Assembly (NCBI RefSeq): GCF_006874475.1
Contig: NZ_VIRM01000020.1
Span: forward strand, 62,001 to 126,000
Direction: 5' to 3'
Origin: Microbispora hainanensis
GTDB lineage: Bacteria; Actinomycetota; Actinomycetes; Streptosporangiales; Streptosporangiaceae
DNA: 64,000 bases
Shown here in pieces: positions 1-64,000 of this stretch. A program made the translations under genes and the position numbers. The notes beneath the pieces are model-generated. The model worked only from the letters and a program-made list of their open reading frames with translations. It was not told where the DNA came from and did no database searches. Numbering within the stretch: the stretch's first letter is position 1; every line of letters begins with the position of its first letter.

Positions 1-515
1 GCCCCCGCATCCCGCTCAAGGTCGTCGTCGCCCGATTCGCCGGCCGTGTCTCCCGCTGTGTCTCCCGCTGTGTCTTCGGCCGGGTCTCCGGCCGTCACGG
101 TGACCGTGACGGTGCGGGTCGGCTTCGGGCTGGCGACGGCGCCGTCCGGAGAGGGGGTGGGACTCGACTGACCCTCCTGAGTCACGGTCAGGGGATAGGT
201 GGTCAGGGTCCCGGCGTTCCGCACCTCGCACTTGATGAGCGGCGCGGTGGGCGAGGGCCCGATGTTGACGGCGGCCGGCCGCACCCGTGCCGTGCCCGCC
301 GTGGGCGAGGTCGTCTTCAACGTGATTCCAGCCTGCGGCAGCGGAACGACCTGCCCGGCGGCGACGGTCACCGGCTCGCTCACACCGGTGGCGGAGGTCA
401 GATTCTCGATGCCGGTGAGGGCCGCGTAGGCGTACACCTTGACGTCGGCCAGGCCCTCGGTGGGCGCCCGCAGCTCGCTGCCCGTGACGTACGTTCCGCG
501 CCAGCCGATCGACAT
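1..515 (-). CDS. Hypothetical protein, C-terminally truncated by window edge
   Basis: An open frame runs leftwards off the window, so only the first about 171 residues are seen. The visible part begins MSIGWRGTYVTGSEL and reads as a Ser/Thr/Val-rich beta-type domain (roughly residues 1-110). A Pro/Thr/Val-rich linker follows, then a short repeat of the four residues A-G-D-T coded by tandem 12-bp units near positions 55-75. I do not recognise a family. No signal peptide or catalytic motif is visible. The start is uncertain: the frame stays open upstream through a plausible-looking stretch to an ATG at 635, so the true N-terminus may lie there. The next gene (745, + strand) is divergent. Confidence 0.5.
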   Translation of the reverse strand, partial: MSIGWRGTYVTGSELRAPTEGLADVKVYAYAALTGIENLTSATGVSEPVTVAAGQVVPLPQAGITLKTTSPTAGTARVRPAAVNIGPSPTAPLIKCEVRNAGTLTTYPLTVTQEGQSSPTPSPDGAVASPKPTRTVTVTVTAGDPAEDTAGDTAGDTAGESGDDDLERDAG

Positions 516-744
516 CTGCCGCCCCGCGGTGGGGTCGTCCGGGCCGGGCGACCCGTGAGCGCGCTTTTCTGAACGGCGGGCAAGCGGCGGGGTTCCGATC
601 CGCTGCCGCCAGGCGTCCGGCCCGCATACGGCCATTTCTCGGCCGCATATGGCTGGACGGCGTTTCAGCCGTGTTAGCGCGGCGGTCATTCCGGCTGTCG
701 ACCATTCCCGGTGGACGTTCGCCTCGCCGCCACCGGGGAGCATC

Positions 745-2403
745 ATGGATCCCACCCTCAGCCGCCGTGCCTTCCTCCTCGCCTCCGGAACGACCGCCTC
801 CGGGGTCGCACTGGACATCGCGCTTTCCGCCGCCCCGGCCGCCTCCTCGGCCGTGACCCCGTCGACGGCCGCGCTCATGACGACGGTCCACACCGTCGCG
901 CGACCGCGCGGCGCCGGCGGATATCGCCGGCTGTCCGACGGCCCCGGCTGGCGGCGGGTGACCCGCACCGAACTGGCCGGGGCCGGAAAGGGCAGGGCGG
1001 AAAGCCGCACGGCGCTGGCCTGCTTCGTCCAGTTCACCGACCTGCACATCACCGACGTGCAGAACCCGCAGCGCTACGAGTTCCTGCGCGCCGCCGACAT
1101 GGGCTCCTGGCGCCCGCAGGAGGCGCTGACCGCCGTCGGAGCCGTCTCGCTGATCGAGCAGGTCAACGCCCTGCGGTATGGCCCGGCCACCCGGGCGCCG
1201 ATCGGCTTCGTCATGACCACCGGCGACAACACCGACAACAACTCCCGGATCGAGCTGGAGTGGTTCCTCACCGCCATGAGCGGCGGGCGCTTCACCCCTG
1301 ACACCGGCGACCCGGGCGCGTACGAGGGCGTGCAGGGCTCCGGCCTGGGCCTCTACTGGCAGCCCGAGTCAGGCGTACGCGACATCGACAAGCGGGCGGG
1401 GTTCCCGCACCTGGAGGGTTTCCTGGAGGCGGCCGTCCGCGAGGTGAGCAGCCCCGGCCTGGCCGTGCCGTGGTATTCCACCATCGGCAACCACGACCGG
1501 CTCTTCGGCGGCGCCTACTCCGCGGCCGGCGGCTTCTTCGCCGACCTGGCCACCGGCTCGCGCAAGCTGTTCGACCTGCCCGCCTCCGAGGCCGGCGCCG
1601 TCTATCGGGCGCTGCGCCATGGCGACCCCACCGGCGCCCGCTTCCGCGCCGCGTGGCAGCACTACCGGCGCAGGGCCCGCACGGTCACCGCCGACGAGCG
1701 CCGCGCCCCCGTGAGCCCGCACGCGTACCTCGCCGCTCACCTCGACCCGGCGTACGCCGGGCCCGGACCGGTCGGCCACGGCTACACCCGCGACAATCTC
1801 GACAGCGGCCGCCTGGACTACTCCTTCCGGATCGCCGACGGGGTCGTCGGCATCAGCCTGGACACGACCGACCGCGGCGGCGACTACCGGGGATCGGTCG
1901 GCACCCGGCAGCTGGCCTGGCTGGAGCGGACGCTGAAGACCCACGCCGACGACGTCGTGCTGATCTTCAGTCACCACCCGAGCTGGGCCATGACCAACCT
2001 CGTCCCCGATCCCGCCCGCCGGCACGAGAAGCGCCACGGCGGGCAGGAGCTGCTGGCAGTGCTGCGGAAGCACCGCAACGTGGCCGCGTGGATCAACGGT
2101 CACTCCCACCTGAACAGGATCGTCCCGCACGACGGCTTCTGGGAGATCTCCACCGCCTCCCACGTCGACTATCCGCAGCTGGCGCGGGTGATCGAGCTGG
2201 CCGACAACCACGACGGGACGCTGTCGCTGTTCACCACGCTGGTGGAGTCGGCCGCGCCGCACCGTACGGATTTCACCGACCTGTCCCAGAGCGGCCTGGC
2301 CGCGCTTTATCGGGAGCTCTCGTTCAACTCACCGGGCCTCCGGAGCGGGCTGGCGGGTATGCCGGGTGACCGCAACACCGAGCTTCTGGTGAAGAAGCAC
2401 TGA
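745..2403 (+). CDS. Tat-exported metallophosphoesterase (TIGR03767-like)
   Basis: Product of 552 residues with a calcineurin-like metallophosphoesterase fold. All dimetal-site motifs are present in order: DLHITD (about residue 98), GDNTDNN (about 158), GNHD (about 247), SHHPSW (about 410) and GHSHLN (about 451). The N-terminus SRRAFLLASG followed by an Ala-rich hydrophobic stretch is a Tat-type signal, so the enzyme should act outside the membrane, as expected for a metal-loaded phosphatase exported folded. The length fits the actinobacterial family known as PPA1498-type metallophosphoesterases. The start at 745 is preferred over an in-frame upstream ATG at 649, because GGGGAG lies just upstream of 745 and the signal peptide begins there. 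The substrate is unknown. It converges on the GH3 gene. Confidence 0.88.
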   Translation: MDPTLSRRAFLLASGTTASGVALDIALSAAPAASSAVTPSTAALMTTVHTVARPRGAGGYRRLSDGPGWRRVTRTELAGAGKGRAESRTALACFVQFTDLHITDVQNPQRYEFLRAADMGSWRPQEALTAVGAVSLIEQVNALRYGPATRAPIGFVMTTGDNTDNNSRIELEWFLTAMSGGRFTPDTGDPGAYEGVQGSGLGLYWQPESGVRDIDKRAGFPHLEGFLEAAVREVSSPGLAVPWYSTIGNHDRLFGGAYSAAGGFFADLATGSRKLFDLPASEAGAVYRALRHGDPTGARFRAAWQHYRRRARTVTADERRAPVSPHAYLAAHLDPAYAGPGPVGHGYTRDNLDSGRLDYSFRIADGVVGISLDTTDRGGDYRGSVGTRQLAWLERTLKTHADDVVLIFSHHPSWAMTNLVPDPARRHEKRHGGQELLAVLRKHRNVAAWINGHSHLNRIVPHDGFWEISTASHVDYPQLARVIELADNHDGTLSLFTTLVESAAPHRTDFTDLSQSGLAALYRELSFNSPGLRSGLAGMPGDRNTELLVKKH

Positions 2404-2404
2404 C

Positions 2405-2451
2405 GGCGCGCCAGTGGTGAAAAGCGCGCACAGCGCGCCAGTGAAAAGCGC
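2405..2451. repeat. Short direct repeat between convergent genes
   Basis: Two near-identical copies of a roughly 20-bp segment (GCGCGCCAGTG, then GAAAAGCGC; the first copy has an extra GT) sit back to back between the stops of the phosphoesterase and the GH3 gene. The GCGCGC cores can also pair with each other, so the segment may act as a weak bidirectional terminator. No T-run is present. Confidence 0.4.
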
Positions 2452-2472
2452 TGCGGTCTCCCGGCATGGCCG

Positions 2473-4671
2473 TCACAGCGTGACGGTCGAGACGAGGGCG
2501 CCGGGGTCACCCGCGTAGGAGGCCGCCTCGATCACGGCCGTCGGGGCGGCCGGGACGAAGCCGGTGGGCGTCCACCTCAGCAGGGGCCGGGCCGACGCGG
2601 GCACGGTGATCCGAGCCGACGCTCCGGCCGCGAGCTCGACGGTGGCGAAGCCGAGCAGCACCCGGGTGGGGAAGTCGTCGGCGGTCGCGTCGATCCCCGT
2701 GGGCCGCCCGTAGAGCTGCACGACGTGGCGCCCCGCCCGCGAGCCGATGTTGGTCACGGTCACGGTGCCCGTGAGCGAGTCGCCGCCGGACGCGCTGACG
2801 GAAAGGTCCGCGAGGGCGAAGCTGGTGTAGGACAGCCCGAACCCGAGCGGGAAAGCCGGCGCGTGTCCGTCCCGGTCCAGCAGCCGCTGGCCGAACCACT
2901 TGTCGTAGGTGATGGCGGTGGCGTCGCGGTCGAAGTGCGGCAGGTGCTCCTCGGCGGCCGGGATCGAGTACGGCAGCCGTCCGGCGGCGTCGACGTCGCC
3001 GAGCAGCACGTCGGCCAGGGCGCGGCCGCCCTCACAGCCGGAATACCAGGAGACCAGCACGGCCGGCACGGCGTCGCGCCACTCCTCGGTGATGACGGCC
3101 CCGGCGGTGACGATCACCACGACGGTGCGCGGGTTGGCCGCAGCCACGGCACGGATGATCTCGGCGTCGACCGGCCGGATCCGCAGGCTCGCCCGGTCGC
3201 CGCCGGCGCTTCCCCCGCTGATGGAGTCGACCGCGCCGGGCTCGGCCATGAAGGCCGCGAACGACTGTCCCGCCGGGTCGTCGCCGGGGGGCGGGAACAA
3301 CGCCAGCAGCTCGGGATCGGTCAGAACGTCGCCGCCGACCCACTCGCCCTCGTCGGCGGCCGTGTAGCCGGCGACGACGACGGCGACGTCGGCCTGCCCG
3401 GCAGCGGCGGCGGCAGCGGCCGGGTCGTCGTCGGCCACATGGGTGATCCGGACCCCCGGGAGCGCCTCGGTCAGCCCCCGCAACGCGGTGATCACCTCCG
3501 GGGCGCGCACGTCGGAGGAGCCGTTGTCGCCGGTGTTGGGCATGTCCGCCAGGCGCCCGACGACCGCCAGGGACGTGAGGGCGTCCCGCCGCAGGGGGAG
3601 CACGGGCGCGTCGCCGACCGGGTCGTTCTTGAGCAGCACCATGCCGCGGGCCGCGACCTCACGTGCCAGCGCGCGGTGCTCGGGGCTGAACACCACGTCG
3701 AGCGAGGGCTCGGGCTCGGCGAGGGAGGCGTAGTGGCGCACCTGGGTGCGCAGGACGCGGCGGGCCGCCCGGTCGACGTCGTCCCAGCTCGCCCGGCCGG
3801 CCTCCAGGTCGGCGGGCAGGTGCTCGCCGCGCTGCTGGCGGAAGGGCTCCTCCACGTCCAGACCGGCGCGCAGCGAGGCGGCGGCGTCGCGCAGGCCCCA
3901 GATGAAGTCGGAGACGGTGACGCCCTCGAAGCCCCACATGCCGCGGAGCACGCCTTCCATCAGGTGCTCGTTCTGCCCGGCCCACTCGCCGTTGACGGAG
4001 TTGTAGGCGGTCATGACGCCCGACACGCCCTCTTCCACGATCCTGCGGAAGTGCGCCAGGTAGACCTCGTGCAGGGCCGCCTCGTCGGCGGTGACGTCCA
4101 CCTTGAACCGGGCGTTCTCCATGCTGTTGAGCGCGTAGTGCTTGACGACGGCCATGGCGTTGCGCTGCACCCCCCGGGTCAGCGCCGCGCCGAACTCGCC
4201 GAGCAGGACCGGGTCCTCGCCGTACGTCTCCTGGGCCCGCCCCCAGGCGGGGTGGCGGGGCAGGTTGACGCACACGCCGCCGAAGAAGTTGGCGCCCTGG
4301 GCGCGCAGCTCGCGCCCGATGACGGTGCCGACGCGCTCCTCCAGGGCCACGTCCCAGGTCGCGCCGCGGGCCATGGACACCGGGAACGCGGTCGACTTGC
4401 CCATCACGACGCCGCGCGGGCCGTCGGAGAACAGCAGGCCGGGGATGCCCAGCCGCTCGATCCTGCCCATCGGGATGGGGGTGAGGTTGTATCCGTTGGT
4501 CAGCATGTCGGCCATCCCCGGCCAGAACGGCAGGTCTCCGTCCAGCAGCCACAGGCGTTCTTCCCGGGTCAGCTGCGACAGCAGCTCGTCGACCGCCTCG
4601 TCCAGAGGCCGGCCGTCACGCACTGCGGCGACGGCGACGGAGAAGGGGGTCGGAGAAGAGGGCGTCGACAT
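2473..4671 (-). CDS. Glycoside hydrolase family 3 beta-glucosidase
   Basis: Product of 732 residues covering the full GH3 plan: an N-terminal TIM barrel (about 50-320), an alpha/beta sandwich domain (about 350-590) and a C-terminal fibronectin-III-like domain (about 640-730). The catalytic nucleophile is the Asp of TVSDF (about residue 253). KHYALNS and the GRAQETYGEDP segment are typical barrel motifs. There is no signal peptide, so it should be cytoplasmic and split imported beta-glucosides. The ATG at 4671 is preferred over a GTG two codons upstream because an AGAGAG element then has better spacing. It is divergent from a TetR gene, with a perfect palindrome between them, which suggests local repression. 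The exact substrate cannot be read from sequence. Confidence 0.9.
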   Translation of the reverse strand: MSTPSSPTPFSVAVAAVRDGRPLDEAVDELLSQLTREERLWLLDGDLPFWPGMADMLTNGYNLTPIPMGRIERLGIPGLLFSDGPRGVVMGKSTAFPVSMARGATWDVALEERVGTVIGRELRAQGANFFGGVCVNLPRHPAWGRAQETYGEDPVLLGEFGAALTRGVQRNAMAVVKHYALNSMENARFKVDVTADEAALHEVYLAHFRRIVEEGVSGVMTAYNSVNGEWAGQNEHLMEGVLRGMWGFEGVTVSDFIWGLRDAAASLRAGLDVEEPFRQQRGEHLPADLEAGRASWDDVDRAARRVLRTQVRHYASLAEPEPSLDVVFSPEHRALAREVAARGMVLLKNDPVGDAPVLPLRRDALTSLAVVGRLADMPNTGDNGSSDVRAPEVITALRGLTEALPGVRITHVADDDPAAAAAAAGQADVAVVVAGYTAADEGEWVGGDVLTDPELLALFPPPGDDPAGQSFAAFMAEPGAVDSISGGSAGGDRASLRIRPVDAEIIRAVAAANPRTVVVIVTAGAVITEEWRDAVPAVLVSWYSGCEGGRALADVLLGDVDAAGRLPYSIPAAEEHLPHFDRDATAITYDKWFGQRLLDRDGHAPAFPLGFGLSYTSFALADLSVSASGGDSLTGTVTVTNIGSRAGRHVVQLYGRPTGIDATADDFPTRVLLGFATVELAAGASARITVPASARPLLRWTPTGFVPAAPTAVIEAASYAGDPGALVSTVTL

Positions 4672-4705
4672 GCGCACACAACTCTCTGAACAGGCGCGAC
4701 AGCGC

Positions 4706-4725
4706 TATCTACCAAACGGTAGATA
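4706..4725. promoter_or_regulatory. TetR-type operator, perfect palindrome
   Basis: TATCTACC and GGTAGATA form exact 8-bp inverted arms around AAAC. The site lies in the 110-bp gap between the GH3 and TetR starts, 35 bp upstream of the GH3 start. TACC-N-GGTA cores are common for TetR-family operators. I infer that the adjacent TetR binds here and controls both directions. Confidence 0.75.
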
Positions 4726-4781
4726 ACCTAGGCTGGTATCGTGATCGAAATCAACCCCCGCCTCCGAGGAGCCTGGACGGC

Positions 4782-5357
4782 ATGACCCCCTCGCCGGGAC
4801 GGCGCCGGCTGCCGCTCGCCGAACGCCGAGAGGAGATCCTCAAGGCGGCCACCGAGCTGATCGCCGCCTCCGGGTTCAAGGGCGTCACCCTTGAGGCGTT
4901 CGCCGCGGCCTGCGGCATGACCAAGGCGGGGCTGCTGCACCACTTCCGCTCCCGCGAGGAGCTGCTCATCGCGGTCCTCGAACGCCGTGACACGCTCGAC
5001 CTCACCACCGTGGCCGGCGCGCTGGAACCGGCTCCCGACGCGGCCACCGCCCGTGCCGTCATGTCGGGATTCGTCCGGCGCAACCTCGCCCAGCGCTCGC
5101 TCGTGCAGCTCTACACCGTGCTGTCGGCCGAGGCGCTCGACCCCGCGCACCCCGCGCACGCCTACTTCCGCAAGCGGCTCCGCGAGGGCCGGGCCATGCT
5201 GGAGCGCTACCTGCTGGCCTGGCATCCCGATCCGGGGGCGGCCGCCGTGGACCTGCTCGCCTTTCTCGACGGGCTGCAGCTCAACTGGCTGCGTGACGAC
5301 GGCATCGACTTCCTCGCCCAGTGGGAGGCGTTCGCCGACCGCTTCTTCGCCGCCTGA
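4782..5357 (+). CDS. TetR-family transcriptional regulator
   Basis: Product of 191 residues. The N-terminal helix-turn-helix is clear (RREEILKAATELIAASGFKG, then the recognition segment with MTKAGLLHHFRSREELL, about residues 15-62). The variable C-terminal ligand-binding part is all-helical. CCGAGGAG lies upstream of the ATG. It is divergent from the GH3 beta-glucosidase, with a perfect palindrome between them, so it is most likely the local repressor, answering to a beta-glucoside or its product. That role is inferred from position only. Confidence 0.88.
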   Translation: MTPSPGRRRLPLAERREEILKAATELIAASGFKGVTLEAFAAACGMTKAGLLHHFRSREELLIAVLERRDTLDLTTVAGALEPAPDAATARAVMSGFVRRNLAQRSLVQLYTVLSAEALDPAHPAHAYFRKRLREGRAMLERYLLAWHPDPGAAAVDLLAFLDGLQLNWLRDDGIDFLAQWEAFADRFFAA

Positions 5358-5492
5358 GCCTTCCGCGGCCGGCCTTCTCCGGGCGCTCCGGGACGTACGC
5401 GAGGGTGGCGGTTGTCGGCCTCATCGGCGGAAAAGCGCAGGTCAACGGCGTTCGCCGGCCCTCCCGAGTGGCGTAATCGCGCCGTTATCCAG

Positions 5493-5516
5493 CTATTCCT
5501 ACCGGGAAGGTAGTCT
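5493..5516 (+). promoter_or_regulatory. Promoter/operator of the sulfur-type operon
   Basis: The block CTATTCCTACCGGG is followed by GGTAG, giving a CTACC/GGTAG dyad, and then TAGTCT as a possible -10 box (5511-5516). The predicted transcription start falls within about 2 nt of the GntR ATG at 5525, so the mRNA may be leaderless. Nearly the same block precedes the LanC-like gene at 14203, suggesting one shared regulator. Confidence 0.55.
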
Positions 5517-5524
5517 TTCGCGTC

Positions 5525-6274
5525 ATGGAGTTGGCGGACGCGAGACGGCGCCGGGCGGACAGGGCCCGCCAGGTCGCCGACCTGCTGCGGCGGGAGGTCG
5601 TGCACGGCGGTTTCGGCGGCGGTCATCTGCCGCTGGAGTCCGCCCTCGCGCGGGAGTTCGGGACCTCGCGCAACACGATCAGGGACGCCCTCGACCTGTT
5701 GCGCGACGAGGGCCTCATCGAGCGGTGCCCGGGAGTCGGCACCACGGTGGCCGCGGAGAAGTACCCGCACGGCCTGCACCGGCTGCTCGGCCTCGCCGAG
5801 ACCCTCCGGGAGCACGGAGAGGTCACCAACGAGGTCCGCGCGATGGGCCTGATCCCGCCTCCGGCCGCCGTACGCGGGCGGCTCGGCCTGCCGCCCGGCG
5901 AGTCCGTCGTCTACGTGGAGCGGCTGCGCCGGCTCAACGGGCTGCCGCTCTCGCTCGACCTGACCTACCTCGTCCGCGAGGTGGGGGAGCCGCTCTTCGA
6001 CGCCGATCTCGTGCACAACGACGTGTTCGTGCTGCTGGAACGCATCGCCGGTCAGCCGCTCGGCGTGGCGGAGCTGACGATCGAGGCCGTGAACGCCGAC
6101 CCCCACACCGCGGCCGTCCTCGACGCGCCGCGCGGCGCGGCGCTGCTGATGGTCGAGCGCCTCACCCACCTGTCCGACGGCCGCCCGGTCGACCTGGAGT
6201 TCGTCAGGTTCCGCGGCGACCGCCTCACCATGCGTGGCCATCTCTGGAGGAACACCGATGACCCTGGTCAATAG
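5525..6274 (+). CDS. GntR-family regulator with UTRA domain (HutC type)
   Basis: Product of 249 residues. The winged helix is at about residues 10-80 (ALAREFGTSRNTIRDALDLL is the recognition region). A UTRA effector-binding domain follows, about 95-240, with the typical strand VVYVERLRRLNGLPLSLDLTY. It is the first gene of an operon: its 3' end overlaps the ferredoxin gene by 17 bp. I infer that it senses the imported or processed compound and controls the operon, and perhaps the second transcript at 14.2 kb that has a similar promoter block. No leader or ribosome-binding site is visible upstream, which fits a leaderless start. Confidence 0.88.
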   Translation: MELADARRRRADRARQVADLLRREVVHGGFGGGHLPLESALAREFGTSRNTIRDALDLLRDEGLIERCPGVGTTVAAEKYPHGLHRLLGLAETLREHGEVTNEVRAMGLIPPPAAVRGRLGLPPGESVVYVERLRRLNGLPLSLDLTYLVREVGEPLFDADLVHNDVFVLLERIAGQPLGVAELTIEAVNADPHTAAVLDAPRGAALLMVERLTHLSDGRPVDLEFVRFRGDRLTMRGHLWRNTDDPGQ

Positions 6275-6485
6275 CCGCGTCGACGTGCCCGTCACGATCG
6301 ACGAGTCGCTGTGCATCGAGGGCTGCACGTTGTGCGTGGACGTGTGCCCGCTCGACTCGCTGGCCATCCACGAGGTCAGCGGCAAGGCGTACATGCACGT
6401 GGACGAGTGCTGGTATTGCGGCCCCTGCGCCGACCGGTGCCCCGCGGACGCGGTCACGGTGAACATCCCCTACCTGCTCCGATAG
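6258..6485 (+). CDS. Two-[4Fe-4S] ferredoxin (AprB-like)
   Basis: Product of 75 residues with two four-cysteine clusters: C-x3-C-x2-C-x3-C-P (CIEGCTLCVDVCP, about residues 20-32) and C-x2-C-x2-C-x3-C-P (CWYCGPCADRCP). The pattern and the pairing with an AprA-like flavoprotein in the same operon recall AprB of adenylylsulfate reductase, but it is half the usual AprB length and lacks the C-terminal tail. Its likely role is electron transfer to or from the flavoprotein at 9636. The ATG at 6258 follows GGAGGAA and overlaps the GntR stop. An in-frame ATG at 6234 would add residues encoded inside the GntR gene and is not preferred. Confidence 0.88.
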   Translation: MTLVNSRVDVPVTIDESLCIEGCTLCVDVCPLDSLAIHEVSGKAYMHVDECWYCGPCADRCPADAVTVNIPYLLR

Positions 6486-6500
6486 AAGGACACACCCCCT

Positions 6501-7955
6501 ATGCGTAAGATCTTCGCCGCCGTGGCGCTGCTGGCCGCGGCCGGGTGCTCCGTGTCCGCCGGCGCCGACGACGGCCGGCAGACGGTGGTCGTCGGATATC
6601 AGTCGAAGACCATCAACACGGTGACGGCCGGGACGCTGCTGCGCGACCTCGGCTACCTCGAAAAGCGCCTCGGCGACAAATATCGCGTCGAGTGGCAGGA
6701 CTACGACACCGGCGCCCCGATCACCGCGAAGATGGTGGCCGGGAAGATCGACATCGGGTCGATGGGCGACTACCCGCTGCTCATCAACGCCTCCCGCACC
6801 CAGGGCGTGCCCGCGGCGCGCACCGAGCTCGTCTCGGTGACCGGCTACAACCTGCGCGGCGGGCTGAACGCGGTCGTCGTGCCCCCGTCGTCGGACGTGG
6901 AGACCCTGGCCGGCCTGAAGGGGAAGAAGGTCTCGGCCAGCTCGGGGTCGGCGGGGCACGGCACGCTCGTCCAGGCGCTGGAGCGGGCCGGGCTCGATCC
7001 CGCGACGGACGTCGAGGTCGTGAACCAGCAGCCGCCGGTCGGCGCGTCCGCGCTGCAGTCGGGCAACGTGCAGGGATACGCCCAGTTCGTGGCCTGGCCG
7101 GGACTGCTCGTCTTCCAGGACCAGGCCCGGCTCGTCTACGACGGCTCGGCGCTCGACGTGCCGACGTTCCACGGCGTCGTCGTACGGCAGGCGTACGCGA
7201 AGGAGCACCCGGACGTGCTCCAGGCGTTCCTCCAGGCCCAGATCGACGCGACGAACTACCTCCACGAGCACCCGGTGGAGGCGGCCGAGGCGGTGGCCAA
7301 GGCCACCGGGCTGCCGCCCGAGGTGGTCTACCTCTACAACGGCCGCGACGGCATCGCCTCGTTCGACGTGACCGTGAAGGCGCAACTGCTTTCCGCGCTG
7401 CAGCACGACGAGAAGTACCTGAAGATCATCGGCACCGACTTCACCGACGTCGACGTGACGAAGTTCGCGAACGACTCCTCCATCAGGAAGGCGTACGGCG
7501 CCTCCTACGACGCCGACACCGCGAGCACAGCCAACGCGGCGAAGATCACCGGCACCGACGAGGCCTGCGGCACCGCCGTGAGCGACCCGGCGAAGGCGGG
7601 CGAGCTCTGGCTCGCCGGGGAGGACCGGCTCCACCCCGCGGCCACCCCCACCTGCCTGCTGCGCCAGATCGCCGCCGCCGTTTCAGCGGGCACGACCGTG
7701 CGGGCCGCGTACGTGCCCGACGCGGCCACCGGGACGCATTGGTTCGCGGACAAGTCGGTCTGGGTGCGCGACCCCTCGGCGGGCGACGACGAGCGGTTCA
7801 CGCCGTTCACCACCCGGGACGGCGCGCAGGCGTACGTGAAGGAGCACCCCAGGGCCGCGATCGTCGGCTACGACGAGGCGCTGAAGGCGGCTGCGGGAGA
7901 GCCGAAGGCGACTGTGGGAGAGCCGCAGGCGGCAGCGGGAGGCGCGTCGCGATGA
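6501..7955 (+). CDS. ABC transporter substrate-binding lipoprotein (SsuA/NitT/TauT type)
   Basis: Product of 484 residues. The signal peptide ends in a lipobox LAAAGC with the lipidated Cys at 16. The following NMT1/SsuA-like periplasmic-binding fold (about 27-330) is of the kind that captures sulfonates, nitrate or thiamine precursors. It is longer than a usual SsuA (about 320 residues): an extra roughly 150-residue C-terminal segment from about 340 on contains two Cys (DEACGTA and PTCLLR) and no family I recognise. ATGA overlap with the permease shows translational coupling. The ligand cannot be read; the context points to an organosulfur compound. Confidence 0.87.
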
Positions 7956-8823
7956 GCACTCCTGCGCTGGACGCGACGCTCGGCCCCGGCGCCCCGGCCG
8001 TCGAATGCGCGGACGCCGCCACGGCGACGGGCCGCGCGAGAACGGCGGCCGGCCTGCGCGGCTGGGCGGTCAGGCTGGCCTCGCTGGCGGCCGTCGTCGC
8101 GCTGTGGCAGTGGCTGACGGTCACGGACGCCCGCATCGGGCTGCGGTTCGACCGGCTGCCCTCGCCCGCCGAGGTCGCGGCGGAGTTCGGCCGGCAGCTC
8201 GGCACGGGGATCTACTACCTCGACCTGGCCCAGAGCATGATCCGCATCCTCACCGGGTTCGCGCTGGCGGCCGTCCTCGGCATCGCCCTGGGCGTCCTGG
8301 TCGCGCGGTCCCGGTGGGCCGGAGACGTGCTGCTGCCGCCCATCGAGGTCGTCCGGCCGATCCCGGCGATCGCGCTCGTCCCGATCGCGATCCTGGTGTT
8401 CCCCACCGACGAGCAGGGCATCGTGTTCATCACGTTCGCCGCGGCGTTCTTCCCGATCATGGTGAGCACGCGGCACGCCGTACGGGCCCTGCCGACGCTG
8501 TGGGAGGACGCGGTCCGCACGATGGGCGGCGGGCGCGCGCACGTGCTGTGGAACGTCGTGCTCCCGGGCACGCTGCCGGGCGTCTTCGGCGGGCTGTCCG
8601 TCGGCATGGGCGTCGCCTGGATCTGCGTGATCTCCGCCGAGATGATCTCGGGGGAGTTCGGCGTCGGCTACCGCACCTGGCACGCCTACACGGTGGTCGA
8701 CTATCCGGCGGTGCTCGTCGGCATGGCGTCGATCGGCGTGCTCGGCTGGGTCGCCTCGGCCTCCATCGAACTGCTCGGCCGGCGCCTCACCCGCTGGCTG
8801 CCGCGCGGCGAAGGGGGTGCCCG

Positions 8824-8827
<4 letters not shown>
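7952..8827 (+). CDS. ABC transporter permease (SsuC/TauC type)
   Basis: Product of 291 residues with about six membrane helices. The cytoplasmic ATPase-contact loop is at [22 protein letters not shown] (about 190-210), an EAA-type motif of the sulfonate/nitrate/taurine importer family. The N-terminal roughly 45 residues are Ala-rich and soluble. The start overlaps the binding-protein stop, and its stop overlaps the ATPase start (ATGA both times), so the three ABC genes are strictly coupled. Confidence 0.9.
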
Positions 8828-9633
<806 letters not shown>

Positions 9634-9635
9634 AA

Positions 9636-12380
9636 GTGGACATCCCTGCCCCGGCCGACCGTACGCATCTGGAATGCGAGGTCCTGGTGGTCGGCGGCGG
9701 CACCGCCGGGACCATGGCCGCGATCACCGCCGCCGAGCGCGGCGCCGACGTCATCCTGCTGGAGAAGGCGCACGTACGGCACAGTGGCGCGCTGGCGATG
9801 GGCATGGACGGCGTGAACAACGCGGTCATCCCCGGCAAGGCCACCCCGGAGGACTACGTCGCCGAGATCACCAGGGCCAACGACGGCGTGGTCAACCAGC
9901 GCACGATCTACCAGACGGCCACGCGGGGCTACGACATGGTCCGCCGGCTGGAGCGCTACGGCGTGAAGTTCGAGAAGAACGAGCACGGCGACTACGCCGT
10001 GCGCCGGGTCCACCGCTCGGGCAGCTACGTCCTGCCCATGCCGGAGGGCAAGGACGTCAAGAAGGTCCTCTATCGCGTGCTGCGCCGCCGCGACATCCGG
10101 GAGAAGGTGCGCATCGAGAACCGGGTGATGCCGGTCCGCGTGCTGACGAGCGAGGGCCGGGCGGTCGGCGTAGCCGGGTTCGACACCCGCTCGGGCGGGT
10201 TCGTCACGGTCGCCGCCGGGGCGGTGATCCTCGCCACCGGCGCCTGCGGGCGGCTCGGCCTGCCCGCGAGCGGCTACCTCTACGGCACCTACGAGAACCC
10301 GACCAACGCCGGGGACGGCTACGCGATGGCCTACCACGCGGGCGCGGAGCTCAGCGGCATCGAATGCTTCCAGATCAACCCGCTGATCAAGGACTACAAC
10401 GGCCCGGCCTGCGCGTACGTCGCCAACCCCTTCGGCGGCTACCAGGTCAACGCCGACGGGGAGCGGTTCGTCGACTGCGACTACTGGTCGGGCCAGATGA
10501 TGGCCGAGGTGGCCAGGGAGATCGCCTCGGCCCGCGGCCCGATCTACCTCAAGACCAGCCACCTGCCGGACGAGACGCTCACCGCGCTGGAGAACATCCT
10601 CCACACGACCGAGCGGCCCACCCGGGGCACCTTCCACGCGGGACGCGGCCACGACTACCGCACCCACGACGTCGAGATGCACATCTCGGAGATCGGCCTG
10701 TGCGGCGGTCACTCCGCCTCGGGTGTCTGGGTGGACGAGAACGGCGCCACCACGGTCCCCGGCCTGTACGCCGCGGGCGACCTGGCGTGCGTGCCGCACA
10801 ACTACATGATCGGGGCGTTCGTGTTCGGCGACCTCGCCGGCGCCCACGCCGCCGAGCACCACCACACGCCGGACGGCCTGGCGGAGGACCAGATCGCCGA
10901 CGCGCACGAGCTGATCTACCGGCCGCTCCGCAACCCCGACGGCCCGCCGCAGCAGCAGGTCGAATACAAGCTGCGCCGGTTCGTCAACGACTACGTCGCC
11001 CCGCCGAAGACCGCGAGGAAGCTGGACATCGCGCTGGAGACGTTCGAGCGGATGCGCGACGAGATCGCGTCCATGGGCGCCAGGACCCCGCACGAGCTGA
11101 TGCGCTGCGCCGAGGTGACGTTCATCAGGGACTGCGCCGAGATGGCCGCCAGGTCGTCGCTGCTGCGCACCGAGAGCAGGTGGGGCCTCTATCACGACCG
11201 CGCCGACCGGCCCGAGCGGGACGACGACGAGTGGCTCTACCACCTCAACCTGCGCAAGAACGCCGCCGGGGCGATGGAGTTCGTCAAGCGCCCTGTCGAG
11301 CCCTACCTCGTGCCCGTCGAGGGCTTCACGCCCTGCCCGGCCGAGCCCGTCCTGCTCGGCGCGTACGGCACGGCGGGCCCCGCGCGGCGCAGGGCGGGCG
11401 GCCGGCTCGCCGTGGAGGCGATCGGGCGTTCGCCCCGCATCCTCGAACTGCTGCGCCTGGCCGACGGCGAGCCCACGCTCGACCAGGTCACCCCCTACCT
11501 GGCGGACGCCGATCCCAAGGTACGCAGGGCGGCCGTCGCGACGCTGACCGAGACGGCGCCCCGAGGTGTGGAGACCGCGCTCACCCGGGCCCTCGCCGAC
11601 CCGCACGGCACGGTGCGGCGCGCCGCCGCCACCGGCCTGCGCGAGCTCGTCGAGGTGCTGCCCGCGACCGCCGAGTTCGGCGCGTCGCTCCGCGCCCTCT
11701 CCGGTCACCCCGGAGAGGGTCAGGACGGAGCGGCGGACCCGGTCGTCCGGGCGGCGGTGCTCGACGTGCTGCGGGCGCTGCGCCTCGGTGACGCCGCGTT
11801 GTTCGAGGCGGCGCTCGCCGACGCGGACACGCGGGTGCGGATCGAGGCGGTCAGGGGGCTGGTCGCGCTCGACGACGCGGAGCGGGTGGCGCTCGCCGCC
11901 GATGACCGCGACCGGGAGGTACGCGTCTGGGCGGCCAGAGGGCTGGGCGTCATCGGCCTGCCGGACGGCGTCCCCGCCGTCGCGCGGCTCGTCGCCGACC
12001 CCGACCCGCTCGTCCGGGCGGCGGCCCTGGAGGCGTTCGCCGGGCTCGGCCAGGCTCTGCGCGGGGAGCCGGGCCTCGCCGAGACGGCCGTACGGGCTCT
12101 GGCGGATCCGGCCTGGCAGGTGCGGGTCGGGGCGGTGCGGGGACTGGCCGCCGCCGATCCGGACCAGGGCGCTGGACCGCTGGTGGCCGCGCTGGCCGAC
12201 CCGCACCTCGACGTGCGCAAGGCCGCGGTCCTCTCGCTGTCCGGGTGGGCGGCGCGGCCGGAGGTCGCCGCGGCCCTGCACGCCGCTCTCGGCGACTCCG
12301 ACGCCGACGTCCGGGCCTACGCCCGCAGGGCGCTGGACGCCGCCCGTGCCGACACCGCCGGGGTGCCGGCGAGGGTCTGA
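9636..12380 (+). CDS. AprA-like FAD flavoprotein fused to HEAT repeats
   Basis: Product of about 914 residues. Residues about 10-560 are an FAD-binding fumarate-reductase/AprA-type flavoprotein: dinucleotide motif VVGGGTAGTMAA (about 18-29), the RHSGALAMGMDGVNN loop, ATGACGR, and the late FAD-contact segment GLYAAGDLACV. Residues about 600-910 hold some nine HEAT-type repeats (each close to D-P-x-V-R-x-A-A-x-x-x-L), absent from classical AprA. With the ferredoxin at 6258 it forms an AprBA-like pair, but no Sat (ATP sulfurylase) or Qmo partner is nearby, so a genuine adenylylsulfate reductase role is doubtful. The start is GTG 9636: GAGGAG sits 8 nt upstream, whereas a GTG at 9630 would leave only 2 nt. 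The substrate is unknown, probably the compound imported by the linked ABC system. Confidence 0.82.
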   Translation: MDIPAPADRTHLECEVLVVGGGTAGTMAAITAAERGADVILLEKAHVRHSGALAMGMDGVNNAVIPGKATPEDYVAEITRANDGVVNQRTIYQTATRGYDMVRRLERYGVKFEKNEHGDYAVRRVHRSGSYVLPMPEGKDVKKVLYRVLRRRDIREKVRIENRVMPVRVLTSEGRAVGVAGFDTRSGGFVTVAAGAVILATGACGRLGLPASGYLYGTYENPTNAGDGYAMAYHAGAELSGIECFQINPLIKDYNGPACAYVANPFGGYQVNADGERFVDCDYWSGQMMAEVAREIASARGPIYLKTSHLPDETLTALENILHTTERPTRGTFHAGRGHDYRTHDVEMHISEIGLCGGHSASGVWVDENGATTVPGLYAAGDLACVPHNYMIGAFVFGDLAGAHAAEHHHTPDGLAEDQIADAHELIYRPLRNPDGPPQQQVEYKLRRFVNDYVAPPKTARKLDIALETFERMRDEIASMGARTPHELMRCAEVTFIRDCAEMAARSSLLRTESRWGLYHDRADRPERDDDEWLYHLNLRKNAAGAMEFVKRPVEPYLVPVEGFTPCPAEPVLLGAYGTAGPARRRAGGRLAVEAIGRSPRILELLRLADGEPTLDQVTPYLADADPKVRRAAVATLTETAPRGVETALTRALADPHGTVRRAAATGLRELVEVLPATAEFGASLRALSGHPGEGQDGAADPVVRAAVLDVLRALRLGDAALFEAALADADTRVRIEAVRGLVALDDAERVALAADDRDREVRVWAARGLGVIGLPDGVPAVARLVADPDPLVRAAALEAFAGLGQALRGEPGLAETAVRALADPAWQVRVGAVRGLAAADPDQGAGPLVAALADPHLDVRKAAVLSLSGWAARPEVAAALHAALGDSDADVRAYARRALDAARADTAGVPARV

Positions 12381-12384
12381 CCCT

Positions 12385-12480
12385 TCAGGCCACGGACTCG
12401 ACGACCCGGAAGGTCTGGCGATATGCCGTGGGGGAGACGCCCAGCGCGGCGGCGAGGTGCCGGCGGAGAGGCCATCCCTC
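12385..12480 (-). pseudogene. Remnant of an AraC-family regulator (C-terminus only)
   Basis: The last 31 codons before a stop read as the second helix-turn-helix of an AraC regulator: LRRHLAAALGVSPTAYRQTF matches the family's LRRHF...LGVSPTAYRR signature. Nothing upstream on this strand continues the domain; the frame runs into an AT-rich segment at 12480-12516. It is therefore a truncated relic lying between the flavoprotein and the sulfate-exporter gene. The deletion end probably lies near 12480. Confidence 0.7.
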
Positions 12481-12516
12481 TATTACATATCGAAAGTATA
12501 GGGAATTTGTGCCAGG

Positions 12517-12753
12517 ATGAAGCGCGTGACCGATTCCGACCGTGGTGCGCGATCCCTGGCCGTGGCCGCCGTCCCCGCCCCCAGGGGCGCCGCGGAGGCG
12601 ACCGGTGTGTGGCGTGACCCCTACCCCGGGGACACGCACTGGTATGACCTGCCGGACGACGACGCCGCGCCGGAGGAGGACGAGACCGAGATCGAGATCG
12701 AGACCGAGACCGAGGCCCGGTGGCGGCCGTGGCGCCTGATGAGACGGCGCTGA
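12517..12753 (+). CDS. Small hypothetical protein with acidic tail
   Basis: Product of 78 residues, not recognised. The middle contains VWRDPYPGDTHWYDLP, and the C-terminal third is a Glu-rich run coded by short GAGATCGAG-like repeats, followed by a basic end (RPWRLMRRR). It sits behind an AT-rich promoter-like stretch (TATAGG near 12496) about 135 bp after the flavoprotein stop. The Shine-Dalgarno is weak (CCAGG). Convergent with the exporter gene at 12856. It could be a real accessory gene of the cluster or a chance frame. Confidence 0.4.
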   Translation: MKRVTDSDRGARSLAVAAVPAPRGAAEATGVWRDPYPGDTHWYDLPDDDAAPEEDETEIEIETETEARWRPWRLMRRR

Positions 12754-12855
12754 AAGCCGCCACCGGGAGAGCGGCCGTCTCGGCCGCGCTCGTACGGCGG
12801 GCTCGTGCTGGGGGCTCGGGCTCGGGGCTAGTGGTGGGGGCTCGGGCCGCGCCGT

Positions 12856-13962
12856 TCAGGTGACGGTGAAGCCGCTGAACAGGACCGTGGCGAGCCCCAG
12901 GGCCAGCAGCACGTTGGCCACGGTGGCGGCGGCGAAGACGGCGACCGGCCGCCAGCCCGCCTCCCGGAGCGAGGCCACCCGGAACTCCAGGCCGATGCTG
13001 ACGAAGGCGAGGATGAGGAACCAGGTGCGCAGGTCGTTGGCGACGCCGATGACGGCCTTGCCCTCGGCCGCGCTCACCGTGGTGAGATACCACGTGGCCA
13101 CCACTGAGGATGCCACGAAGCCGAGCACGAACTTCGGGAACCGCCGCCACAGCTCGCCCGCGCCCGGCCGCTTGGCGCCGGGACGGCGCTCGATCCGGAA
13201 CGCGAACCAGGCGGTCAGCAAGACCACCACGACACCGATCAGGGCGTTCTGGGTGACCTTGACGATGGTGGCGACGGCCAGCGCGTTCTCGCCCGCGAGG
13301 GCGCCGGCCGCGGTCACCGCCGCCGTCGTGTCGATGTTGCCGCCGATCCAGGCGCCGGCCACCTCCGGGCTCAGCCCCAGGGCCGAGGCCAGCGCCGGGA
13401 GAATGAAGATCGACGGGAGCGCGAACACGATCACCAGGCTCGCGCTGTAGGCGAGTTGCTCCCGCCTGGCCTGTACGGCTCCCGCCGCCGCGATGGCGGC
13501 GCTGACGCCGCAGATGGACACCGCGGCCGACAGCAGCGCCCGCAGCCTGTCGTCCAGGCCGAGACGGCCGCCGAGCCACCAGGTGAACAGGAACACCGCG
13601 CTGATCAGCACGATGCCCTGGACGATCGCGGGACCGGCCGCCGTGGCGATCACCTTGAGGTTGATCGACGCCCCGAGCAGCACGAGGCCGGTCTTGATGA
13701 AGAACTCGGTGCGAAAGCCCCCGGCCAGGCGGTCGCGCAGCCCGGTCGCGGTGAGCACCGCGTTGCCGAGCAGGCCGAGGACGATCGCATAGACGGGATA
13801 TTCGATGGCCTTCGCCAGGTCGGATCCCGCGAACCATTCGGGCACGCCCTTCTCCAGGGCTCTCGTGCCGGCGGCGAGGACGAGGACGGTGAGGACGCCC
13901 AGGGCGGGCCACTGCCACGCCGTGGCCCTCGTCGCGGTGGGGACGGCCGCTTCGCTGCTCAT
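12856..13962 (-). CDS. YeiH-family putative sulfate exporter
   Basis: Product of 368 residues with about 10-11 hydrophobic helices and the family's conserved segments: KTGLVLLGASINLKVI (about 90-105), SICGVSAAIAAAGAV (about 150) and GGNIDTTAAVTAAGAL (about 205). YeiH/UPF0324 proteins are annotated as putative sulfate exporters, and relatives lie in sulfonate-degradation clusters where sulfite or sulfate must leave the cell. Here the gene lies between an AprBA-like operon and a sulfite-oxidase-like gene, which fits that role well. The start overlaps by one base (TGATG) the stop of a tiny membrane-protein gene. Confidence 0.85.
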   Translation of the reverse strand: MSSEAAVPTATRATAWQWPALGVLTVLVLAAGTRALEKGVPEWFAGSDLAKAIEYPVYAIVLGLLGNAVLTATGLRDRLAGGFRTEFFIKTGLVLLGASINLKVIATAAGPAIVQGIVLISAVFLFTWWLGGRLGLDDRLRALLSAAVSICGVSAAIAAAGAVQARREQLAYSASLVIVFALPSIFILPALASALGLSPEVAGAWIGGNIDTTAAVTAAGALAGENALAVATIVKVTQNALIGVVVVLLTAWFAFRIERRPGAKRPGAGELWRRFPKFVLGFVASSVVATWYLTTVSAAEGKAVIGVANDLRTWFLILAFVSIGLEFRVASLREAGWRPVAVFAAATVANVLLALGLATVLFSGFTVT

Positions 13963-14099
13963 CACGGCACCAGTCCCGTCGGGATCACGCCGATGAGGAC
14001 CAGCGCGAGGAGGACGAGGCCGACGATGGTGGCGGCCCAGTCCTCGTTGAAAGCGGTACGGGTGTGCTCGGCGACGGTCGGGGGGTGTTCGTTGCTCAC
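13962..14099 (-). CDS. 45-residue single-pass membrane protein, YeiH partner
   Basis: GTG-started frame of 45 codons. It has a polar N-terminus (MSNEHPPTVAEHTRTAFNED) and one clear membrane helix from WAATIVGLVLLALVLIGVIP to the end. The stop overlaps the YeiH start as TGATG, so the two are translationally coupled. The coupling and the hydrophobic nature suggest an accessory subunit of the transporter. An AAAGG/CGGAG element lies upstream. No homology claim beyond this can be made from sequence alone. Confidence 0.75.
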   Translation of the reverse strand: MSNEHPPTVAEHTRTAFNEDWAATIVGLVLLALVLIGVIPTGLVP

Positions 14100-14161
14100 T
14101 CCGGACGCCTTTCTCGGGAGTGTGAGGTGTTCGGCTCGACTGTGGAGCGCTCATCCCCATC

Positions 14162-14170
14162 AAGTCAATA
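14162..14170 (-). promoter_or_regulatory. TATTGACTT element upstream of the exporter pair
   Basis: Reading towards the exporter genes, TATTTCC is followed by TATTGACTT, with TTGACT as a possible -35 box. The same nine bases occur in the leader-peptide promoter at 17912-17920, there preceded by GGAAA. A convincing -10 at 17-bp spacing is not seen here, so it may be an operator rather than a core promoter. Confidence 0.35.
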
Positions 14171-14202
14171 GGAAATACCGGAAAGCCTTCGGCGGATAGT
14201 TG

Positions 14203-14233
14203 CTATTACCTACCGGGTTTGTGGGATAGTAGG
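14203..14233 (+). promoter_or_regulatory. Promoter/operator of the LanC-sulfite oxidase transcript
   Basis: CTATTACCTACCGGG (14203-14217) repeats the block found upstream of the GntR operon, with one inserted base. CCTAC and GTAGG (14229-14233) form a dyad. GATAGT at 14225-14230 could be a -10 box, placing the transcription start at or beside the ATG at 14237. Confidence 0.55.
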
Positions 14234-14236
14234 CGC

Positions 14237-15553
14237 ATGGGCCCGGACCCGATCCGCTCATCCGGTGAGCGTGCAGAGACTCCGCTGACGGCCGCCATCA
14301 TGGCAGGACGATGGATCCGTACGGCCGCCGTCGACGACGAGGACGGCAGGCGATGGCGGGCTAACCCCGACCCGTACGGCCGGCATGCGACGCCCGGCGG
14401 GCCCGCGTCCCTCCACTCCGGCGCGGCCGGGATCGTGCTGTTCTTCCTGGAGCTGGCCGCGGGCACCGGACACGACGCCTACCTGGAGGACGCCCGCGCG
14501 GGCGCCCGCTATCTCGCGTCGACCTGGCGGCGACAGGCCGACGTGTCGCTCCACCACGGCCTCGCCGGTGTCGTCCTCGCGCTGACCGAGGCCGGGTGGG
14601 CGCTCGGCGAGGAGCGTTTCGAGAGCGTGGCGGTCGGGGCGGCTGACAGGATCGTCAGGAGCGCCCGCGCGTTCGGCGACGGCGGCATCGGCTGGTCGGG
14701 AGACGCCACGCTGCGCGGTGACGGCGGCGTCGTGCTGGGGCTGCTGCGCGCCGCGACGGCGCTCGGCGTGCCGGCCTACGAGGAGATGGCCGTCGAGGCC
14801 GGACGGCGGATCGCGCGGCTGACCGCGCCCCGGGAGCGGCCCGCCGCGTGCCCGGCCCTGTCGGCGGAGGCGGCCCCGCCCGGCTTCCTGGCCGGCACGG
14901 CCGGGACCGCCTTCCTCCTCGCCCGCCTGTACGGCGCGACGGGCGAGGAGGCGTTCCTCGACGCGGCACGCCGCGGTGCGCACCTCGTCAGGAGGGCCGC
15001 CGTCCTGACGGGGGAGAGCGCGACCGTCACCGACCACCTGGGCTACTGCTCCGGCTCCGCCGGGATCGCGCGCATGTTCTACGAGCTGTATCGGGTGAGC
15101 GGCGACACCGGCGACCTGGAATGGGTGCGGCGGCTGGCCAGGGGCGTCAGGGAGTCCGGCGCGCCCTTCCGGCAGACCGCGGGGCTGTGGAACATCGCCT
15201 GCCAGTGCTGCGGCACCGCCGGGCTGATCGAGCTGTACGTGGGGTTATGGGCGGCGACGGGAGAGCAGGAGCATCTCGAGTTCGCCCGCAGGCTCGCCGA
15301 CCACCTGATCGGCCGGGCGACCGGCTACGACGACAGGGGATATCGCTGGTATCAGGCGTACCGGCGGCACCGCCCCGGCGAGGTGTCGGCCGACACCGGC
15401 TATCTGACCGGGGCGGCGGGGGTAGGGGCGGCCCTGCGGCACCTGGACGCGGCGGGACAGGCGGACCGGCCGCGCCGCGTGATCCTGCTGCCCGACAACC
15501 CCTTCCCGCCCATTCCCGTGCCGGCCGTCGCCCTGAGGAGGCCGGCCGGCTGA
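14237..15553 (+). CDS. Stand-alone LanC-like protein
   Basis: Product of 438 residues with the repeated Gly motifs of the LanC alpha/alpha barrel: SLHSGAAGI, SLHHGLAGV, GFLAGTAGT, GYCSGSAGI, CQCCGTAGL and LTGAAGVG. The zinc ligands of LanC cyclases are two Cys and a His; here Cys 271 lies in GYCSG, and the usual Cys-His pair is replaced by Cys324-Cys325, with a further Cys322. There is no lanthipeptide precursor, dehydratase or exporter nearby, so lantibiotic synthesis is unlikely. In this sulfur cluster it may handle a thiol or a thioether, which is inference. The gene is probably leaderless and precedes the sulfite-oxidase-like gene by 21 bp. Confidence 0.75.
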   Translation: MGPDPIRSSGERAETPLTAAIMAGRWIRTAAVDDEDGRRWRANPDPYGRHATPGGPASLHSGAAGIVLFFLELAAGTGHDAYLEDARAGARYLASTWRRQADVSLHHGLAGVVLALTEAGWALGEERFESVAVGAADRIVRSARAFGDGGIGWSGDATLRGDGGVVLGLLRAATALGVPAYEEMAVEAGRRIARLTAPRERPAACPALSAEAAPPGFLAGTAGTAFLLARLYGATGEEAFLDAARRGAHLVRRAAVLTGESATVTDHLGYCSGSAGIARMFYELYRVSGDTGDLEWVRRLARGVRESGAPFRQTAGLWNIACQCCGTAGLIELYVGLWAATGEQEHLEFARRLADHLIGRATGYDDRGYRWYQAYRRHRPGEVSADTGYLTGAAGVGAALRHLDAAGQADRPRRVILLPDNPFPPIPVPAVALRRPAG

Positions 15554-15574
15554 TCGCGGCAGGTGAGGAGGCGC

Positions 15575-16711
15575 ATGACTTCCATGAAGGACGGCCTTGA
15601 GACCCGGCGTACGGCGCCGGAGGCGGCACCCCCGCCCGGCATCCGCAAGCCCCTGCCGCCTCGCCTGTTCGCCGTGCGCGGCACGAACGCGGAGACCCGC
15701 TGGGAGGCGCTGCGCGGCGACGACTACCTGACGCCGCACGACCTCTTCTTCGTCCGCAACCACACCGCCACGCCGCTGATCGACGCGGCCGGCTGGCGGC
15801 TCACGCTGTGGGGCGACGCCCTGCGCGGCGGGCCGGTCGCGTTCACCTACCGGGACCTCCTCGGCATGCCGGCCGAGACCGTGACCGCGTTCATCGAGTG
15901 CGCGGGCAACGGCCGCCGCCTGTACGGCGAGCAGCAGAACCAGGAGGTGCCGGGCACCGCCTGGCGGCTGGGCGCGGTCGGGGTGGCGCGCTGGCGGGGC
16001 GTGCGGCTCGCGACGCTCCTGGAACGAGCGGGGATGAGCGACAGGGCCGTCGCGCTGATGCCGCGCGGGCTCGACGCCGACTACGTCGAAGCGGGGGAGA
16101 ACCTGGGCAGGGTGCGCCGCCCGCTTCCCGTGGCCAAGGCCCTGGACGACGTGCTCGTGGCCTACGAGATGAACGGCCGGCCGCTGCCGCCCGACCACGG
16201 CCATCCGGCCCGGCTGGTGGTGCCGGGCTGGGTGGGCGTCGCCTCGATCAAGTGGCTGGGGGACATCGAGGTGTCGGCGGCGCCGCTGGAGTCGCCGTGG
16301 AGCACGCGGCTCTACCGCATGCACGGCCCCGGTCACCCGCCCGGCGGCGGCCCGCCGCTGACCGGCGTGGGGGTGAAGAGCGCCTTCGAACTACCCTGGC
16401 CGGCCCGTCTCGTGGCGGGGCGCGAGCATCTGCTGCGCGGCCGTTCGTGGTCGGGCGGCGGGCGCGTGGTCCGCGTCGAGGTCAGCGACGACGAGGGCGT
16501 GTCGTGGCGGCCGGCCCGCCTGCGCGACGACCGCCACCCGCGCGGCTGGGTCCGCTGGACCTTCCCCTGGACCCCGCGCGAGCCCGGGAACCTCCGGCTG
16601 CTCGCCCGGGCCGCCGACGAGACCGGCGCCGTGCAGCCCGACCGTGCGGCGTACAACCTCCTCGGCTACGGCTTCGATGCGGTGGTGCGCCACCCCGTCG
16701 TCGTCACCTGA
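15575..16711 (+). CDS. Sulfite-oxidase-like molybdopterin oxidoreductase
   Basis: Product of 378 residues. The Mo-pterin domain (about 40-250) has the ligand Cys109 in FIECAGNGR and the family segment PPDHGHPARLVVPGW (about 208-222). A Mo-co dimerisation domain follows (about 260-375). No Tat or Sec signal and no heme-binding region, so a cytoplasmic sulfite oxidase using an unknown electron acceptor is the best reading. The ATG at 15575 follows GGTGAGGAGG. It is the second gene of the LanC transcript. The role fits oxidation of sulfite to sulfate before export by the YeiH protein; other substrates are possible. Confidence 0.82.
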   Translation: MTSMKDGLETRRTAPEAAPPPGIRKPLPPRLFAVRGTNAETRWEALRGDDYLTPHDLFFVRNHTATPLIDAAGWRLTLWGDALRGGPVAFTYRDLLGMPAETVTAFIECAGNGRRLYGEQQNQEVPGTAWRLGAVGVARWRGVRLATLLERAGMSDRAVALMPRGLDADYVEAGENLGRVRRPLPVAKALDDVLVAYEMNGRPLPPDHGHPARLVVPGWVGVASIKWLGDIEVSAAPLESPWSTRLYRMHGPGHPPGGGPPLTGVGVKSAFELPWPARLVAGREHLLRGRSWSGGGRVVRVEVSDDEGVSWRPARLRDDRHPRGWVRWTFPWTPREPGNLRLLARAADETGAVQPDRAAYNLLGYGFDAVVRHPVVVT

Positions 16712-16862
16712 CCCGGTCGCCTGCCCGTAGAACGGAGGACGACTCCATCACGGTGAAGCCGTCTCCCGTCGTCCGGACCCTGGCTAAAGTTTGCCTCTGA
16801 TCTTTCAGCGGAAGGCGAAGGGTTCGCGGTTGGCCGGACAAAATCGGGGACGCCCCGGGTGG

Positions 16863-17432
16863 ATGCACGTCGGGCCCCTGGAGGAGCGGCTGACACGGGG
16901 CTGGAGCCCGGACACCTTTCCCGACGCCGAGCTGCTCCTCGCCGTGATGACACTGGCCGCGGTGCCCCACGCCCTTGCGGTCCGCCTGGCGGCCCACCTC
17001 ACCGGAGGCATCTGCCTGGGTTACGGCTCGGTGCCAGACCTACCCGGGTTCGAGTCCTTGCGGAGCCTGAGCCTGCCCGTCCAGGACGCCTCCTGGGACC
17101 TCACTCCGGGGGTCTACGATCCCAACGCCCGCCGCATCGGGATCGGTACCGTCCCATCGACGAGCGTCAGCGTGTGTGGCCACGAGTTAGGTCATTCCTG
17201 CGATCACATGGACGGATACCCCTCACGCGGGGAGTTCTGGCAGCACCTGCAGGACAGCTGTCGAGACCGCCTGATGCGGCCCTACCGGGAAGATGCCGGC
17301 GAGTTGTTCGCCGAGGCCTTTGCATGCACGCTCATCAGGAAGGTCACCCGCCTGATCCGGCTTTTCGGCGGCGACGAGGCGTCGGCCGAACGTGCCTATC
17401 ACTGGCTGTCGGGCCGCTACGGCATCGGATGA
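16863..17432 (+). CDS. Small zincin metallopeptidase, lethal-factor-like fold
   Basis: Product of 189 residues with HELGH (about residue 107) and, about 50 residues later, DAGELFAEAFAC. The spacing HExxH...ELFAEAFA is that of anthrax-lethal-factor-like gluzincins, the second Glu being the third zinc ligand. There is no signal peptide and no extra domain, so it is a minimal catalytic domain, probably cytoplasmic or delivered by an unknown route. The N-terminus could extend to a TTG at 16791; I chose the first ATG. It lies alone between the sulfur genes and a hypothetical gene. The substrate is unknown. Confidence 0.6.
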   Translation: MHVGPLEERLTRGWSPDTFPDAELLLAVMTLAAVPHALAVRLAAHLTGGICLGYGSVPDLPGFESLRSLSLPVQDASWDLTPGVYDPNARRIGIGTVPSTSVSVCGHELGHSCDHMDGYPSRGEFWQHLQDSCRDRLMRPYREDAGELFAEAFACTLIRKVTRLIRLFGGDEASAERAYHWLSGRYGIG

Positions 17433-17533
17433 CAGCGACCGGGGAATGGCCCCGGCGATGGTAGGCGGGCAAACGTTGCGGTTATGCTGGCCGAGCGGCC
17501 ATGGTCTCGGCTGTCGAACGGAGAGGCGCGGCG

Positions 17534-17755
17534 ATGAGCGTGATAATGCTTCCCGGCGGTGTGCTCCGCGTGCCGGCCGCGACCACCCTGCCTGACGGCA
17601 CGAAAGTCGACGGCACCCGAGAGATTCGCCCGGACGACCCGGAATACCCGCGCTGGCTGCCCTACGCGCAGCGGGAAGCCGAGCTATGGCAGGGGGACGA
17701 GGCCGAGCAGGACCAGCGCATCCTGGCACGCTGGCAGCGCCGCGAAAGCGCCTGA
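17534..17755 (+). CDS. Small hypothetical protein
   Basis: Product of 73 residues, not recognised. It begins MSVIMLPGGVLRVPAAT, is rich in charged residues, and contains DDPEYPRWLPYAQREAELW in its middle. GGAGAGG upstream decides the ATG at 17534 over an in-frame ATG at 17501. There are no membrane segments. The gene ends just before the sulfur-type leader region and is probably a transcript of its own. Confidence 0.6.
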   Translation: MSVIMLPGGVLRVPAATTLPDGTKVDGTREIRPDDPEYPRWLPYAQREAELWQGDEAEQDQRILARWQRRESA

Positions 17756-17913
17756 ATAACCGGGGTTCACGTCCACGGACAGCGGGCTCTCGTCTTTCTG
17801 CTGGTCGTACAGCACAGCGTCGGGAGTAAGCGGCGCCGCCGCAGGACGTACCTGACGCAGCCACCGGCAGTTGCTCACTCCGGGCCATTTTCCTGCAAAG
17901 CTAGTAGGAAATA

Positions 17914-17942
17914 TTGACTTTTCTGTCCGGTGATCGTACGTT
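17914..17942 (+). promoter_or_regulatory. Promoter of leader peptide and flavin-reductase operon
   Basis: TTGACT (17914-17919), a 17-bp spacer and TACGTT (17937-17942) form a good sigma-70-type promoter. The predicted transcription start is about 17949-17950, exactly at the leader-peptide ATG. GTAGGAAATA lies directly upstream of the -35 box and may be a regulator site. Confidence 0.75.
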
Positions 17943-17949
17943 CGGTGGT

Positions 17950-18024
17950 ATGAGCCAGGGCGTTCGTCTGACCCGGCGTTCGAGCGTGGACTTCGGCCAC
18001 GTCGCCAGCGCGCAGTGTCGTTGA
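17950..18024 (+). CDS. Leader peptide of sulfur type (24 aa, ends Cys-Arg)
   Basis: The short frame MSQGVRLTRRSSVDFGHVASAQCR ends in Cys-Arg-stop. It resembles the short actinobacterial leader peptides with the pattern L-T-R-R-x-x-[IV]-D-[LF]-x-x-V-A-S-A-x-C-R found ahead of sulfur-assimilation genes. The promoter places the transcript start at the ATG, so it should be translated leaderless. The single late Cys codon would let a ribosome stall when charged tRNA-Cys is scarce, which could open the downstream flavin-reductase gene. Two hairpins follow before that gene. The family match is from memory; the regulatory mechanism is inference. Confidence 0.7.
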   Translation: MSQGVRLTRRSSVDFGHVASAQCR

Positions 18025-18055
18025 TCGTAATCTTCCGTCGTCTTCGAGCCGATGA

Positions 18056-18083
18056 GGGGCCGGCAGAGAACGTCGGCCGCCCC
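18056..18083 (+). promoter_or_regulatory. Hairpin after the leader peptide (candidate attenuator)
   Basis: GGGGCCG pairs with CGGCC(G)CCCC, with one bulged base and a short loop. It begins 32 nt after the leader stop. No long T-run follows, so it would act through Rho or by masking rather than as a classical intrinsic terminator. Confidence 0.4.
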
Positions 18084-18141
18084 TCCTCGCGAGCCGTGCG
18101 CGACCACGTCACGTACGGTCCCGCCTCCATTTCGAATCCCT

Positions 18142-18178
18142 GATCCCGCGTGCCGTGGTGCCCGCGGCGGGCGGGATC
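18142..18178 (+). promoter_or_regulatory. Second hairpin ahead of flavin reductase
   Basis: GATCCCGC and GCGGGATC are exact 8-bp arms, 25 bp before the GGAGG of the flavin-reductase gene at 18216. It could be an alternative partner of the first hairpin or a translation-control structure. Confidence 0.4.
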
Positions 18179-18215
18179 GACCTTGTGAGCAGCCGCGACC
18201 TTCCGGAGGTTTGTC

Positions 18216-18749
18216 ATGACGGAGACTCTGCTCGGCCCCGACCTCGACGCCGACGACTACAAGCGCGCGCTGGACGCCGACGGCTACAGGCGTGCGCTCG
18301 CGGTGCACGCGGCGGGAGTCGTCGTGATCACCGCGCAGCGTGAGGGAGTGCCGGTGGGGTTGACCGCGACCTCGTTCTCCTCGGTCAGCCTTGACCCGCC
18401 CCTCGTGTCCTTCTACGTGGACCAGTCGTCCACCACCTGGCCGTCCCTGCGTGAGGCCGACCACTTCGCCGTCAACGTCCTGGCCAGCGACCAGGCCGAT
18501 CTCGCCGCCCGGTTCGCCCGCAAGGGGATCGACCGGTTCGCCGAGCCCACCCGATGGCGTCCGGGGCCGCTCGGGGCGCCACTGCTCGAGGACGTCTCCG
18601 CGCACCTGATCTGCCTGCCGTACGAGCGGGTCGGCGTGGGCGACCACATCCTCGTCGTGGGGCTGGTCACCCAGGCCGAGGTGCGCGGGCCGGGGCGTCC
18701 GCTGCTCTACCACCAGGGCCGCTTCGGCCGGTTCATCGCCCACCCGTGA
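18216..18749 (+). CDS. Flavin reductase domain protein
   Basis: Product of 177 residues of the flavin-reductase-like (DIM6/NTAB, HpaC-type) split-barrel family: VVVITAQREGVPVGLTATSF (about 35-54), SLDPPLVSFYV (about 58-68) and HFAVNVLA (about 88). It should use NAD(P)H to reduce FMN or FAD for a partner oxygenase. No such monooxygenase is in the window. The N-terminus has a small internal repeat (two copies of DADxYxRAL). GGAGG precedes the ATG. First structural gene behind the sulfur-type leader, so probably cysteine- or sulfate-responsive. Confidence 0.88.
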   Translation: MTETLLGPDLDADDYKRALDADGYRRALAVHAAGVVVITAQREGVPVGLTATSFSSVSLDPPLVSFYVDQSSTTWPSLREADHFAVNVLASDQADLAARFARKGIDRFAEPTRWRPGPLGAPLLEDVSAHLICLPYERVGVGDHILVVGLVTQAEVRGPGRPLLYHQGRFGRFIAHP

Positions 18750-18799
18750 TCCCGCCCCCGCTTCGCACGAACGCCCGTTCCGATCTGGAGGACCGTCTG

Positions 18800-18868
18800 T
18801 TGACCATCCGTACGCTTTCCGACGCGGACACAGGACACGCCGAACGGCACGAGGCGGTGGTCTCGTGA
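18800..18868 (+). CDS. Possible 22-aa coupling peptide
   Basis: A TTG start preceded by a good GGAGG at 8-nt spacing opens a 22-codon frame (TIRTLSDADTGHAERHEAVVS after the start) whose TGA overlaps the GTG start of the FMN reductase (GTGA). It fills most of the 115-bp gap. It may serve only to couple translation of the next gene, or may be a true short peptide. Confidence 0.35.
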   Translation: MTIRTLSDADTGHAERHEAVVS

Positions 18869-19431
18869 GCTCTCTCGTGGCGCTGGTGGGCAATCCGCGC
18901 GGCGGTTCCCGGACCCATCTCGCGGCCGTGGCGGCGGCCGAGGCGGTGGGGCGCCGGATCGGGCACGAGGCGCCGCCCGAGGTCGTGGACCTGTCCGCGA
19001 TCGGGCCGCACCTGTTCACCCCCGGGCCCTCGCCGACCGTGGAGGTGGCGCTGGAACTGGTCGCCGGAGCGCAGGTGCTCCTGGTGGCGAGCCCGACCTA
19101 CAAGGCCACCTACACCGGCCTGCTCAAGGCGTTCCTCGACCGCCTCCCCGGTGGGGCGCTGACCGGGACGGTGGCGCTGCCGCTGCTCGTCATGGGATCC
19201 CCCCGGCACGCCCTGGCCGTCGAGCTGCACCTGCGTCCCGTGCTGGTCGAGCTGGGCGCGCTCGTGCCCACTCCCGGCCTGGCCCTGCTGGAGGCCGAGA
19301 TCCCCGACCTCGACCGGGTCCTCGCCGACTGGACGGAGCGCGTCGCCCCGCAGGTGACCGCGGCACTGGGGCCGGCACTGGGGTCGGCACTGGGGCAGCC
19401 GCACTCCGGTCGTCTCGTCGAGCCGACCTGA
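18865..19431 (+). CDS. NADPH-dependent FMN reductase (SsuE-like)
   Basis: Product of 188 residues with a flavodoxin-like fold: the FMN phosphate loop VGNPRGGSRTHLAA (about 7-20), LLVASPTYKATYTGLLKAFLDRL (about 72-94) and LLVMGSPRHAL. SsuE/MsuE enzymes supply reduced FMN to alkanesulfonate monooxygenases. The position behind a sulfur-type leader fits, but SsuD is not nearby. The GTG start is coupled to a short frame upstream. The C-terminal tail has a short repeat coded by CACTGGGG units. Confidence 0.85.
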   Translation: MSSLVALVGNPRGGSRTHLAAVAAAEAVGRRIGHEAPPEVVDLSAIGPHLFTPGPSPTVEVALELVAGAQVLLVASPTYKATYTGLLKAFLDRLPGGALTGTVALPLLVMGSPRHALAVELHLRPVLVELGALVPTPGLALLEAEIPDLDRVLADWTERVAPQVTAALGPALGSALGQPHSGRLVEPT

Positions 19432-19468
19432 CCCTTCGACCACCATCGGCCGACCGCAAGGAGGCTTC

Positions 19469-20443
19469 ATGACCACCCAGGCGCCCGCGTACGCCAGTCC
19501 CGCGGACGTCGCCGCCCACGGCCCGTACGGGCCGGGTAGGACCGATCGTCCAGGACCCCTGTATCCCTTCCAGGGCAGGATCACCGCCGACGGCTCCAGC
19601 GGCCACCCCGCCGAGCCCGGCCGCTATCACCTCTACGCCTCCTTCACCTGTCCGTGGGCGCAGCGCGCCGTCATCGTGCGCGACCTCGCCGGGCTGCGGG
19701 ACGTCGTGGCGGTGTCCTACGTGGACGACGACCGGGACGGCCGCGGCTGGGCCTTCCGGGAACGGCGCGGGCCCGACCCGGTCAACGGCTTCACACTCCT
19801 CAGGGAGGCGTACGACGCCACCGAGCCCGGATATCCCGGCCACATCTCGGTGCCGGTGCTGTGGGACCGGCGGACGAGCCGGATCGTCAGCAACGACTTC
19901 GCGCGGATCCCCTTCGAGCTCGGCACCGCGTTCGCCGAATGGGCCACCACGGACCTCTATCCGCTGGACCTGCGCGACGAGATCGAGGCCCTGGACGAGG
20001 AGATCGCGCGCGACCTCGGCCAGGGCGTGCAGCAGGTCGCCAGAGCGGCCACCCAGGAGGAGTACGAGCGGCGGCGCGCCGGGGTGGCTGCGACGCTGGA
20101 CCGCTACGACGCCCGCCTGGCCGGACGGCGATATCTGTTCGGGGAGCGCCTCACCGAGTCCGACGTGCAGCTATGGGTGATCCTGGTCAGATACGACCTG
20201 CTGCACAATCCGCTCGCCGGGATCACCAAACGCCCGTTGACCTCCTACCCCCACCTCTGGGCGTACGCCCGCGACCTCTACCGGATCCCCGCGTTCCGCG
20301 AGACCACCGACTTCGCGGCGTTACGGCTCACCGCCGGGCCCGCCCATCCGGGCCGAGGGCCCATGCGGATCGAGGTCGAGCCGCACCAGGCCGACTGGGA
20401 CGCGCCGCACGGACGCGAGGCGCTCGGCGAGGAGCACGTGTAG
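19469..20443 (+). CDS. Glutathionyl-hydroquinone-reductase-like GST (YqjG family)
   Basis: Product of 324 residues. The thioredoxin-like N-terminal domain has the catalytic Cys in FTCPWAQRA (about 56-64), the CPWA motif of Xi-class glutathionyl-hydroquinone reductases (ECM4/YqjG). The C-terminal all-helical GST domain follows (about 175-300, including LFGERLTESDVQLW). Actinomycetes use mycothiol rather than glutathione, so the thiol used here may be mycothiol or exogenous glutathione. AAGGAGG precedes the ATG. Third gene of the leader-controlled operon, suggesting a thiol-scavenging job. Confidence 0.87.
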   Translation: MTTQAPAYASPADVAAHGPYGPGRTDRPGPLYPFQGRITADGSSGHPAEPGRYHLYASFTCPWAQRAVIVRDLAGLRDVVAVSYVDDDRDGRGWAFRERRGPDPVNGFTLLREAYDATEPGYPGHISVPVLWDRRTSRIVSNDFARIPFELGTAFAEWATTDLYPLDLRDEIEALDEEIARDLGQGVQQVARAATQEEYERRRAGVAATLDRYDARLAGRRYLFGERLTESDVQLWVILVRYDLLHNPLAGITKRPLTSYPHLWAYARDLYRIPAFRETTDFAALRLTAGPAHPGRGPMRIEVEPHQADWDAPHGREALGEEHV

Positions 20444-20575
20444 CGGCGCATGCGATTGCGACGACGAGGAGTCCGGCCGACGAGGGCAGTTCGTCCGGCA
20501 CCGACAGGCGGGGCTCGATGCCGAACGAACTGCGGTCCCAGGACCTTGCGCGCGCCGGGAGTTCCACCAGCGCGA

Positions 20576-21322
20576 TCAGCTCGGCTGGAAAGTGATCTTT
20601 TTGGCCGGAAGGGTGAGCCGGACCTTTGTCCCCCATGACGAGAAACGCATGTCGGTGCGGGCGACCATCGCTCCCGTCAGGTGGTCCGGATCGGCGAAGG
20701 TCGTGTAGAGCCGGGTCGGCAGGCCCTTCCGGTCCGTCCACAACCGCCAGTGGACCTTCAGCGCGGCCTCTCGCCGGGAGGGCTTCATGTCGGGCTGCGC
20801 ACGCAGGGACGGCGACGCCTTGTACAGCGTCCCCATGGTGATGGTGCCCTGATAAACGCCACCGGTCCGCTTGGTCGTGGTAGCAAGCAGCGCTTTGTAC
20901 GTAGCCGGCTCGAAAACCGGCGGAACCAAGGAGAACGGGTTGCGGTCACTGGCGGTGAACCGCTCCTTCCACCAGGCCTTCCCGTCCGGCAAAAACTTCT
21001 GTAGCGGCTTTCCCGACTGGTACGTGTACCCGCCCGCGGCGAGCAACCGCAGCTGCCCCCCGAGCTGCTTGGTCTTCACGGTGAGGTCGTATGCGGTCAA
21101 CCCCGCCCTGCCGAGCCGCACCGCACCACGAATGTCGGATGTCTCGAAGAGGTCCTTCCGGATGTGCACCCGGTGCGTCTCGCTCACCTTCACCCAACGC
21201 TTGGCCGCCACCTGCGCTGTGAACGCCGCCAGGGGGTCGGCCGTACGCGCCTCGGCCGGACCTGCCGGCCAGGAGACCAGTAACGCCGTGACCACACCCG
21301 CGCAAATCACCGAGCGCCTCAT
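20576..21322 (-). CDS. Secreted protein of unknown function (LolA/LprG-like possible)
   Basis: Product of 248 residues with a Sec signal peptide (MRRSVICAGVVTALLVSWPAG, cut near AEA-R). The rest is rich in beta-strands and aromatic residues (YDLTVKTKQLGGQLRLLAAGGYTY, then repeated short strands), a pattern like the half-barrel LppX/LprG/LolA folds, but no diagnostic motif was seen. There is no lipobox. It is a single gene preceded by a 188-bp gap. The 130 bp between it and the GST gene hold no recognisable gene. Confidence 0.6.
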   Translation of the reverse strand: MRRSVICAGVVTALLVSWPAGPAEARTADPLAAFTAQVAAKRWVKVSETHRVHIRKDLFETSDIRGAVRLGRAGLTAYDLTVKTKQLGGQLRLLAAGGYTYQSGKPLQKFLPDGKAWWKERFTASDRNPFSLVPPVFEPATYKALLATTTKRTGGVYQGTITMGTLYKASPSLRAQPDMKPSRREAALKVHWRLWTDRKGLPTRLYTTFADPDHLTGAMVARTDMRFSSWGTKVRLTLPAKKITFQPS

Positions 21323-21461
21323 GCATTCACTCCCGAAGTCGGATTCCTCGGCTCGTCAGAGGCGCGAGGTCGTCGGCGGCAGATTACCTCTTCTTGGTGA
21401 GGCGCCCGCCGAGGGCGGAGGCTCGCCAGTGGCGAGGGCGGTTTCTTCTCGGCCACCGGCC

Positions 21462-21502
21462 GATCCCCCCTGACGCTCGGTGGCCGGACGCCAGGGGGGA
21501 TC
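21462..21502 (-). terminator. Hairpin downstream of the SDR gene
   Basis: GATCCCCCCTGACG pairs with CGCCAGGGGGGATC (14-bp arms, one mismatch) around a 13-nt loop, starting 8 bp after the SDR stop. There is no T-run, as usual for actinomycete terminators. Confidence 0.65.
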
Positions 21503-21510
21503 GAGTGGCG

Positions 21511-22275
21511 TCACCAGGCGGTCGCGCCGCCGTCGACCGCGTAGTTGGCGCCCGTGATGTACGCCGCCCGGTCGGAGGCGAGGAAGGCCGCCAGCTCGAC
21601 GATCTCCTCCGGCCGGCCGAAACGCTTGAGGAGCGTCTTGCGCGTGATCGCGTCCCTGGCCGCCTTGTTGTTGCCGAGATCGCGGTCACTGGCCGGGGTG
21701 AGGATCGGCCCCGGGCTGATCGCCACCGCGCGGATCCCGTGGCGCGCGCCTTCGAGCGCGAACTGCCGGGTCATGCCGATGACCCCGGCGTTCGCCGCGC
21801 TGTGCGCGACCATCGGGGGCACCTCACCCGCGATCATGCCGGCCATGGACGTGACGTTGATGATGACGCCGCCACCCCGCCGCATCAGGGGCGGCCAGGC
21901 GAACTTCGACACGAAGAAGGGATTGTCGAGTTCGCTGGCGATGGTCGCCCGCCAGTCCTCCACCGAGAAGTCCGGCACCGGCCCGAAGCGGGGCCTGGCC
22001 GCGTTGTTGTAGACGATGTCGAGCCCGCCGTACGCCGCCACGGCGTCCTGGACCAGCCGCCGCGCCTGTTCCGGGTCGGTGAGGTCGACGGGCGCGATGC
22101 CCGTCATGTCACCTCCGGCACGGCGGACGAGTTCCACCGTCTCGTCGTTGGCGTCGACCTGGATGTCGCACCCGACGACCTTCGCGCCCTCCCGCGCGAA
22201 GACCAGCGACGCGACCCGGCCCTGACCACCGGCGGTGCCGGTGATCAGCACCACCTTGCCGTCAAGCGTTCCCAT
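21511..22275 (-). CDS. Short-chain dehydrogenase homologue lacking the YxxxK pair
   Basis: Product of 254 residues with an SDR fold: cofactor loop ITGTAGGQG (about 10-18), NNAA (about 91), the catalytic Ser region NVTSMAG (about 142) and the C-terminal ITGANYAVDGG. The usual YSASK segment reads HSAANAGVIG (about 158), so both the general-base Tyr and its Lys are replaced, by His and Asn. It may therefore be a binding protein, a lyase-like SDR, or use His chemistry. Downstream of the FMN reductase with a 33-bp gap; probably one operon, divergent from MarR. Confidence 0.82.
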   Translation of the reverse strand: MGTLDGKVVLITGTAGGQGRVASLVFAREGAKVVGCDIQVDANDETVELVRRAGGDMTGIAPVDLTDPEQARRLVQDAVAAYGGLDIVYNNAARPRFGPVPDFSVEDWRATIASELDNPFFVSKFAWPPLMRRGGGVIINVTSMAGMIAGEVPPMVAHSAANAGVIGMTRQFALEGARHGIRAVAISPGPILTPASDRDLGNNKAARDAITRKTLLKRFGRPEEIVELAAFLASDRAAYITGANYAVDGGATAW

Positions 22276-22308
22276 GGAGTTCCTCCTGATCCCCGAGTCA
22301 GTGCGAAC

Positions 22309-22869
22309 TCAGCTGACGCGCAGCGGCGCGAGTGCCCTGCTCCACGCCACGACCTGGTCCAACATGGCGGTGAGCGAGTCGCGCTGGAACTCGTTGGGCG
22401 TGAACACGCTGAAGTCCTTGAAGTCGGTGAAGAGCGACAGCGCCACCTGAGCCCGCACGTCGGCCATCTGGAGCTCACCGGCGATCAGGCGCAGGTGCTC
22501 CACCGCCCGGGTGCCGCCGACCGAGCCGTAGCTGACGAAACCGACGGCCTTGTTGTTCCACTCGCCGTAGAGGAAGTCGATGGCGTTCTTCAGCGCGCCC
22601 GACGTCGAGTGGTTGTATTCGGGCGTCACGATGACGAACCCGTCGAACGAGGCGATCTTGTCGGCCCACGCCATGGTGTGCGGCTGCGTGTACTGGCCCA
22701 GCGAGGGCGGCAGGGCCTCGTCGAGGTGGGGGAGTTTGTAGTCGAGCAGGTCGACGAGCTCGAACTCCGCGTCGCTCCGCTGCCCGGCGACCTGGTGCAC
22801 CCAGCGGGCGACGGCCTCCCCGTTCCGTCCGGGGCGGGTGCTGCCGAGAATGATCCCGATCCTGGTCAT
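22309..22869 (-). CDS. NAD(P)H-dependent FMN reductase
   Basis: Product of 186 residues: the FMN loop GSTRPGRNGEAVARWV (about 9-24), VTPEYNHSTSGALKNAIDFL (about 80-99) and SYGSVGGTRAVEHL (about 111-124) are the hallmarks of ArsH/ChrR/azoreductase-type flavoproteins. The ATG at 22869 follows GTGGAG; an in-frame ATG further upstream at 22962 would run into the MarR promoter and is rejected. Transcribed with the SDR gene and divergent from MarR, so likely induced when MarR releases the shared operator. Possible role in quinone or electrophile detoxification. Confidence 0.87.
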   Translation of the reverse strand: MTRIGIILGSTRPGRNGEAVARWVHQVAGQRSDAEFELVDLLDYKLPHLDEALPPSLGQYTQPHTMAWADKIASFDGFVIVTPEYNHSTSGALKNAIDFLYGEWNNKAVGFVSYGSVGGTRAVEHLRLIAGELQMADVRAQVALSLFTDFKDFSVFTPNEFQRDSLTAMLDQVVAWSRALAPLRVS

Positions 22870-22896
22870 GACGATCTCCACTTCTGCGAGAAATGA

Positions 22897-22941
22897 TTGC
22901 TTCGCGAAGAAACCATATTGGTTACTTCGTTCGTGAAGCAA
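22897..22941. promoter_or_regulatory. MarR operator region in divergent promoter
   Basis: The outer arms TTGCTTC (22897-22903) and GAAGCAA (22935-22941) are inverted repeats. The left half also contains the palindrome CTTCGCGAAG. TAGAAT at 22944 is a possible -10 box for the MarR gene, with the transcription start near its ATG (22955). The site is placed to control both directions. Confidence 0.55.
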
Positions 22942-22954
22942 GTAGAATGTGGCC

Positions 22955-23422
22955 ATGACCACATCGCAGCCAGTGCCGCCGGCGGAGCCGCTGACCTCCG
23001 AGGAGGAGGCGTTGATCCGCGCGCTGCCTCGCCTGATCTACGCGCTGCCCCGCGCGATCGACGCCGACATGGTGCGCGAACACCGGATGCCGCTCATCGA
23101 GTGGATCGCCCTGATGCGGTTGTCGGAAGCGCCCCGGCGGCGCATGCGGATGGGCGAGCTCGCGGTCGCCTGCGAGCTCTCCCTGAGCGGGATGACGCGC
23201 ATCGTCACCGTCCTGGAACGGCAGGGCCTGGTCGAACGGGTCAGGTGCGACGACGACGCCCGGGGGTTCAACGCCGTCCTCACCGACGCCGGCCTCGCCC
23301 GCCTGGAAGAGGTGTGGCCGAGCAACCTGGCCAGCGTGCGCCGGCACTTCCTCGACCACCTCGATGGCGTCGATCTCGCCCGCCTCGCTCGTGCGATGCA
23401 GAACGTGGCGAGCAACGCCTGA
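22955..23422 (+). CDS. MarR-family transcriptional regulator
   Basis: Product of 155 residues. The winged helix-turn-helix is at about 60-110 (MGELAVACELSLSGMTRIVTVLERQGLVERV), followed by the wing CDDDARGFNAVLTDAG. It is divergent from the FMN reductase and SDR genes across an inverted-repeat region. The start could be GTG 22949; I chose the ATG at 22955, which lies next to the predicted transcription start. It presumably senses phenolic or quinone compounds, as many MarR proteins do; that is inference. Confidence 0.88.
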   Translation: MTTSQPVPPAEPLTSEEEALIRALPRLIYALPRAIDADMVREHRMPLIEWIALMRLSEAPRRRMRMGELAVACELSLSGMTRIVTVLERQGLVERVRCDDDARGFNAVLTDAGLARLEEVWPSNLASVRRHFLDHLDGVDLARLARAMQNVASNA

Positions 23423-23423
23423 C

Positions 23424-23826
23424 CCGCGACAACGCGCTCGCGAGGCCCATGCCGTCCGCGCTGGTCAACCGCATGATCCACGTTCATCTGCGGGCCTCGG
23501 CCGACGACTGGCTGAGCTGGGCGGCCGCGAGCGGCATCCATCCCTGGATCGTGGACTACCTCGTGCAGCGCCCCGACCACCTGTGGAGCGCGCCGCCCAA
23601 GACGGAGGAGCCGTTCTCCACGCCGCGCGGCTGGCACATGCTGTCCGACGCCATGCACTCGGCTGGTGAAGGAGCTGCCGCAGTCGAAGGAGCACGCCTC
23701 GCCCGCCGGCCGGCAGCTCGCCTTCCGCGCCAAGAACCTGCTGGTCGAGCTGGCGGGGATCTCGCTCGAATGCGCGCAGCTCGTCATCGCGGCGGGTGAC
23801 GACGGCGCGCCGGTGCTGCCGTCGTG
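23424..23826 (+). pseudogene. Remnant of an AAA (MoxR-like) ATPase gene
   Basis: Directly after the MarR stop a frame reads NALARPMPSALVNRMIHVHL and continues through DYLVQRPDHLWSAPPKTEEPF and STPRGWHML. This is the sensor-2 and lid part of an actinobacterial AAA ATPase. There is no Walker A or B upstream: the 5' part is gone, cut at the MarR gene. Near 23660 the reading frame shifts and a second frame continues (LPQSKEHASPAGRQLAFRAK, then a stop at 23824). It is a 5'-deleted, frameshifted relic. Confidence 0.65.
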
Positions 23827-24506
23827 ATTCCTGGTCGAGGTCGGCCGCGACCTGCCGCGCCTGGCCGCGGCCCGCGGCCGACGGCGACGGGAGCCGACGT
23901 GGCCCGCGGCAAGCGGAAGGCCGACCCCTGGCGCGACGCCGTGCTCAAGGGCTGGGCGGCGAGGAGTGCACCCGGTGGGGGCAGCCGCGGCGGGTTCCCC
24001 GGCACCCCTACCTGGCCGCCTGCTGCCTCACCGTGGACCGGTTCCTCGCCACCCTCAAGGTCGGCAGGGCGCCGGAGCCGCGGCCGCCGGTCTTCCCCCC
24101 GGAGGACGAACGGACGCCGGCCGGCCTCGAGCAGGAGATCCGGGCCCTGGACCACCCGCCGCTGCCCTGGGACGCGGCGCTCGAGGCCATCGCGTCGTAC
24201 GCGACCGCGCGCGACGTGCCGCGCGCCCGGGTCGTGTTCTGCGACGCCGTCGCCTACCACGCGGGATATCTGCCGGTGGAGGACGTCGCCCGCAGGGTAC
24301 GCGTGCGGGGACGCGGGGGGACGATCCTCCAGCCGGGGGTGGACCTGCTGGAACGGGCCGGCGACTTCCCTCCGGACGGCCCGATCCTGGTGATCACCGA
24401 CGCGGGGTGCGACGTGGTGCGGATCCGCCGCGAGCACGCCTTCCTGATCCCCGAAGGCGCCTTCCTGCCGTTCGCCCCGCGCGGCCCGGTCTTCCGCATG
24501 AGCTGA
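23827..24506 (+). pseudogene. Remnant of VWA-like/DUF2201 metallopeptidase-associated gene
   Basis: The frame from about 23970 to 24506 encodes the C-terminal half of a VWA-like protein that normally partners the AAA ATPase: VRGRGGTILQPGVDLLERA, GPILVITDAGCDVVRIRREH and the terminal LPFAPRGPVFR. The N-terminal part is only traceable in scraps in other frames (23830-23970), with no proper start. With the preceding relic this is a decayed ATPase/VWA gene pair. Confidence 0.6.
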
Positions 24507-24556
24507 CGGAAGCCGCCCGCGCCCGGTCGCGTCGCGAGATCGGGTGCGGGCGGCAG

Positions 24557-24656
24557 TGGTCACGAGGGCATGGTCGGGAGGGCAGTGGTCACGAGGGCAT
24601 GGTCACGAGCGCATGGTCACGAGGGCATGGTCACGAGGGCATGGTCACGGGCGGCA
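24557..24656. repeat. Array of seven 14-bp tandem repeats
   Basis: Seven copies of TGGTCACGAGGGCA, some with one substitution or one inserted base, fill the gap downstream of the lipoprotein gene. The last copy overlaps its stop codon (TCA of the complement). There are no spacers, so it is not CRISPR. GGTCACGAG-type units could be a slippage array or bind a protein. Confidence 0.85.
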
Positions 24657-25172
24657 GCGGTCCGGGTCGGTGCGCAGGAAGGCGTCCCTGGTCGTCTTCA
24701 CGGTCTCGTCGCCGCCCGCCCAGGCCAGCACCTGCCCGTCGCCGAGCCCCGCCAGGTCGGCCGCCGTGAACGGCACCCTGCCCCGCAGGTTGCGGCCGTT
24801 CATGAAGCCGTTGACGGTCGCGACATAGGGCACGCCCTCCCGCAGCGCGGTGAGGCTGTCGTCCGTGGTCCGCCAGCCCTCGGGCGGCGCCTGCAACGCC
24901 CGCACGTCCCGCACCGTCGCGCCGCCGCCGCTGTTGTGCACGTTCCAGGTGAGCAGGTCGCCGCCCTCGGTGTCCTCCAGGACCGTGAAGTCCCGGGCGG
25001 CGTAGCCGGGACAGTCGGCGAGCAGCAGCCTGACGCCGCCGTCCTCGGCGCGCTCGACGCCGAGGACGCCCTTGGGCGCGGGCGTGCTGTCGCACGCCGT
25101 GGCGAAGAAGGCCAGGGCGGCCAGGACAGCGGCCGCGTATCCGAGCCCCGGCCTTCTTCCGCGCATCATCAT
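24645..25172 (-). CDS. Small lipoprotein, candidate immunity partner of the RHS protein
   Basis: Product of 175 residues. The signal peptide ends in a lipobox ATAC with lipidated Cys 27. The mature part is not recognised and looks globular, with three further Cys-containing short segments (ADCPGY, and DRCRP at the end). It starts 19 bp after the RHS stop, on the same strand, so both are probably co-transcribed. A small gene directly behind a toxin-like RHS C-terminus is the usual place for an immunity gene; a surface lipoprotein could protect against an enzyme acting outside the membrane. That role is inference. Confidence 0.65.
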   Translation of the reverse strand: MMMRGRRPGLGYAAAVLAALAFFATACDSTPAPKGVLGVERAEDGGVRLLLADCPGYAARDFTVLEDTEGGDLLTWNVHNSGGGATVRDVRALQAPPEGWRTTDDSLTALREGVPYVATVNGFMNGRNLRGRVPFTAADLAGLGDGQVLAWAGGDETVKTTRDAFLRTDPDRCRP

Positions 25173-25191
25173 GGTCCTTTCTATCCGATTT

Positions 25192-28100
25192 CTAGCTCAC
25201 GGGGCCCCAGTGCAGCGGCTGCCATTCGACGTAGCCGCCCCACCACAGGTTGGCCTCCACCTCGAAGGCGTTGGCGGCCGCGGGATCGCCCCAGTCGTGT
25301 TGCGACCGCCAGGCCTGACCGCCGTAGGCCGCGATGAAGTCGGTGGCGTTCCTGAAGCGCGCCCACTGCTCGGAATGCACCGCCTCGTGCTTTTCGAGGT
25401 TGGGCCCGTACTTGTCCGCGGTCGCACGCCCGGCGGTCTTGGCGATGTCGTTCCTGGTCTGCTTCTCCTGCCGCAGCCGGCTCTCGAACTCCTTCTTCGA
25501 GTAGGGGAAGAAATGGACGTCCCCGACCGTCATGGGCTGGTCGCCGCCGGGCGAGCCGCCGTAGCAGACGTACTGCAGCGCCCGCCGTTCACACCCCTCG
25601 CTGGCGAAGGCCTCGTACGTCACCGCCAGCGCGTTCGCTCCGTTGAAGTTGTTGTTCCAGTGGAACGGGTGGATGAGCAGCGACTTCAACAGGTTGACGC
25701 CGTTGTCGCGGTTGACCGGCTTGCAGTGGCAGCCCCCGGCCGGCGGCTTGGGCGACGGGCCCGGAGACGGACTCGGCGTCGGGTAGCTCTTCTTCCCGGA
25801 CTGCTTCTTCTTGCGATGCGCGGCGCCCTTGGCGGGGTCGACCTTGCCCGTCTTCGGGTCGTAGCCGACGCTCGCCTGCGTCTCCTTGTCGCAATACTTG
25901 AGGTCGTACTGGCACGAGTTGGGCCGCGAGCCGATCTCCTCGCCCGTCGGGTCGCTGAACGTGACGGGGCTGTTGTTCCCGTACGAGTAGCCGTTGAGCG
26001 ACTGGGCCTGGTCGGTGGACAGCACCGGGTCGACGCTCAGGAACCTGCCGACGACCGGGTCGTACATGCGGGCTCCGATGTAGGTGAGCCCGGTGGCGGC
26101 GTCGGCGGGCTTGCCGAGGAACCCCTTGTCGTCGGGCCACGCGCCGCCGACCGTGTCCCCGCGCGGCGCGCCGAACGGCGTCGTGAACCGCTTGCTGATC
26201 GCCTGACCGGCCGCGTCGACCGACAGCGAGGAGGTGCCGTGCTGGTCGCCGGCGAGGAAGGAGACCGCGTTCTTCCCGCCCTGGGTCGTGCGCACCGCGA
26301 TCACCTGGGTGTCGGCGGCGTAGAAGCGGCTGGCCCAGGTCGTGACGGTGCTGCCGGTCTTCTTCGAGTGGATCTCGGTGGCGCCCAGGTAGAGCACGCT
26401 CTCCCCGTCGCCCACCGCGCGGCGGATCAGCAGCGCCCCGTCGGCGTCGTACAGGTAGGCCGTTTTCTGTGTGCCCTGGGTCAGGGTCGCGATGCGGCCC
26501 TGCGCGTCCCAGGTCAGCACCTGGCCGCCCCGCCCGGTCGTGTTGCCGGACTTGTCGTAGGAGTAGGTGGCGGTCGCGCCCGTGCAGGAGCCCGTGACGA
26601 CCGCGGTCAGGGCGTGCCGCTTGGTTGTGTCGCCGTAGCAGTACGCCGAGGTGGTCGCGGTGGAGCCGTTGTAGCGCGTCTCCGTCGCCCGCAGCCCGGA
26701 GGCGTTGTAGGTGTAGGCGGTCCGGTAGGGCGCCGCGCCGCCCAGCGTCTTGCCGGTGCAGTCGTCGGTGGCCGGCGTCCACGCCTCGGTCAGCCGCCGC
26801 TGCCCGTCGTAGGCGAAGCACTGGATGTCGTTCTGTCCGGCGCCGTCCTGCGTGGGGGTGTCGGCGATCTCGGTGACGTTGCCCGCGTCGTCGTAGTGGT
26901 AGGTCAGGTCCTGCGGCTTGACCGGCGTGGACTGGGTGGTGACGAAGGACCGCTTCAGCCGGTCGGTGCCCTCCTCGTAGGTGTTGTTGAGGAAGGTCTT
27001 CTTGGCCTGCGTGGCCCCCGAAAGGCCGAGGGTGAACTGCAGGGGCTGCCCGAGCGCGTTGTAGTCGGCCTTCTGCAGATAGTCGGTGGTGCCGGTCAGC
27101 CCGTTGACCTGCCCCGTCGGGGTGTAGGTCAGGCTGATCCGCTCCTCGGCCAGGCCGCCCGCCGCGGGCTCCGTGGAGCTCTTCAGCGTGCCGTCGAGGT
27201 TGTAGTCGCTGCCGAAGACGTAGCTGGTCTTCGCCGCCCCGGACAGGACCATCGGGTCGTTCGGGTCGATGTCGATCTCGGTGCTGGTGGCCCGATACTG
27301 GCCGTCGTACGCGAGGACCTTCTTCGTGTACGCCTTGCCGGAGACGCCGCCGTCATAGCTGGTGGACGAGGCGAGCTGTCCCTTGGCCACGGTGTCGTAG
27401 GTCCAGGCGGCCAGCTTGTTCGCGTCGGTCCGCGACCCCGACCACAGCCCGGTCTTGCGGCCGAGCTCGTCGTAGCCGTACAGCAGGACCGAGCCGTTCG
27501 CGCCGGTGACCGTGTCGATCTGGTCGAGCGCGGTGTAGCGGATCGTGCTCGCGCCCTTGTCGGGGTCGCTGATGCCGGTCTGCCGCCCGAGCAGGTCGTA
27601 GCTGTTGGACCACTTCGTGCCGTCGGGACCGGTGACCGTCAGCTCCTTGCCGTCGGGCCGGTAGGTGAAGGACGTGGAGGTGTGCCCGCTGGAGGTCAGC
27701 GACCCGAACTGGGTGTCGGCGGGGGAGGGCGAGTCGTACTCGCGCCGTTCCACCGTGCGGCCGAGGGCGTCGGTGATGGTGCGGACGGCCGTGCCGCCGG
27801 TCACCGAACTGGCGGCGGTGGAGTCGCCGGTGTAGGTCGTGGTGGTCGTCCACTTCTCCACGCCGTACGACAGGAACGTGCTGCGGATCTGCCGCCCCGC
27901 GCCGTCGAAGACGAGGTTCGTCTGCTTGGGCGCCTCGCCGTACTCCTCCCGGGTGTAGGTGGCGTTCGGCGTCCGCGTGGAGTCGAAGATGTCGGCGTAG
28001 GTCTCGTAGGCGAGGCCGCGCGAGTCATAACGGGTGTCGGTCAGCAGCCGCCCGCCGTTCGGGGCCGGCCTCTGCGTCTGCATGGGCCGCAGCAGCGAGT

Positions 28101-31100
28101 CGAAGATCTCGTACGACCAGCTCGCCGTGGTGGACGACTTGACGACCGAGGTGCCGATGGCGGGCGCCTTGCCCCGCTGGTAGACGTAGGAGTAGGCGTA
28201 GGTGGGGGTCTGCCCGCCGTCCTTGCTGCGGTCGGGCAGCCACACGCCGGTCAGCCGGCCGAGGGCGTCGTAGGTCTGCTCGGTCTTGCCGTTGTTCGGG
28301 TCGTAGGTGCGCACCGGAAGGCCGCGCGTCCCGTCGAGGAACGTCGTCACCTTCTGCTGCTTGGCGTTGGTCTCCACCGTCTTGGTGAGGACCCCGGCGC
28401 CGGCCGGCGTGTACGCCGTGGTGGTGGGGTTGCCGCCCGCGTCGGTCACGGTCAGCGGCCTGCCCAGCGTGTCGTAGGTGGTCGAGCCGGTGCGCTGCCA
28501 GCCGGTCGGCGGGCGGTCGTCGCCGGTGACGGCCGACGGATAGCCGGTGGCCCGTCCGGTCCAGGTGGCGTCGCCCTTCACCGGCTTCTGGCTCGCCGAC
28601 CACCCGGTCGCGGCCGTGTTGTCATACACGGTGGCGGTGTCGGACAGCACGTCGCCGGGGGTGGCGGAGTCGGCGGGCAGCGACAGGTCGGCCTCCTTCA
28701 CCGAGCAGGCGCGGCCGACCACGCGGGTGCGGGAGACGAGCGAGTTCAGGCCCTTGGCGTCGTCGCGGGCATACCAGGTGCGGGTGCAGGTCTCGTCGCC
28801 GCTCTTGGCGGTGTCGCCCGTGCTGTCCTGCGCGACCGCCATGCCGTACGAGTCGTACGTCGTGGAGGTCGTGACGGTGCGCCAGGTCTTGGGGACCGTC
28901 AGGTAGGTGTGCTCCGAGGTCCTGCCCATGCGCACGTAGTAGGCCTCGGTGTCGGCGTACGACTTGTGCTGGGTGGCGGTCTTCGCCGACCAGGGGTCGT
29001 TGACCGTGACGTCGACGGGAGTGGACCCGTCGTAGGTGACCTCCTCACGGGTGAATCCGGCGTACTGCTCGGAGTCGGTGAGGTCGGGCACGTCGAGACC
29101 GGCGACGTCGAGGCCCGGCACGGTGGCGGAGCGCCGCTTGTCGGGGTCGACGGTCCTCGGGCTCGCCGACTTGAGCAGCCGGTCGCCGTTCATGCCCTGC
29201 AGGTAGACCGACACCGTCTTGGTGCGGGTGCCGTCGGCGTCGCCGACGTACGTCGTGACCTTCTGGTAGCCGCGCCACAGGGACCAGGTGCGCTCGTCGG
29301 ACGGAGTGAACGGGCTGTCGTTGTAGCGCCAGCCGGGCGTGGAGTATTCGTAGGCGTACTCGACGAGCGGGTTGTGCCCCGCCGGGTCGGCGATGTTCAC
29401 CGCGAGCACGCGGTATTTGTTGAACCAGTCGATCGAGGCGTCGGTGGCGCCGTTGATGTGCCAGAACTGCGGATAGCAGGACAGGGAGTTGTCGTCCTCG
29501 GCCTTGGGCATCGCCGAGCCGCGCACGCACTCGGGCTCGTTGTAGGTGACCGTGGTGATCGCGCCGGTCTCTGAGGTGATCGTCTCGATGCGCGGCCTGG
29601 TCAGCGGCAGGATGTTGCCGCCGCCCGGCTGGGTGCCGCCGTCGACCCGGTTGGGCCGCATGGTGTAGGTGAACGAGACGGGGTCGAGCGTCATCGGCGT
29701 GTCGGCGGTGGAGCCGGTCCGGACGATCGACATCAGTGACAGCGTCTGGTCGGCGGAGCTGCCGATGTCGCCGCCGTCCAGGTATTTCTGCGTGAACGCC
29801 CAGGAGTCGACCGGCTTGTACGCGGTGCCGGACAGGACGCTCGTCTCGATCTTCACCAGCCGCTTGCGGCTGAAGAAGGCCGGGCTCTCGGCGTGGCAGT
29901 CGTCCTTGTCGGCGTCCTTCTTGCAGATGGCGTCGAAGGGGACGTCGGGCCAGTTCTCCGCGGTGTCCTTGGTGAGGCTGCCGCAGTCGGACGCCGTGCA
30001 GCGCTCGGCGTAGGAGAAGGCCACCTTGTAGGGCGCGTCGACGGTGAACAGCGTGTCGGACCGCTGCCCGTAGAGGATCTTGTCGAGGTAGCCGCCGCGG
30101 ACGTAGGAGGTGGTCGCGGCGGCCGACTTGTTCTTCCGGTAGTAGTTGGTCTCCGCCGTGTACCAGTACGTCATGGCGTTGCCGTGGGTGTCCTCGGCGT
30201 AGTCGAGGTTCCACCGCCACGCCTGGGTGACCGAGCGGTCGGCGAAGGAGTCGCCCTTGCTGTAGCCGGGCTCACCGGAGTCGTCGCCGAACACCGGGAC
30301 CGTGAACACCGAGTTGGTCCGCTGGCTGCCCGCGCCGCTGAGCTTGTTGAGGCCGAAGACGTACTTGGTGCCGTCGCCGGTGATGACGGTCCAGTATTCG
30401 CCGTCGTCGTCGCCGTTGTCGGCGCCCGTGGAGTGGACGACCGTGGAGGCGTCGTCGTTCTGCAGCCGCCACTTGCCGCTGGTGTCGTCCTTGACCAGCT
30501 CGGTGGCCTTGCCGTTGAGGACGAGCGAGGCGTTGTCGTACTTCCAGCACAGGTCGTACTGCTTGTCGTGGCCGTCTTCGTGACAGGTGCCGAACTGGCG
30601 GTCGATGTAGGAGGTCGCCGCGGTCTCGAAGCCCTCGCCGATCGAGGTGCCCTGGTTGTTGCTGGTCGAGGTGCGCCCGTCCACGCTGCCCGAGTCGTAC
30701 GACAGGTCGAGCGCGGGCGCCGGACCCTCCGCCGGCTCCACCGGGGCGATCGGGTAGGACCAGCTGAAGGAGCCGGAGTTGCCGCCCGCCTGCCAGGTGG
30801 ACGACGCGGAGAGCGGGGTGGCGGCGTAGTTGCCGCTGCCGTCGGCGGCCTCGCCGCCCTCGCCGGGGGCGTCGGCGGTCACGGCCAGCACGGCCGGGGC
30901 CGCGTCGAACGCGACCGGCGCCGAGAGGGTCTGCGCCGTGGCCGAGTTCTCGGTGTCGAGCGGGGTCCGTGTGCGGCACTCCTCCCGCTCGGGGGTGGTG
31001 GCGGCGCAGGCGGGCAGCCGGACCAGCCGTAGCCGGCCGCTCCACCCGCCGCCGTACGCGGAGGCGAAGGCGGCGTAGCCGACGCGCAGCGTCGCGGTGC

Positions 31101-31608
31101 CCGGGGCCTGCGCCGACGCGGTCAGCAGCACGCCGTCCACGCCGGCGGCTTCGGCGGCGGCGCGGTCGAGCACCCGCACGCGGGCCGTCTGTGCGGCGGC
31201 GGTGCTTTCGGGGGCCGCGGCCTGGGCGCCGGCCGGCGCTGCGCTGTCGGAGGCGGCGCTGTCCAGGCTCACCGGGAGCCCGCCCACGCTGACGCCTTGC
31301 GCGCCGCCGATCGGCACGTCGGCCTCGCCCGCGCCCGGCCACCGGGCGGCCTCGCGCTCCTTGGCGGCCCGGTCGGCGGCGGCGTCGTTGCGCGCCCTGG
31401 ACGCGGCGACCCGCTCCCTGGCCTCCTTCGCCCCGCTCGCGTCCATGGCCCTGACCTTGCTGGACCGTTGCTTCTGCACGGGAGGGGCGCCGGGCGGGCC
31501 GTGTTCCGCGGAGACGACGGCGGCCGAGGCCGTCGTCACCCCGGCGGGTAACGAGATCACCACCGTCAACGCGGCCACCAGGGCAGCACGAATTCCGGGC
31601 CGTCGCAT
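25192..31608 (-). CDS. RHS-repeat protein with C-terminal HExxH domain
   Basis: Product of 2138 residues. Sec signal peptide (MRRPGIRAALVAALTVVISL), a long Ala/Glu-rich segment, then a beta-propeller-like and RHS/YD repeat region (about 280-1900, many YD-x-x-G-R units). It ends in the core motif YDPVVGRFLSVDP (about 1845). After the core comes a Pro/Ser-rich linker and a unique C-terminus with KHEAVHSEQW (about 2072) and NAFEVEANLWWGGY (about 2115). HExxH plus a downstream Glu suggest a zincin peptidase, so the protein resembles a polymorphic toxin of the RHS class. GAGGAGG precedes the ATG. It follows the LamG gene by 102 bp on the same strand. Confidence 0.85.
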   Translation of the reverse strand: MRRPGIRAALVAALTVVISLPAGVTTASAAVVSAEHGPPGAPPVQKQRSSKVRAMDASGAKEARERVAASRARNDAAADRAAKEREAARWPGAGEADVPIGGAQGVSVGGLPVSLDSAASDSAAPAGAQAAAPESTAAAQTARVRVLDRAAAEAAGVDGVLLTASAQAPGTATLRVGYAAFASAYGGGWSGRLRLVRLPACAATTPEREECRTRTPLDTENSATAQTLSAPVAFDAAPAVLAVTADAPGEGGEAADGSGNYAATPLSASSTWQAGGNSGSFSWSYPIAPVEPAEGPAPALDLSYDSGSVDGRTSTSNNQGTSIGEGFETAATSYIDRQFGTCHEDGHDKQYDLCWKYDNASLVLNGKATELVKDDTSGKWRLQNDDASTVVHSTGADNGDDDGEYWTVITGDGTKYVFGLNKLSGAGSQRTNSVFTVPVFGDDSGEPGYSKGDSFADRSVTQAWRWNLDYAEDTHGNAMTYWYTAETNYYRKNKSAAATTSYVRGGYLDKILYGQRSDTLFTVDAPYKVAFSYAERCTASDCGSLTKDTAENWPDVPFDAICKKDADKDDCHAESPAFFSRKRLVKIETSVLSGTAYKPVDSWAFTQKYLDGGDIGSSADQTLSLMSIVRTGSTADTPMTLDPVSFTYTMRPNRVDGGTQPGGGNILPLTRPRIETITSETGAITTVTYNEPECVRGSAMPKAEDDNSLSCYPQFWHINGATDASIDWFNKYRVLAVNIADPAGHNPLVEYAYEYSTPGWRYNDSPFTPSDERTWSLWRGYQKVTTYVGDADGTRTKTVSVYLQGMNGDRLLKSASPRTVDPDKRRSATVPGLDVAGLDVPDLTDSEQYAGFTREEVTYDGSTPVDVTVNDPWSAKTATQHKSYADTEAYYVRMGRTSEHTYLTVPKTWRTVTTSTTYDSYGMAVAQDSTGDTAKSGDETCTRTWYARDDAKGLNSLVSRTRVVGRACSVKEADLSLPADSATPGDVLSDTATVYDNTAATGWSASQKPVKGDATWTGRATGYPSAVTGDDRPPTGWQRTGSTTYDTLGRPLTVTDAGGNPTTTAYTPAGAGVLTKTVETNAKQQKVTTFLDGTRGLPVRTYDPNNGKTEQTYDALGRLTGVWLPDRSKDGGQTPTYAYSYVYQRGKAPAIGTSVVKSSTTASWSYEIFDSLLRPMQTQRPAPNGGRLLTDTRYDSRGLAYETYADIFDSTRTPNATYTREEYGEAPKQTNLVFDGAGRQIRSTFLSYGVEKWTTTTTYTGDSTAASSVTGGTAVRTITDALGRTVERREYDSPSPADTQFGSLTSSGHTSTSFTYRPDGKELTVTGPDGTKWSNSYDLLGRQTGISDPDKGASTIRYTALDQIDTVTGANGSVLLYGYDELGRKTGLWSGSRTDANKLAAWTYDTVAKGQLASSTSYDGGVSGKAYTKKVLAYDGQYRATSTEIDIDPNDPMVLSGAAKTSYVFGSDYNLDGTLKSSTEPAAGGLAEERISLTYTPTGQVNGLTGTTDYLQKADYNALGQPLQFTLGLSGATQAKKTFLNNTYEEGTDRLKRSFVTTQSTPVKPQDLTYHYDDAGNVTEIADTPTQDGAGQNDIQCFAYDGQRRLTEAWTPATDDCTGKTLGGAAPYRTAYTYNASGLRATETRYNGSTATTSAYCYGDTTKRHALTAVVTGSCTGATATYSYDKSGNTTGRGGQVLTWDAQGRIATLTQGTQKTAYLYDADGALLIRRAVGDGESVLYLGATEIHSKKTGSTVTTWASRFYAADTQVIAVRTTQGGKNAVSFLAGDQHGTSSLSVDAAGQAISKRFTTPFGAPRGDTVGGAWPDDKGFLGKPADAATGLTYIGARMYDPVVGRFLSVDPVLSTDQAQSLNGYSYGNNSPVTFSDPTGEEIGSRPNSCQYDLKYCDKETQASVGYDPKTGKVDPAKGAAHRKKKQSGKKSYPTPSPSPGPSPKPPAGGCHCKPVNRDNGVNLLKSLLIHPFHWNNNFNGANALAVTYEAFASEGCERRALQYVCYGGSPGGDQPMTVGDVHFFPYSKKEFESRLRQEKQTRNDIAKTAGRATADKYGPNLEKHEAVHSEQWARFRNATDFIAAYGGQAWRSQHDWGDPAAANAFEVEANLWWGGYVEWQPLHWGPVS

Positions 31609-31710
31609 GACCCAACCTCCTCAAGAGGAACAGAGAGAACCCGCGGACCAGCCGGGGGAGGATGCGGGAGCCGCGGGGGCCGGCGGGCTCGCCGGCCCCC
31701 GCGCCTTTCG

Positions 31711-34700
31711 TCAGTCGCCGATGACGGCGTCCAACTGGTCGGAATCGGCCATGGCGCCCGCCCACAGCCGCAGATCGGTGATCCTCGCGGGGAGGAAGTG
31801 ACCCCAGGAGGTCGCGCTGAAGCCCTTGCCGGCCGCGAAGTCGCCCGACCCTGGCACGGCGGTGTAGGCCATGTCGAGGTCGTTCTGCTCGTGGCCCACG
31901 TAGAGCCGCACCACGCGCCCGTTCGCCGCCAGGGCGTCGTACACGCCGGTCAGGCGCACCGGGCTGTCCAGGCTGGCCGCGGTGTCGGAGCTCACCCAGG
32001 TCTTCGTGCCGTCCTTGCCGACCCGGCCGAAGCGCCAGTAGCCCACAGGCACGCTGACCTCGTTGCCGTCGTCGTCGAGCTGCGTCTCCTTGCCGGTCAG
32101 CTCGAACCACAGGCCCCACGACGACCCGTCGGCGGTGCGCTGCCCGGCCACCTGGCCGACGGTCCCGATCGGCTTCGACACGATCGTGTCCCGGTCGAGC
32201 TCGACCCTCGCGGTGACCGTGAACGAGCCGGTGTCGTCCACGACCGGGCCCGCGGTGGTGGCGGCGTCGTCCACGCCGTCGAACACCAGGCCCTCGCCGT
32301 CCAGCGACGCCCCGCCGGCCAGCGCCAGCGCCCGGCCGTACCCCGACAGCGAGTCGGGCAGCTGCGTCCCGGCGGCGCCCGCCGGGTCCCAGTCGGCGAC
32401 CAGCTCCACGTCGTTGCGGCCGGACGCCGGCGACTCCGACCGCGTCTCCGTCGCCACCTCCTCCGGGGTCAGGACGCGCTGCCAGGCGGCGACCTCGTCG
32501 ATCGAACCGGGGAAGTGGAACTGGAAGACGTCGGCCCACTTGTAGCGGCCGATCTCGAACGGCCCGGTGGCCGACCACAGGCCGGAGACGGTCGCGGTGC
32601 CCTGCGGCACGCCGTTGACGTAGAAGCTCAGCTGCTGCGTCGCCGGGTCGTAGGTGCCGGCCAGGTGGGTCCAGACGTTCGCCCTGGACGTGCCGTTCTT
32701 GCCGCAGACCCCGAAGTACGCCTTGCCCGTGTCCGCGTCCTTCTCCTTCACCCCGAAGCAGAAGGCGCCGTAGTCCTTCTCGTGCCAGAGCAGGAAGGGA
32801 CTGTAGCCGCCCGAGCCGTCCTGCGACAGGACGATGCCGTCGTCGCTCACCTTGTCGAGCCGCACCCAGGCGGCGACCGTGTAGGCCGACCTGGTCTCCA
32901 GCACGGGCCCGGACGTCGCGGCGTACGCCGACGTGCCGTTCAGGCTCAGCCCCTTGTCGACCTTGGGGGTGGCCAGTGCGTTGCCGGCGTCGTCATACCA
33001 GACCTCGCCGCGGCGTCCCCGGGTGTCCCGTACGGCGCCGCCGGAGAGCGTGGCGTCGTGGTGCCCGCTGCCCCGGTCGACGGCGACACCGGAGTCCTCG
33101 TCGAAGTGCCACCTGCCGACCGGGCCCGCGCCCGCGGCGACCAGGAAGTCGACGACCGTGGTCGCGCCGTATCTGCCGACGTTGTCCTTGGCCCGCACGT
33201 ACAGGCTGTACGTCCCGGCGGCCGGTGGGGTGATCACCACCTTGGCGACCGCCCCCGCTATGTCGGACGACCAGGTCGAGCTGGTGGACGCGCGGTATTG
33301 GTAGGCGACGTTGTTGGCGTCGCCGGACGCCGGGCCGAAGGTGACGGTGGTGCTCTGCCCGGGCCCGCCGGCCGGCGTGCAGCTCGTGGTCGTGCACGCC
33401 GTGTAGGGCGCGCCGAGCGCGACCACGGGCGCCTTGGGCGCGGTCGGGTCGACCTTGAAGTAGCACCATCCGGTGGTCGAGCCGTTGGACGGCCCCGGCA
33501 GCTGCTTGGTGTAGTTGCTGTAGTAGGAGCGGGTCCACGAGCGGTAGCGGTACAGCACCCCTTCCGACAGCGTCGGCGTGGAGGCGGTGACCTTCACGTT
33601 GTCGCCGACGTGCCCGGTCGTGGGCCGCTCCATCGTGGTGAAGGCGTCGGTCCAGGTGCCGTCGGAGTTCTTCTTGTCGACGTCCATCGCCGCCCGGAGC
33701 ATCGCGCCCGACTCGCCGCCCGGCTCGGTCTGCGGTGTGGACGCGAGGGTGGGCGTGGGGTCGGAGACGACCGCGGGCGCCGACTCCTTCGTCTCGCACA
33801 CGGTGCCCGATCCGGTGACGATGCCGATGCCGGTCGGCAGCGCCGGCAACCCGACGTAGTCGACGACGAGCACGGCGTCGTTCCTGAACCGCTTCCAGGC
33901 GGAGGTGTCGCCCTCGTCGTGCGCCCGCAGCTCCAGCGTGAGCTTGGAGAACTTGCCCGCCGCGAAGTCCTTCACGGTCGGGGTCAGGTTCTCGTTGGTC
34001 TCGTCCGGGTTGTCCTTGAACTGGATCACCGCGGCCGGCTGGCTGGGGCTGCAGGCCGAGCCGCGGCCCGCCGACACGTTCCGGTCGCCCATCAGGTCGA
34101 GCTCCTTGGGCCGGCTCGACCAGGTGGTGGACGAGGTGAAGTTGTTGGTCCGCTCCAGGTCGACCCATCGGGCGCTGCACTGGAACGACCAGGACTCGGT
34201 GACGCGGAACGCCGCGCTCAGCACCTGCTTGCCCTTGAGGCTCGCGGGGGAGAACTGGAAGTACAGCCGCTGGGTGTATCCGGGCCCGCAGTAGTAGCCG
34301 CTCCAGGTGCCGCAGTGGCCGACGCCCACACCTTCGTTGTCGTCGCCGTTGCCCCAGTTGTACGACTTGTAGCCGTCCGAGCGCAGCAGCGTCCTGTCGG
34401 TCTCTCCCCAGGTCACGGTGGGGTCGATGTAGACGGGGTAGGCCGACTCGTCCTTCTGCCGCAGCAGATCAGCGTCGGGCACGAGGGTGATCGAGTCGTC
34501 GCCGACCTCGATCGGCAGCTCGGCGTGCCCCGCCCCGGGAGCGGGGCCGTCGGCGGCCGGCCCCTCGTCCGGCCCCTCGTCCGGCCCCTCGTCCGGCCCC
34601 TCGTCCGGAGCGCCTTCCGAGGGCTGCGGCGTCGCCGGTGACGTCGGCTCCGGCGAGCCGTCCGCGGGCGCGCCCTGGGGAGCGGTCTGGGGAGCGCCGG

Positions 34701-35511
34701 CCTTCGCGGAGGGGGCGGCGTCGGAGGGTACGGCGCCGGTCGCGCCGGCCTGCCCTGCGGTGGGGTCCCCGGTGGAGTCCCACATCGCGGCGGGAGGCGA
34801 GGTGAAGACCTCGGTGGCGTTGCCGTCGGTCGCGGACATGCCGCCGTCCGCGGTCTCCTCCACCTTGAGCCCGGACGACTTCACGGCATACCGGATCTTC
34901 GCGAGCGCGGGGTTGGCCGCGGCCTGCGGAGTCTTGACGATCAGGACCTGGCGGAAGCCCTCGGTCGTCGCGGTCATCCTGAGGTCGACGTCCGGCAGCA
35001 CGTTCGGATAGGTGGCGTTGGGGCCGTCCAGCACCGGCTCGGGCAGGGTTCCCGGCCAGCCCAGTGCGAGGGTGCGGCCGTCGCGGTGCATCGTGACGAG
35101 GTTCCCGCCGTCACCGCCTCCGGAGAAGGAGATGCCCACGGCGGCGGCGACCGGCCCCACGCTGCCGTCGGCGCGACGGGCGAGCGTCGCGTCGGGGGAC
35201 ACCCACGCGCCGTCCGGTCCCTTGACCCGGACGGGGGTGGTCGACTGCTCCAGCCGGAACGACTCGCCGTCCGGATTGGCATACGTGGTGGTGAACTCGG
35301 TCCGGGCCTCGGTCACCTCGACCGGCTCCCGGATCTCGGCCGCGCGCTTCAGCGCCTGCTGCCAGCCGTTGAGCGGGCCCGCGTCGGATCCCGTCCGACC
35401 TTCCTCCTGCGCCGCCATCGCGGCCGGGGGCGCCCCGGTTCCCACCAGTAAACCCGCCACGACCACGGCAGTGAGCGCACGCCAACTCCGCAGTCCGGGA
35501 AGCCTGAACAT
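31711..35511 (-). CDS. Secreted LamG-domain protein, partner of RHS
   Basis: Product of 1266 residues. Sec signal peptide (LRSWRALTAVVVAGLLVGTG), an N-terminal region of unknown fold, a low-complexity linker with four DEGP units (about 300-316), a DNRLRE-type beta domain (about 330-520), fibronectin-like parts, and two LamG/concanavalin-like domains (about 830-980 and 1080-1260). Such proteins commonly stand directly upstream of RHS genes in actinomycetes and are thought to be surface or extracellular carriers. The ATG follows GGGAG and a consensus promoter at 35549. No catalytic site was seen. Confidence 0.8.
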   Translation of the reverse strand: MFRLPGLRSWRALTAVVVAGLLVGTGAPPAAMAAQEEGRTGSDAGPLNGWQQALKRAAEIREPVEVTEARTEFTTTYANPDGESFRLEQSTTPVRVKGPDGAWVSPDATLARRADGSVGPVAAAVGISFSGGGDGGNLVTMHRDGRTLALGWPGTLPEPVLDGPNATYPNVLPDVDLRMTATTEGFRQVLIVKTPQAAANPALAKIRYAVKSSGLKVEETADGGMSATDGNATEVFTSPPAAMWDSTGDPTAGQAGATGAVPSDAAPSAKAGAPQTAPQGAPADGSPEPTSPATPQPSEGAPDEGPDEGPDEGPDEGPAADGPAPGAGHAELPIEVGDDSITLVPDADLLRQKDESAYPVYIDPTVTWGETDRTLLRSDGYKSYNWGNGDDNEGVGVGHCGTWSGYYCGPGYTQRLYFQFSPASLKGKQVLSAAFRVTESWSFQCSARWVDLERTNNFTSSTTWSSRPKELDLMGDRNVSAGRGSACSPSQPAAVIQFKDNPDETNENLTPTVKDFAAGKFSKLTLELRAHDEGDTSAWKRFRNDAVLVVDYVGLPALPTGIGIVTGSGTVCETKESAPAVVSDPTPTLASTPQTEPGGESGAMLRAAMDVDKKNSDGTWTDAFTTMERPTTGHVGDNVKVTASTPTLSEGVLYRYRSWTRSYYSNYTKQLPGPSNGSTTGWCYFKVDPTAPKAPVVALGAPYTACTTTSCTPAGGPGQSTTVTFGPASGDANNVAYQYRASTSSTWSSDIAGAVAKVVITPPAAGTYSLYVRAKDNVGRYGATTVVDFLVAAGAGPVGRWHFDEDSGVAVDRGSGHHDATLSGGAVRDTRGRRGEVWYDDAGNALATPKVDKGLSLNGTSAYAATSGPVLETRSAYTVAAWVRLDKVSDDGIVLSQDGSGGYSPFLLWHEKDYGAFCFGVKEKDADTGKAYFGVCGKNGTSRANVWTHLAGTYDPATQQLSFYVNGVPQGTATVSGLWSATGPFEIGRYKWADVFQFHFPGSIDEVAAWQRVLTPEEVATETRSESPASGRNDVELVADWDPAGAAGTQLPDSLSGYGRALALAGGASLDGEGLVFDGVDDAATTAGPVVDDTGSFTVTARVELDRDTIVSKPIGTVGQVAGQRTADGSSWGLWFELTGKETQLDDDGNEVSVPVGYWRFGRVGKDGTKTWVSSDTAASLDSPVRLTGVYDALAANGRVVRLYVGHEQNDLDMAYTAVPGSGDFAAGKGFSATSWGHFLPARITDLRLWAGAMADSDQLDAVIGD
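34559..34606 (-). repeat. Four 12-bp repeats coding DEGP units
   Basis: Four exact copies of GGCCCCTCGTCC lie within the LamG gene and encode DEGP on the minus strand. The exact identity suggests recent slippage. They form an acidic Pro linker. Confidence 0.9.
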
Positions 35512-35548
35512 GGGTTATCTCCCGTACGAAATCCACAAGATCGCCCAC

Positions 35549-35577
35549 ATTAAACGTTTACAGTTCACTCCTGTCAA
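35549..35577 (-). promoter_or_regulatory. Consensus promoter of the LamG-RHS operon
   Basis: On the minus strand TTGACA (complement of 35572-35577), a 17-bp spacer and TTTAAT (complement of 35549-35554) give a near-perfect housekeeping promoter. The transcript would start about 30 nt before the LamG ATG. The surrounding 150 bp are unusually AT-rich for this window. Confidence 0.8.
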
Positions 35578-35610
35578 CGAAATCTTTTCGCCCAATAAGG
35601 AGGTTGATTC

Positions 35611-35640
35611 ATGTTCTCGACACAAAGCAAAAGAAAGTGA
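35611..35640 (+). CDS. Possible 9-codon mini-frame with strong Shine-Dalgarno
   Basis: AAGGAGG (35597-35603) lies 7 nt before an ATG that opens the frame MFSTQSKRK, then TGA. Such a perfect ribosome-binding site followed by a minimal AT-rich frame is unusual here, and it points away from the LamG gene. It may be a leader or regulatory peptide, or chance in an AT-rich segment. The rest of the 35512-35885 gap shows no gene. Confidence 0.25.
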   Translation: MFSTQSKRK

Positions 35641-35885
35641 TATTCGGGCAGTAAGTCAGACAAATTGACACGGTGCTGCACACGATGCGCGTCGGCGTGC
35701 CAGACCTCCGCCGCGGATGTCGTGCCACGGAGAGCGGGCACTCACGGTGGGTGACGGAGGATCGGCGGCCCCGGCCGGGACCGCGTCGCCGCGTTGCCGG
35801 ATCGCTGTGTTGTCTCCGTGTCGCCGTGGGCCGGGCCCGCGCCGGCCGGTGTCTCAGTGGTCCGGCGTCTCAGTGGTCCGGCGTC

Positions 35886-38531
35886 TCAGCGGTCGTGTTC
35901 GCGGTGCAGCGCGGCCAGTTCGGTGCGGTTGGCCACGCCGAGCTTCGCGTACACGTGCGCCAGGTGCGTCTTGACCGTGCTGCGGCTCATGAACAGCCGG
36001 CCGCCGATCTCGGGGTTGGACAGGCCCGCCACGGCCAGCCGTACGACCTCCTGCTCCGCGGGAGTCAGGCTGGCCCAGCCCGTGGCCGGACGGCGGCGTC
36101 CGCCGTGCGCGCGGCGGGTGAAGGCGACGGCCTCCTCCAGCTCCATCCGGCGGCCCTCGGGATCGGACGCGACGCTCGGCCGGTGCGGCCGGGGGTAGCC
36201 GAGCTCCTCCCTGGCGCGGTCGCACGCGCCCATGATGCGGGCGCCGGTGGTGGCGCCGGCCGGTGCCGCCAGGGCCTCCAGGCTGTCCACGCAGGCCAGG
36301 CGGAGGCCGCTGGCGGCGCGCAGGCGCAGGGCCTCCAGATGCAGCGCGACGGCGCGCGACTCGTCGAGGAACGCCTGCTGCTCCAGGGCGTCGGCGATCA
36401 GGCGCGGCATCCCCAGGGCCTCGGCGGCGTCGAGGCCGGCCGCGCACGCACGGGCCGCGCCCTCCGGGTCGCCGGCCTGCCGCAGCGCCGCCGCCAGAGC
36501 GATGCGGGTCTCCGGGGTCAGCAGCTCGTCGGGCTGCTCGCCGCCGCGCCAGGCCGTCTCACTCCTGAACCATTCGGCCGCCCGCACCGCTTCGCCCCTG
36601 CTCAGGCAGAGCCGCCCGATCGTCAACGCGAGCCCCGGCACGAAGGGCGCCGAGGGCGCCTGGTCCACCAGCCGGATGACCGGGTCGAGAGCGAGCTCGG
36701 CGGCCTTGTCGTCCCCCTGCAGGTGGCACACCCGGGCGAGGACGGCGCGCGCAGTACCGGCACGGTGGTAGTCGGCGAGCGGGGTGGCGACCTCGACCGC
36801 CTGCTCCGCCAGCGTCCTGGCCCGGTGCAGCTCGCCGAGATAGGCGCTGCCGAGGGCCATCAGGCCGAGCGCCAGCGCCGCCACGCCGCGGTCGCCGCGC
36901 CGCAGCAGGCCGCGGACCGGCGTCTCCATCGCCGCCAGCGCCTGGCGATGCTCCTCCCTCATGTGGTGGACCAGGCCGACGAGGACCTGCGCGGCGTCGC
37001 CCACGAAGGCGTCGCCGGCCGCGACGGCCTCCTCGCGTACGGCGGCGGCCCGCACCCGCGCCTCGTCCGGGGAGGTGAACAGCATGCCGATGGCGCTGAG
37101 CGACCCCGCCAGGCAGGCGGTCCGCAGGTCGCCGTGGTCGAGCGCCATGGCCCGGGCGGCGTCGGCCGCGTCGAACTCCAGCCCGGCGGGGTGGGTGGTG
37201 TCGGCGACGAGCGCCAGGCCGGTGAGCACGCGGGCCTGCAGCGCGCCGTGCTCGCCGGCGCCCCGCTCGGCCGCCAGCCGGAGCAGCCCCAGGCCCTCCA
37301 CGAGCCGGCCTTCCAGATGCCACAGCCAGGCCAGCTCGGCCGCCAGGTGGCGAGCCTGGCCTAGACGGTCGCCGGACAGGCCCCATTCGATCGCCGCGCG
37401 CAGGTTGGGATACTCCTCGCGCATCCGGGCCCGCCAGGTGTCCTTGTCGCCGTCCAGCAGCGGGGCGGCCTCCCGCACCAGGGCCAGGCAGACCGTCAGG
37501 TGCCGGTCGCGTACGGCGTCGAGCTCGCCCGCCTCTGCGAGCCGCTCCCACGCGTACCGCCTGACCGAGGACAGCATCCGATAGCGGGTGACGCCCACGC
37601 GGGTCTCGGCCAGCAGCAGCGACTTGTCGATGAGCCGGCGCAGGCCCGTGAGCACCTCCACCCGGCCATGGCCGTCCAGCACGCCCTCGGCGGCGGCGAG
37701 GCTGAAGCCCGGCTCGAACACGCCCAGCCGCCGGAACAGCACCTGGTCGCGCTCCTGAAGCAGGTCGTGGCTCCAGGCCATCGACGCCGCCAGCGTACGG
37801 TGCCGCGGCGGCGCTCCCTGGTGGCCGTTGACCAGGATCGAGAACCGGTCGTCCAGCTCGGCGTGGATCTCCTGCGGCGTCAGCGTGCCGGTCCAGGCGG
37901 CGGCCAGCTCAAGCGCGAGAGGGATGCCGTCCAGGCGGGCGCAGATGTCGCGCACGGCGGTCAGGGCCTCCTCGGTGCGCGGCACGTCGTGCGCCCGGTC
38001 GAGGAAGAGGGTGACCGCGTCGTTGGCGTCCAGGGGCGGGACCCGCCAGACCAGCTCGCCGGGCAGGCCGAGCGGCTCCCGGCTGGTCGCCAGGACGGTG
38101 ACGTGCGGGCAGTGGCGCAGCAGGCCCGCCACCACCTCGGCGACGCCGTCCAGCAGGTGCTCGCAGTTGTCCAGCACCAGGAGCAGCTCGCGCTCGCGCA
38201 GTTGCCTGGACAGGGCGGCGGTCTCGTCCGAGTCGCCGGCCAGGAGCACCCGCAGGACCGTCGCGACGAGGCGCGGCACCGCCGCCGGGTCGGTCTCCTG
38301 CGCGAGGTCCGCCCACCACACGCCGTCGCGCGGCGGGCGCACCGGCCGCCTGGCGAGCCGGGCCGCCAGCCGGGTCTTGCCGCAGCCTCCCGCGCCGGTC
38401 AGGGTGACCAGCCGGGCCTCGCCCAGCGCCGCCCCGATCATGTGCAGCTCGGCCCGGCGGCCGACGAACGAGGTCAGCTCCGGCGGCGGAGCGCCGTCGT
38501 CGGCCAGGTTCGCGTCTGGCATATCGGCCAT
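35886..38531 (-). CDS. LuxR-family regulator with NB-ARC-type ATPase and TPR region
   Basis: Product of 881 residues. An NTPase domain at about 15-300 has Walker A GAGGCGKT (about 44) and Walker B LLVLDNCEHLL (about 125). A helical TPR-like region covers about 350-750. A LuxR-type helix-turn-helix ends the protein (LTPAEQEVVRLAVAGLSNPEIGGRLFMSRSTVKTHL, about 810-850). This is the plan of large ATP-dependent activators often called LAL or AfsR-like. The first ATG (38531) lies inside a palindrome and next to a TAACAT -10-like box, so it may be leaderless and autoregulated. Divergent from a dihydrofolate-reductase-like gene. Confidence 0.88.
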   Translation of the reverse strand: MADMPDANLADDGAPPPELTSFVGRRAELHMIGAALGEARLVTLTGAGGCGKTRLAARLARRPVRPPRDGVWWADLAQETDPAAVPRLVATVLRVLLAGDSDETAALSRQLRERELLLVLDNCEHLLDGVAEVVAGLLRHCPHVTVLATSREPLGLPGELVWRVPPLDANDAVTLFLDRAHDVPRTEEALTAVRDICARLDGIPLALELAAAWTGTLTPQEIHAELDDRFSILVNGHQGAPPRHRTLAASMAWSHDLLQERDQVLFRRLGVFEPGFSLAAAEGVLDGHGRVEVLTGLRRLIDKSLLLAETRVGVTRYRMLSSVRRYAWERLAEAGELDAVRDRHLTVCLALVREAAPLLDGDKDTWRARMREEYPNLRAAIEWGLSGDRLGQARHLAAELAWLWHLEGRLVEGLGLLRLAAERGAGEHGALQARVLTGLALVADTTHPAGLEFDAADAARAMALDHGDLRTACLAGSLSAIGMLFTSPDEARVRAAAVREEAVAAGDAFVGDAAQVLVGLVHHMREEHRQALAAMETPVRGLLRRGDRGVAALALGLMALGSAYLGELHRARTLAEQAVEVATPLADYHRAGTARAVLARVCHLQGDDKAAELALDPVIRLVDQAPSAPFVPGLALTIGRLCLSRGEAVRAAEWFRSETAWRGGEQPDELLTPETRIALAAALRQAGDPEGAARACAAGLDAAEALGMPRLIADALEQQAFLDESRAVALHLEALRLRAASGLRLACVDSLEALAAPAGATTGARIMGACDRAREELGYPRPHRPSVASDPEGRRMELEEAVAFTRRAHGGRRRPATGWASLTPAEQEVVRLAVAGLSNPEIGGRLFMSRSTVKTHLAHVYAKLGVANRTELAALHREHDR

Positions 38532-38540
38532 CTGGCCGAT
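38523..38540. promoter_or_regulatory. Palindrome at the LuxR start
   Basis: ATCGGCCA and TGGCCGAT are exact 8-bp arms around TC. The site covers both candidate ATG codons of the LuxR regulator (38531 and 38522) and lies 33 bp before the divergent dihydrofolate-reductase-like gene. Candidate operator for the divergent pair; the binding protein is unknown. Confidence 0.5.
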
Positions 38541-38573
38541 GTTAGCCACTGCCGCCCCGGCAAGACTCGCCTC

Positions 38574-39176
38574 ATGACAACGAACCGCACCGTAATCGCC
38601 AACATCACCCTCTCTCTCGACGGCCGGATCCACGGCCCCGGCGGCGAATACGACATGGGCTGGATCGTCCCCCACGCCGTCAGCGACGCGGCCCGCGACC
38701 ACATGGTGAAGGTGACCTCCGGGGCCACCACCGCGCTGCTGGGCCGCAAGAACTACCAGGGCTTCGGCGGTTTCTGGCCCGCCGTGGCCGAGGACGAGTC
38801 GGCCGATCCCCGCGACCGGGCCTTCTCCCGGTGGCTGAACACCGTCGAGAAGGTCGTTTTCTCCACCACGCTCACCGAGGCGCCGTGGCAGAACTCCCGC
38901 ATCGCCGCCGCCGGTCCCACCGAGGTCGTCAAGGAGCTGCGGCAGCAGGACGGCGGCGACATCGTCGTGCTGGCCAGCACCAGCGTCATCCAGGCCCTGC
39001 TGCGGGCCGGAGAGCTCGACCGGCTGAGCATCACGCTCGCGCCCGAGCTGGTCGGCGACGGGCCCCGCCTGTTCGCCGACGGCCTTCCCGCCACCGGCTG
39101 GCGGCCCGTCTCCGTCACGCAGGCCGCGAGCGGGGCGCTGTGCCTGCTGTACGACAGGGTCCGCGACGGCGACTGA
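38574..39176 (+). CDS. Dihydrofolate-reductase-like (RibD C-terminal) protein
   Basis: Product of 200 residues of the RibD_C/dihydrofolate-reductase-like fold: NITLSLDGRIHGPGG (about 9-23), TTALLGRKNYQGFGGFW (about 52-68), DIVVLASTSVIQALL (about 125-139) and LAPELVGDGPRLFAD (about 151-165). Such YyaP/YwjB-type proteins reduce pterin or pyrimidine-like substrates with NADPH; the true substrate is unknown. Divergent from, and probably controlled by, the large LuxR regulator. Confidence 0.87.
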   Translation: MTTNRTVIANITLSLDGRIHGPGGEYDMGWIVPHAVSDAARDHMVKVTSGATTALLGRKNYQGFGGFWPAVAEDESADPRDRAFSRWLNTVEKVVFSTTLTEAPWQNSRIAAAGPTEVVKELRQQDGGDIVVLASTSVIQALLRAGELDRLSITLAPELVGDGPRLFADGLPATGWRPVSVTQAASGALCLLYDRVRDGD

Positions 39177-39746
39177 GACGCGTCGCCGGCTCGTCCTCCC
39201 GCTCTGGCCGGCTCGTACGCGGCCTTGAGCACGGTCTGGGCGGGCTGGCTCACCGCGGAGCCCCCGCCGGCACCCCGGAGCCCTCGCCTGGGACCGCCGC
39301 AGGCGCCGTCCCGGGCGATCGGGTCCGGGCTCCGGCGCCGGCCGCCGCGCGAGGTCCCGGCCACCCATTGGGCCGCCGGAGACGTCACCGTCGGCGCACG
39401 CGCGGACTGAGCATGCGGCGATTCGTGCTAATTTCTTGATCGTAAGGTGCGGCGCTCGTACACGAGCGTGCCGGGACATCCGGCCGGCACGACAGCCTCA
39501 GCACAGGCTGTCTGGATCTCTCAGCGGAGAGTGTGCCCTGCCATGCCCGTGCCCTTGTCCTCACGTGCATCGGACCTCGTGACCGTCGGCGGCCGCCTGG
39601 AGATCGGTCCGGTCGATGCTCGCGGCGAGGCCGAGGGCCATCCCGCCCTCGGTGGCGACGACCGGCATGACCGCAGGCCCACTGCGCCTTCCCCGCTTGC
39701 GGAAGGCGGCCGCAGTCGAAACCGTACCGATCACCGGAGTATTTCC
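39177..39746. other. 570-bp stretch without a recognised gene
   Basis: The first 240 bp are extremely GC-rich, with no convincing frame. An AT-richer patch at 39425-39445 could be a promoter. A short minus-strand frame (39549-39695, ending HEVRCT) and an in-frame upstream extension of the NmrA-like gene both lack family features. I see no gene here. Confidence 0.5.
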
Positions 39747-40583
39747 ATGATTCTCGTCACCGGAGGCCGCGGCGCGGTCGCCACCCATCTGCTGACCCTG
39801 CTGGTCGAGGCCGGTCGCCCCGTGCGCGTGGCCTCCAGCGACCCCGGACGGCTGCGGGTCCCCGACGGCGTCACGGCCGTCACCTGCGATCTCCGCGCTC
39901 CCGCGACCTTCCCGGCCGCACTCGACGGCGTCACCGAGGTCTTCCTGTACGCCGAGCCCTCGCACATCGCCGAGTTCGCCGACGCCGCCGTCACCGCGGG
40001 GGTCGAGCACGTCGTCCTGCTGTCGTCCTCCGGCGTGCTGGAGCCCGGCGCGGCCGGCGATCCGCTGGCGGCGTCGCATCTCGACGTCGAGACCGCACTG
40101 CTCGCGGCGCCGCTCACCACCACGATCCTGCGCCCCGGCTCCTTCGCCGGCAACGCGGGCGCCTGGGCCTGGCCCATCAGGGCCGGACGCCCGGTGAGCC
40201 TGCCCTATCCGGGCTCCCACACCGACCCCATTCACGAACGGGACCTCGCCGAAGTGGCCTTCACCGTGCTCACCGAGCCACGCCACCAGGGCCGGCATCT
40301 CCATCTGACCGGCCCGGAGAGCCTCACGTTCACCGAACAGATCGAGCGACTCACCGAGATCACCGGCCGGCCCGTCACTGTCGGCCACGTCACCCGGGAG
40401 GAATGGAAGCAGGAGATGGCCGACTATATCCCCGGCCCCTACGCGGACGCCCTGCTGGATTACTGGCAGGCCAACGACGGCCGTCCCGTGCTCCTGACCG
40501 ACACCGTCGAACAGGTCACCGGCCACGCTCCCCGCACCTTCGCCACCTGGGTCCGCGACCACGTCGCGGACTTCGCCGGCTAG
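39747..40583 (+). CDS. NmrA-like NAD(P)-binding protein
   Basis: Product of 278 residues with an atypical SDR/NmrA fold. The dinucleotide loop is VTGGRGAVATHLL (about 4-16); then VEHVVLLSSSGVL (about 87-99), LRPGSFAGNAGAW (about 129-141) and DPIHERDLAEVAF (about 157-169). It resembles NAD(P)H-quinone oxidoreductase or redox-sensor proteins. GGAG lies 8 nt before the ATG. An in-frame ATG at 39543 would add an unlikely N-terminus and is rejected. The function is not defined beyond the fold. Confidence 0.85.
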   Translation: MILVTGGRGAVATHLLTLLVEAGRPVRVASSDPGRLRVPDGVTAVTCDLRAPATFPAALDGVTEVFLYAEPSHIAEFADAAVTAGVEHVVLLSSSGVLEPGAAGDPLAASHLDVETALLAAPLTTTILRPGSFAGNAGAWAWPIRAGRPVSLPYPGSHTDPIHERDLAEVAFTVLTEPRHQGRHLHLTGPESLTFTEQIERLTEITGRPVTVGHVTREEWKQEMADYIPGPYADALLDYWQANDGRPVLLTDTVEQVTGHAPRTFATWVRDHVADFAG

Positions 40584-40770
40584 CAACCCTTCGAGGGCCG
40601 CCGGGGCGTGGGTCGTCCGGCCCCGCCCCGGCGCGGACGCGCGTCCCGGGGCCGGCCGTACTGCTCGGGGAGCACGTGAAAGGCCGCCGAGGGGCGTGTG
40701 AGACGATGATCGGCCCCGGCCGTGGCGCCGGAGCGCACGAGACAGGACGCCGACGAAGGGGCTTCGCGCT

Positions 40771-41430
40771 ATGGCTGTCGTCCATCGCACCACCTTGACA
40801 CCCACCAAGCTGGAGCTGCTCACGTCCTGGCTTCCCACCCGGCCCTGGTATGAAGGCGAGGGACGGCCGGAGCTGCTGAAGGGCGGAGGCTTCCGCCTCG
40901 ACGACCCGCAGGGCGAGGTCGGCATCGACTTCATGGTGGTCACCGACGTGTCCGGCGACCGGCCGTTCTCCTATCACGTGCCGCTCACCTATCGAGGGGC
41001 GCCGCTGGAGGACGCCGCCCACGCCCTCATCGGTACGGCGGAGCACGGCGTCCTGGGACCGCGGTGGGTCTACGACGGCACGCACGACCCGGTCCTCGTC
41101 GCGCAACTCCACGCCCTGCTCCACGGTGACGCCGAGCCGCAGCACCAGAGCGTGAGCGACACCCCCGACCCCTCGGTCGCCGCGAGCCTCACGGGAGCTC
41201 CGGTGCCGGGCCCGATCCGCCTGACCGCCGTGGCCGACGGACCGCACGCCACCGACGTCGTCGTGGACGGCGACGGGGGCGGGCGGCTGACCTTGCGCTT
41301 CACCCGCGTCATGCGGCCCGGCGAAGCGGACGCCGAGGGGACCCGGGGGCACGTCACGGCCGGCTGGCGGCTGCCCGACGAGACCGAGGTCCGCGGCGTG
41401 TACGTCGTCGTCACGGACGCGCCCCGCTGA
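40771..41430 (+). CDS. Maltokinase N-terminal cap-like protein
   Basis: Product of 219 residues. It opens with MAVVHRTTLTPTKLELLTSW, WLPTRPWY and the following beta-rich segment typical of the maltokinase N-terminal cap domain family. The kinase domain itself is absent, so it is a stand-alone cap protein as found in many actinomycetes. The C-terminal half (about 125-215) is a second small beta domain. No signal peptide. The role is unknown; binding of a sugar phosphate or nucleotide partner is possible. Confidence 0.75.
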   Translation: MAVVHRTTLTPTKLELLTSWLPTRPWYEGEGRPELLKGGGFRLDDPQGEVGIDFMVVTDVSGDRPFSYHVPLTYRGAPLEDAAHALIGTAEHGVLGPRWVYDGTHDPVLVAQLHALLHGDAEPQHQSVSDTPDPSVAASLTGAPVPGPIRLTAVADGPHATDVVVDGDGGGRLTLRFTRVMRPGEADAEGTRGHVTAGWRLPDETEVRGVYVVVTDAPR

Positions 41431-41478
41431 TCGTGACGCCCGGCGAGCCGCCTCGCCGGGGGCCGGTGAGGATCCCCG

Positions 41479-43518
41479 CTATGCGCGGGGCCGGCGCAGG
41501 ACGCGGACCTGCCGGGGGGCCAGGGTCGTGTCCTGGGCCAGGGCGGGGCCGTGCAGAGGGTCGCCGGGGATCGCGGACACGTCGACGTGCCGGTCGGTGC
41601 GGTTGATCACGAACCAGTAGTCGTCCGTCCCGTCGGTGCGGACGGCGACGTCCACGAGCCCGCGCGCCTCGGGCGGCAGCTCCGAGGAGACCCCCGCGAC
41701 GTCCAGCAGGTGGGGAAGGACGACCCCCAGGCCCTCCGGGCCGAGGCGAGTGGAGACGTACGACGCAGAGCCCGCTCCCGTACGGCGCGTCGTGACGGCG
41801 GGGCGGCCCGCGTGGTCGCCGGTCTTGTACGTCGCCACGACCTCGGCCGCCGGGTCGGTGACGTCGATCCGGTCGGTCCACAGCGTGCCGGACACGCCGA
41901 GGTCGAGCTCGACGGACTCGCCGTCCAGCAGGGGGCCGAACTCCTCGATCCGGATGCCGAGCAGGTCGCGCAGCGCGCCGGGGTAGCCGCCGAGCCACAC
42001 GTGGTCGTCCTGGTCGACGATGCCGGAGAAGTAGGTGGTGACGAGGTGCCCGCCGGAGGCGACGTAGCCCTCAAGCCGCCGGGCCAGGGCGGCGGGCACG
42101 ACGTGCAGGATCGGGGCCACGAGCAGCCGATAGCCGCTGAGGTCGTCGTCCACGCCGGCCACGTCCGCGCGGACGCCCGCGTCGAGGAACGCGGTGTACC
42201 AGTCGAGGGCCTCCTGGCGGTAGCGCAGCAGCGAGGTGGGGTGGGAGTCCAGCTCGCTGGCCCACCACGAGTCCCAGTCGAAGGCGATCGCCACGGGGGC
42301 GCGCCGCCGCCGGGTGCCCGCGACCGGCGCGAGGGCGGCCAGCGTGGCGCCCAGGCCGGCGACCGAACGGAACACCTCGCTGTCGGTGCCGGCGTGGGGC
42401 ACCATCGCCGAGTGGTACTTCTCGGCCCCGCCCGCCGACTGCCGCCACTGGAAGAAGCAGACCGCGTCGGCGCCGTAGCCGACGTGGGTGAGCGAGTCAC
42501 GGGCCATGCCGCCGGCCCGCTTCGCCAGGTTGACCGGCTGCCAGTTGACCGCGCTGGTGGAGTGCTCCATCAGGAACCACGGCCGGCCGCCGGCGAGCGA
42601 GCCGGTGAGGTTGGCCGAGAAGGACAGCTCGTCCTGCGCCTGGGGGCCGGTCAGCAGGTAGTGGTCGTTGGAGACGAAGTCGACCTCGCGGGCCCAGTCG
42701 GCGTAGTCCATGCCCTTGGTCTCGCCCATGACCATGAAGTTCGTGGTCACGGGGACGTCCGGGGTCAGCTCGCGCAGGACGTCCCGCTCCGCGCGCAGGT
42801 GGTCCTTCAGCGCGTCGGAGGAGAACCGCGCGAAGTCGAGCTGCTGGGTGGGGTTGGGGTAGGAGGCCGCCAGGCGCGGCGGCAGGATCTGCGTCCAGTC
42901 GCTGTAGCGCTGGGACCAGAACGAGGTCGCCCAGGCGCGGTTCAGCTCGTCGAGCGTGCCGTACCGTGCCCGCAGCCAGGCACGGAAGGCGGCCGCGGCG
43001 TCGTCGGAGAAGTCGTAGACGTTGTGGCAGCCGAGCTCGTTGGAGACGTGCCAGGCGGCGAGGGCGGGGTGACCGCCGTAGCGCTCCGCGAGGGCGCGGG
43101 TCAGCCGCAGCGCGTGCTCCCGGAAGACCGGCGAGGTCGGCCGCCAGTGCTGCCGCGCCCCCGGCCACAGCGTGCGGCCGTGCCGGTCCACGGGCAGGAT
43201 CTCGGGGTGCCCGGCCGTCAGCCACGGCGGCGGCGAGGCCGTCGCCGTGGCCAGGTCGACGGCGATGCCGTGGGCGTGCAGCAGGTCCATCGCGTCGTCG
43301 AGCCAGTCGAAGTCCCAGACGTCCTCGTCCGGCTGGATCCGCGCCCACGAGAAGATCGCCAAGGAGACGATGTTCACCCCGGCCGCCCGCATCGCGCGCA
43401 TGTCCTCGTCCCAGACCTCCCGGGGCCACTGCTCGGGGTTGTAGTCGGCCCCGAACCCCAGGCGGGCCCGTCCGGGCTCGGATGGCCAGCGCACCCAACG
43501 GTGTCGGTCAGCGTTCAC
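41479..43518 (-). CDS. GH42 beta-galactosidase
   Basis: Product of 679 residues with the three-domain GH42 plan. TIM barrel (about 20-390) with acid/base Glu in WHVSNELG (about 159) and nucleophile Glu in FLMEHS (about 318); trimerisation domain (about 400-600, IAFDWDSWWA at its start); C-terminal beta domain (about 620-679). It begins GTG at 43518 with AAGGAG 6 nt upstream. Cytoplasmic; it should hydrolyse beta-galactosides brought in by the MalE/F/G-type importer encoded just upstream. Control by the divergent LacI protein is likely. Confidence 0.92.
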   Translation of the reverse strand: MNADRHRWVRWPSEPGRARLGFGADYNPEQWPREVWDEDMRAMRAAGVNIVSLAIFSWARIQPDEDVWDFDWLDDAMDLLHAHGIAVDLATATASPPPWLTAGHPEILPVDRHGRTLWPGARQHWRPTSPVFREHALRLTRALAERYGGHPALAAWHVSNELGCHNVYDFSDDAAAAFRAWLRARYGTLDELNRAWATSFWSQRYSDWTQILPPRLAASYPNPTQQLDFARFSSDALKDHLRAERDVLRELTPDVPVTTNFMVMGETKGMDYADWAREVDFVSNDHYLLTGPQAQDELSFSANLTGSLAGGRPWFLMEHSTSAVNWQPVNLAKRAGGMARDSLTHVGYGADAVCFFQWRQSAGGAEKYHSAMVPHAGTDSEVFRSVAGLGATLAALAPVAGTRRRRAPVAIAFDWDSWWASELDSHPTSLLRYRQEALDWYTAFLDAGVRADVAGVDDDLSGYRLLVAPILHVVPAALARRLEGYVASGGHLVTTYFSGIVDQDDHVWLGGYPGALRDLLGIRIEEFGPLLDGESVELDLGVSGTLWTDRIDVTDPAAEVVATYKTGDHAGRPAVTTRRTGAGSASYVSTRLGPEGLGVVLPHLLDVAGVSSELPPEARGLVDVAVRTDGTDDYWFVINRTDRHVDVSAIPGDPLHGPALAQDTTLAPRQVRVLRRPRA

Positions 43519-43689
43519 AGCGACTCCTTCGAATGATGGTTACGTGGTTGTTGGCGCCGCCGCCGTCACAGGTCCGCAGGAAGACCGGGGTGCCGTTCGC
43601 GGTGCGGGCCTGGCCGACGTCCAGGCACAGGCCGGACTGGGCCGGCGTCGCACCGGCGAATACCCGGGCGGAGACGACGGCCAGTGCTG
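43508..43689 (-). pseudogene. Remnant of a ricin-type (beta-trefoil) lectin domain
   Basis: A minus-strand frame reads SGLCLDVGQARTANGTPVFL followed by RTCDGGGANN, the first beta-trefoil repeat of a RICIN/CBM13 domain. It then runs into the GH42 start and stops at 43508. No start codon, signal peptide or further repeat is found. It probably marks a deleted secreted lectin or glycosidase gene between the binding protein and GH42. Confidence 0.6.
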
Positions 43690-43713
43690 TGAGCGCGCGG
43701 GGGAGCGGGCCCG

Positions 43714-43770
43714 CCCCGGACCGTCGCCGCCGCCGCGCCCCCGCGGAACGGCGGCGGCGACGGTCCGGGG
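43714..43770 (-). terminator. Terminator after the sugar-binding protein gene
   Basis: A perfect 21-bp stem (CCCCGGACCGTCGCCGCCGCC and its complement) encloses a 15-nt loop, starting 15 bp after the stop of the binding-protein gene. There is no T-run. It should separate or attenuate transcription between the ABC genes and GH42. Confidence 0.85.
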
Positions 43771-43784
43771 GACCTCGGCGACCG

Positions 43785-45146
43785 CTACTTGACGGTGAAG
43801 CCCTGCTCCTCGCCGTACTTCAGCGAGGCGTCCTGCCAGGCCTTCAGGCCGTCCTGCAGCGTGGTGGAGGAGGTGTACGCCTTGCCGACCGTGTCGTTGA
43901 AGATGCTGTTGGCGTAGACCTGGAAGGGCAGGTAGGACCAGCCGCTGACGACCTGCGAGGCGGACTCGGCGAGCACCTGGTTGACCTTCTGGCCGCCGAA
44001 GTAGGGGAACTCCTTGTCCTGGAACTTCTGGTCCTGCAGCTGGGCGGTGGTGGCGGGGAAGGCGCCGCCGTCCACCCGGGTCTGCACCCCTTCGTCGACG
44101 TTCGCGTACTTGAGGAAGGCGTAGGCGAGGTTCTTGTTGGCGCCGGCCTCGGGGATCGCGAGCGAGCTGCCGCCGTTCTCGGAGGTGGCCCTGCCGCCGG
44201 CCTCCCACTGCGGCATGGGCGCGACCCGCCACTTGCCCGCCCCGGCCTTGACGCCGGACTCGAGGTTGGCGGGCATCCAGGCGCCGATGACGAGGGTGGC
44301 GATGGTGCCGTCGCCCAGGCCCTGATACCAGGCGTCGCTCCAGCTGCTGGTCGGCGCGAGCAGCTTGCCGTCGATCAGCTTCTGCCAGAGGCCGGTGAAC
44401 TTCTGCGTGCCCGGCTCCGCGAAGTCGATCCCGACCGTGGTGCCGTCGACCGCGTACGGCTTGCCGCCCGCCTGCCAGATCATGCTGGTGGTGAAGCCCG
44501 CGTCACCGGTGTCGTTGGTGATGTACGCCTTCGGGTTCGCCTGGTGCAGCTTCTCGGCGTCCGCCAGGTACTCGTCCCAGGTGGTGGGCACCTTGAGGTC
44601 GTACTTGTCGAAGACCTCCTTGTTGTAGAACAGCGCCATCGGGCCGGAGTCCATGGGCAGGCCGTAGATGCCGTTGCCGACGTGGACGGAGCTCCACGGG
44701 CCGGGGGTGAAGGTGCCGTCGAGCTTGCCCGCGCCCAGGGTGGCGAGGTCGGTGACCGACTTGGCGAGGGCGAACTGCGGCAGGGCGTAGTACTCCACCT
44801 GGGCGACGTCCGGGACCCCCGAACCGGCCTTGATCGCGTTCTGGAGGGCGGTGTACTGGTCGTTGCCGGTTCCCGCGTTGACGAGGTTGACCTTGACCTT
44901 CGGATACTTGGCCTGGAAGTCCGCGACGACCTGCTTGAGCGTCGGCTCCCACGCCCAGACGGTGATGGAGCCGCCGGTGTCGAGGGCCTTCTGGATGTCG
45001 GCGTCGGAGACGGCCGCGGACGCCGCGGGGGCGGCCGCGCCGGCGCCCGAGGAGGAGCCGTCGTCGCCGGAGCCGCAGGCGGCGGCGGTGAGCGACACGG
45101 TCAGGGCCGCGCCCAGCAGCAGGGCGTGACGGCGGGTTATCGCCAT
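43785..45146 (-). CDS. Sugar ABC transporter substrate-binding lipoprotein
   Basis: Product of 453 residues, MalE-like (family 1 solute-binding). Lipobox LTAAAC with Cys 24, then a Ser/Gly/Ala linker. Typical segments: SITVWAWEPTLKQVVADFQ (about 60), GSGVPDVAQVEYYALPQF (about 108), NGIYGLPMDSGPMALFYNK (about 160) and GGSSLAIPEAGANKNLAYAF (about 320). Third gene of the importer set after the two permeases. The GH42 neighbour suggests beta-galacto-oligosaccharides; the ATPase is not encoded here and is presumably a shared MsiK-type protein. Confidence 0.92.
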   Translation of the reverse strand: MAITRRHALLLGAALTVSLTAAACGSGDDGSSSGAGAAAPAASAAVSDADIQKALDTGGSITVWAWEPTLKQVVADFQAKYPKVKVNLVNAGTGNDQYTALQNAIKAGSGVPDVAQVEYYALPQFALAKSVTDLATLGAGKLDGTFTPGPWSSVHVGNGIYGLPMDSGPMALFYNKEVFDKYDLKVPTTWDEYLADAEKLHQANPKAYITNDTGDAGFTTSMIWQAGGKPYAVDGTTVGIDFAEPGTQKFTGLWQKLIDGKLLAPTSSWSDAWYQGLGDGTIATLVIGAWMPANLESGVKAGAGKWRVAPMPQWEAGGRATSENGGSSLAIPEAGANKNLAYAFLKYANVDEGVQTRVDGGAFPATTAQLQDQKFQDKEFPYFGGQKVNQVLAESASQVVSGWSYLPFQVYANSIFNDTVGKAYTSSTTLQDGLKAWQDASLKYGEEQGFTVK

Positions 45147-45236
45147 GGTTGTGCCTTTCTGGGTTATCCGGGGAGACAGACGTCGATGGGGCGGGTGCCG
45201 TTCACTGCCCGTCGTGCCGGGCGAGCGCGGTGCCGG

Positions 45237-46172
45237 TCATTCCTTGACGCTTCCGGCGGCCAGGCCCGACTGCCAGTAGCGCTGCAGCAGCAGGAACGCC
45301 GCGATCAGCGGGATGATGGTGAGCAGCGAACCGGTGATCACGAGGTTGAAGACGGCCTCGCCGCCCGCCGTGAGGGCCTGCTGGTTCCATTCCTTCAGGC
45401 CGACCGTGAGCGGATACCAGTCGGGGTTCTTCAGCATGATCAGCGGCAGGAAGTAGTTGTTCCAGGTCGCGACCACGTTGAACAGCAGGACCGTGACCAG
45501 CCCGGGCGCCAGCAGCGGCAGGCTGATGCGGAAGAAGGTGCGGAACTCGCCCGAGCCGTCCACCCGCGCCGACTCCAGGATCTCCTTGGGCACGGCGTCG
45601 TTCGCGAAGGTCCACATCAGATAGAGGCCGAACGGCGAGACCAGCGACGGGATGACGATCGACCACGGGGTGTCGGTCAGGCCCATCTTCGCGAACATCA
45701 GGAACGTGGGCACGGCGAGCGCGGTGCCGGGCACCGCCACCGCCCCGATGACCACGGCGAACACGGCCTTCTTGCCGGGGAAGTCGAACTTGGCCAGCCC
45801 GTAGCCCGCCAGCGTCGCCAGCAGGGTCGCGCCGCCCGCCCCGGCGACCACGTACAGCAGCGTGTTGAGCAGCCAGCGGACGAAGATCCCGTCGTTGTAC
45901 GTGAAGGTCGTGCCGATGTTGTCGAACAGGGCGAAGTCGCCGCTGAACCACAGGCCGAAGGAGCCCAGCAGCCCTTCCTGGGTCTTGGTGGCGTTGATCA
46001 CCAGCCACAGCAGGGGGAGCAGCGTGTAGACGAGCATGAGCGCGGTCAGCACGGTCAGCGTCGCGCTGCGGCGGCCCTGCGAGGACCGGCGCCGCCGGAT
46101 GACCAGAGGGCCCCGGCCGGAGGAGGCCGCAGGCCGGGACGCCCGGCCGGCCGTGGGAGTGGAGGTCGCCAT
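45237..46172 (-). CDS. Sugar ABC permease, MalG type
   Basis: Product of 311 residues with six membrane helices after a roughly 40-residue basic, soluble N-terminus (RPLVIRRRRSS region). The EAA loop reads EILESARVDGSGEFRTFFRISLPL (about 205-228), which binds the ATPase. GGAAGGCGG precedes the ATG. It starts 3 bp after the upstream permease stop, so the two are coupled. Confidence 0.92.
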   Translation of the reverse strand: MATSTPTAGRASRPAASSGRGPLVIRRRRSSQGRRSATLTVLTALMLVYTLLPLLWLVINATKTQEGLLGSFGLWFSGDFALFDNIGTTFTYNDGIFVRWLLNTLLYVVAGAGGATLLATLAGYGLAKFDFPGKKAVFAVVIGAVAVPGTALAVPTFLMFAKMGLTDTPWSIVIPSLVSPFGLYLMWTFANDAVPKEILESARVDGSGEFRTFFRISLPLLAPGLVTVLLFNVVATWNNYFLPLIMLKNPDWYPLTVGLKEWNQQALTAGGEAVFNLVITGSLLTIIPLIAAFLLLQRYWQSGLAAGSVKE

Positions 46173-46175
46173 GGC

Positions 46176-47084
46176 TCAGACCGCCTTCCGCATGCCGCGC
46201 AGCTGGACGATGTAGGCGACGATCATCGTGATGATCCCCATGACGATGGCGACCGTCGCCGAGTAGTTGAACTGCTGGCCCGCGAAGGACAGCGAGTAGG
46301 CGTAGAAGTTCGGCGTGAAGTAGGTGGTGACCGAGTTCGGCGCGATCGTCTTGAGGATGCTCGGCTCGTTGAACAGCTGGAAGCTGCCGATGATCGAGAA
46401 GATCGTGGCGATCACCAGCGCTCCGCGCAGGGCGGGCAGTTTGATCGCCCAGATGATCCGGAGCTGGCCCGCCCCGTCGAGCGCGGCGGCCTCGTACAGG
46501 GAGGGGTTCACCACCTTGAGCGCCGAATAGAGGATCAGCATGTTGTAACCCACGAACTCCCAGGTCACGATGTTGCCGATGGACGCGAGGACCAGGTCGG
46601 GCGACAGCGGGTCGGGCAGTGAGAGCCCGAACGCCTCGTTGATGTTGCCGATCAGGCCGAACCTGGTGCCGTACATGAAGCCCCACATCAGCGTGGCGAC
46701 GACCGCGGGCACCGCGTACGGCAGGAACACCGAGATCCGGAAGAACGCCGTGCCGTAGAGCCTGCCGCTGTCGATCGCGAGCGCGACCAGCAGCGCGAGG
46801 AACAGCATGATCGGCACCTGGACGACCAGGAAGAGCGCGACGCGCCCGAACGCCGACCAGAACTGCGGGTCCTGCAGGACGCCGAGGTAGTTGTCGGCCC
46901 CGACGAAGGACGTCCCGCCGATCAGCCGCGTGCGGAACAGGCTCAGGTAGATCGAGTAGGCGATCGGAGCCAGGAACACCAGCGCGAAGACCGCCATGAA
47001 CGGCCCGACGAACTGCCAGCCCATCCATGACCGGCGTCTGCCGGCCAACCCTCCCCTGACGTTCGAATACCCTTCCGAGACCAC
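46176..47084 (-). CDS. Sugar ABC permease, MalF type
   Basis: Product of 302 residues with six to seven membrane helices. The EAA loop is at EAAALDGAGQLRIIWAIKLPAL (about 218-239). GTG start with GGAG about 7 nt upstream. First gene of the ABC operon, preceded by a region with three LacI-type palindromes shared with the divergent lacI-family gene. Confidence 0.92.
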   Translation of the reverse strand: MVSEGYSNVRGGLAGRRRSWMGWQFVGPFMAVFALVFLAPIAYSIYLSLFRTRLIGGTSFVGADNYLGVLQDPQFWSAFGRVALFLVVQVPIMLFLALLVALAIDSGRLYGTAFFRISVFLPYAVPAVVATLMWGFMYGTRFGLIGNINEAFGLSLPDPLSPDLVLASIGNIVTWEFVGYNMLILYSALKVVNPSLYEAAALDGAGQLRIIWAIKLPALRGALVIATIFSIIGSFQLFNEPSILKTIAPNSVTTYFTPNFYAYSLSFAGQQFNYSATVAIVMGIITMIVAYIVQLRGMRKAV

Positions 47085-47129
47085 CGGCTCGCTCCTCTCC
47101 GCGGCGTGGTTACCGACCGTGACTCTCCT

Positions 47130-47164
47130 GTTTACGTGAACATCATGAGCGTGTTTACGTAACC
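47130..47164. promoter_or_regulatory. Two LacI operators before the ABC operon
   Basis: GTTTACGTGAAC (47130-47141) and GTTTACGTAACC (47153-47164) each differ by one base from the perfect palindrome GTTTACGTAAAC found at 47229. They lie 23 bp apart, about 45 bp upstream of the permease start, well placed to repress the ABC operon. Confidence 0.85.
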
Positions 47165-47228
47165 ATCGTGATCGAACGAGTACGGCCCAGTTGTTACGGA
47201 GGGTGATTTCCCGAGTCGCCGAGGTTAT

Positions 47229-47240
47229 GTTTACGTAAAC
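47229..47240. promoter_or_regulatory. LacI operator, perfect palindrome
   Basis: GTTTACGTAAAC is fully symmetric with a central CG, the form bound by LacI-family regulators. It lies 122 bp before the lacI-type start, probably over its promoter, for autoregulation and looping with the two imperfect sites. Confidence 0.88.
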
Positions 47241-47362
47241 TTCTGCTGCGGTATGGTGGCACTCGTCCCACGAGAGGTCAAGAGGCTCCCCAGGTCACAC
47301 CCGGGTGGATCACGGCGTACGATCTCCGGCGACGAGGGCGAGCAGGCGGGAGCGACACAGGA

Positions 47363-48460
47363 ATGAATCCGGACGTCCCGGCCCGGCAGGCGCCGGCGGC
47401 GGTCGGCGGCGCGCAGCGGGGCGGCTCGGGCATCCCGGGCGGGCGCCGCAAGCAGCGGGTCTCCATGGCCGACGTGGCCAAGCTCGCGGGCGTCTCGTCC
47501 CAGACGGTCTCGCGGGTCGCCAACGGCCATCCCGGTGTCGTCGGCGCGACCCGCGAACAGGTGCTCGCGGCGATGCGGGAGCTGGGCTACCGCCCCAACA
47601 GCGCCGCCCGGGCGCTGCGCTACGGGCAGTTCAACACGATCGGCGTGATCCTCTTCGGGCTGGCCTCGACCGGCAACAGCCGCACCGTGGAGGCCATCGC
47701 CACCCACGCCGCGGCCGAGGGCTACGCGATCACGCTGATCCCCATCGGCATCCCCACGCAGGACAACGTGCTGGGCGCGTTCACCCGGATGGGCGAGCTG
47801 GCGGTCGACGCCGTCATCGTCATCATCGAGATCCACCTGCTCGACGCCGGCACGGTGACGCTTCCTCCCGGAGTCCACGTCGTCGTCGTGGACTCCGACG
47901 CCGGAGACCGCTACAGCGTCGTCGACACCGACCAGGCGGAAGGCGCCCGGCTCGCCGTACGCCACCTCCTCGACCTGGGGCACGAGACGGTCTGGCACGT
48001 CACCGGCCCCCAGACGTCGTTCGCCAGCCAGCGCCGCGAGCAGGCGTGGCGCGCGGCCCTGGAGGAGGCCGGACGGGCCGCGCCTGCGCCGCTGCACGGG
48101 GACTGGTCGGCGGAGTCGGGCTACGCCGCGGGGCTGGAGCTGGCCGCCGAGCCGGCCTGTACGGCGGTGTTCGCCTCCAACGACCAGATGGCCCTCGGCC
48201 TGCTGCGCGCCTTCCACGAGCGGGGACTGGCGGTGCCCGACGACATCAGCGTGGTCGGCTTCGACGACATCCCCGACGCCTCCTGCTTCGTGCCCCCGCT
48301 GACGACCGTCCACCAGGACTTCGCCGAGGTGGGGCGGCGGTGCGTCCACGGGGTCCTGCGGCAGATCCGCGAGGGCGGCACGTCCCGGCCCGGCACCGAG
48401 CTGGTCCCCACCCGGCTGGTCGTCCGCGCGAGCACGGCGCCGCCACGCGCCCGGGGATGA
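47363..48460 (+). CDS. LacI-family transcriptional regulator
   Basis: Product of 365 residues. The helix-turn-helix is at about 34-60 (SMADVAKLAGVSSQTVSRVANG), followed by the hinge (NSAARALRYGQ) and a periplasmic-binding-protein-like effector domain (about 90-350, with DISVVGFDDIPDA near 300). The N-terminal extension of about 30 residues is Ala/Gly-rich and may be shorter in reality. Divergent from the ABC operon with three palindromes between; it should respond to a galactoside. Confidence 0.92.
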   Translation: MNPDVPARQAPAAVGGAQRGGSGIPGGRRKQRVSMADVAKLAGVSSQTVSRVANGHPGVVGATREQVLAAMRELGYRPNSAARALRYGQFNTIGVILFGLASTGNSRTVEAIATHAAAEGYAITLIPIGIPTQDNVLGAFTRMGELAVDAVIVIIEIHLLDAGTVTLPPGVHVVVVDSDAGDRYSVVDTDQAEGARLAVRHLLDLGHETVWHVTGPQTSFASQRREQAWRAALEEAGRAAPAPLHGDWSAESGYAAGLELAAEPACTAVFASNDQMALGLLRAFHERGLAVPDDISVVGFDDIPDASCFVPPLTTVHQDFAEVGRRCVHGVLRQIREGGTSRPGTELVPTRLVVRASTAPPRARG

Positions 48461-48467
48461 GACCGCG

Positions 48468-49265
48468 TCACGACGTCCTCCCTGCGGTCAGCGACGGCAT
48501 GACGGGGATGACGGCGGCGAGCCATGCGGCGGGGTCCGCGGTGAAGTGGGGCGCCGCCTGCACCTCCCACCACGACCGCTCGGCGAGGACCGTCTGCGCC
48601 TTCCCCGTCCGGCCGTCCCGGTAGCGGACCTCGCGCTGCGCGGTCTCCCGGACGACGACGCGGCCCCGCTTCGCGCCGGGGTCGTAGTCGTTCCAGTTGA
48701 CGCCGTGGACCGCCCACAGCATCTCCTGCATCTGCGCCGTCGATCTGCCGTGGAGCTCCCGGTGGGAGAACTTCGCCTGTGCGGCCATGGTGATGCTGTT
48801 ACGCACGCAGTCCCTCTGCCGCCAGAGGAAGTAGTTCGCGACTTCGCAAGGGTCGGCGAGGGTGAACGCGCGGGCGTCGAACATGGCGCGCCGGCCGCCG
48901 GCGCGGGTGTACGCCTCGCCGAACGCGATCGTCGCGATGCTCGCGGCCACGCTGACGATCTTCTGCGTCACGCCGCCGAACCACGGCTGCGAGGACGGGG
49001 TGGCGAAGTCGGTCGCGAGGACGCTGCACTCGTCGGACTGCACGTAGGCGAACGCGCTGCCGGTGATCTCCGCGCACAACGCCCTGCCGACCTCGTTCAT
49101 GGCGTCCATGACGGCGGGGTCGAACGGCCGCCGGGCATGGCGGAGGAAGGTGTGGAACGCCCGGCCGTCCACCCGGAGGATCGTGTACGCCCGGCGCGGC
49201 AGCACACTCCTGGTGGCGCGCTCGTACGCCTTCATGCGGTCGCCGAGCGCGGTCCTGTCGCTCAT
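48468..49265 (-). CDS. tRNA-His guanylyltransferase Thg1-like protein
   Basis: Product of 265 residues of the Thg1/TLP family. The metal-binding carboxylates are present: Asp33 in ILRVDGRAFHTF and Asp78-Glu79 in YVQSDECSVL. CEVANYFLWRQRDCVRNSI (about 138-156) and MAAQAKFSHRELHG are further family segments. These are reverse polymerases that add nucleotides in 3'-to-5' direction to tRNA ends. Bacterial members are sporadic and not needed for tRNA-His, whose G-1 is normally encoded, so tRNA repair is likelier. Convergent with the lacI-type gene; GGAGAG before the ATG. No RNA-ligase partner nearby. Confidence 0.85.
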   Translation of the reverse strand: MSDRTALGDRMKAYERATRSVLPRRAYTILRVDGRAFHTFLRHARRPFDPAVMDAMNEVGRALCAEITGSAFAYVQSDECSVLATDFATPSSQPWFGGVTQKIVSVAASIATIAFGEAYTRAGGRRAMFDARAFTLADPCEVANYFLWRQRDCVRNSITMAAQAKFSHRELHGRSTAQMQEMLWAVHGVNWNDYDPGAKRGRVVVRETAQREVRYRDGRTGKAQTVLAERSWWEVQAAPHFTADPAAWLAAVIPVMPSLTAGRTS

Positions 49266-49377
49266 GCCGGTCTCTCCTCAGCCTCCCGCCGCGTGGTCGT
49301 CCGGGGGGTGCGGCGGGTGATGCAGGATCTCACGCCACGGGGGAGTGGCCGCCACCGCTTATCGCGAGACCGGATTT

Positions 49378-50040
49378 TCAGGCGTGCTCCTTCTCGTCGG
49401 GGGCCTGGAGCCGGCCCAGAAGCATGAGCAGGAGCTCGTCCACGATCTGGTCGCGGGTGGCGTCGACCCAGCCGACGGCCCAGTCGTGCATGAGCCCGTT
49501 GACCGCCCCGACGAACGCGGCGGCCGTGATGCGGAAGTCGCGCCGGGGGATCTCGCCGCGGGCGGCGGCGTCGTCGAGCTGCTCGTAGATGAAGTCGATC
49601 CAGCGGGCGCGGCGGTCCAGGCGCTGACGATCGAGCCGGGGGCCGACCCCGATGACCTCCACGAAGGCGATGCGGGTGTGACGGGGGTCGGCGGTGGCGC
49701 CCGTGGCGTACGCGCGGAACAGCCGGGTGCAGCGGTCGATGGGCTCCAGGTGCCGGACCAGGGGGAGGGCGTCGAGGACGGCCCGCTGCGCGACGTCGTT
49801 GATGTACAGGTGCAGCTCGGCCAGCAGGTCCTCCAGGCTGCGGAACTCCTCGTAGAACTGGCGGCTGGACAGGCCCGCGGCGCGGCACACGTCGGCGATC
49901 CTGGTGGCGCGGTAGCCGGGGCCGGCGCCGAACAGGTCCAGGCCCGCCTTCAAGAAACGCCCGCGGCGTTCTGCCTGCCGTTCGGCCGCCGACCTCCCGC
50001 CGTACCGGCCCGCCGCCGGGGTGATCCTGCCCGCCACCAT
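49378..50040 (-). CDS. TetR-family transcriptional regulator
   Basis: Product of 220 residues. Helix-turn-helix at about 20-70 (RRGRFLKAGLDLFGAGPGYRATRIADVCRAAGLSSRQFYEEF). The C-terminal part resembles the TetR_C forms that sense fatty-acyl or lipophilic compounds. GGAGG lies very close to the ATG; a GTG one codon on is an alternative start. It is upstream of the P450/ferredoxin operon end and on the same strand, so control of that operon is possible but not shown. Confidence 0.87.
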   Translation of the reverse strand: MVAGRITPAAGRYGGRSAAERQAERRGRFLKAGLDLFGAGPGYRATRIADVCRAAGLSSRQFYEEFRSLEDLLAELHLYINDVAQRAVLDALPLVRHLEPIDRCTRLFRAYATGATADPRHTRIAFVEVIGVGPRLDRQRLDRRARWIDFIYEQLDDAAARGEIPRRDFRITAAAFVGAVNGLMHDWAVGWVDATRDQIVDELLLMLLGRLQAPDEKEHA

Positions 50041-50169
50041 GTCCTCCGCATCCGTGTTGCATGCATTTTGGGCCTTGTGGCGGGCGTCATACGTGCCTAC
50101 TGGCCGGTAACAAGTCTGAAGTGCGGTTCGTGCGCAGACGGCGTGCGGACTCCCCGGCCGGCCACCGCA

Positions 50170-50210
50170 GGGGAGCGTGCCCGTCTCCCGGACATCCGGG
50201 CACGCTCCCC
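50170..50210 (-). terminator. Terminator of the P450-ferredoxin operon
   Basis: GGGGAGCGTGCCCG and CGGGCACGCTCCCC are perfect 14-bp arms around a 13-nt loop. The hairpin lies 26 bp after the ferredoxin stop. Confidence 0.85.
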
Positions 50211-50235
50211 GCTCACTCGTGACGTACGCGGGGGA

Positions 50236-50436
50236 TCAGGCGTCCTCGTCCACGTGAATGGCCCCGGCGGGGCAGACGGCGGCGGCCTCGCGGACCGCGG
50301 TGTGCCGGTCCTCGGCGGGCTCGGGCTCCAGCAGGACGACGATGCCGTCCTCGTCGCGCTGGTCGAACACCTCCGGGGCGATCAGCACGCACTGCCCGGC
50401 GCCGCAGCACGCCGCCTCGTCGACGATGACCTTCAT
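50236..50436 (-). CDS. Small [3Fe-4S]-type ferredoxin for cytochrome P450
   Basis: Product of 66 residues: CCGAGQC near residues 10-16, VFDQRDEDGIV, and CPAGAI near 56, the spacing of P450-associated ferredoxins with a 3Fe-4S or 4Fe-4S cluster. It should pass electrons from a reductase to the P450 encoded just upstream (52-bp gap). The second ATG (50436) is chosen because AGGAGG has proper spacing to it; the first ATG at 50442 is only 2 nt from that site. Confidence 0.9.
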   Translation of the reverse strand: MKVIVDEAACCGAGQCVLIAPEVFDQRDEDGIVVLLEPEPAEDRHTAVREAAAVCPAGAIHVDEDA

Positions 50437-50488
50437 GTCCATGTCCTCCTTGCCGATCGAGTGTCGTGTCGAGTGTCGGGGCCGGAGG

Positions 50489-51700
50489 TCACCAGCGGAC
50501 CGGGACCTCGCGCAGGCCGCCGACGGCCAGCCCCTCCACGCGTTCCAGCTCCTCCACCGGCACGGCCAGCTCCAGCGTCGGCAGCCTGCGCAGCAGCACC
50601 TCCAGGGCGACCTGCAGCTCGGTGCGGGCCAGCGCCTGCCCCAGGCAGGAGTGCGCGCCGGAACCGAAGGCCAGGTGGGGGTTCGGGCTGCGGGTCAGGT
50701 CCATCTCGCCGGCGTTCCCGAACGCGGTCTCGTCGCGGTTCGCGGCGGCCATGCTGCACACCACGGTCGTGCCGCGGGGCAGGACCATGCCGCTGACCTC
50801 GGTCTCCGCGTTGAGATAGCGGGGCATGCCGACACCGGAGTCGGCGTCGAAGCGCAGCGACTCCTCCACCGCGGTGCGGATCAGCGACGGATCGGCCAGC
50901 AGCCGCTCCCACCGGGAGCGGTCGGCCAGCAGCATGGCGACCATCTTGCCGATCATGTTGGCGGTGGTCTCGTGCCCGGCGACCAGCAGCGCCATGCCGG
51001 TGACGAGGATCTGGATCTCGGACAGCCCGCCGTCCTCCGGGCCGCCGGCCGTGATCAGCTCGCTCAGCAGGTCGTCGCCGAGGGCGGCGCGCTTGGCGGC
51101 GACAAGGTCGGACATGTACTGGAAGAACTCGCCCTGGGCCGCGTCTGTCTCGGCCTTGCCATAGCGGGTCAGGTTGAGCAGCGTGTCGGACCAGTAGGAG
51201 AACCGGTCGCGGTCGGCGGCCGGCACGCCGAGCATGTCGCAGATCACGTAGACCGGCAGCGGGAAGCCGAGGCCCGCCTTCAGGTCGCCCGGCGCGCCGC
51301 GCTTGACCATGTCGTCGACGAGATCCTCGGCGATCTGGATCATGGCGGGCCGCATGGCGTTCATGCGCTTGGCGGTGAACCACCTGCCGACCAGGCGCCG
51401 CCAGTGCTGGTGCTCCTCGCCGCTGTCGGGGATGATCGTCGCCAGCTCGCTGCTGAACACCCCGCCGCCGTCCGCGGACATCCGGGCCGCGTCGGGCGCG
51501 TTGAGCTGACGGGTGAAGCGCGGGTCGGCCAGCACCTGCTTGACGTCCTCGTAGCGGGTCAGCAGCGTCGCCCGGTCGCCGCTGGGCAGCGTGACGTGGG
51601 CCACCGGGCACTTGTTACGCAACTCGGCCCACTGCGCGGGCGGGTCCAGCGCGGCGTCGCTGGGGATCGGGTAGCTCAGGACCTGCTCGTCGACACTCAT
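50489..51700 (-). CDS. Cytochrome P450 (bacterial class I)
   Basis: Product of 403 residues. Oxygen-activation helix AGHETTA (about 240), EESLR (about 280), and the heme loop FGSGAHSCLGQALAR with the thiolate Cys at about 350. N-terminal region begins VLSYPIPSDAALDPPAQW, like CYP105/CYP107-type enzymes. It has no membrane anchor. Operon with the ferredoxin; no biosynthetic genes surround it, so the substrate is open (xenobiotic or metabolite hydroxylation). Confidence 0.93.
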   Translation of the reverse strand: MSVDEQVLSYPIPSDAALDPPAQWAELRNKCPVAHVTLPSGDRATLLTRYEDVKQVLADPRFTRQLNAPDAARMSADGGGVFSSELATIIPDSGEEHQHWRRLVGRWFTAKRMNAMRPAMIQIAEDLVDDMVKRGAPGDLKAGLGFPLPVYVICDMLGVPAADRDRFSYWSDTLLNLTRYGKAETDAAQGEFFQYMSDLVAAKRAALGDDLLSELITAGGPEDGGLSEIQILVTGMALLVAGHETTANMIGKMVAMLLADRSRWERLLADPSLIRTAVEESLRFDADSGVGMPRYLNAETEVSGMVLPRGTTVVCSMAAANRDETAFGNAGEMDLTRSPNPHLAFGSGAHSCLGQALARTELQVALEVLLRRLPTLELAVPVEELERVEGLAVGGLREVPVRW

Positions 51701-51958
51701 CCGGCATCTCCTCTTATCGATGGTCGGCCGCCGTGCACCCTCCGGATCGGAAGGACGGCGCCCATCACGTATGCCCCGGCAAGCGTGAAGACCGGTCGTG
51801 CCGATGCCCGTCTGCACGCAAACTCCCGGTGTCTCCGCGCGGGCCTCACCACCGAGGACCTGATCTCGCTTCGTGTTCCGTGCTCTGCGCTGTGAGTGAG
51901 CGCACCTTCTCCGGGGACACGACAACGGGAGGCGTATGGGGAGGCGCATGGAGGACGC

Positions 51959-52588
51959 GTGGACTCGATCATCAACTGGCTCTGGGGCCTGCCCGGCACG
52001 GTGCTCTACGCGGTCGTGGCGGTGCTGGTCTTCGCCGAGGACGCGCTGTTCGTGGGGTTCGTCGTGCCGGGGGAGACGGCCGCCGTGCTGGGTGGGGTGC
52101 TCGCCGCGCAGGGCAGGCTGTCGGTGTCTTGGCTGGCGCTCGTGGTGACGCTCGCCGCGATAGCCGGCGACAGCGTGGGCTACTTCATCGGCCGCCGCCT
52201 CGGCTCCGGTGTCCTCGACGGACGGGTGCTGCGCCGCCGTCGCGACCGGGTGGACAGGGCTCGGGCGCTGATCCGCCGGTGGGGGCCGCAGGCGGTGTTC
52301 CTCGCGCGGTTCGCCGCGTTCCTCCGTGCCCTGATGCCGACCCTGGCCGGGATCTCGCACATGAGCTTCCGGCGGTTCTTCCTGTTCAACGTCCTGGGCG
52401 GGGTGTTCTGGGGAGTCGGTTACACCCTTTTGGGCTTCTTCGCCGGGGCGGCGTACAAGCAGGTGCAGTCGGTCGTCGGCGGTGTGGTCGCGGCCGTTCT
52501 CGCCGCGGTCGTCGTGACCGCTCTGGTCGTGTGGCGCGTCCGGCGGCACCGCAGAGGCGCCCGCGAGCGCGAGAACCCCGGCCCTTGA
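51959..52588 (+). CDS. DedA-family membrane protein
   Basis: Product of 209 residues with four to six membrane helices and the DedA (SNARE-associated) signature: FVVPGETAAVLGGVLAAQG (about 34-52), AGDSVGYFIGRRLG (about 68-81) and FLARFAAFLRALMPTLAGISHM (about 115-136). DedA proteins take part in lipid-carrier flipping and membrane potential. GTG start with GGAGG upstream. Single gene. Confidence 0.88.
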   Translation: MDSIINWLWGLPGTVLYAVVAVLVFAEDALFVGFVVPGETAAVLGGVLAAQGRLSVSWLALVVTLAAIAGDSVGYFIGRRLGSGVLDGRVLRRRRDRVDRARALIRRWGPQAVFLARFAAFLRALMPTLAGISHMSFRRFFLFNVLGGVFWGVGYTLLGFFAGAAYKQVQSVVGGVVAAVLAAVVVTALVVWRVRRHRRGARERENPGP

Positions 52589-52754
52589 GCCCCGCGCCGA
52601 GGTCGCGTTGAAGGCCCGCGACCTGCGGCGTGATCCGCGCTTTGCGCTGCACGGCCCTCCGGTGCTCCTCGACGCCACCGGTTCCGGCATCGGCCGCCCT
52701 ACACGCGCCCCGCGTTCGGTGAGCCGAAGGGCGTTGTGATCCGTCATAGAGGGC

Positions 52755-53174
52755 ATGAGGATGTCGCGTATCGCACTGCTGCCGCTGGCGGCCATGTCCG
52801 TGCTGGCCGTCTCCGCTCCCGCCGAGGCGGCCACGGCGCACAGGAAGCTGCTCGTGGAGTTGCGGGAGGAGGGCGGATTCGCCGGGCTGCGCAACCGGGT
52901 GGCCGTCTACACGGACGGCTGCGCGGTGCTGAGCCGCCGCACCGGCCCCACTGTGCGTAAGTGTCTGACCGCGGCGGAATGGCGCGGCCTGCGCGGCTCG
53001 CTGAAGCACCTGCGGCTCGGGCGTTCGCAGGCCAAGCCGCCGGGGGCCGACTTCATCGCCTACCGGCTGGCCTACAAGGGACACCGGGCGACCCGCTACA
53101 GCCTGCCCCCGACCTGGCAACCGGTCGTGAGCAGGCTGGAGAAGGTCCTGGTCAAATACGGGACGCCCAACTGA
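52755..53174 (+). CDS. Secreted emfourin-like protein (protease inhibitor fold)
   Basis: Product of 139 residues. Signal peptide (LLPLAAMSVLAVSAPAEA, about 7-25). The mature part has EEGGFAGLRNRVAVYTDG near its start and ADFIAYRLAYKG in its second half, with PTWQPVVSRL near the end. This order recalls emfourin-type protealysin inhibitors, normally encoded next to an M4 protease. No such protease is in the window. Two Cys could form a disulfide. Converges on the SDR gene with a 10-bp gap. Confidence 0.5.
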   Translation: MRMSRIALLPLAAMSVLAVSAPAEAATAHRKLLVELREEGGFAGLRNRVAVYTDGCAVLSRRTGPTVRKCLTAAEWRGLRGSLKHLRLGRSQAKPPGADFIAYRLAYKGHRATRYSLPPTWQPVVSRLEKVLVKYGTPN

Positions 53175-53184
53175 GCATCGCGGC

Positions 53185-53931
53185 TCAGCTGCGCAGGTAG
53201 GAGGCGCCGTTCAGGTCGACGATCGTGCCGCTGGCCCACTCGGCGTCCGGCGACGCCAGATAGAGGACGGCGGCCGCGATCTCCTTGGGCCGCGCCACTC
53301 TCCCGAACGGGCTCTGGGCGCGGATCTCGTCGCCCCGCGGCGGCTTGAGATGCTCGTTGGTCATGTCGGTCTCGACGAAGCCGGGCGCCACCGTCGCCAC
53401 GGCGATGCCGAGCGGCGCCAGGGCGATGGCGAGCGACTGGCCGAGGGCGTTCAGTCCCGCCTTGCTGGCCCCGTAGGCGGGACTGTTCGGCTCCCCGCGG
53501 AAGGCGCCGCGCGACGAGACGTTGACGATCCTGCCGCCCTGACCCATGTGCCGTACGGCGTTCCAGATGACGTTGGCCGGTCCGGCGAGGTTGACGGCCA
53601 GCGTCTCGCGCCACACCGCCTGCCACTCCTCGTAGGAGGTCTCCGTGATCGGGTGGTGCAGGAAGACGCCGGCGTTGTTGACCAGGACGTCGATGGTCCC
53701 GAGGGCGTCCGCGGCCTCCTCGACCATGCGCCGCGCGTCGGCGGGATCGGCGACGTCGGCCTGGACGACGGCGTGACCCTCTCCCGGCAACTCGGCCCGG
53801 AGCCGTTCGGCCAGGTCGGGGGAGCCGCGGTGGTGGATCGCGACACGGTCGCCGGCGGCGGCGAAGGCCATCGCGATCGCCCGTCCGATCCCGCGCGAGG
53901 CACCGGTGACAAGGACTGCTCGCTTACTCAC
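53185..53931 (-). CDS. SDR oxidoreductase (FabG-like)
   Basis: Product of 248 residues: cofactor loop VTGASRGIGRAI (about 8-19), NNAG (about 90), catalytic Ser in NVSSRGAF (about 139), and Tyr/Lys in YGASK (about 155-159), all intact. The form is that of 3-oxoacyl reductases or related alcohol dehydrogenases using NADP. It lies 29 bp downstream of pcaJ on the same strand, so it may belong to that operon, perhaps acting on a ring-cleavage or side-chain intermediate. Confidence 0.9.
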   Translation of the reverse strand: MSKRAVLVTGASRGIGRAIAMAFAAAGDRVAIHHRGSPDLAERLRAELPGEGHAVVQADVADPADARRMVEEAADALGTIDVLVNNAGVFLHHPITETSYEEWQAVWRETLAVNLAGPANVIWNAVRHMGQGGRIVNVSSRGAFRGEPNSPAYGASKAGLNALGQSLAIALAPLGIAVATVAPGFVETDMTNEHLKPPRGDEIRAQSPFGRVARPKEIAAAVLYLASPDAEWASGTIVDLNGASYLRS

Positions 53932-53960
53932 GGGGTGAGACTATCGTCCCTTTCGTCCCA

Positions 53961-54635
53961 TCACGGCTGCTGGCCCAGGGGGCGTACGGCGACCTCCAGG
54001 CGGGAGGCGAGGCCGGCCACGCTGGTGCCGTACGTCTCGGCCACGGTGACGCCTCCGGGGCCGATGTGGAAGACGGCGAGGTCGGTGTAGACGCGGCTCA
54101 CGCAGGCCAGCCCGGTGAGGGGGTAGGTGCATTCGGGGACGAGCTTGGGCGTGCCGTCCTTGGTGAACAGCGTCATCATGACGAACACCTGCTTGGCGCC
54201 GGTGGCCAGGTCCATCGCGCCGCCGACGGCGGGGATGGCGTCGGGGGCGCCGGTGTGCCAGTTGGCCAGGTCGCCGCGTTCGGAGACCTGGAAGGCGCCG
54301 AGCACGCACACGTCGAGGTGGCCGCCGCGCATCATCGCGAAGGAGTCGGCGTGGTGGAAGTAGGAGGCGCCCGGCAGCTCGGTGACGGGGATCTTGCCGG
54401 CGTTGATCAGGTCGGGGTCGATCTCGTCGCCGTGCGCGGCGGGTCCCATGCCGAGCATGCCGTTCTCGGTGTGCAGGACGACCCCCGAGCCGGCCGGGAG
54501 GTGGTCGGCGACCGTCGTCGGCTGGCCGATGCCGAGGTTCACGAAGGACCCGGGCGGGATGTCCCGGGCGACGAGGGCGGCGAGCTCGTCGCGGCCGAGC
54601 GGGCCCCGGTCGAGATGCTCCACGGTGCTGCTCAC
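53961..54635 (-). CDS. pcaJ: 3-oxoadipate CoA-transferase subunit B
   Basis: Product of 224 residues of the class-I CoA-transferase beta subunit. The catalytic Glu is in TENGMLGMGP (about residue 56). DLATGAKQVFVMMTLFTKDG (about 140-160) and ECTYPLTG are also typical. It forms a heterotetramer with subunit A and moves CoA from succinyl-CoA to 3-oxoadipate (or acetoacetate). Start overlaps the subunit A stop (ATGA). The pca assignment rests on the linked thiolase; ScoB-like activity is the alternative. Confidence 0.88.
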   Translation of the reverse strand: MSSTVEHLDRGPLGRDELAALVARDIPPGSFVNLGIGQPTTVADHLPAGSGVVLHTENGMLGMGPAAHGDEIDPDLINAGKIPVTELPGASYFHHADSFAMMRGGHLDVCVLGAFQVSERGDLANWHTGAPDAIPAVGGAMDLATGAKQVFVMMTLFTKDGTPKLVPECTYPLTGLACVSRVYTDLAVFHIGPGGVTVAETYGTSVAGLASRLEVAVRPLGQQP

Positions 54636-55309
54636 AGGCTTCCCTCCGCCGCGCTCAGGTCCAGGATGCGGTCGACGTAGATGCAGGGGGTGACGACGGT
54701 CTCGGGGTCCAGTTCGCCGGTCTCGACGACGTGATGCACCTGCGCGATCGTCAGCGCCGCGGCGGTGGCCATGACGGGCCCGAAGTTGCGCGCGGTCTTG
54801 CGGTAGACGAGATTGCCCATCCGGTCGCCGACGTGGGCGCCGATGAGGGCGACATCACCCTTGATCGGATATTCCAGCACGTAGTCGCGGCCGTCGATGG
54901 TGCGCGTCTCCTTGCCCTCGGCCAGCGGCGTGCCGACCGCGGTCGGGCAGTAGAACGCGCCGATGCCGGCCCCGGCCGCGCGCATGCGCTCGGCGAGGGT
55001 GCCCTGCGGGACGACCTCCAGCTCGATCTTCCCCGCACGATAGAGGCCGTCGAAGACCCACGAGTCGCTCTGGCGCGGGAACGAGCAGATCATCTTGCGT
55101 ACCCGCCCGGCGGCGAGCAGCGCCGCCAGGCCGGTGTCGCCGTTGCCCGCGTTGTTGCTGACCACGGTCAGATCGGTCGCGCCCTGCCGGATCAGCGCGT
55201 CGATGAGCTGTACGGGCATGCCGGCCATCCCGAAGCCGCCGATCAGCACGGTGGAGCCGTCCGCGATGCCCGCGACCGCCTCTTCGGGGTCGGTGAACAC
55301 GGCGGTCAT
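54632..55309 (-). CDS. pcaI: 3-oxoadipate CoA-transferase subunit A
   Basis: Product of 225 residues, class-I CoA-transferase alpha subunit: GSTVLIGGFGMAGMPVQLI (about 18-36), TVVSNNAGNGDTGLAALL (about 48-65), VPQGTLAERMRAAGAGIGAF (about 98-118) and TRTIDGRDYVLEYPI. The start overlaps the pcaF stop (ATGA) and the end overlaps pcaJ, so the three genes are translated together. Confidence 0.88.
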   Translation of the reverse strand: MTAVFTDPEEAVAGIADGSTVLIGGFGMAGMPVQLIDALIRQGATDLTVVSNNAGNGDTGLAALLAAGRVRKMICSFPRQSDSWVFDGLYRAGKIELEVVPQGTLAERMRAAGAGIGAFYCPTAVGTPLAEGKETRTIDGRDYVLEYPIKGDVALIGAHVGDRMGNLVYRKTARNFGPVMATAAALTIAQVHHVVETGELDPETVVTPCIYVDRILDLSAAEGSL

Positions 55310-56493
55310 GACGCGCTCACGTTCTCGAGCACGACGGCCAGGCCCTGGCCGACGCCGATGCAGATCGCGGCCACGCCCCACCGCTGCCGCCGTTCGCGCA
55401 GCACGCGGGCGAGCGTGCCGAGGATGCGTCCGCCGGAGGCGCCCAGCGGGTGGCCGATGGCGATGGCGCCGCCCCTGGTGTTGACGATCGCGGGATCGAC
55501 CTTCCACGCATCGAGGCACACGAGCGACTGCACGGCGAACGCCTCGTTCAGCTCGACGGCGCCGACGTCGTCCCAGCCGATGCCGGCCCGGCGCAGCGCC
55601 CGGTTGGCCGCCTCGACCGGCGCGTACCCGAACATCTGGGGTTCGAGCGCGCAGGCCGCGCGACCGGCGACGCGGGCGATCGGGTCGGCGCCGATCCGGT
55701 CCGCGGCGGCCTGCGAGCCGAGCACGACCGCGGAGGCGCCGTCGTTCAGCGGGGAGGCGTTGCCGGCCGTGATGGCGCCGTCGGGGCGGAAGGCCGGCTT
55801 CAGCCCGGCGAGGATCTCCGGCGTCGTGCCGGGCCTGATGCCCTCGTCGCGGGTGAGGTCGGCGCCCTCGACCGGGACCACCAGGTCGTCGTAGAAGCCG
55901 TCGTTCCAGGCCGCGTCGGCCAGCACGTGGGATCGCGCGGCGAAGGCGTCCTGCCGCTCGCGCGAGACGCCGAACCTCTCGCCGAGCTGCTCGTTGGCCT
56001 CGCCGAGTGAGACCGTCCACTCCTTGGGCATGCGCGGGTTCACCAGCCGCCAGCCGAGCGTGGTGGAGACCGCGGTCACGTCCCCGGCGGGGAAGGCCCG
56101 GGAGGGCTTGGGGAGCACCCACGGCGCGCGGGTCATCGACTCCACGCCACCGATGACGACGATGTCGGCGTCGCCGCTCTCGACGGTCCGCGAGCCGATC
56201 ATGGCGGCGTCCAGGCTCGATCCGCACAGCCGGTTCACCGTGGTGGCCGGCACGGTCACCGGCAGCCCGGCCAGCAGCACCGCCATCCGGCCCACGTTGC
56301 GGTTGTCCTCACCCGCGCCGTTGGCGTTGCCCCACACCACGTCGCCGATCTCCGCCGGATCCAGCCGGGGGAGCTTTGCCAGGACGCCGCGCAACGCGGT
56401 GGCCGCCAGGTCGTCCGGGCGGACGCCCGAGAGAGCGCCGTTGAACCTGCCGAACGGCGTGCGCGCCGCGGCATAGAGGAAGGCCGAACCCAT
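55306..56493 (-). CDS. pcaF: Beta-ketoadipyl-CoA thiolase / acetyl-CoA acyltransferase
   Basis: Product of 395 residues, a degradative thiolase. Nucleophile Cys90 in NRLCGSS, His in GHPLGASGGR (about 350), and second Cys in CIGVGQG (about 380). The GNANGAGEDNRNVGRMA segment (about 55) is characteristic of PcaF. It should split beta-ketoadipyl-CoA to succinyl-CoA and acetyl-CoA, the last step of aromatic degradation through protocatechuate or catechol. No ring-cleavage genes are in the window. AAGGGA before the ATG; IclR-type operators upstream. Confidence 0.9.
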   Translation of the reverse strand: MGSAFLYAAARTPFGRFNGALSGVRPDDLAATALRGVLAKLPRLDPAEIGDVVWGNANGAGEDNRNVGRMAVLLAGLPVTVPATTVNRLCGSSLDAAMIGSRTVESGDADIVVIGGVESMTRAPWVLPKPSRAFPAGDVTAVSTTLGWRLVNPRMPKEWTVSLGEANEQLGERFGVSRERQDAFAARSHVLADAAWNDGFYDDLVVPVEGADLTRDEGIRPGTTPEILAGLKPAFRPDGAITAGNASPLNDGASAVVLGSQAAADRIGADPIARVAGRAACALEPQMFGYAPVEAANRALRRAGIGWDDVGAVELNEAFAVQSLVCLDAWKVDPAIVNTRGGAIAIGHPLGASGGRILGTLARVLRERRQRWGVAAICIGVGQGLAVVLENVSAS

Positions 56494-56507
56494 GACGTTC
56501 CCTTCTT

Positions 56508-56541
56508 GTTCGCTATGCGAACGTCGGTTCATTCTGCGAAC
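56508..56541. promoter_or_regulatory. Double IclR-type operator before pcaF
   Basis: GTTCGCTATGCGAAC (perfect palindrome, 56508-56522) and GTTCATTCTGCGAAC (56527-56541) start 19 bp apart. The form GTTCGC-N3-GCGAAC resembles PcaR/PcaU-type IclR boxes of pca promoters. They lie 15-48 bp upstream of pcaF. The regulator gene is not in the window. Confidence 0.75.
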
Positions 56542-56598
56542 ACGACGAGCATAGTCGATGCCGCCGGGGCCCGGCCGGTGCGTCACCAGGCTTGGGAG

Positions 56599-56883
56599 AT
56601 GTCGATCGACGGTAAGGCGGCGTACGCCAGCCTCGCGGGGGTGCCTCCGCTGGTGGGGCGCGCGGTGCGGGCGGCCCGGCAGGCGGGCTTCGCGCTGGTC
56701 GTCGACGACCTGACCCCGGCCCGGCACTGGCCGCCGCGGTTCGGCGGCGGCGGCGTCCAGGCGCGGACGCACTGGCTCGGCCACCCGGGGCTGGACGCGG
56801 CCGAGCTCCGCCTCGCGCCGGACCTGGCCGCGCTCGTGGCCACGCGCCGTTTCCGCGAGACGCCCGGCGCGGCCGATCAGTGA
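56599..56883 (+). CDS. Hypothetical protein
   Basis: Product of about 94 residues, not recognised. It is rich in Ala and Arg, with FALVVDDLTPARHWPPRFGG and THWLGHPGLDAAELRLAPDL in its middle. There are no membrane or signal segments. The start is doubtful: GGGAG is too close to this ATG, and earlier in-frame starts run into the pcaF operators. It ends 4 bp before the MFS stop (convergent). Confidence 0.35.
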   Translation: MSIDGKAAYASLAGVPPLVGRAVRAARQAGFALVVDDLTPARHWPPRFGGGGVQARTHWLGHPGLDAAELRLAPDLAALVATRRFRETPGAADQ

Positions 56884-56887
56884 GGGG

Positions 56888-58333
56888 TCAGGGCTTCGTG
56901 ACGGTGGCGGGCTCGGCGGGGACGTCCTGCCCGGCCGTACGGCCCGCCGGTTTTGCGGGGAGCGCCGTGGTCACGGCGGCGGCGACGAGGGCGGCGGCGC
57001 AGCCGATCAGCATTCCGGCGCGGAAGCCGCCCTCCGACGGCAGGACGTGCCCGCCCAGCCGGATGGTCATCTGTGACAGGACGACGCCGACCACCGCGGC
57101 GCAGACCGTGGTGCCGATGGAGCGCATCAGTGTGTTGAAGCTGTTGGCGGCGGCGGTCTCGGAACGGGGGACCGCGCCCATGATCAGGGCGGGCATCGCC
57201 CCGTAGGCGAGGCCGACGCCCATGCTGCACACACAGGTGACGACCAGCAGGCCCCAGGTGGAGCCCAGCAGGGCCGTCGACGAGCCGTACCCGAGCGCCA
57301 TGACCAGGCTGCCGGCGATCAGGGTGACCTTGGGACCGCGGGCGGCCGACAGGCGGGCGCCCAGCGGCGACACGGCCATCATCACCAGCCCGGACGGGGC
57401 CATCCACAGGCCGGCCGCCAGCATCGACTGACCCAGGCCATAACCGGTGGCCGCGGGGAGCTGCAGGATCTGCATGACGATCAGCGCCTGGGCGTACATC
57501 GAGAACCCGACCACGATCGAGGCCAGGTTGGTCAGCAGCACCTGCCGCCGCGCGGTGACGCGCAGATCGACCAGCGGGGCGCTGACGCGCAGCTCCCACC
57601 AGCCCCACAGCAGCAGCACGAGCAGCGCGGTGGCGAGCAGGCCGAGTGTGGTGCCGCTCGCCCAGCCCCAGTCGGCGCCCTTGGAGACGCCCAGCAGCAG
57701 GCACGTCAGCCCGGTGCCCAGGCCGAGCACACCGGCGACGTCGATCCTGCCGGACGTCCGCGCGGCCGCGGCCGGCACCAGGAGCCAGATCAGCACCGCG
57801 ACCAGCACGCTCAGCACCGCCGAGCCCCAGAACAGCATCCGCCAGCTCGCATACTCGGCGACCGCCGCCGCGACCGGCAGGCCGAGCGCGCCGCCGATCC
57901 CCATCGACGAGCTCAGCAGCGCGATGGAGGGTCCGAGCCGCTCGGGCGGCAGCAGGTCGCGCAGAGCGCTGATGCCCAGCGGGATCATGCCCATGCCCAT
58001 GCCCTGCAGGCCCCTCCCGACGATCATCGGGGTCAGGGAGCCGGCCATCGCGCAGACGGCAGACCCCGCGATCAACGGCACCGAGCAGGCAAGCATCATG
58101 CGGCGCTTGCCGTACAGGTCGCCGAGCCGCCCGGTGACCGGGGTCGTCACCGCTCCCGCGAGCAGCGTGACGGTGATCACCCATGAGGCGTTCGACGCGC
58201 TCGTGTGCAGCAGGTTCGGCAGCTCGCCGATCAGCGGCACCACCAGGGTCTGCATCAGCGAGGCGACGATGCCGGCCACCGCCATCACGCTGACGATGCC
58301 GCCGGAGCGAGCGGCGGGGGCGGAGCCTCCCAC
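56888..58333 (-). CDS. MFS drug transporter, DHA2 (14-TM) type
   Basis: Product of 481 residues with about 14 membrane helices. Motif A GRLGDLYGKRRMMLA (about 73-87) and GRGLQGMGMGMIPLGI (about 110-125) are typical of H+-coupled multidrug exporters. GTG start preceded by GGGAGAA. The C-terminal end is polar. No regulator is adjacent on this strand. Exports an unknown hydrophobic compound. Confidence 0.9.
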   Translation of the reverse strand: MGGSAPAARSGGIVSVMAVAGIVASLMQTLVVPLIGELPNLLHTSASNASWVITVTLLAGAVTTPVTGRLGDLYGKRRMMLACSVPLIAGSAVCAMAGSLTPMIVGRGLQGMGMGMIPLGISALRDLLPPERLGPSIALLSSSMGIGGALGLPVAAAVAEYASWRMLFWGSAVLSVLVAVLIWLLVPAAAARTSGRIDVAGVLGLGTGLTCLLLGVSKGADWGWASGTTLGLLATALLVLLLWGWWELRVSAPLVDLRVTARRQVLLTNLASIVVGFSMYAQALIVMQILQLPAATGYGLGQSMLAAGLWMAPSGLVMMAVSPLGARLSAARGPKVTLIAGSLVMALGYGSSTALLGSTWGLLVVTCVCSMGVGLAYGAMPALIMGAVPRSETAAANSFNTLMRSIGTTVCAAVVGVVLSQMTIRLGGHVLPSEGGFRAGMLIGCAAALVAAAVTTALPAKPAGRTAGQDVPAEPATVTKP

Positions 58334-58505
58334 GTGGGTTCTCCCTCGGGTTAACGGACAAAACGCTGTGCACCCTACACATCGGGCATCGCCCGACAAT
58401 CACCGCCTGGCCGGGAAGGGCGAACGACGCTTCACCACCGACATCGAACGCCTCGCCGGACGGCCCTGGCCCCGCTCCTGACCAGTCGCTCCGCGGGCGC
58501 CGGCC

Positions 58506-59276
58506 TCACTCGGTGCCGAAGCCGGTCAGTTCCTCGACCGCCGTGTCCAATGACCTGTCGGCCCCCTGGGCGACCAACTTCCGGTACGCCGGGTCGCCGG
58601 CCGCCGCGAGACGCCGGATGCCGTCGGCGGAGGCGCCGATCCGCTGACGGACGGTCTCGACGAACCGGTCGGCCGGGCCGTCCCAGCCGTACTCACCGAG
58701 GAACAGCCGCAGCCGCCGGGGCCGGTCGGCGAACGCGGTGAACCCGTCCGCGGCAACGACATGGCGGGCGTGGAGCGGCACCCAGGAGAAGGCGGCGAAG
58801 GCGAGGTCCCACTCGCGGGTGACCGGACCGGCGAAGTCCCAGTCGAAGAAACCGGTGAGACGCCCGCCGGCCCACGCCGCGTTGTACGGCGCCGCGTCGT
58901 TGTGGCCGACGACCAGGCCGGGCCGCCAGGTCCCTCCCTCGCGCCAGACCGCGTCCGGTGGGGGGACGAAGTCCGCCACCGCGGTATGGAAGTCACGCAG
59001 CCAGCCGGCCACCTGACGGAGCGCGTCGTCACCGTGCACCCACGCGGGCCACGGCCGCGCGGTCCCGACCACCTCTCCAGGCAGGTACGAGAGGACCTCC
59101 CGGCCCTGGTCGTCGAACCCTCGCGCACGCGGCGCCCCGTCGAAGCCGGCCTCCTCCAGATGCCGGAGCAGCGCGTGCACGGCAGGCGTCCACGGACCGG
59201 GGGCACGGCGCACCGTGTCACCGACCAGGACCGCGCCATTCGTGTTCCCGCCGGGAAGACGTCGCTCCTCGCTCAT
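58506..59276 (-). CDS. Aminoglycoside-phosphotransferase-like kinase
   Basis: Product of 256 residues with a choline/aminoglycoside kinase fold. The catalytic loop VVGHNDAAPYNAAW (about 143-156) has the H-x-D-x4-N pattern, followed by FFDWDFAGPVTREWDLAF (about 164-181) with the metal-binding Asp. The N-terminal lobe is short and lacks a clear glycine loop, so it may phosphorylate a small molecule other than an antibiotic. AAGGACT precedes the ATG. It follows the helicase gene by 7 bp on the same strand and may be co-transcribed. Confidence 0.8.
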   Translation of the reverse strand: MSEERRLPGGNTNGAVLVGDTVRRAPGPWTPAVHALLRHLEEAGFDGAPRARGFDDQGREVLSYLPGEVVGTARPWPAWVHGDDALRQVAGWLRDFHTAVADFVPPPDAVWREGGTWRPGLVVGHNDAAPYNAAWAGGRLTGFFDWDFAGPVTREWDLAFAAFSWVPLHARHVVAADGFTAFADRPRRLRLFLGEYGWDGPADRFVETVRQRIGASADGIRRLAAAGDPAYRKLVAQGADRSLDTAVEELTGFGTE

Positions 59277-59283
59277 GTAGTCC

Positions 59284-62200
59284 TTACTCGGGCTGGTGCG
59301 CCCGGTGGTAGGCCTCCAGCACGTCCTCCGGAAGGCGCCCGCGATCGCTGATCGCGTAGCCATGCTGACGAGCCCAGGCGCGGATATGGGAACTTGACGG
59401 GGCAGTGGCCGTCATGCGTGCCGTCACCGGTCCGGAGTTCGTGACGCCGGGCTGAGGCTTGGGCGGCACTGCGAGGATGATCTCTTCGAGGTCGAGTGAG
59501 TCGCCATCATCGAGGCCGTCCAAGCCATCCTGCTCCGAAAGGTTTACGGCAATCCAGTTCTCGTCCTGCGGTGGCTTTCCCTCGGTGCTGACCTCACCTG
59601 GCCGGATGCCGCGCCGGTCGAGTTCCGCCCAGAGGGGTTCGAGCGCGGCCTCCTGATCGAAGTAGAACTCGCTCTCGCGCACTCGCCAGAACTGCCATCC
59701 GGCCCGTTTCAGCTCCCGCTCCCGGTCGAGGTCGTTCTCGAGCTGCTCCGGTGTGCCGTGCCAGTGGTCGCCGTCGCACTCGACCGCAAGGCGTCCCTGC
59801 GCACCGCTCACGACCAGGTCGATTCGCCGTCCGTTGACCTCGTACTGCGGAACCACGTGGTAGCCGCGTTCCCAAATGCGCAGGAACACCCGCTGCTCGA
59901 AGAGAGACTCGAAATCGGCATGCGGCTTGTCGGCAGTGACGTCAGACAGCGGCTCCCGTCCGAGGGCTGCCGGCGGGTTCAGCATGTAGGCGAGCAGGGA
60001 CCGCCGCAGGCAGACAGGGGACAGCAGGTCAGGGCTGACGGAGTGGAACAGCCACATCTGGTCCTTCGCGCGGGAGGCCGCGACGTTGAACCGCCGCTGC
60101 CACTCGGTGCTGGTCACCGCCGACCGCCGTTCCGCGATCACCATCGAGAGGAAGACGACGTCGCGCTCATCGCCCTGGAAATCGGGCGGCGTGCCGACCC
60201 GCAGCCGCCGCTTCTCCCACTCCTTGGGATCGAGCCGATCGAGCAGCAGGTTGTGGATCAGCTGGACCTGGCCGTTGCCCTGCAGGACGACGACACCGAA
60301 GGTCCTGTTTTCGTACGCCGGGTCCTCGGCGCACTGAATGATCCGTTCGACGATCGCCTCGGCCTCCGCTAGGTTGCGGAGCCGCGTCGCCGTCCCCTCC
60401 GTGTGCGCGCCGCTGACACGCTGGACCCGAAGCGGCGGCAGCCGGTCGGCGCCAAACTGCCGGAGCGGAACCAGCGGCTCGTCCGCATAGAACTGGCGGG
60501 ACGAGAACCGGATGATCTCGGGCATGCACCGGAAGTGCTCCTTCAAGCGGACGAGCCCGCCAAAACGCGTCCGCAGCAAGTCGAACAGGCTCGACTTCGG
60601 CGTGAAGGCGTCCCGCAGATAGGCGGGCATGTCCGGCAGATAGGTGGCCAGCTTGGCGAAGATGGGCTCCAGTTCTCCATGGCTGACCGTGGAGGGGGCG
60701 CACTGCTTGTCGTCACCGACCACGATGACACGGGGAGCGAGCCACAGGAGGAACAAGGCCTCGATGCTCGCCTGGCTGGCCTCGTCCACGATGACGACGT
60801 CAAAGGAGTCACGCGCCGGTGGAATCGTCTCCAGCACCTGCTGGATCGGCATGATCCAGGCCGGTACGGCGTCACGGGCGTGCGTCATGGCCTCCCGGGC
60901 GAGCATCTGGTACCTCGCGGCGTACCTGCCGGTCCCCTTGCCGAGCTTGGAAATGTGGTCCTGGTAGGCGCGCAGCGCGGTCGTCTGCCGCGAGTTCATC
61001 CGTCCCAGGGCCGCGTCCCACGCCTGCTCGGCGGCCAGCTCGCCTGTGAGGCGCATCTCGCGGACGGTCGCAGCTTCGAGCTCGGCGTCCAGCCGCTGTT
61101 CGAGACCCGGCTTCCGCTGCTCGGTAAAGAAGGTCTGCGCCTTGGCCCAGGCCCAGGCGCGCTCCCAGTTCGAGAAGCGGGACTGCCACGTCTTCGCCTC
61201 CGCCAGCAGGGCTAGGAGAGCGGGGTGGGCGGCCCGCACCCGTGCCGTCAGCTCGTCGCAGCGTCGCTGGTCAGCCAGCTCTCGATGGGCGGTGGCGAGC
61301 GCGGCCAGGCATAGCTGGTAGGTGAGGCCATCGCGGGCCGCGACCGCTCGAACGGCCTCGGTCAGTTCGGGGGCCGGAGTGCCCAGCCGGACTTGGTGGT
61401 CCAGTGCGCTATGCAGCTCCTTGAGCTTCGCGGTCGCGCGCTCGGCGTCGAGCCGTAGCCGTACGGCGTGCAGGGCGGAGGCATAAGACAGCCACTCGGC
61501 GGGGGTACGCAGGCCGAGGTGCACACCCGCCCCGGCGAGAAGCCGGACCGTCTCCGAGACGGCATCCGTAATTCGGTGCACCAGGGCGAGCTTGCTGAAG
61601 GCGTCACGGAGCTGAGACCAGATTTTCTCCAGCGCCTGGTCCGCAGGAAAGTCCACGTCCACGTGACGCCATCCGCGCCGCAGTTGATCGGCGATCTGCC
61701 GCCCTTCCAGGTCGTTGAGGACGATCGACAGCAGTTCCGCGCTCGTCGGTGAGACGCCGTCGACGGAGACGGAGGCGAGGAAGGGCTCCGCGACCTTCTG
61801 TACGGCGGGCCGGAACAGGCCCTGCCTGAGCCGGTTACCCGCGGCGAGGTGGTCGCGCAGTCCCCGCACAGCCTGCAGATACGCGGACGCCGCGGCCGGG
61901 CCGTCGAGTGGCGGGTGGACGACCTCACGCAACGCGATGCGCCGGATCGTCTCCTCCAGCGCGGCGAGCCGTTCGGCGTAGGTCGCGAGCTGCTCCCACA
62001 GCATGGCATCGCGGCCCGAGAGCATGTCGGACAGGGCCCGGATCGTCCAGTCGGTGGGGTTCCACGTGGCAGCATCCTCGGGCAGGCCGAGCTGGTGTAA
62101 GTCTGCGGCGACGTCGGCCGCGATCTTCTGTAGCTGCGTGACCTGCTCCGGGTCGAGGTAATCGAGCCGGGCGGAGACCTGTGTCTGCGCCTGCCGGGCT

Positions 62201-64000
62201 AGGGACTGCGTGGCGGCCTCGTCGGCGATCAGGGCCTTCACCTGTTCGGCGGTAGGCAGCGTGCCGACGTCGGGGATGCGCTGGGTCGGTCTGGCCCTGC
62301 GCTGCGGTGTCTCACCTGCAAGCAGTTCGACGAGCTCAGCCGCCTCGCCCACGTTGATCGGCGGCGTGAACGGGGCCGTGGCCAGCATTGGCACCGGCAT
62401 CCATGAGCAGCCCGGCTCCTCGTTCCTGAGACGGCGGGCGATCTCGGCGAGGGAACCCTGATACCCGGAAGCGATCTCGGGATGGGAGTAGGTCTCTGAT
62501 TCGCGAAGTGCACGAACCCGCTCGGCCAATTCGGCGGTTGTACGGCGCGCTGTGTCCAGTTCCTGGCGCTTGGCGGCGATGCGCTTGGCCTGCCGCCCGG
62601 GGTCGTAGGAGGAGAACCTGGCCGACAGCGCTTTCACACCGCCCTCCAGTTCGGCGGAACCACCGCGGCCGAGGTCGGTCATGGACACGCAGAGGCCGGC
62701 GATCTCTTCGGGCAGCTTGTCGCGCAGCACCCGCAGTGCCTGTGCCTTCTGACTCGTCACCAGGACGCGCTGCCCCTGCGCGAGAAGCGCCGACAGCAGG
62801 TTCGCGATGCTGTGGGTCTTGCCGGTCCCCGGCGGGCCCTGCACGACGACGCCGTTGTCGTTGCCCAGCCGGGTCATGATGAGACGCTGTTCAGGGTTGG
62901 CGGGCAGCGGGAAGAGCGGGTCGCGCCCGAGGGCGTCTCCACAGTCACCATCCCGTTTCGTGAGGAACGCCATGCGCTCGTCCTGCTCCAGCGGCTGCAC
63001 GAGCTGGGCGAGCCCAAGGGGCGCCTGAGCGTCCGGGGCGGTCAACGTGGCGAGCATCTTGTCGTAGTAGTCGATCAGCGCCCCCTGGTCCCGCCTGCGG
63101 AGGACGAGGGCGGGGGCGAGCCGTACCTCTGGGACATTGCCGGGCTTCGCCGTCACGGGAACCCAGCTGGGCCGGTAGTGGGCCTGCGTATCCAGCCCCC
63201 TGTCGCACCAGGCCTGCAGAAGTTCCTCGACAGAGTCCTGCAGGGCGACGCCTCCGCCCTCCCGGATCCGCTCCCGCAGCCGGTCGGCGCGCTGCGGGGT
63301 GAACCCGGGCAGGTCCGCCAGAAACTCACGGTCCTGCAGCGTGGGCGAGGTCTCGCCGAGCACGACGTCCACGCGTTCGGTGTCCGGGTCGACTCGCAGA
63401 TGAGCACGGGTGGCGAGGAGGTGGTTGCGTACCCCCGTCCCATCTGGCGCCCTCCAGCACAGCAGGCCGGTCGCCAGCACCAGCTCCCATTCGTCGTCGA
63501 GTTGGGAGAGCTGGTTGGCAATCGAGTAGAGGTCACGGTGCCAGCGCTGCCGCCGGGCCCGCTTACGCTCCTCCTCCGCCCAAGCCTGCCATCGGGGCAG
63601 CCAACCGTCGTACGCCTCACGGACGTCGGGCCGGTCGTCCGTGGTCTCCAGCCGCCAGTACGTCGATCCGTCCTCGCGAGTCTCCAGGACGGGCTTAGGT
63701 CCGGTTTCGGCGAGTTCAGGGGCGTCCAGCTCGGGATCCGCCACCTCCCGGGGCTTCAGCCACCCCTCCAGCACGTCGGGAGCTTGGGGCGGCGGGGTGC
63801 CCCGCACATAGTCGAAGGAGAGGACTACATCCCCGAGTCCTGCCCCGACCTGGGGCGTGATCTCCTCGGGCAGATCCGCCAGCCAGAGGACCCGCACGTG
63901 CTTGTCGACCTCGCGTATCGGGGTGCGACGCGCAAAGGCCAGGTTGCGGAGGAATTCCACAAGACGGGTCGTGGAGCCGATCAGGTGGGGATCGCGGGCT
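59284..64000 (-). CDS. Large SF1 helicase fused to Vsr-like nuclease and Lsr2 DNA-binding domain (5' end outside window)
   Basis: At least 1571 residues; the frame stays open through the right edge, so the N-terminus is missing. Counting from an internal GTG at 63960: about 1-340 novel N-terminal region; SF1 core with Walker A GPPGTGKT (about 375) and Walker B VVIVDEASQ (about 1057), interrupted by a long helical insert; VASRAKDQMWLF as motif VI (about 1305). A nuclease-like domain follows, with RIDLVVSG, LAVECDGDHWHG and WQFWRVRESEF (about 1380-1430), matching Vsr/MTES_1575-type folds. The last 35 residues, SSSHIRAWARQHGYAISDRG plus PEDVLEAYHRAHQ, match the Lsr2 C-terminal DNA-binding domain. 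A defence or DNA-processing role is likely by family analogy. Confidence 0.85.
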   Translation of the reverse strand, partial: ARDPHLIGSTTRLVEFLRNLAFARRTPIREVDKHVRVLWLADLPEEITPQVGAGLGDVVLSFDYVRGTPPPQAPDVLEGWLKPREVADPELDAPELAETGPKPVLETREDGSTYWRLETTDDRPDVREAYDGWLPRWQAWAEEERKRARRQRWHRDLYSIANQLSQLDDEWELVLATGLLCWRAPDGTGVRNHLLATRAHLRVDPDTERVDVVLGETSPTLQDREFLADLPGFTPQRADRLRERIREGGGVALQDSVEELLQAWCDRGLDTQAHYRPSWVPVTAKPGNVPEVRLAPALVLRRRDQGALIDYYDKMLATLTAPDAQAPLGLAQLVQPLEQDERMAFLTKRDGDCGDALGRDPLFPLPANPEQRLIMTRLGNDNGVVVQGPPGTGKTHSIANLLSALLAQGQRVLVTSQKAQALRVLRDKLPEEIAGLCVSMTDLGRGGSAELEGGVKALSARFSSYDPGRQAKRIAAKRQELDTARRTTAELAERVRALRESETYSHPEIASGYQGSLAEIARRLRNEEPGCSWMPVPMLATAPFTPPINVGEAAELVELLAGETPQRRARPTQRIPDVGTLPTAEQVKALIADEAATQSLARQAQTQVSARLDYLDPEQVTQLQKIAADVAADLHQLGLPEDAATWNPTDWTIRALSDMLSGRDAMLWEQLATYAERLAALEETIRRIALREVVHPPLDGPAAASAYLQAVRGLRDHLAAGNRLRQGLFRPAVQKVAEPFLASVSVDGVSPTSAELLSIVLNDLEGRQIADQLRRGWRHVDVDFPADQALEKIWSQLRDAFSKLALVHRITDAVSETVRLLAGAGVHLGLRTPAEWLSYASALHAVRLRLDAERATAKLKELHSALDHQVRLGTPAPELTEAVRAVAARDGLTYQLCLAALATAHRELADQRRCDELTARVRAAHPALLALLAEAKTWQSRFSNWERAWAWAKAQTFFTEQRKPGLEQRLDAELEAATVREMRLTGELAAEQAWDAALGRMNSRQTTALRAYQDHISKLGKGTGRYAARYQMLAREAMTHARDAVPAWIMPIQQVLETIPPARDSFDVVIVDEASQASIEALFLLWLAPRVIVVGDDKQCAPSTVSHGELEPIFAKLATYLPDMPAYLRDAFTPKSSLFDLLRTRFGGLVRLKEHFRCMPEIIRFSSRQFYADEPLVPLRQFGADRLPPLRVQRVSGAHTEGTATRLRNLAEAEAIVERIIQCAEDPAYENRTFGVVVLQGNGQVQLIHNLLLDRLDPKEWEKRRLRVGTPPDFQGDERDVVFLSMVIAERRSAVTSTEWQRRFNVAASRAKDQMWLFHSVSPDLLSPVCLRRSLLAYMLNPPAALGREPLSDVTADKPHADFESLFEQRVFLRIWERGYHVVPQYEVNGRRIDLVVSGAQGRLAVECDGDHWHGTPEQLENDLDRERELKRAGWQFWRVRESEFYFDQEAALEPLWAELDRRGIRPGEVSTEGKPPQDENWIAVNLSEQDGLDGLDDGDSLDLEEIILAVPPKPQPGVTNSGPVTARMTATAPSSSHIRAWARQHGYAISDRGRLPEDVLEAYHRAHQPE

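What the first reader, a model, noticed from the sequence alone, without database searches (positions are those of the whole stretch)
5525..16711. Predicted organosulfur import-redox-export module with an AprBA-like pair
The sequence shows one overlapping operon (GntR, two-cluster ferredoxin, SsuABC-like importer, AprA-like flavoprotein) next to a YeiH-type exporter with a tiny partner, a LanC-like protein and a sulfite-oxidase-like enzyme. Sulfite oxidase and sulfate export are the known end of organosulfonate breakdown. The AprBA-like pair lacks Sat and Qmo partners, so it probably acts on an imported compound rather than on adenylylsulfate. I know of no characterised pathway with this set; the substrate is open.
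Basis: partly seen in the sequence, partly recalled or inferred. Interest (0 to 1): 0.88.

Follow-up and report, generated by a model that had tools for sequence, protein, structure and literature searches.

The report
Organosulfur importer with APS-reductase-like enzyme
A conserved bacterial gene set appears to import a sulfated or sulfonated organic compound and hand it to an unusual iron-sulfur flavin enzyme related to sulfate-reducing enzymes; in some other bacteria the same importer is paired with a sulfatase instead, which points to a possible new way of harvesting sulfur.

Summary
The real unit is the six-gene operon 5525-12380: GntR regulator, 75-aa ferredoxin, SsuABC-type importer, HEAT-fused flavoprotein. 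It was complete in 102 of 110 actinobacterial loci and recurs in proteobacteria and cyanobacteria with HEAT as a separate protein. YeiH, the tiny gene, LanC and the sulfite-oxidase-like gene are local neighbours (4 or fewer of 110 loci). The flavoprotein/ferredoxin pair is AprBA/PAPS-reductase-like by sequence and tree, but APS-reductase Arg265 is Leu in 130 of 130, the SDH catalytic residues are absent, and extra cysteines are invariant. The binding protein keeps the TauA/SsuA sulfonate anchor and has a NosL-like domain. Strongest clue: of seven loci found with this importer but no flavoprotein nearby, six pair it with an S1 sulfatase; their binding proteins share the predicted pocket residues and arise twice on the tree. 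Best reading: import of an organosulfate (or sulfonate), then ferredoxin-dependent reductive release of sulfite. The ligand class is inferred from sequence; the reaction is untested. Precedents: AsfAB of arylsulfonate use, and a printed organosulfonate prediction for F. caldus plasmids.

The parts
5525..6274 (+). GntR/UTRA regulator, first gene of the operon
   Evidence: PF00392 and PF07702; 45-48% identical to the GntR of five actinobacterial sulfatase-type importer loci
6258..6485 (+). 75-aa 2x[4Fe-4S] ferredoxin, AprB-like electron-transfer subunit, with Trp in the DECWYC motif
   Evidence: CW-x-C in 126 of 126 ferredoxins found among 130 loci; PAPS reductase beta 8a8o_C is the best-ranked match under 300 aa
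6501..7955 (+). Substrate-binding protein, SsuA/TauA-type, Gln34/Gly71/Gly89/Ser150 anchor; lipoprotein in Actinomycetes
   Evidence: TIGR01728 148.7 bits, below its cut-off of 163.5; Foldseek top hits SsuA and TauA; conservation; Cys16 invariant in the 20 actinobacterial rows but only 98 of 121 loci
7596..7892 (+). NosL-like C-terminal domain of the binding protein (approximate limits, judged from the model's secondary structure)
   Evidence: PF05573 in 6 of 8 family members, best E 1.3e-6, not listed for the window protein itself; family profile matches NosL 7og7, E 4.9e-6
7952..8827 (+). ABC permease, SsuC/TauC-type
   Evidence: PF00528
8824..9633 (+). ABC ATPase, SsuB/TauB-type
   Evidence: PF00005; NCBIfam taurine ATPase 229 bits, below cut-off
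9630..12380 (+). Flavoprotein: FAD domain (about residues 1-570) fused to HEAT repeats (about 600-904)
   Evidence: NF010374 1585 bits, cut-off 1196; PAPS reductase alpha 206 bits; active-site analysis
12856..13962 (-). YeiH-type putative sulfate exporter; local accessory, not core
   Evidence: PF03601 181.9 bits; TIGR00698 95 bits, below cut-off; 3 of 110 loci; also beside the operon in 3 cyanobacterial plasmids
13962..14099 (-). 45-aa possible membrane protein upstream of YeiH; local
   Evidence: No family match; kept in 2 of 110 loci
14219..15553 (+). LanC-like protein; local neighbour
   Evidence: PF05147; 4 of 110 loci
15575..16711 (+). Sulfite-oxidase-family molybdoenzyme; local neighbour
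   Evidence: PF00174 and PF03404 (scanned from 15581); SoxC 205 and SorA 175 bits, both below cut-off; 3 of 110 loci; start codon

Best explanation
The six-gene operon is a self-contained sulfur-scavenging cassette. A binding protein captures a small organic compound through its SO3 group, most likely a sulfate ester (R-O-SO3), and the ABC importer brings it in intact. Inside, a heterodimer of the FAD protein and the 2x[4Fe-4S] ferredoxin, built like APS/PAPS reductase, uses ferredoxin electrons to cut the bond to the SO3 group reductively, releasing sulfite for assimilation; the HEAT part holds the complex together or helps its Fe-S assembly. GntR senses the ligand. Shown by sequence: gene set, conservation, AprBA-like relationship, sulfonate-type anchor, sulfatase alternative. 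Inferred: ligand class, reaction, product, HEAT role, regulation.
For: Core complete in 102 of 110 actinobacterial loci; flavoprotein, ferredoxin and HEAT repeats together in the 20 annotated plasmid-collection loci read. The flavoprotein is closest to PAPS reductase alpha and lies on the APS/PAPS side of the tree (100/100, 99/98). The ferredoxin keeps the CW-x-C Trp, which is Trp42 in the Ilyobacter PAPS-reductase-like beta; the paper proposes Trp42 of the M. thermolithotrophicus enzyme for electron transfer (passage). Binding protein: Foldseek top hits SsuA and TauA; TauA's sulfonate ligand Gln30 is Gln34 in 118 of 118 loci aligned there, of 121. Partner swap: 44 plasmid records hold the binding protein, 42 also hold the flavoprotein, 40 within 6 kb. 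Of 7 loci found with this importer and no flavoprotein nearby, 6 have the S1 sulfatase with CTPTR, a GntR and a SulP match (partial in one), and 5 an FGE-type maturase. In 130 flavoprotein loci tblastn found no close relative of that sulfatase or maturase, only one 27-29% sulfatase, in L096. Predicted pocket residues Gln34, Asn123, Phe196 and His224 are the same in the aligned flavoprotein-type (22-23 of 23) and the 6 sulfatase-type proteins; the latter (5 in the tree) fall in two places.
Against: The reductive cleavage is not shown by anything here. APS reductase Arg265 is Leu in 130 of 130, so the mechanism cannot be copied from AprA unchanged. Of 56 plasmid records, 14 have no binding-protein hit; two of these 14 are distant relatives and several are fragments, but some, such as Nostoc, hold a full flavoprotein without it. 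Three actinobacterial loci lack the importer nearby. Genomes G031, G149 and G527 carry both a flavoprotein-type and a sulfatase-type locus with separate binding proteins, so the two ligands may differ. One importer locus (L215) has sugar-type genes instead. The sulfatase clue comes from relatives, not from the window. The flavoprotein model was poor (pTM 0.42), so the active site was judged by alignment only. Sulfur-gene neighbours in 12 of 20 annotated plasmid loci is my own count from product names, with no background rate.
Confidence: 0.4

Rival explanations
1. An AsfAB-type system: the pair serves C-S cleavage of aromatic sulfonates, as electron supplier to an oxygenase encoded elsewhere or as the desulfonating enzyme itself. 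The importer carries arylsulfonates.
For: In P. putida S-313 a transposon in asfA abolished use of aromatic but not aliphatic sulfonates; asf encodes a binding protein, ABC transporter, reductase/ferredoxin and LysR regulator (review passage). The FAD/ferredoxin pair that I place at C. metallidurans asfAB has the same layout. In S. fredii, and by coordinates S. americanum, an AsfA-like gene lies just upstream of the flavoprotein. Binding protein is SsuA/TauA-like.
Against: That AsfA is distant (26% identity, 70 bits versus 194 for PAPS reductase) and its ferredoxin has CQTC instead of CWYC. No monooxygenase is among the six core genes. Sulfatases do not cleave sulfonates (recalled), yet a sulfatase stands in place of the flavoprotein beside the same importer family.
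Confidence: 0.25
2. The ligand is another oxyanion or a compound whose sulfur group is incidental; the flavoprotein reduces some other part of it, and the sulfatase link reflects a different ligand.
For: SsuA-type folds also bind pyrimidines, nitrate, bicarbonate and PQQ (lower Foldseek hits); L215 pairs the importer with a galactokinase-like and a beta-arabinopyranosidase-like protein; three genomes hold both locus types.
Against: The sulfonate-coordinating Gln, one Gly and Ser150 are kept in every locus aligned there; sulfatase, SulP, TauE/SafE, YeiH and other sulfur genes turn up as neighbours.
Confidence: 0.15
3. One reading: importer, redox pair, YeiH exporter, LanC-like protein and sulfite oxidase form one module for breakdown of an organosulfonate to exported sulfate.
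For: All these genes adjacent in the window and in two relatives, L059 and L075; YeiH plus TauE/SafE beside cyanobacterial operons.
Against: YeiH, LanC and sulfite oxidase were found in 3, 4 and 3 of 110 loci while the core was complete in 102; YeiH lies on the opposite strand.
Confidence: 0.08
4. It is simply an APS/PAPS reductase or a fumarate/succinate enzyme, as the database name says.
For: NCBIfam name 'fumarate reductase/succinate dehydrogenase flavoprotein subunit'; superfamily membership.
Against: APS Arg265 replaced by Leu; SDH His replaced by Asn and SDH Arg by Asn, Gly or Ser, in 130 of 130; tree separates it from SDH/NadB; no Sat in the genome; an organosulfur importer has no place in either pathway.
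Confidence: 0.04

Closest known systems
APS reductase AprBA and the APS-reductase-like PAPS reductase of Methanothermococcus thermolithotrophicus (8a8o)
   Same: FAD protein plus small 2x[4Fe-4S] ferredoxin, with a Trp after the cluster cysteine; closest by sequence among solved structures
   Different: Arg265 to Leu, Trp234 to Tyr, Gly274 to Cys; invariant extra cysteines; shorter beta subunit; HEAT repeats; no Sat in the genome; linked to an organosulfur importer
AsfABC of Pseudomonas putida S-313 / Cupriavidus (arylsulfonate desulfurisation)
   Same: FAD reductase plus ferredoxin plus sulfonate-type importer plus regulator, for sulfur supply
   Different: AsfA only about 26% identical; ferredoxin lacks the Trp; LysR instead of GntR in the review; HEAT not looked for there; AsfAB place in C. 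metallidurans inferred by interpolation
SsuABC/TauABC alkanesulfonate importers
   Same: Binding-protein fold, Gln/Gly/Gly/Ser sulfonate anchor, ABC permease and ATPase type
   Different: Extra NosL-like domain; Asn, Phe, His instead of TauA Glu106, Trp176, Asp205; no SsuD or TauD among the six core genes
   Same: GntR, binding protein with the same predicted pocket residues, permease, ATPase
   Different: Enzyme is an S1 sulfatase, with FGE-type maturase (5 of 6) and SulP, instead of flavoprotein, ferredoxin and HEAT
Predicted organosulfonate operons on F. caldus plasmids (PMC12375680, passages and a figure legend seen)
   Same: Legend names ferredoxin/APS reductase/GntR and an ABC sulfonate transporter along pAca1.1, pTcM1 and pTC-F14; pTcM1 holds one of my relatives (L070)
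   Different: Prediction only; the passages seen have no active-site, HEAT, NosL or sulfatase-swap analysis. That their operon and L070 are the same genes is my inference

Membership tests
AprBA / PAPS reductase (dissimilatory type) | Closer to AprA/PAPSR than to SDH, FRD or NadB | tested here: met
   Tree split 100/100 and 99/98, unrooted with long branches; BLAST 194 bits PAPSR, 104 NadB, 100 SDH, 85 AprA piece
AprBA / PAPS reductase (dissimilatory type) | Beta subunit with two [4Fe-4S] clusters and the electron-transfer Trp | tested here: met
   CW-x-C in 126 of 126 and a loose two-cluster pattern in 125 of 126; Trp42 role from paper passage
AprBA / PAPS reductase (dissimilatory type) | Catalytic residues for APS/sulfite (Arg265, Trp234, Gly274 of A. 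fulgidus AprA; roles recalled) | tested here: not met
   Leu, Tyr and Cys at these places in 130 of 130
AprBA / PAPS reductase (dissimilatory type) | Sat partner | tested here: not met
   No PF01747 in own genome
AprBA / PAPS reductase (dissimilatory type) | Qmo electron partner | not tested
   Not searched
Succinate dehydrogenase / fumarate reductase | Catalytic His (FHP motif) and Arg (RGEGG motif); roles recalled | tested here: not met
   His position is Asn in 130 of 130; Arg position is Asn 111, Gly 16, Ser 3 of 130
Alkanesulfonate importer SsuABC/TauABC | Binding-protein fold with Gln and main-chain Gly/Gly/Ser-Thr coordination of the sulfonate | tested here: met
   with residues from PMC6906117 and PMC3839906 passages; alignment-based
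Alkanesulfonate importer SsuABC/TauABC | Binds a sulfonate | not testable with these tools
   Needs a binding assay
AsfABC | AsfA orthology | tested here: not met
   26% identity, separate place in the tree on a very long branch; the AsfA used is placed by interpolation
AsfABC | Required for aromatic sulfonate use | not testable with these tools
   Needs mutants
NCBIfam NF010374 (PRK13800) | Score above curated cut-off | tested here: met
   1585 versus 1196 bits; the family name is not a tested function

The most novel reading that the evidence does not exclude
A reductive sulfatase: an FAD/[4Fe-4S] enzyme of APS-reductase ancestry that cuts the O-SO3 bond of imported organosulfates with ferredoxin electrons and yields sulfite directly, bypassing sulfate activation by ATP. 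The invariant Cys246, Cys261 and Cys358 may carry an S-sulfocysteine intermediate in place of the lost Arg265 chemistry. It would have replaced, or been replaced by, hydrolytic sulfatase beside one importer family at least twice.
Probability: 0.28. Interest if true: 0.88.

Novelty: new variant of a known kind. Interest (0 to 1): 0.72.

Why it matters
Over 95% of soil sulfur is organic, with sulfate esters and sulfonates as the major forms (review abstract). A ferredoxin-driven enzyme that turns such compounds into sulfite without oxygen or ATP would be a new entry to the sulfur cycle. The importer swap with a sulfatase gives a direct, cheap test of its substrate.

Tried and rejected
AprBA as a true APS reductase: rejected on residues and missing Sat. 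Fumarate reductase: rejected on residues and tree. Flavoprotein as AsfA: tested and rejected by identity. YeiH/LanC/sulfite oxidase as core: rejected by co-occurrence. Recurrent flanking frames in Actinomycetes: several of the 25 clusters listed look like chromosomal housekeeping genes, for example carbamoyl-phosphate-synthase-like and aspartate-carbamoyltransferase-like frames near mycobacterial loci; others were not identified; no functional hint. Flavoprotein structure prediction failed (pTM 0.42) and was not searched. Literature: all ten searches found no functional study of this family; one incidental hit for PRK13800 (listing only). PMC8557817 passages gave nothing on it. The library holds only openly licensed papers, so absence there is weak. 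TauA numbering: 8 of the 11 residue letters taken from the paper agree with my TauA row; N55, D84 and S109 do not and were not used. FGE was not seen in the L216 stretch. L228 is cut by its contig end and G447 was not fetched, so both are outside the partner tally. Among the 42 plasmid records with both genes, two A. caldus records hold only a flavoprotein fragment (18% of the query).

Full report
What is there. The operon GntR, ferredoxin, SsuA-type binding protein, permease, ATPase, flavoprotein runs 5525-12380 on the + strand with overlapping or nearly touching genes. The flavoprotein is a member of NCBIfam NF010374 (1585 bits, cut-off 1196), a family named but, as far as my searches show, not functionally tested. 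YeiH and a 45-aa frame lie on the other strand; a LanC-like and a sulfite-oxidase-family protein follow on the + strand.

The conserved unit. In a sample of 296 class genomes 31, the window's own included, hold the flavoprotein over the family cut-off. Of 110 actinobacterial loci with flanks (30 from that sample, 80 named ones; species may repeat) 102 have all six genes within 9 kb; 5 of the 8 misses have under 3 kb of contig upstream, and L087, L096 and L119 lack the importer. YeiH occurs in 3 of 110 (one a 31% match), the tiny gene in 2, LanC in 4, sulfite oxidase in 3, counted in the stretch held.

Beyond actinobacteria. tblastn of the FAD domain found 56 plasmid-collection records, 50 covering at least 80% of the query, in actinobacteria, cyanobacteria, alpha-, beta- and gammaproteobacteria and Acidithiobacillus. 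I read 21 flavoprotein loci from that collection, 20 of them annotated. The 20 have the small ferredoxin and HEAT repeats; in 19 HEAT is a separate gene, 313-333 aa where it is one frame (split in two frames in L159), and in Tsukamurella it is fused. L060 and L061 show the split form inside Actinomycetes too. By product name a DUF971-type gene accompanies 11 of 20 and an Mrp/NBP35 ATPase 4 of 20, which hints at dedicated Fe-S assembly. By product name 12 of 20 have further sulfur genes in the 11-12 kb flanks (TauE/SafE or TSUP, YeiH, sulfonate or sulfate ABC, TauD, LLM or DmoA-type monooxygenases, 3-mercaptopropionate dioxygenase, metX/OAH sulfhydrylase); no background rate was computed. In Leptolyngbya and two Pseudanabaena plasmids YeiH and TauE/SafE follow the operon.

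The enzyme. Nearest solved protein is the APS-reductase-like PAPS reductase alpha of M. thermolithotrophicus, 206 bits, then AprA 108, then, apart from a HEAT-only match, SDH about 84. In trees of 21 rows the flavoproteins and APS/PAPS reductases lie together against SDH/NadB with 99-100% support (unrooted, long branches); the flavoproteins themselves form one side of a branch with only 77-82% bootstrap. The ferredoxin has CW-x-C in 126 of 126 cases found in 130 loci; in the Ilyobacter PAPS-reductase-like beta subunit this Trp is residue 42, and the paper (PMC10322725, passages) proposes Trp42 of the M. thermolithotrophicus enzyme for electron transfer. But AprA Arg265, kept in both PAPS reductases, is Leu252; Trp234 is Tyr221; Gly274 is Cys261; the SDH catalytic His is Asn250 and its Arg is Asn, Gly or Ser. 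Cys246, Cys261, Cys358, Cys502, His361 and His390 are invariant in 130 of 130. AprA and SDH residue roles are recalled. The structure model of the flavoprotein was poor, so geometry is unknown.

The importer. The binding protein is a lipoprotein in Actinomycetes by its lipobox Cys16, invariant in 20 rows; the Cys is seen in 98 of 121 loci overall. Its model (pLDDT 86) matches SsuA of Xanthomonas and TauA best. TauA's sulfonate ligands Gln30, Gly61, Gly79 and Thr132 and SsuA's Gln36, Gly68, Gly86 and Ser141 (PMC6906117 and PMC3839906, passages) correspond to Gln34 (118 of 118 aligned), Gly71 (119 of 119), Gly or Ala 89 (108 and 11) and Ala or Thr 151 next to the invariant Ser150 (120 of 120), among 121 loci. 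TauA Glu106, Trp176 and Asp205 become Asn123, Phe196 and His224, so the organic part probably differs from taurine. A NosL-like C-terminal domain is found in 6 of 8 members by Pfam, not in the window protein on its own, and in the family profile against NosL 7og7.

The swap. In plasmids 44 records hold this binding protein; 42 also hold the flavoprotein or, in two A. caldus records, a fragment of it, 40 within 6 kb. Conversely 14 of the 56 flavoprotein records have no binding-protein hit. The two binding-protein records without flavoprotein, Gordonia amicalis and a Paraburkholderia, both carry an annotated arylsulfatase and formylglycine-generating enzyme near the importer and a GntR gene. In 296 class genomes there are 35 places in 33 genomes: 31 at flavoprotein loci, 3 at sulfatase loci, 1 at neither. 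In 298 genomes of the order of G031 (overlapping that sample) there are 35 places in 32 genomes; of 20 newly fetched stretches 18 have the flavoprotein, 1 the sulfatase, and 1 is cut by its contig end; one more place was not fetched. So 6 of 7 importer loci without a flavoprotein nearby have the sulfatase. It is an S1 sulfatase (the 45 solved-structure matches at E 1e-15 are named as sulfatases, arylsulfatases first), with the CTPTR motif in 6 of 6 and no evident signal peptide in the N-termini printed (my reading). The 6 sulfatase-type binding proteins share Gln34, Gly71, Ser150, Asn123, Phe196 and His224 with the flavoprotein type. On the tree of 31 rows, which holds 5 of the 6, they fall in two places and well-supported branches force two changes. 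Against a fully identical ligand: G031, G149 and G527 hold both types.

Reading. Same importer family, same predicted pocket residues, two enzymes: one of a class that cuts R-O-SO3 by hydrolysis, one related to enzymes that cut AMP-O-SO3 reductively. The simplest joint explanation is that the flavoprotein-ferredoxin pair reductively cuts the SO3 group off an imported organosulfate and gives sulfite, which would also fit sulfite and sulfate exporters and a sulfite oxidase turning up nearby in some lineages. The arylsulfonate reading by analogy with AsfAB is the main rival.

Comparison with what is known. Review passages (PMC4267179) report that asfA mutants of P. putida S-313 lost aromatic but not aliphatic sulfonate use. 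PMC2864759 (passage) names AsfA/AsfB as Rmet_4334/5; by interpolating six TauD genes on NC_007974 I place them near 923 kb, where an FAD protein plus ferredoxin pair lies at about 928-930 kb. That AsfA is only 26% identical to the flavoprotein and sits apart from it in the tree. PMC12375680 (passages and figure legend) already predicts organosulfonate uptake and assimilation for plasmid operons described as ferredoxin/APS reductase/GntR and an ABC sulfonate transporter. The idea of organosulfur use is therefore not new; the active-site change, the HEAT and NosL parts, the clean core and the sulfatase swap are what this study adds.

Noticed in passing
L180, L212, L213, L214, L216: A GyrB (type II topoisomerase subunit B) paralogue sits in the sulfatase-type importer cluster in the five actinobacterial cases and not in the Paraburkholderia stretch; reason unknown.
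   Followed up: partly
L067:9307-11343 (-); similar-sized genes in L155 and L163: Cyanobacterial flavoprotein loci have a divergent LysR regulator fused to an NMT1-type ligand-binding domain (tested in L067), perhaps sensing the imported compound.
   Followed up: partly
L111:2131-6914: In Antrihabitans a second ABC importer with an NMT1-type binding protein, an asparaginase-like and an M20-peptidase-like gene are inserted inside the operon.
   Followed up: partly
L215:233-8689: A third partner set for the same importer family: galactokinase and weak beta-arabinopyranosidase matches, plus frames that look like a glycosyltransferase and an MFS transporter (by eye).
   Followed up: partly
L095:7786-9222 (-): A reading frame that looks like an IS200/IS605 OrfB transposase (by eye) lies between permease and ATPase in Nocardia salmonicida.
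   Followed up: no
window 18216-19431 (+): Flavin reductase and NADPH-dependent FMN reductase genes, types often used with sulfonate monooxygenases (recalled), lie 1.5 kb beyond the finding.
   Followed up: partly
L179:9615-11676: In S. fredii an AsfA-like frame upstream of the flavoprotein operon is interrupted; by coordinates an AsfA-like match in one piece lies in the same place in S. americanum NZ_CP013110.
   Followed up: partly
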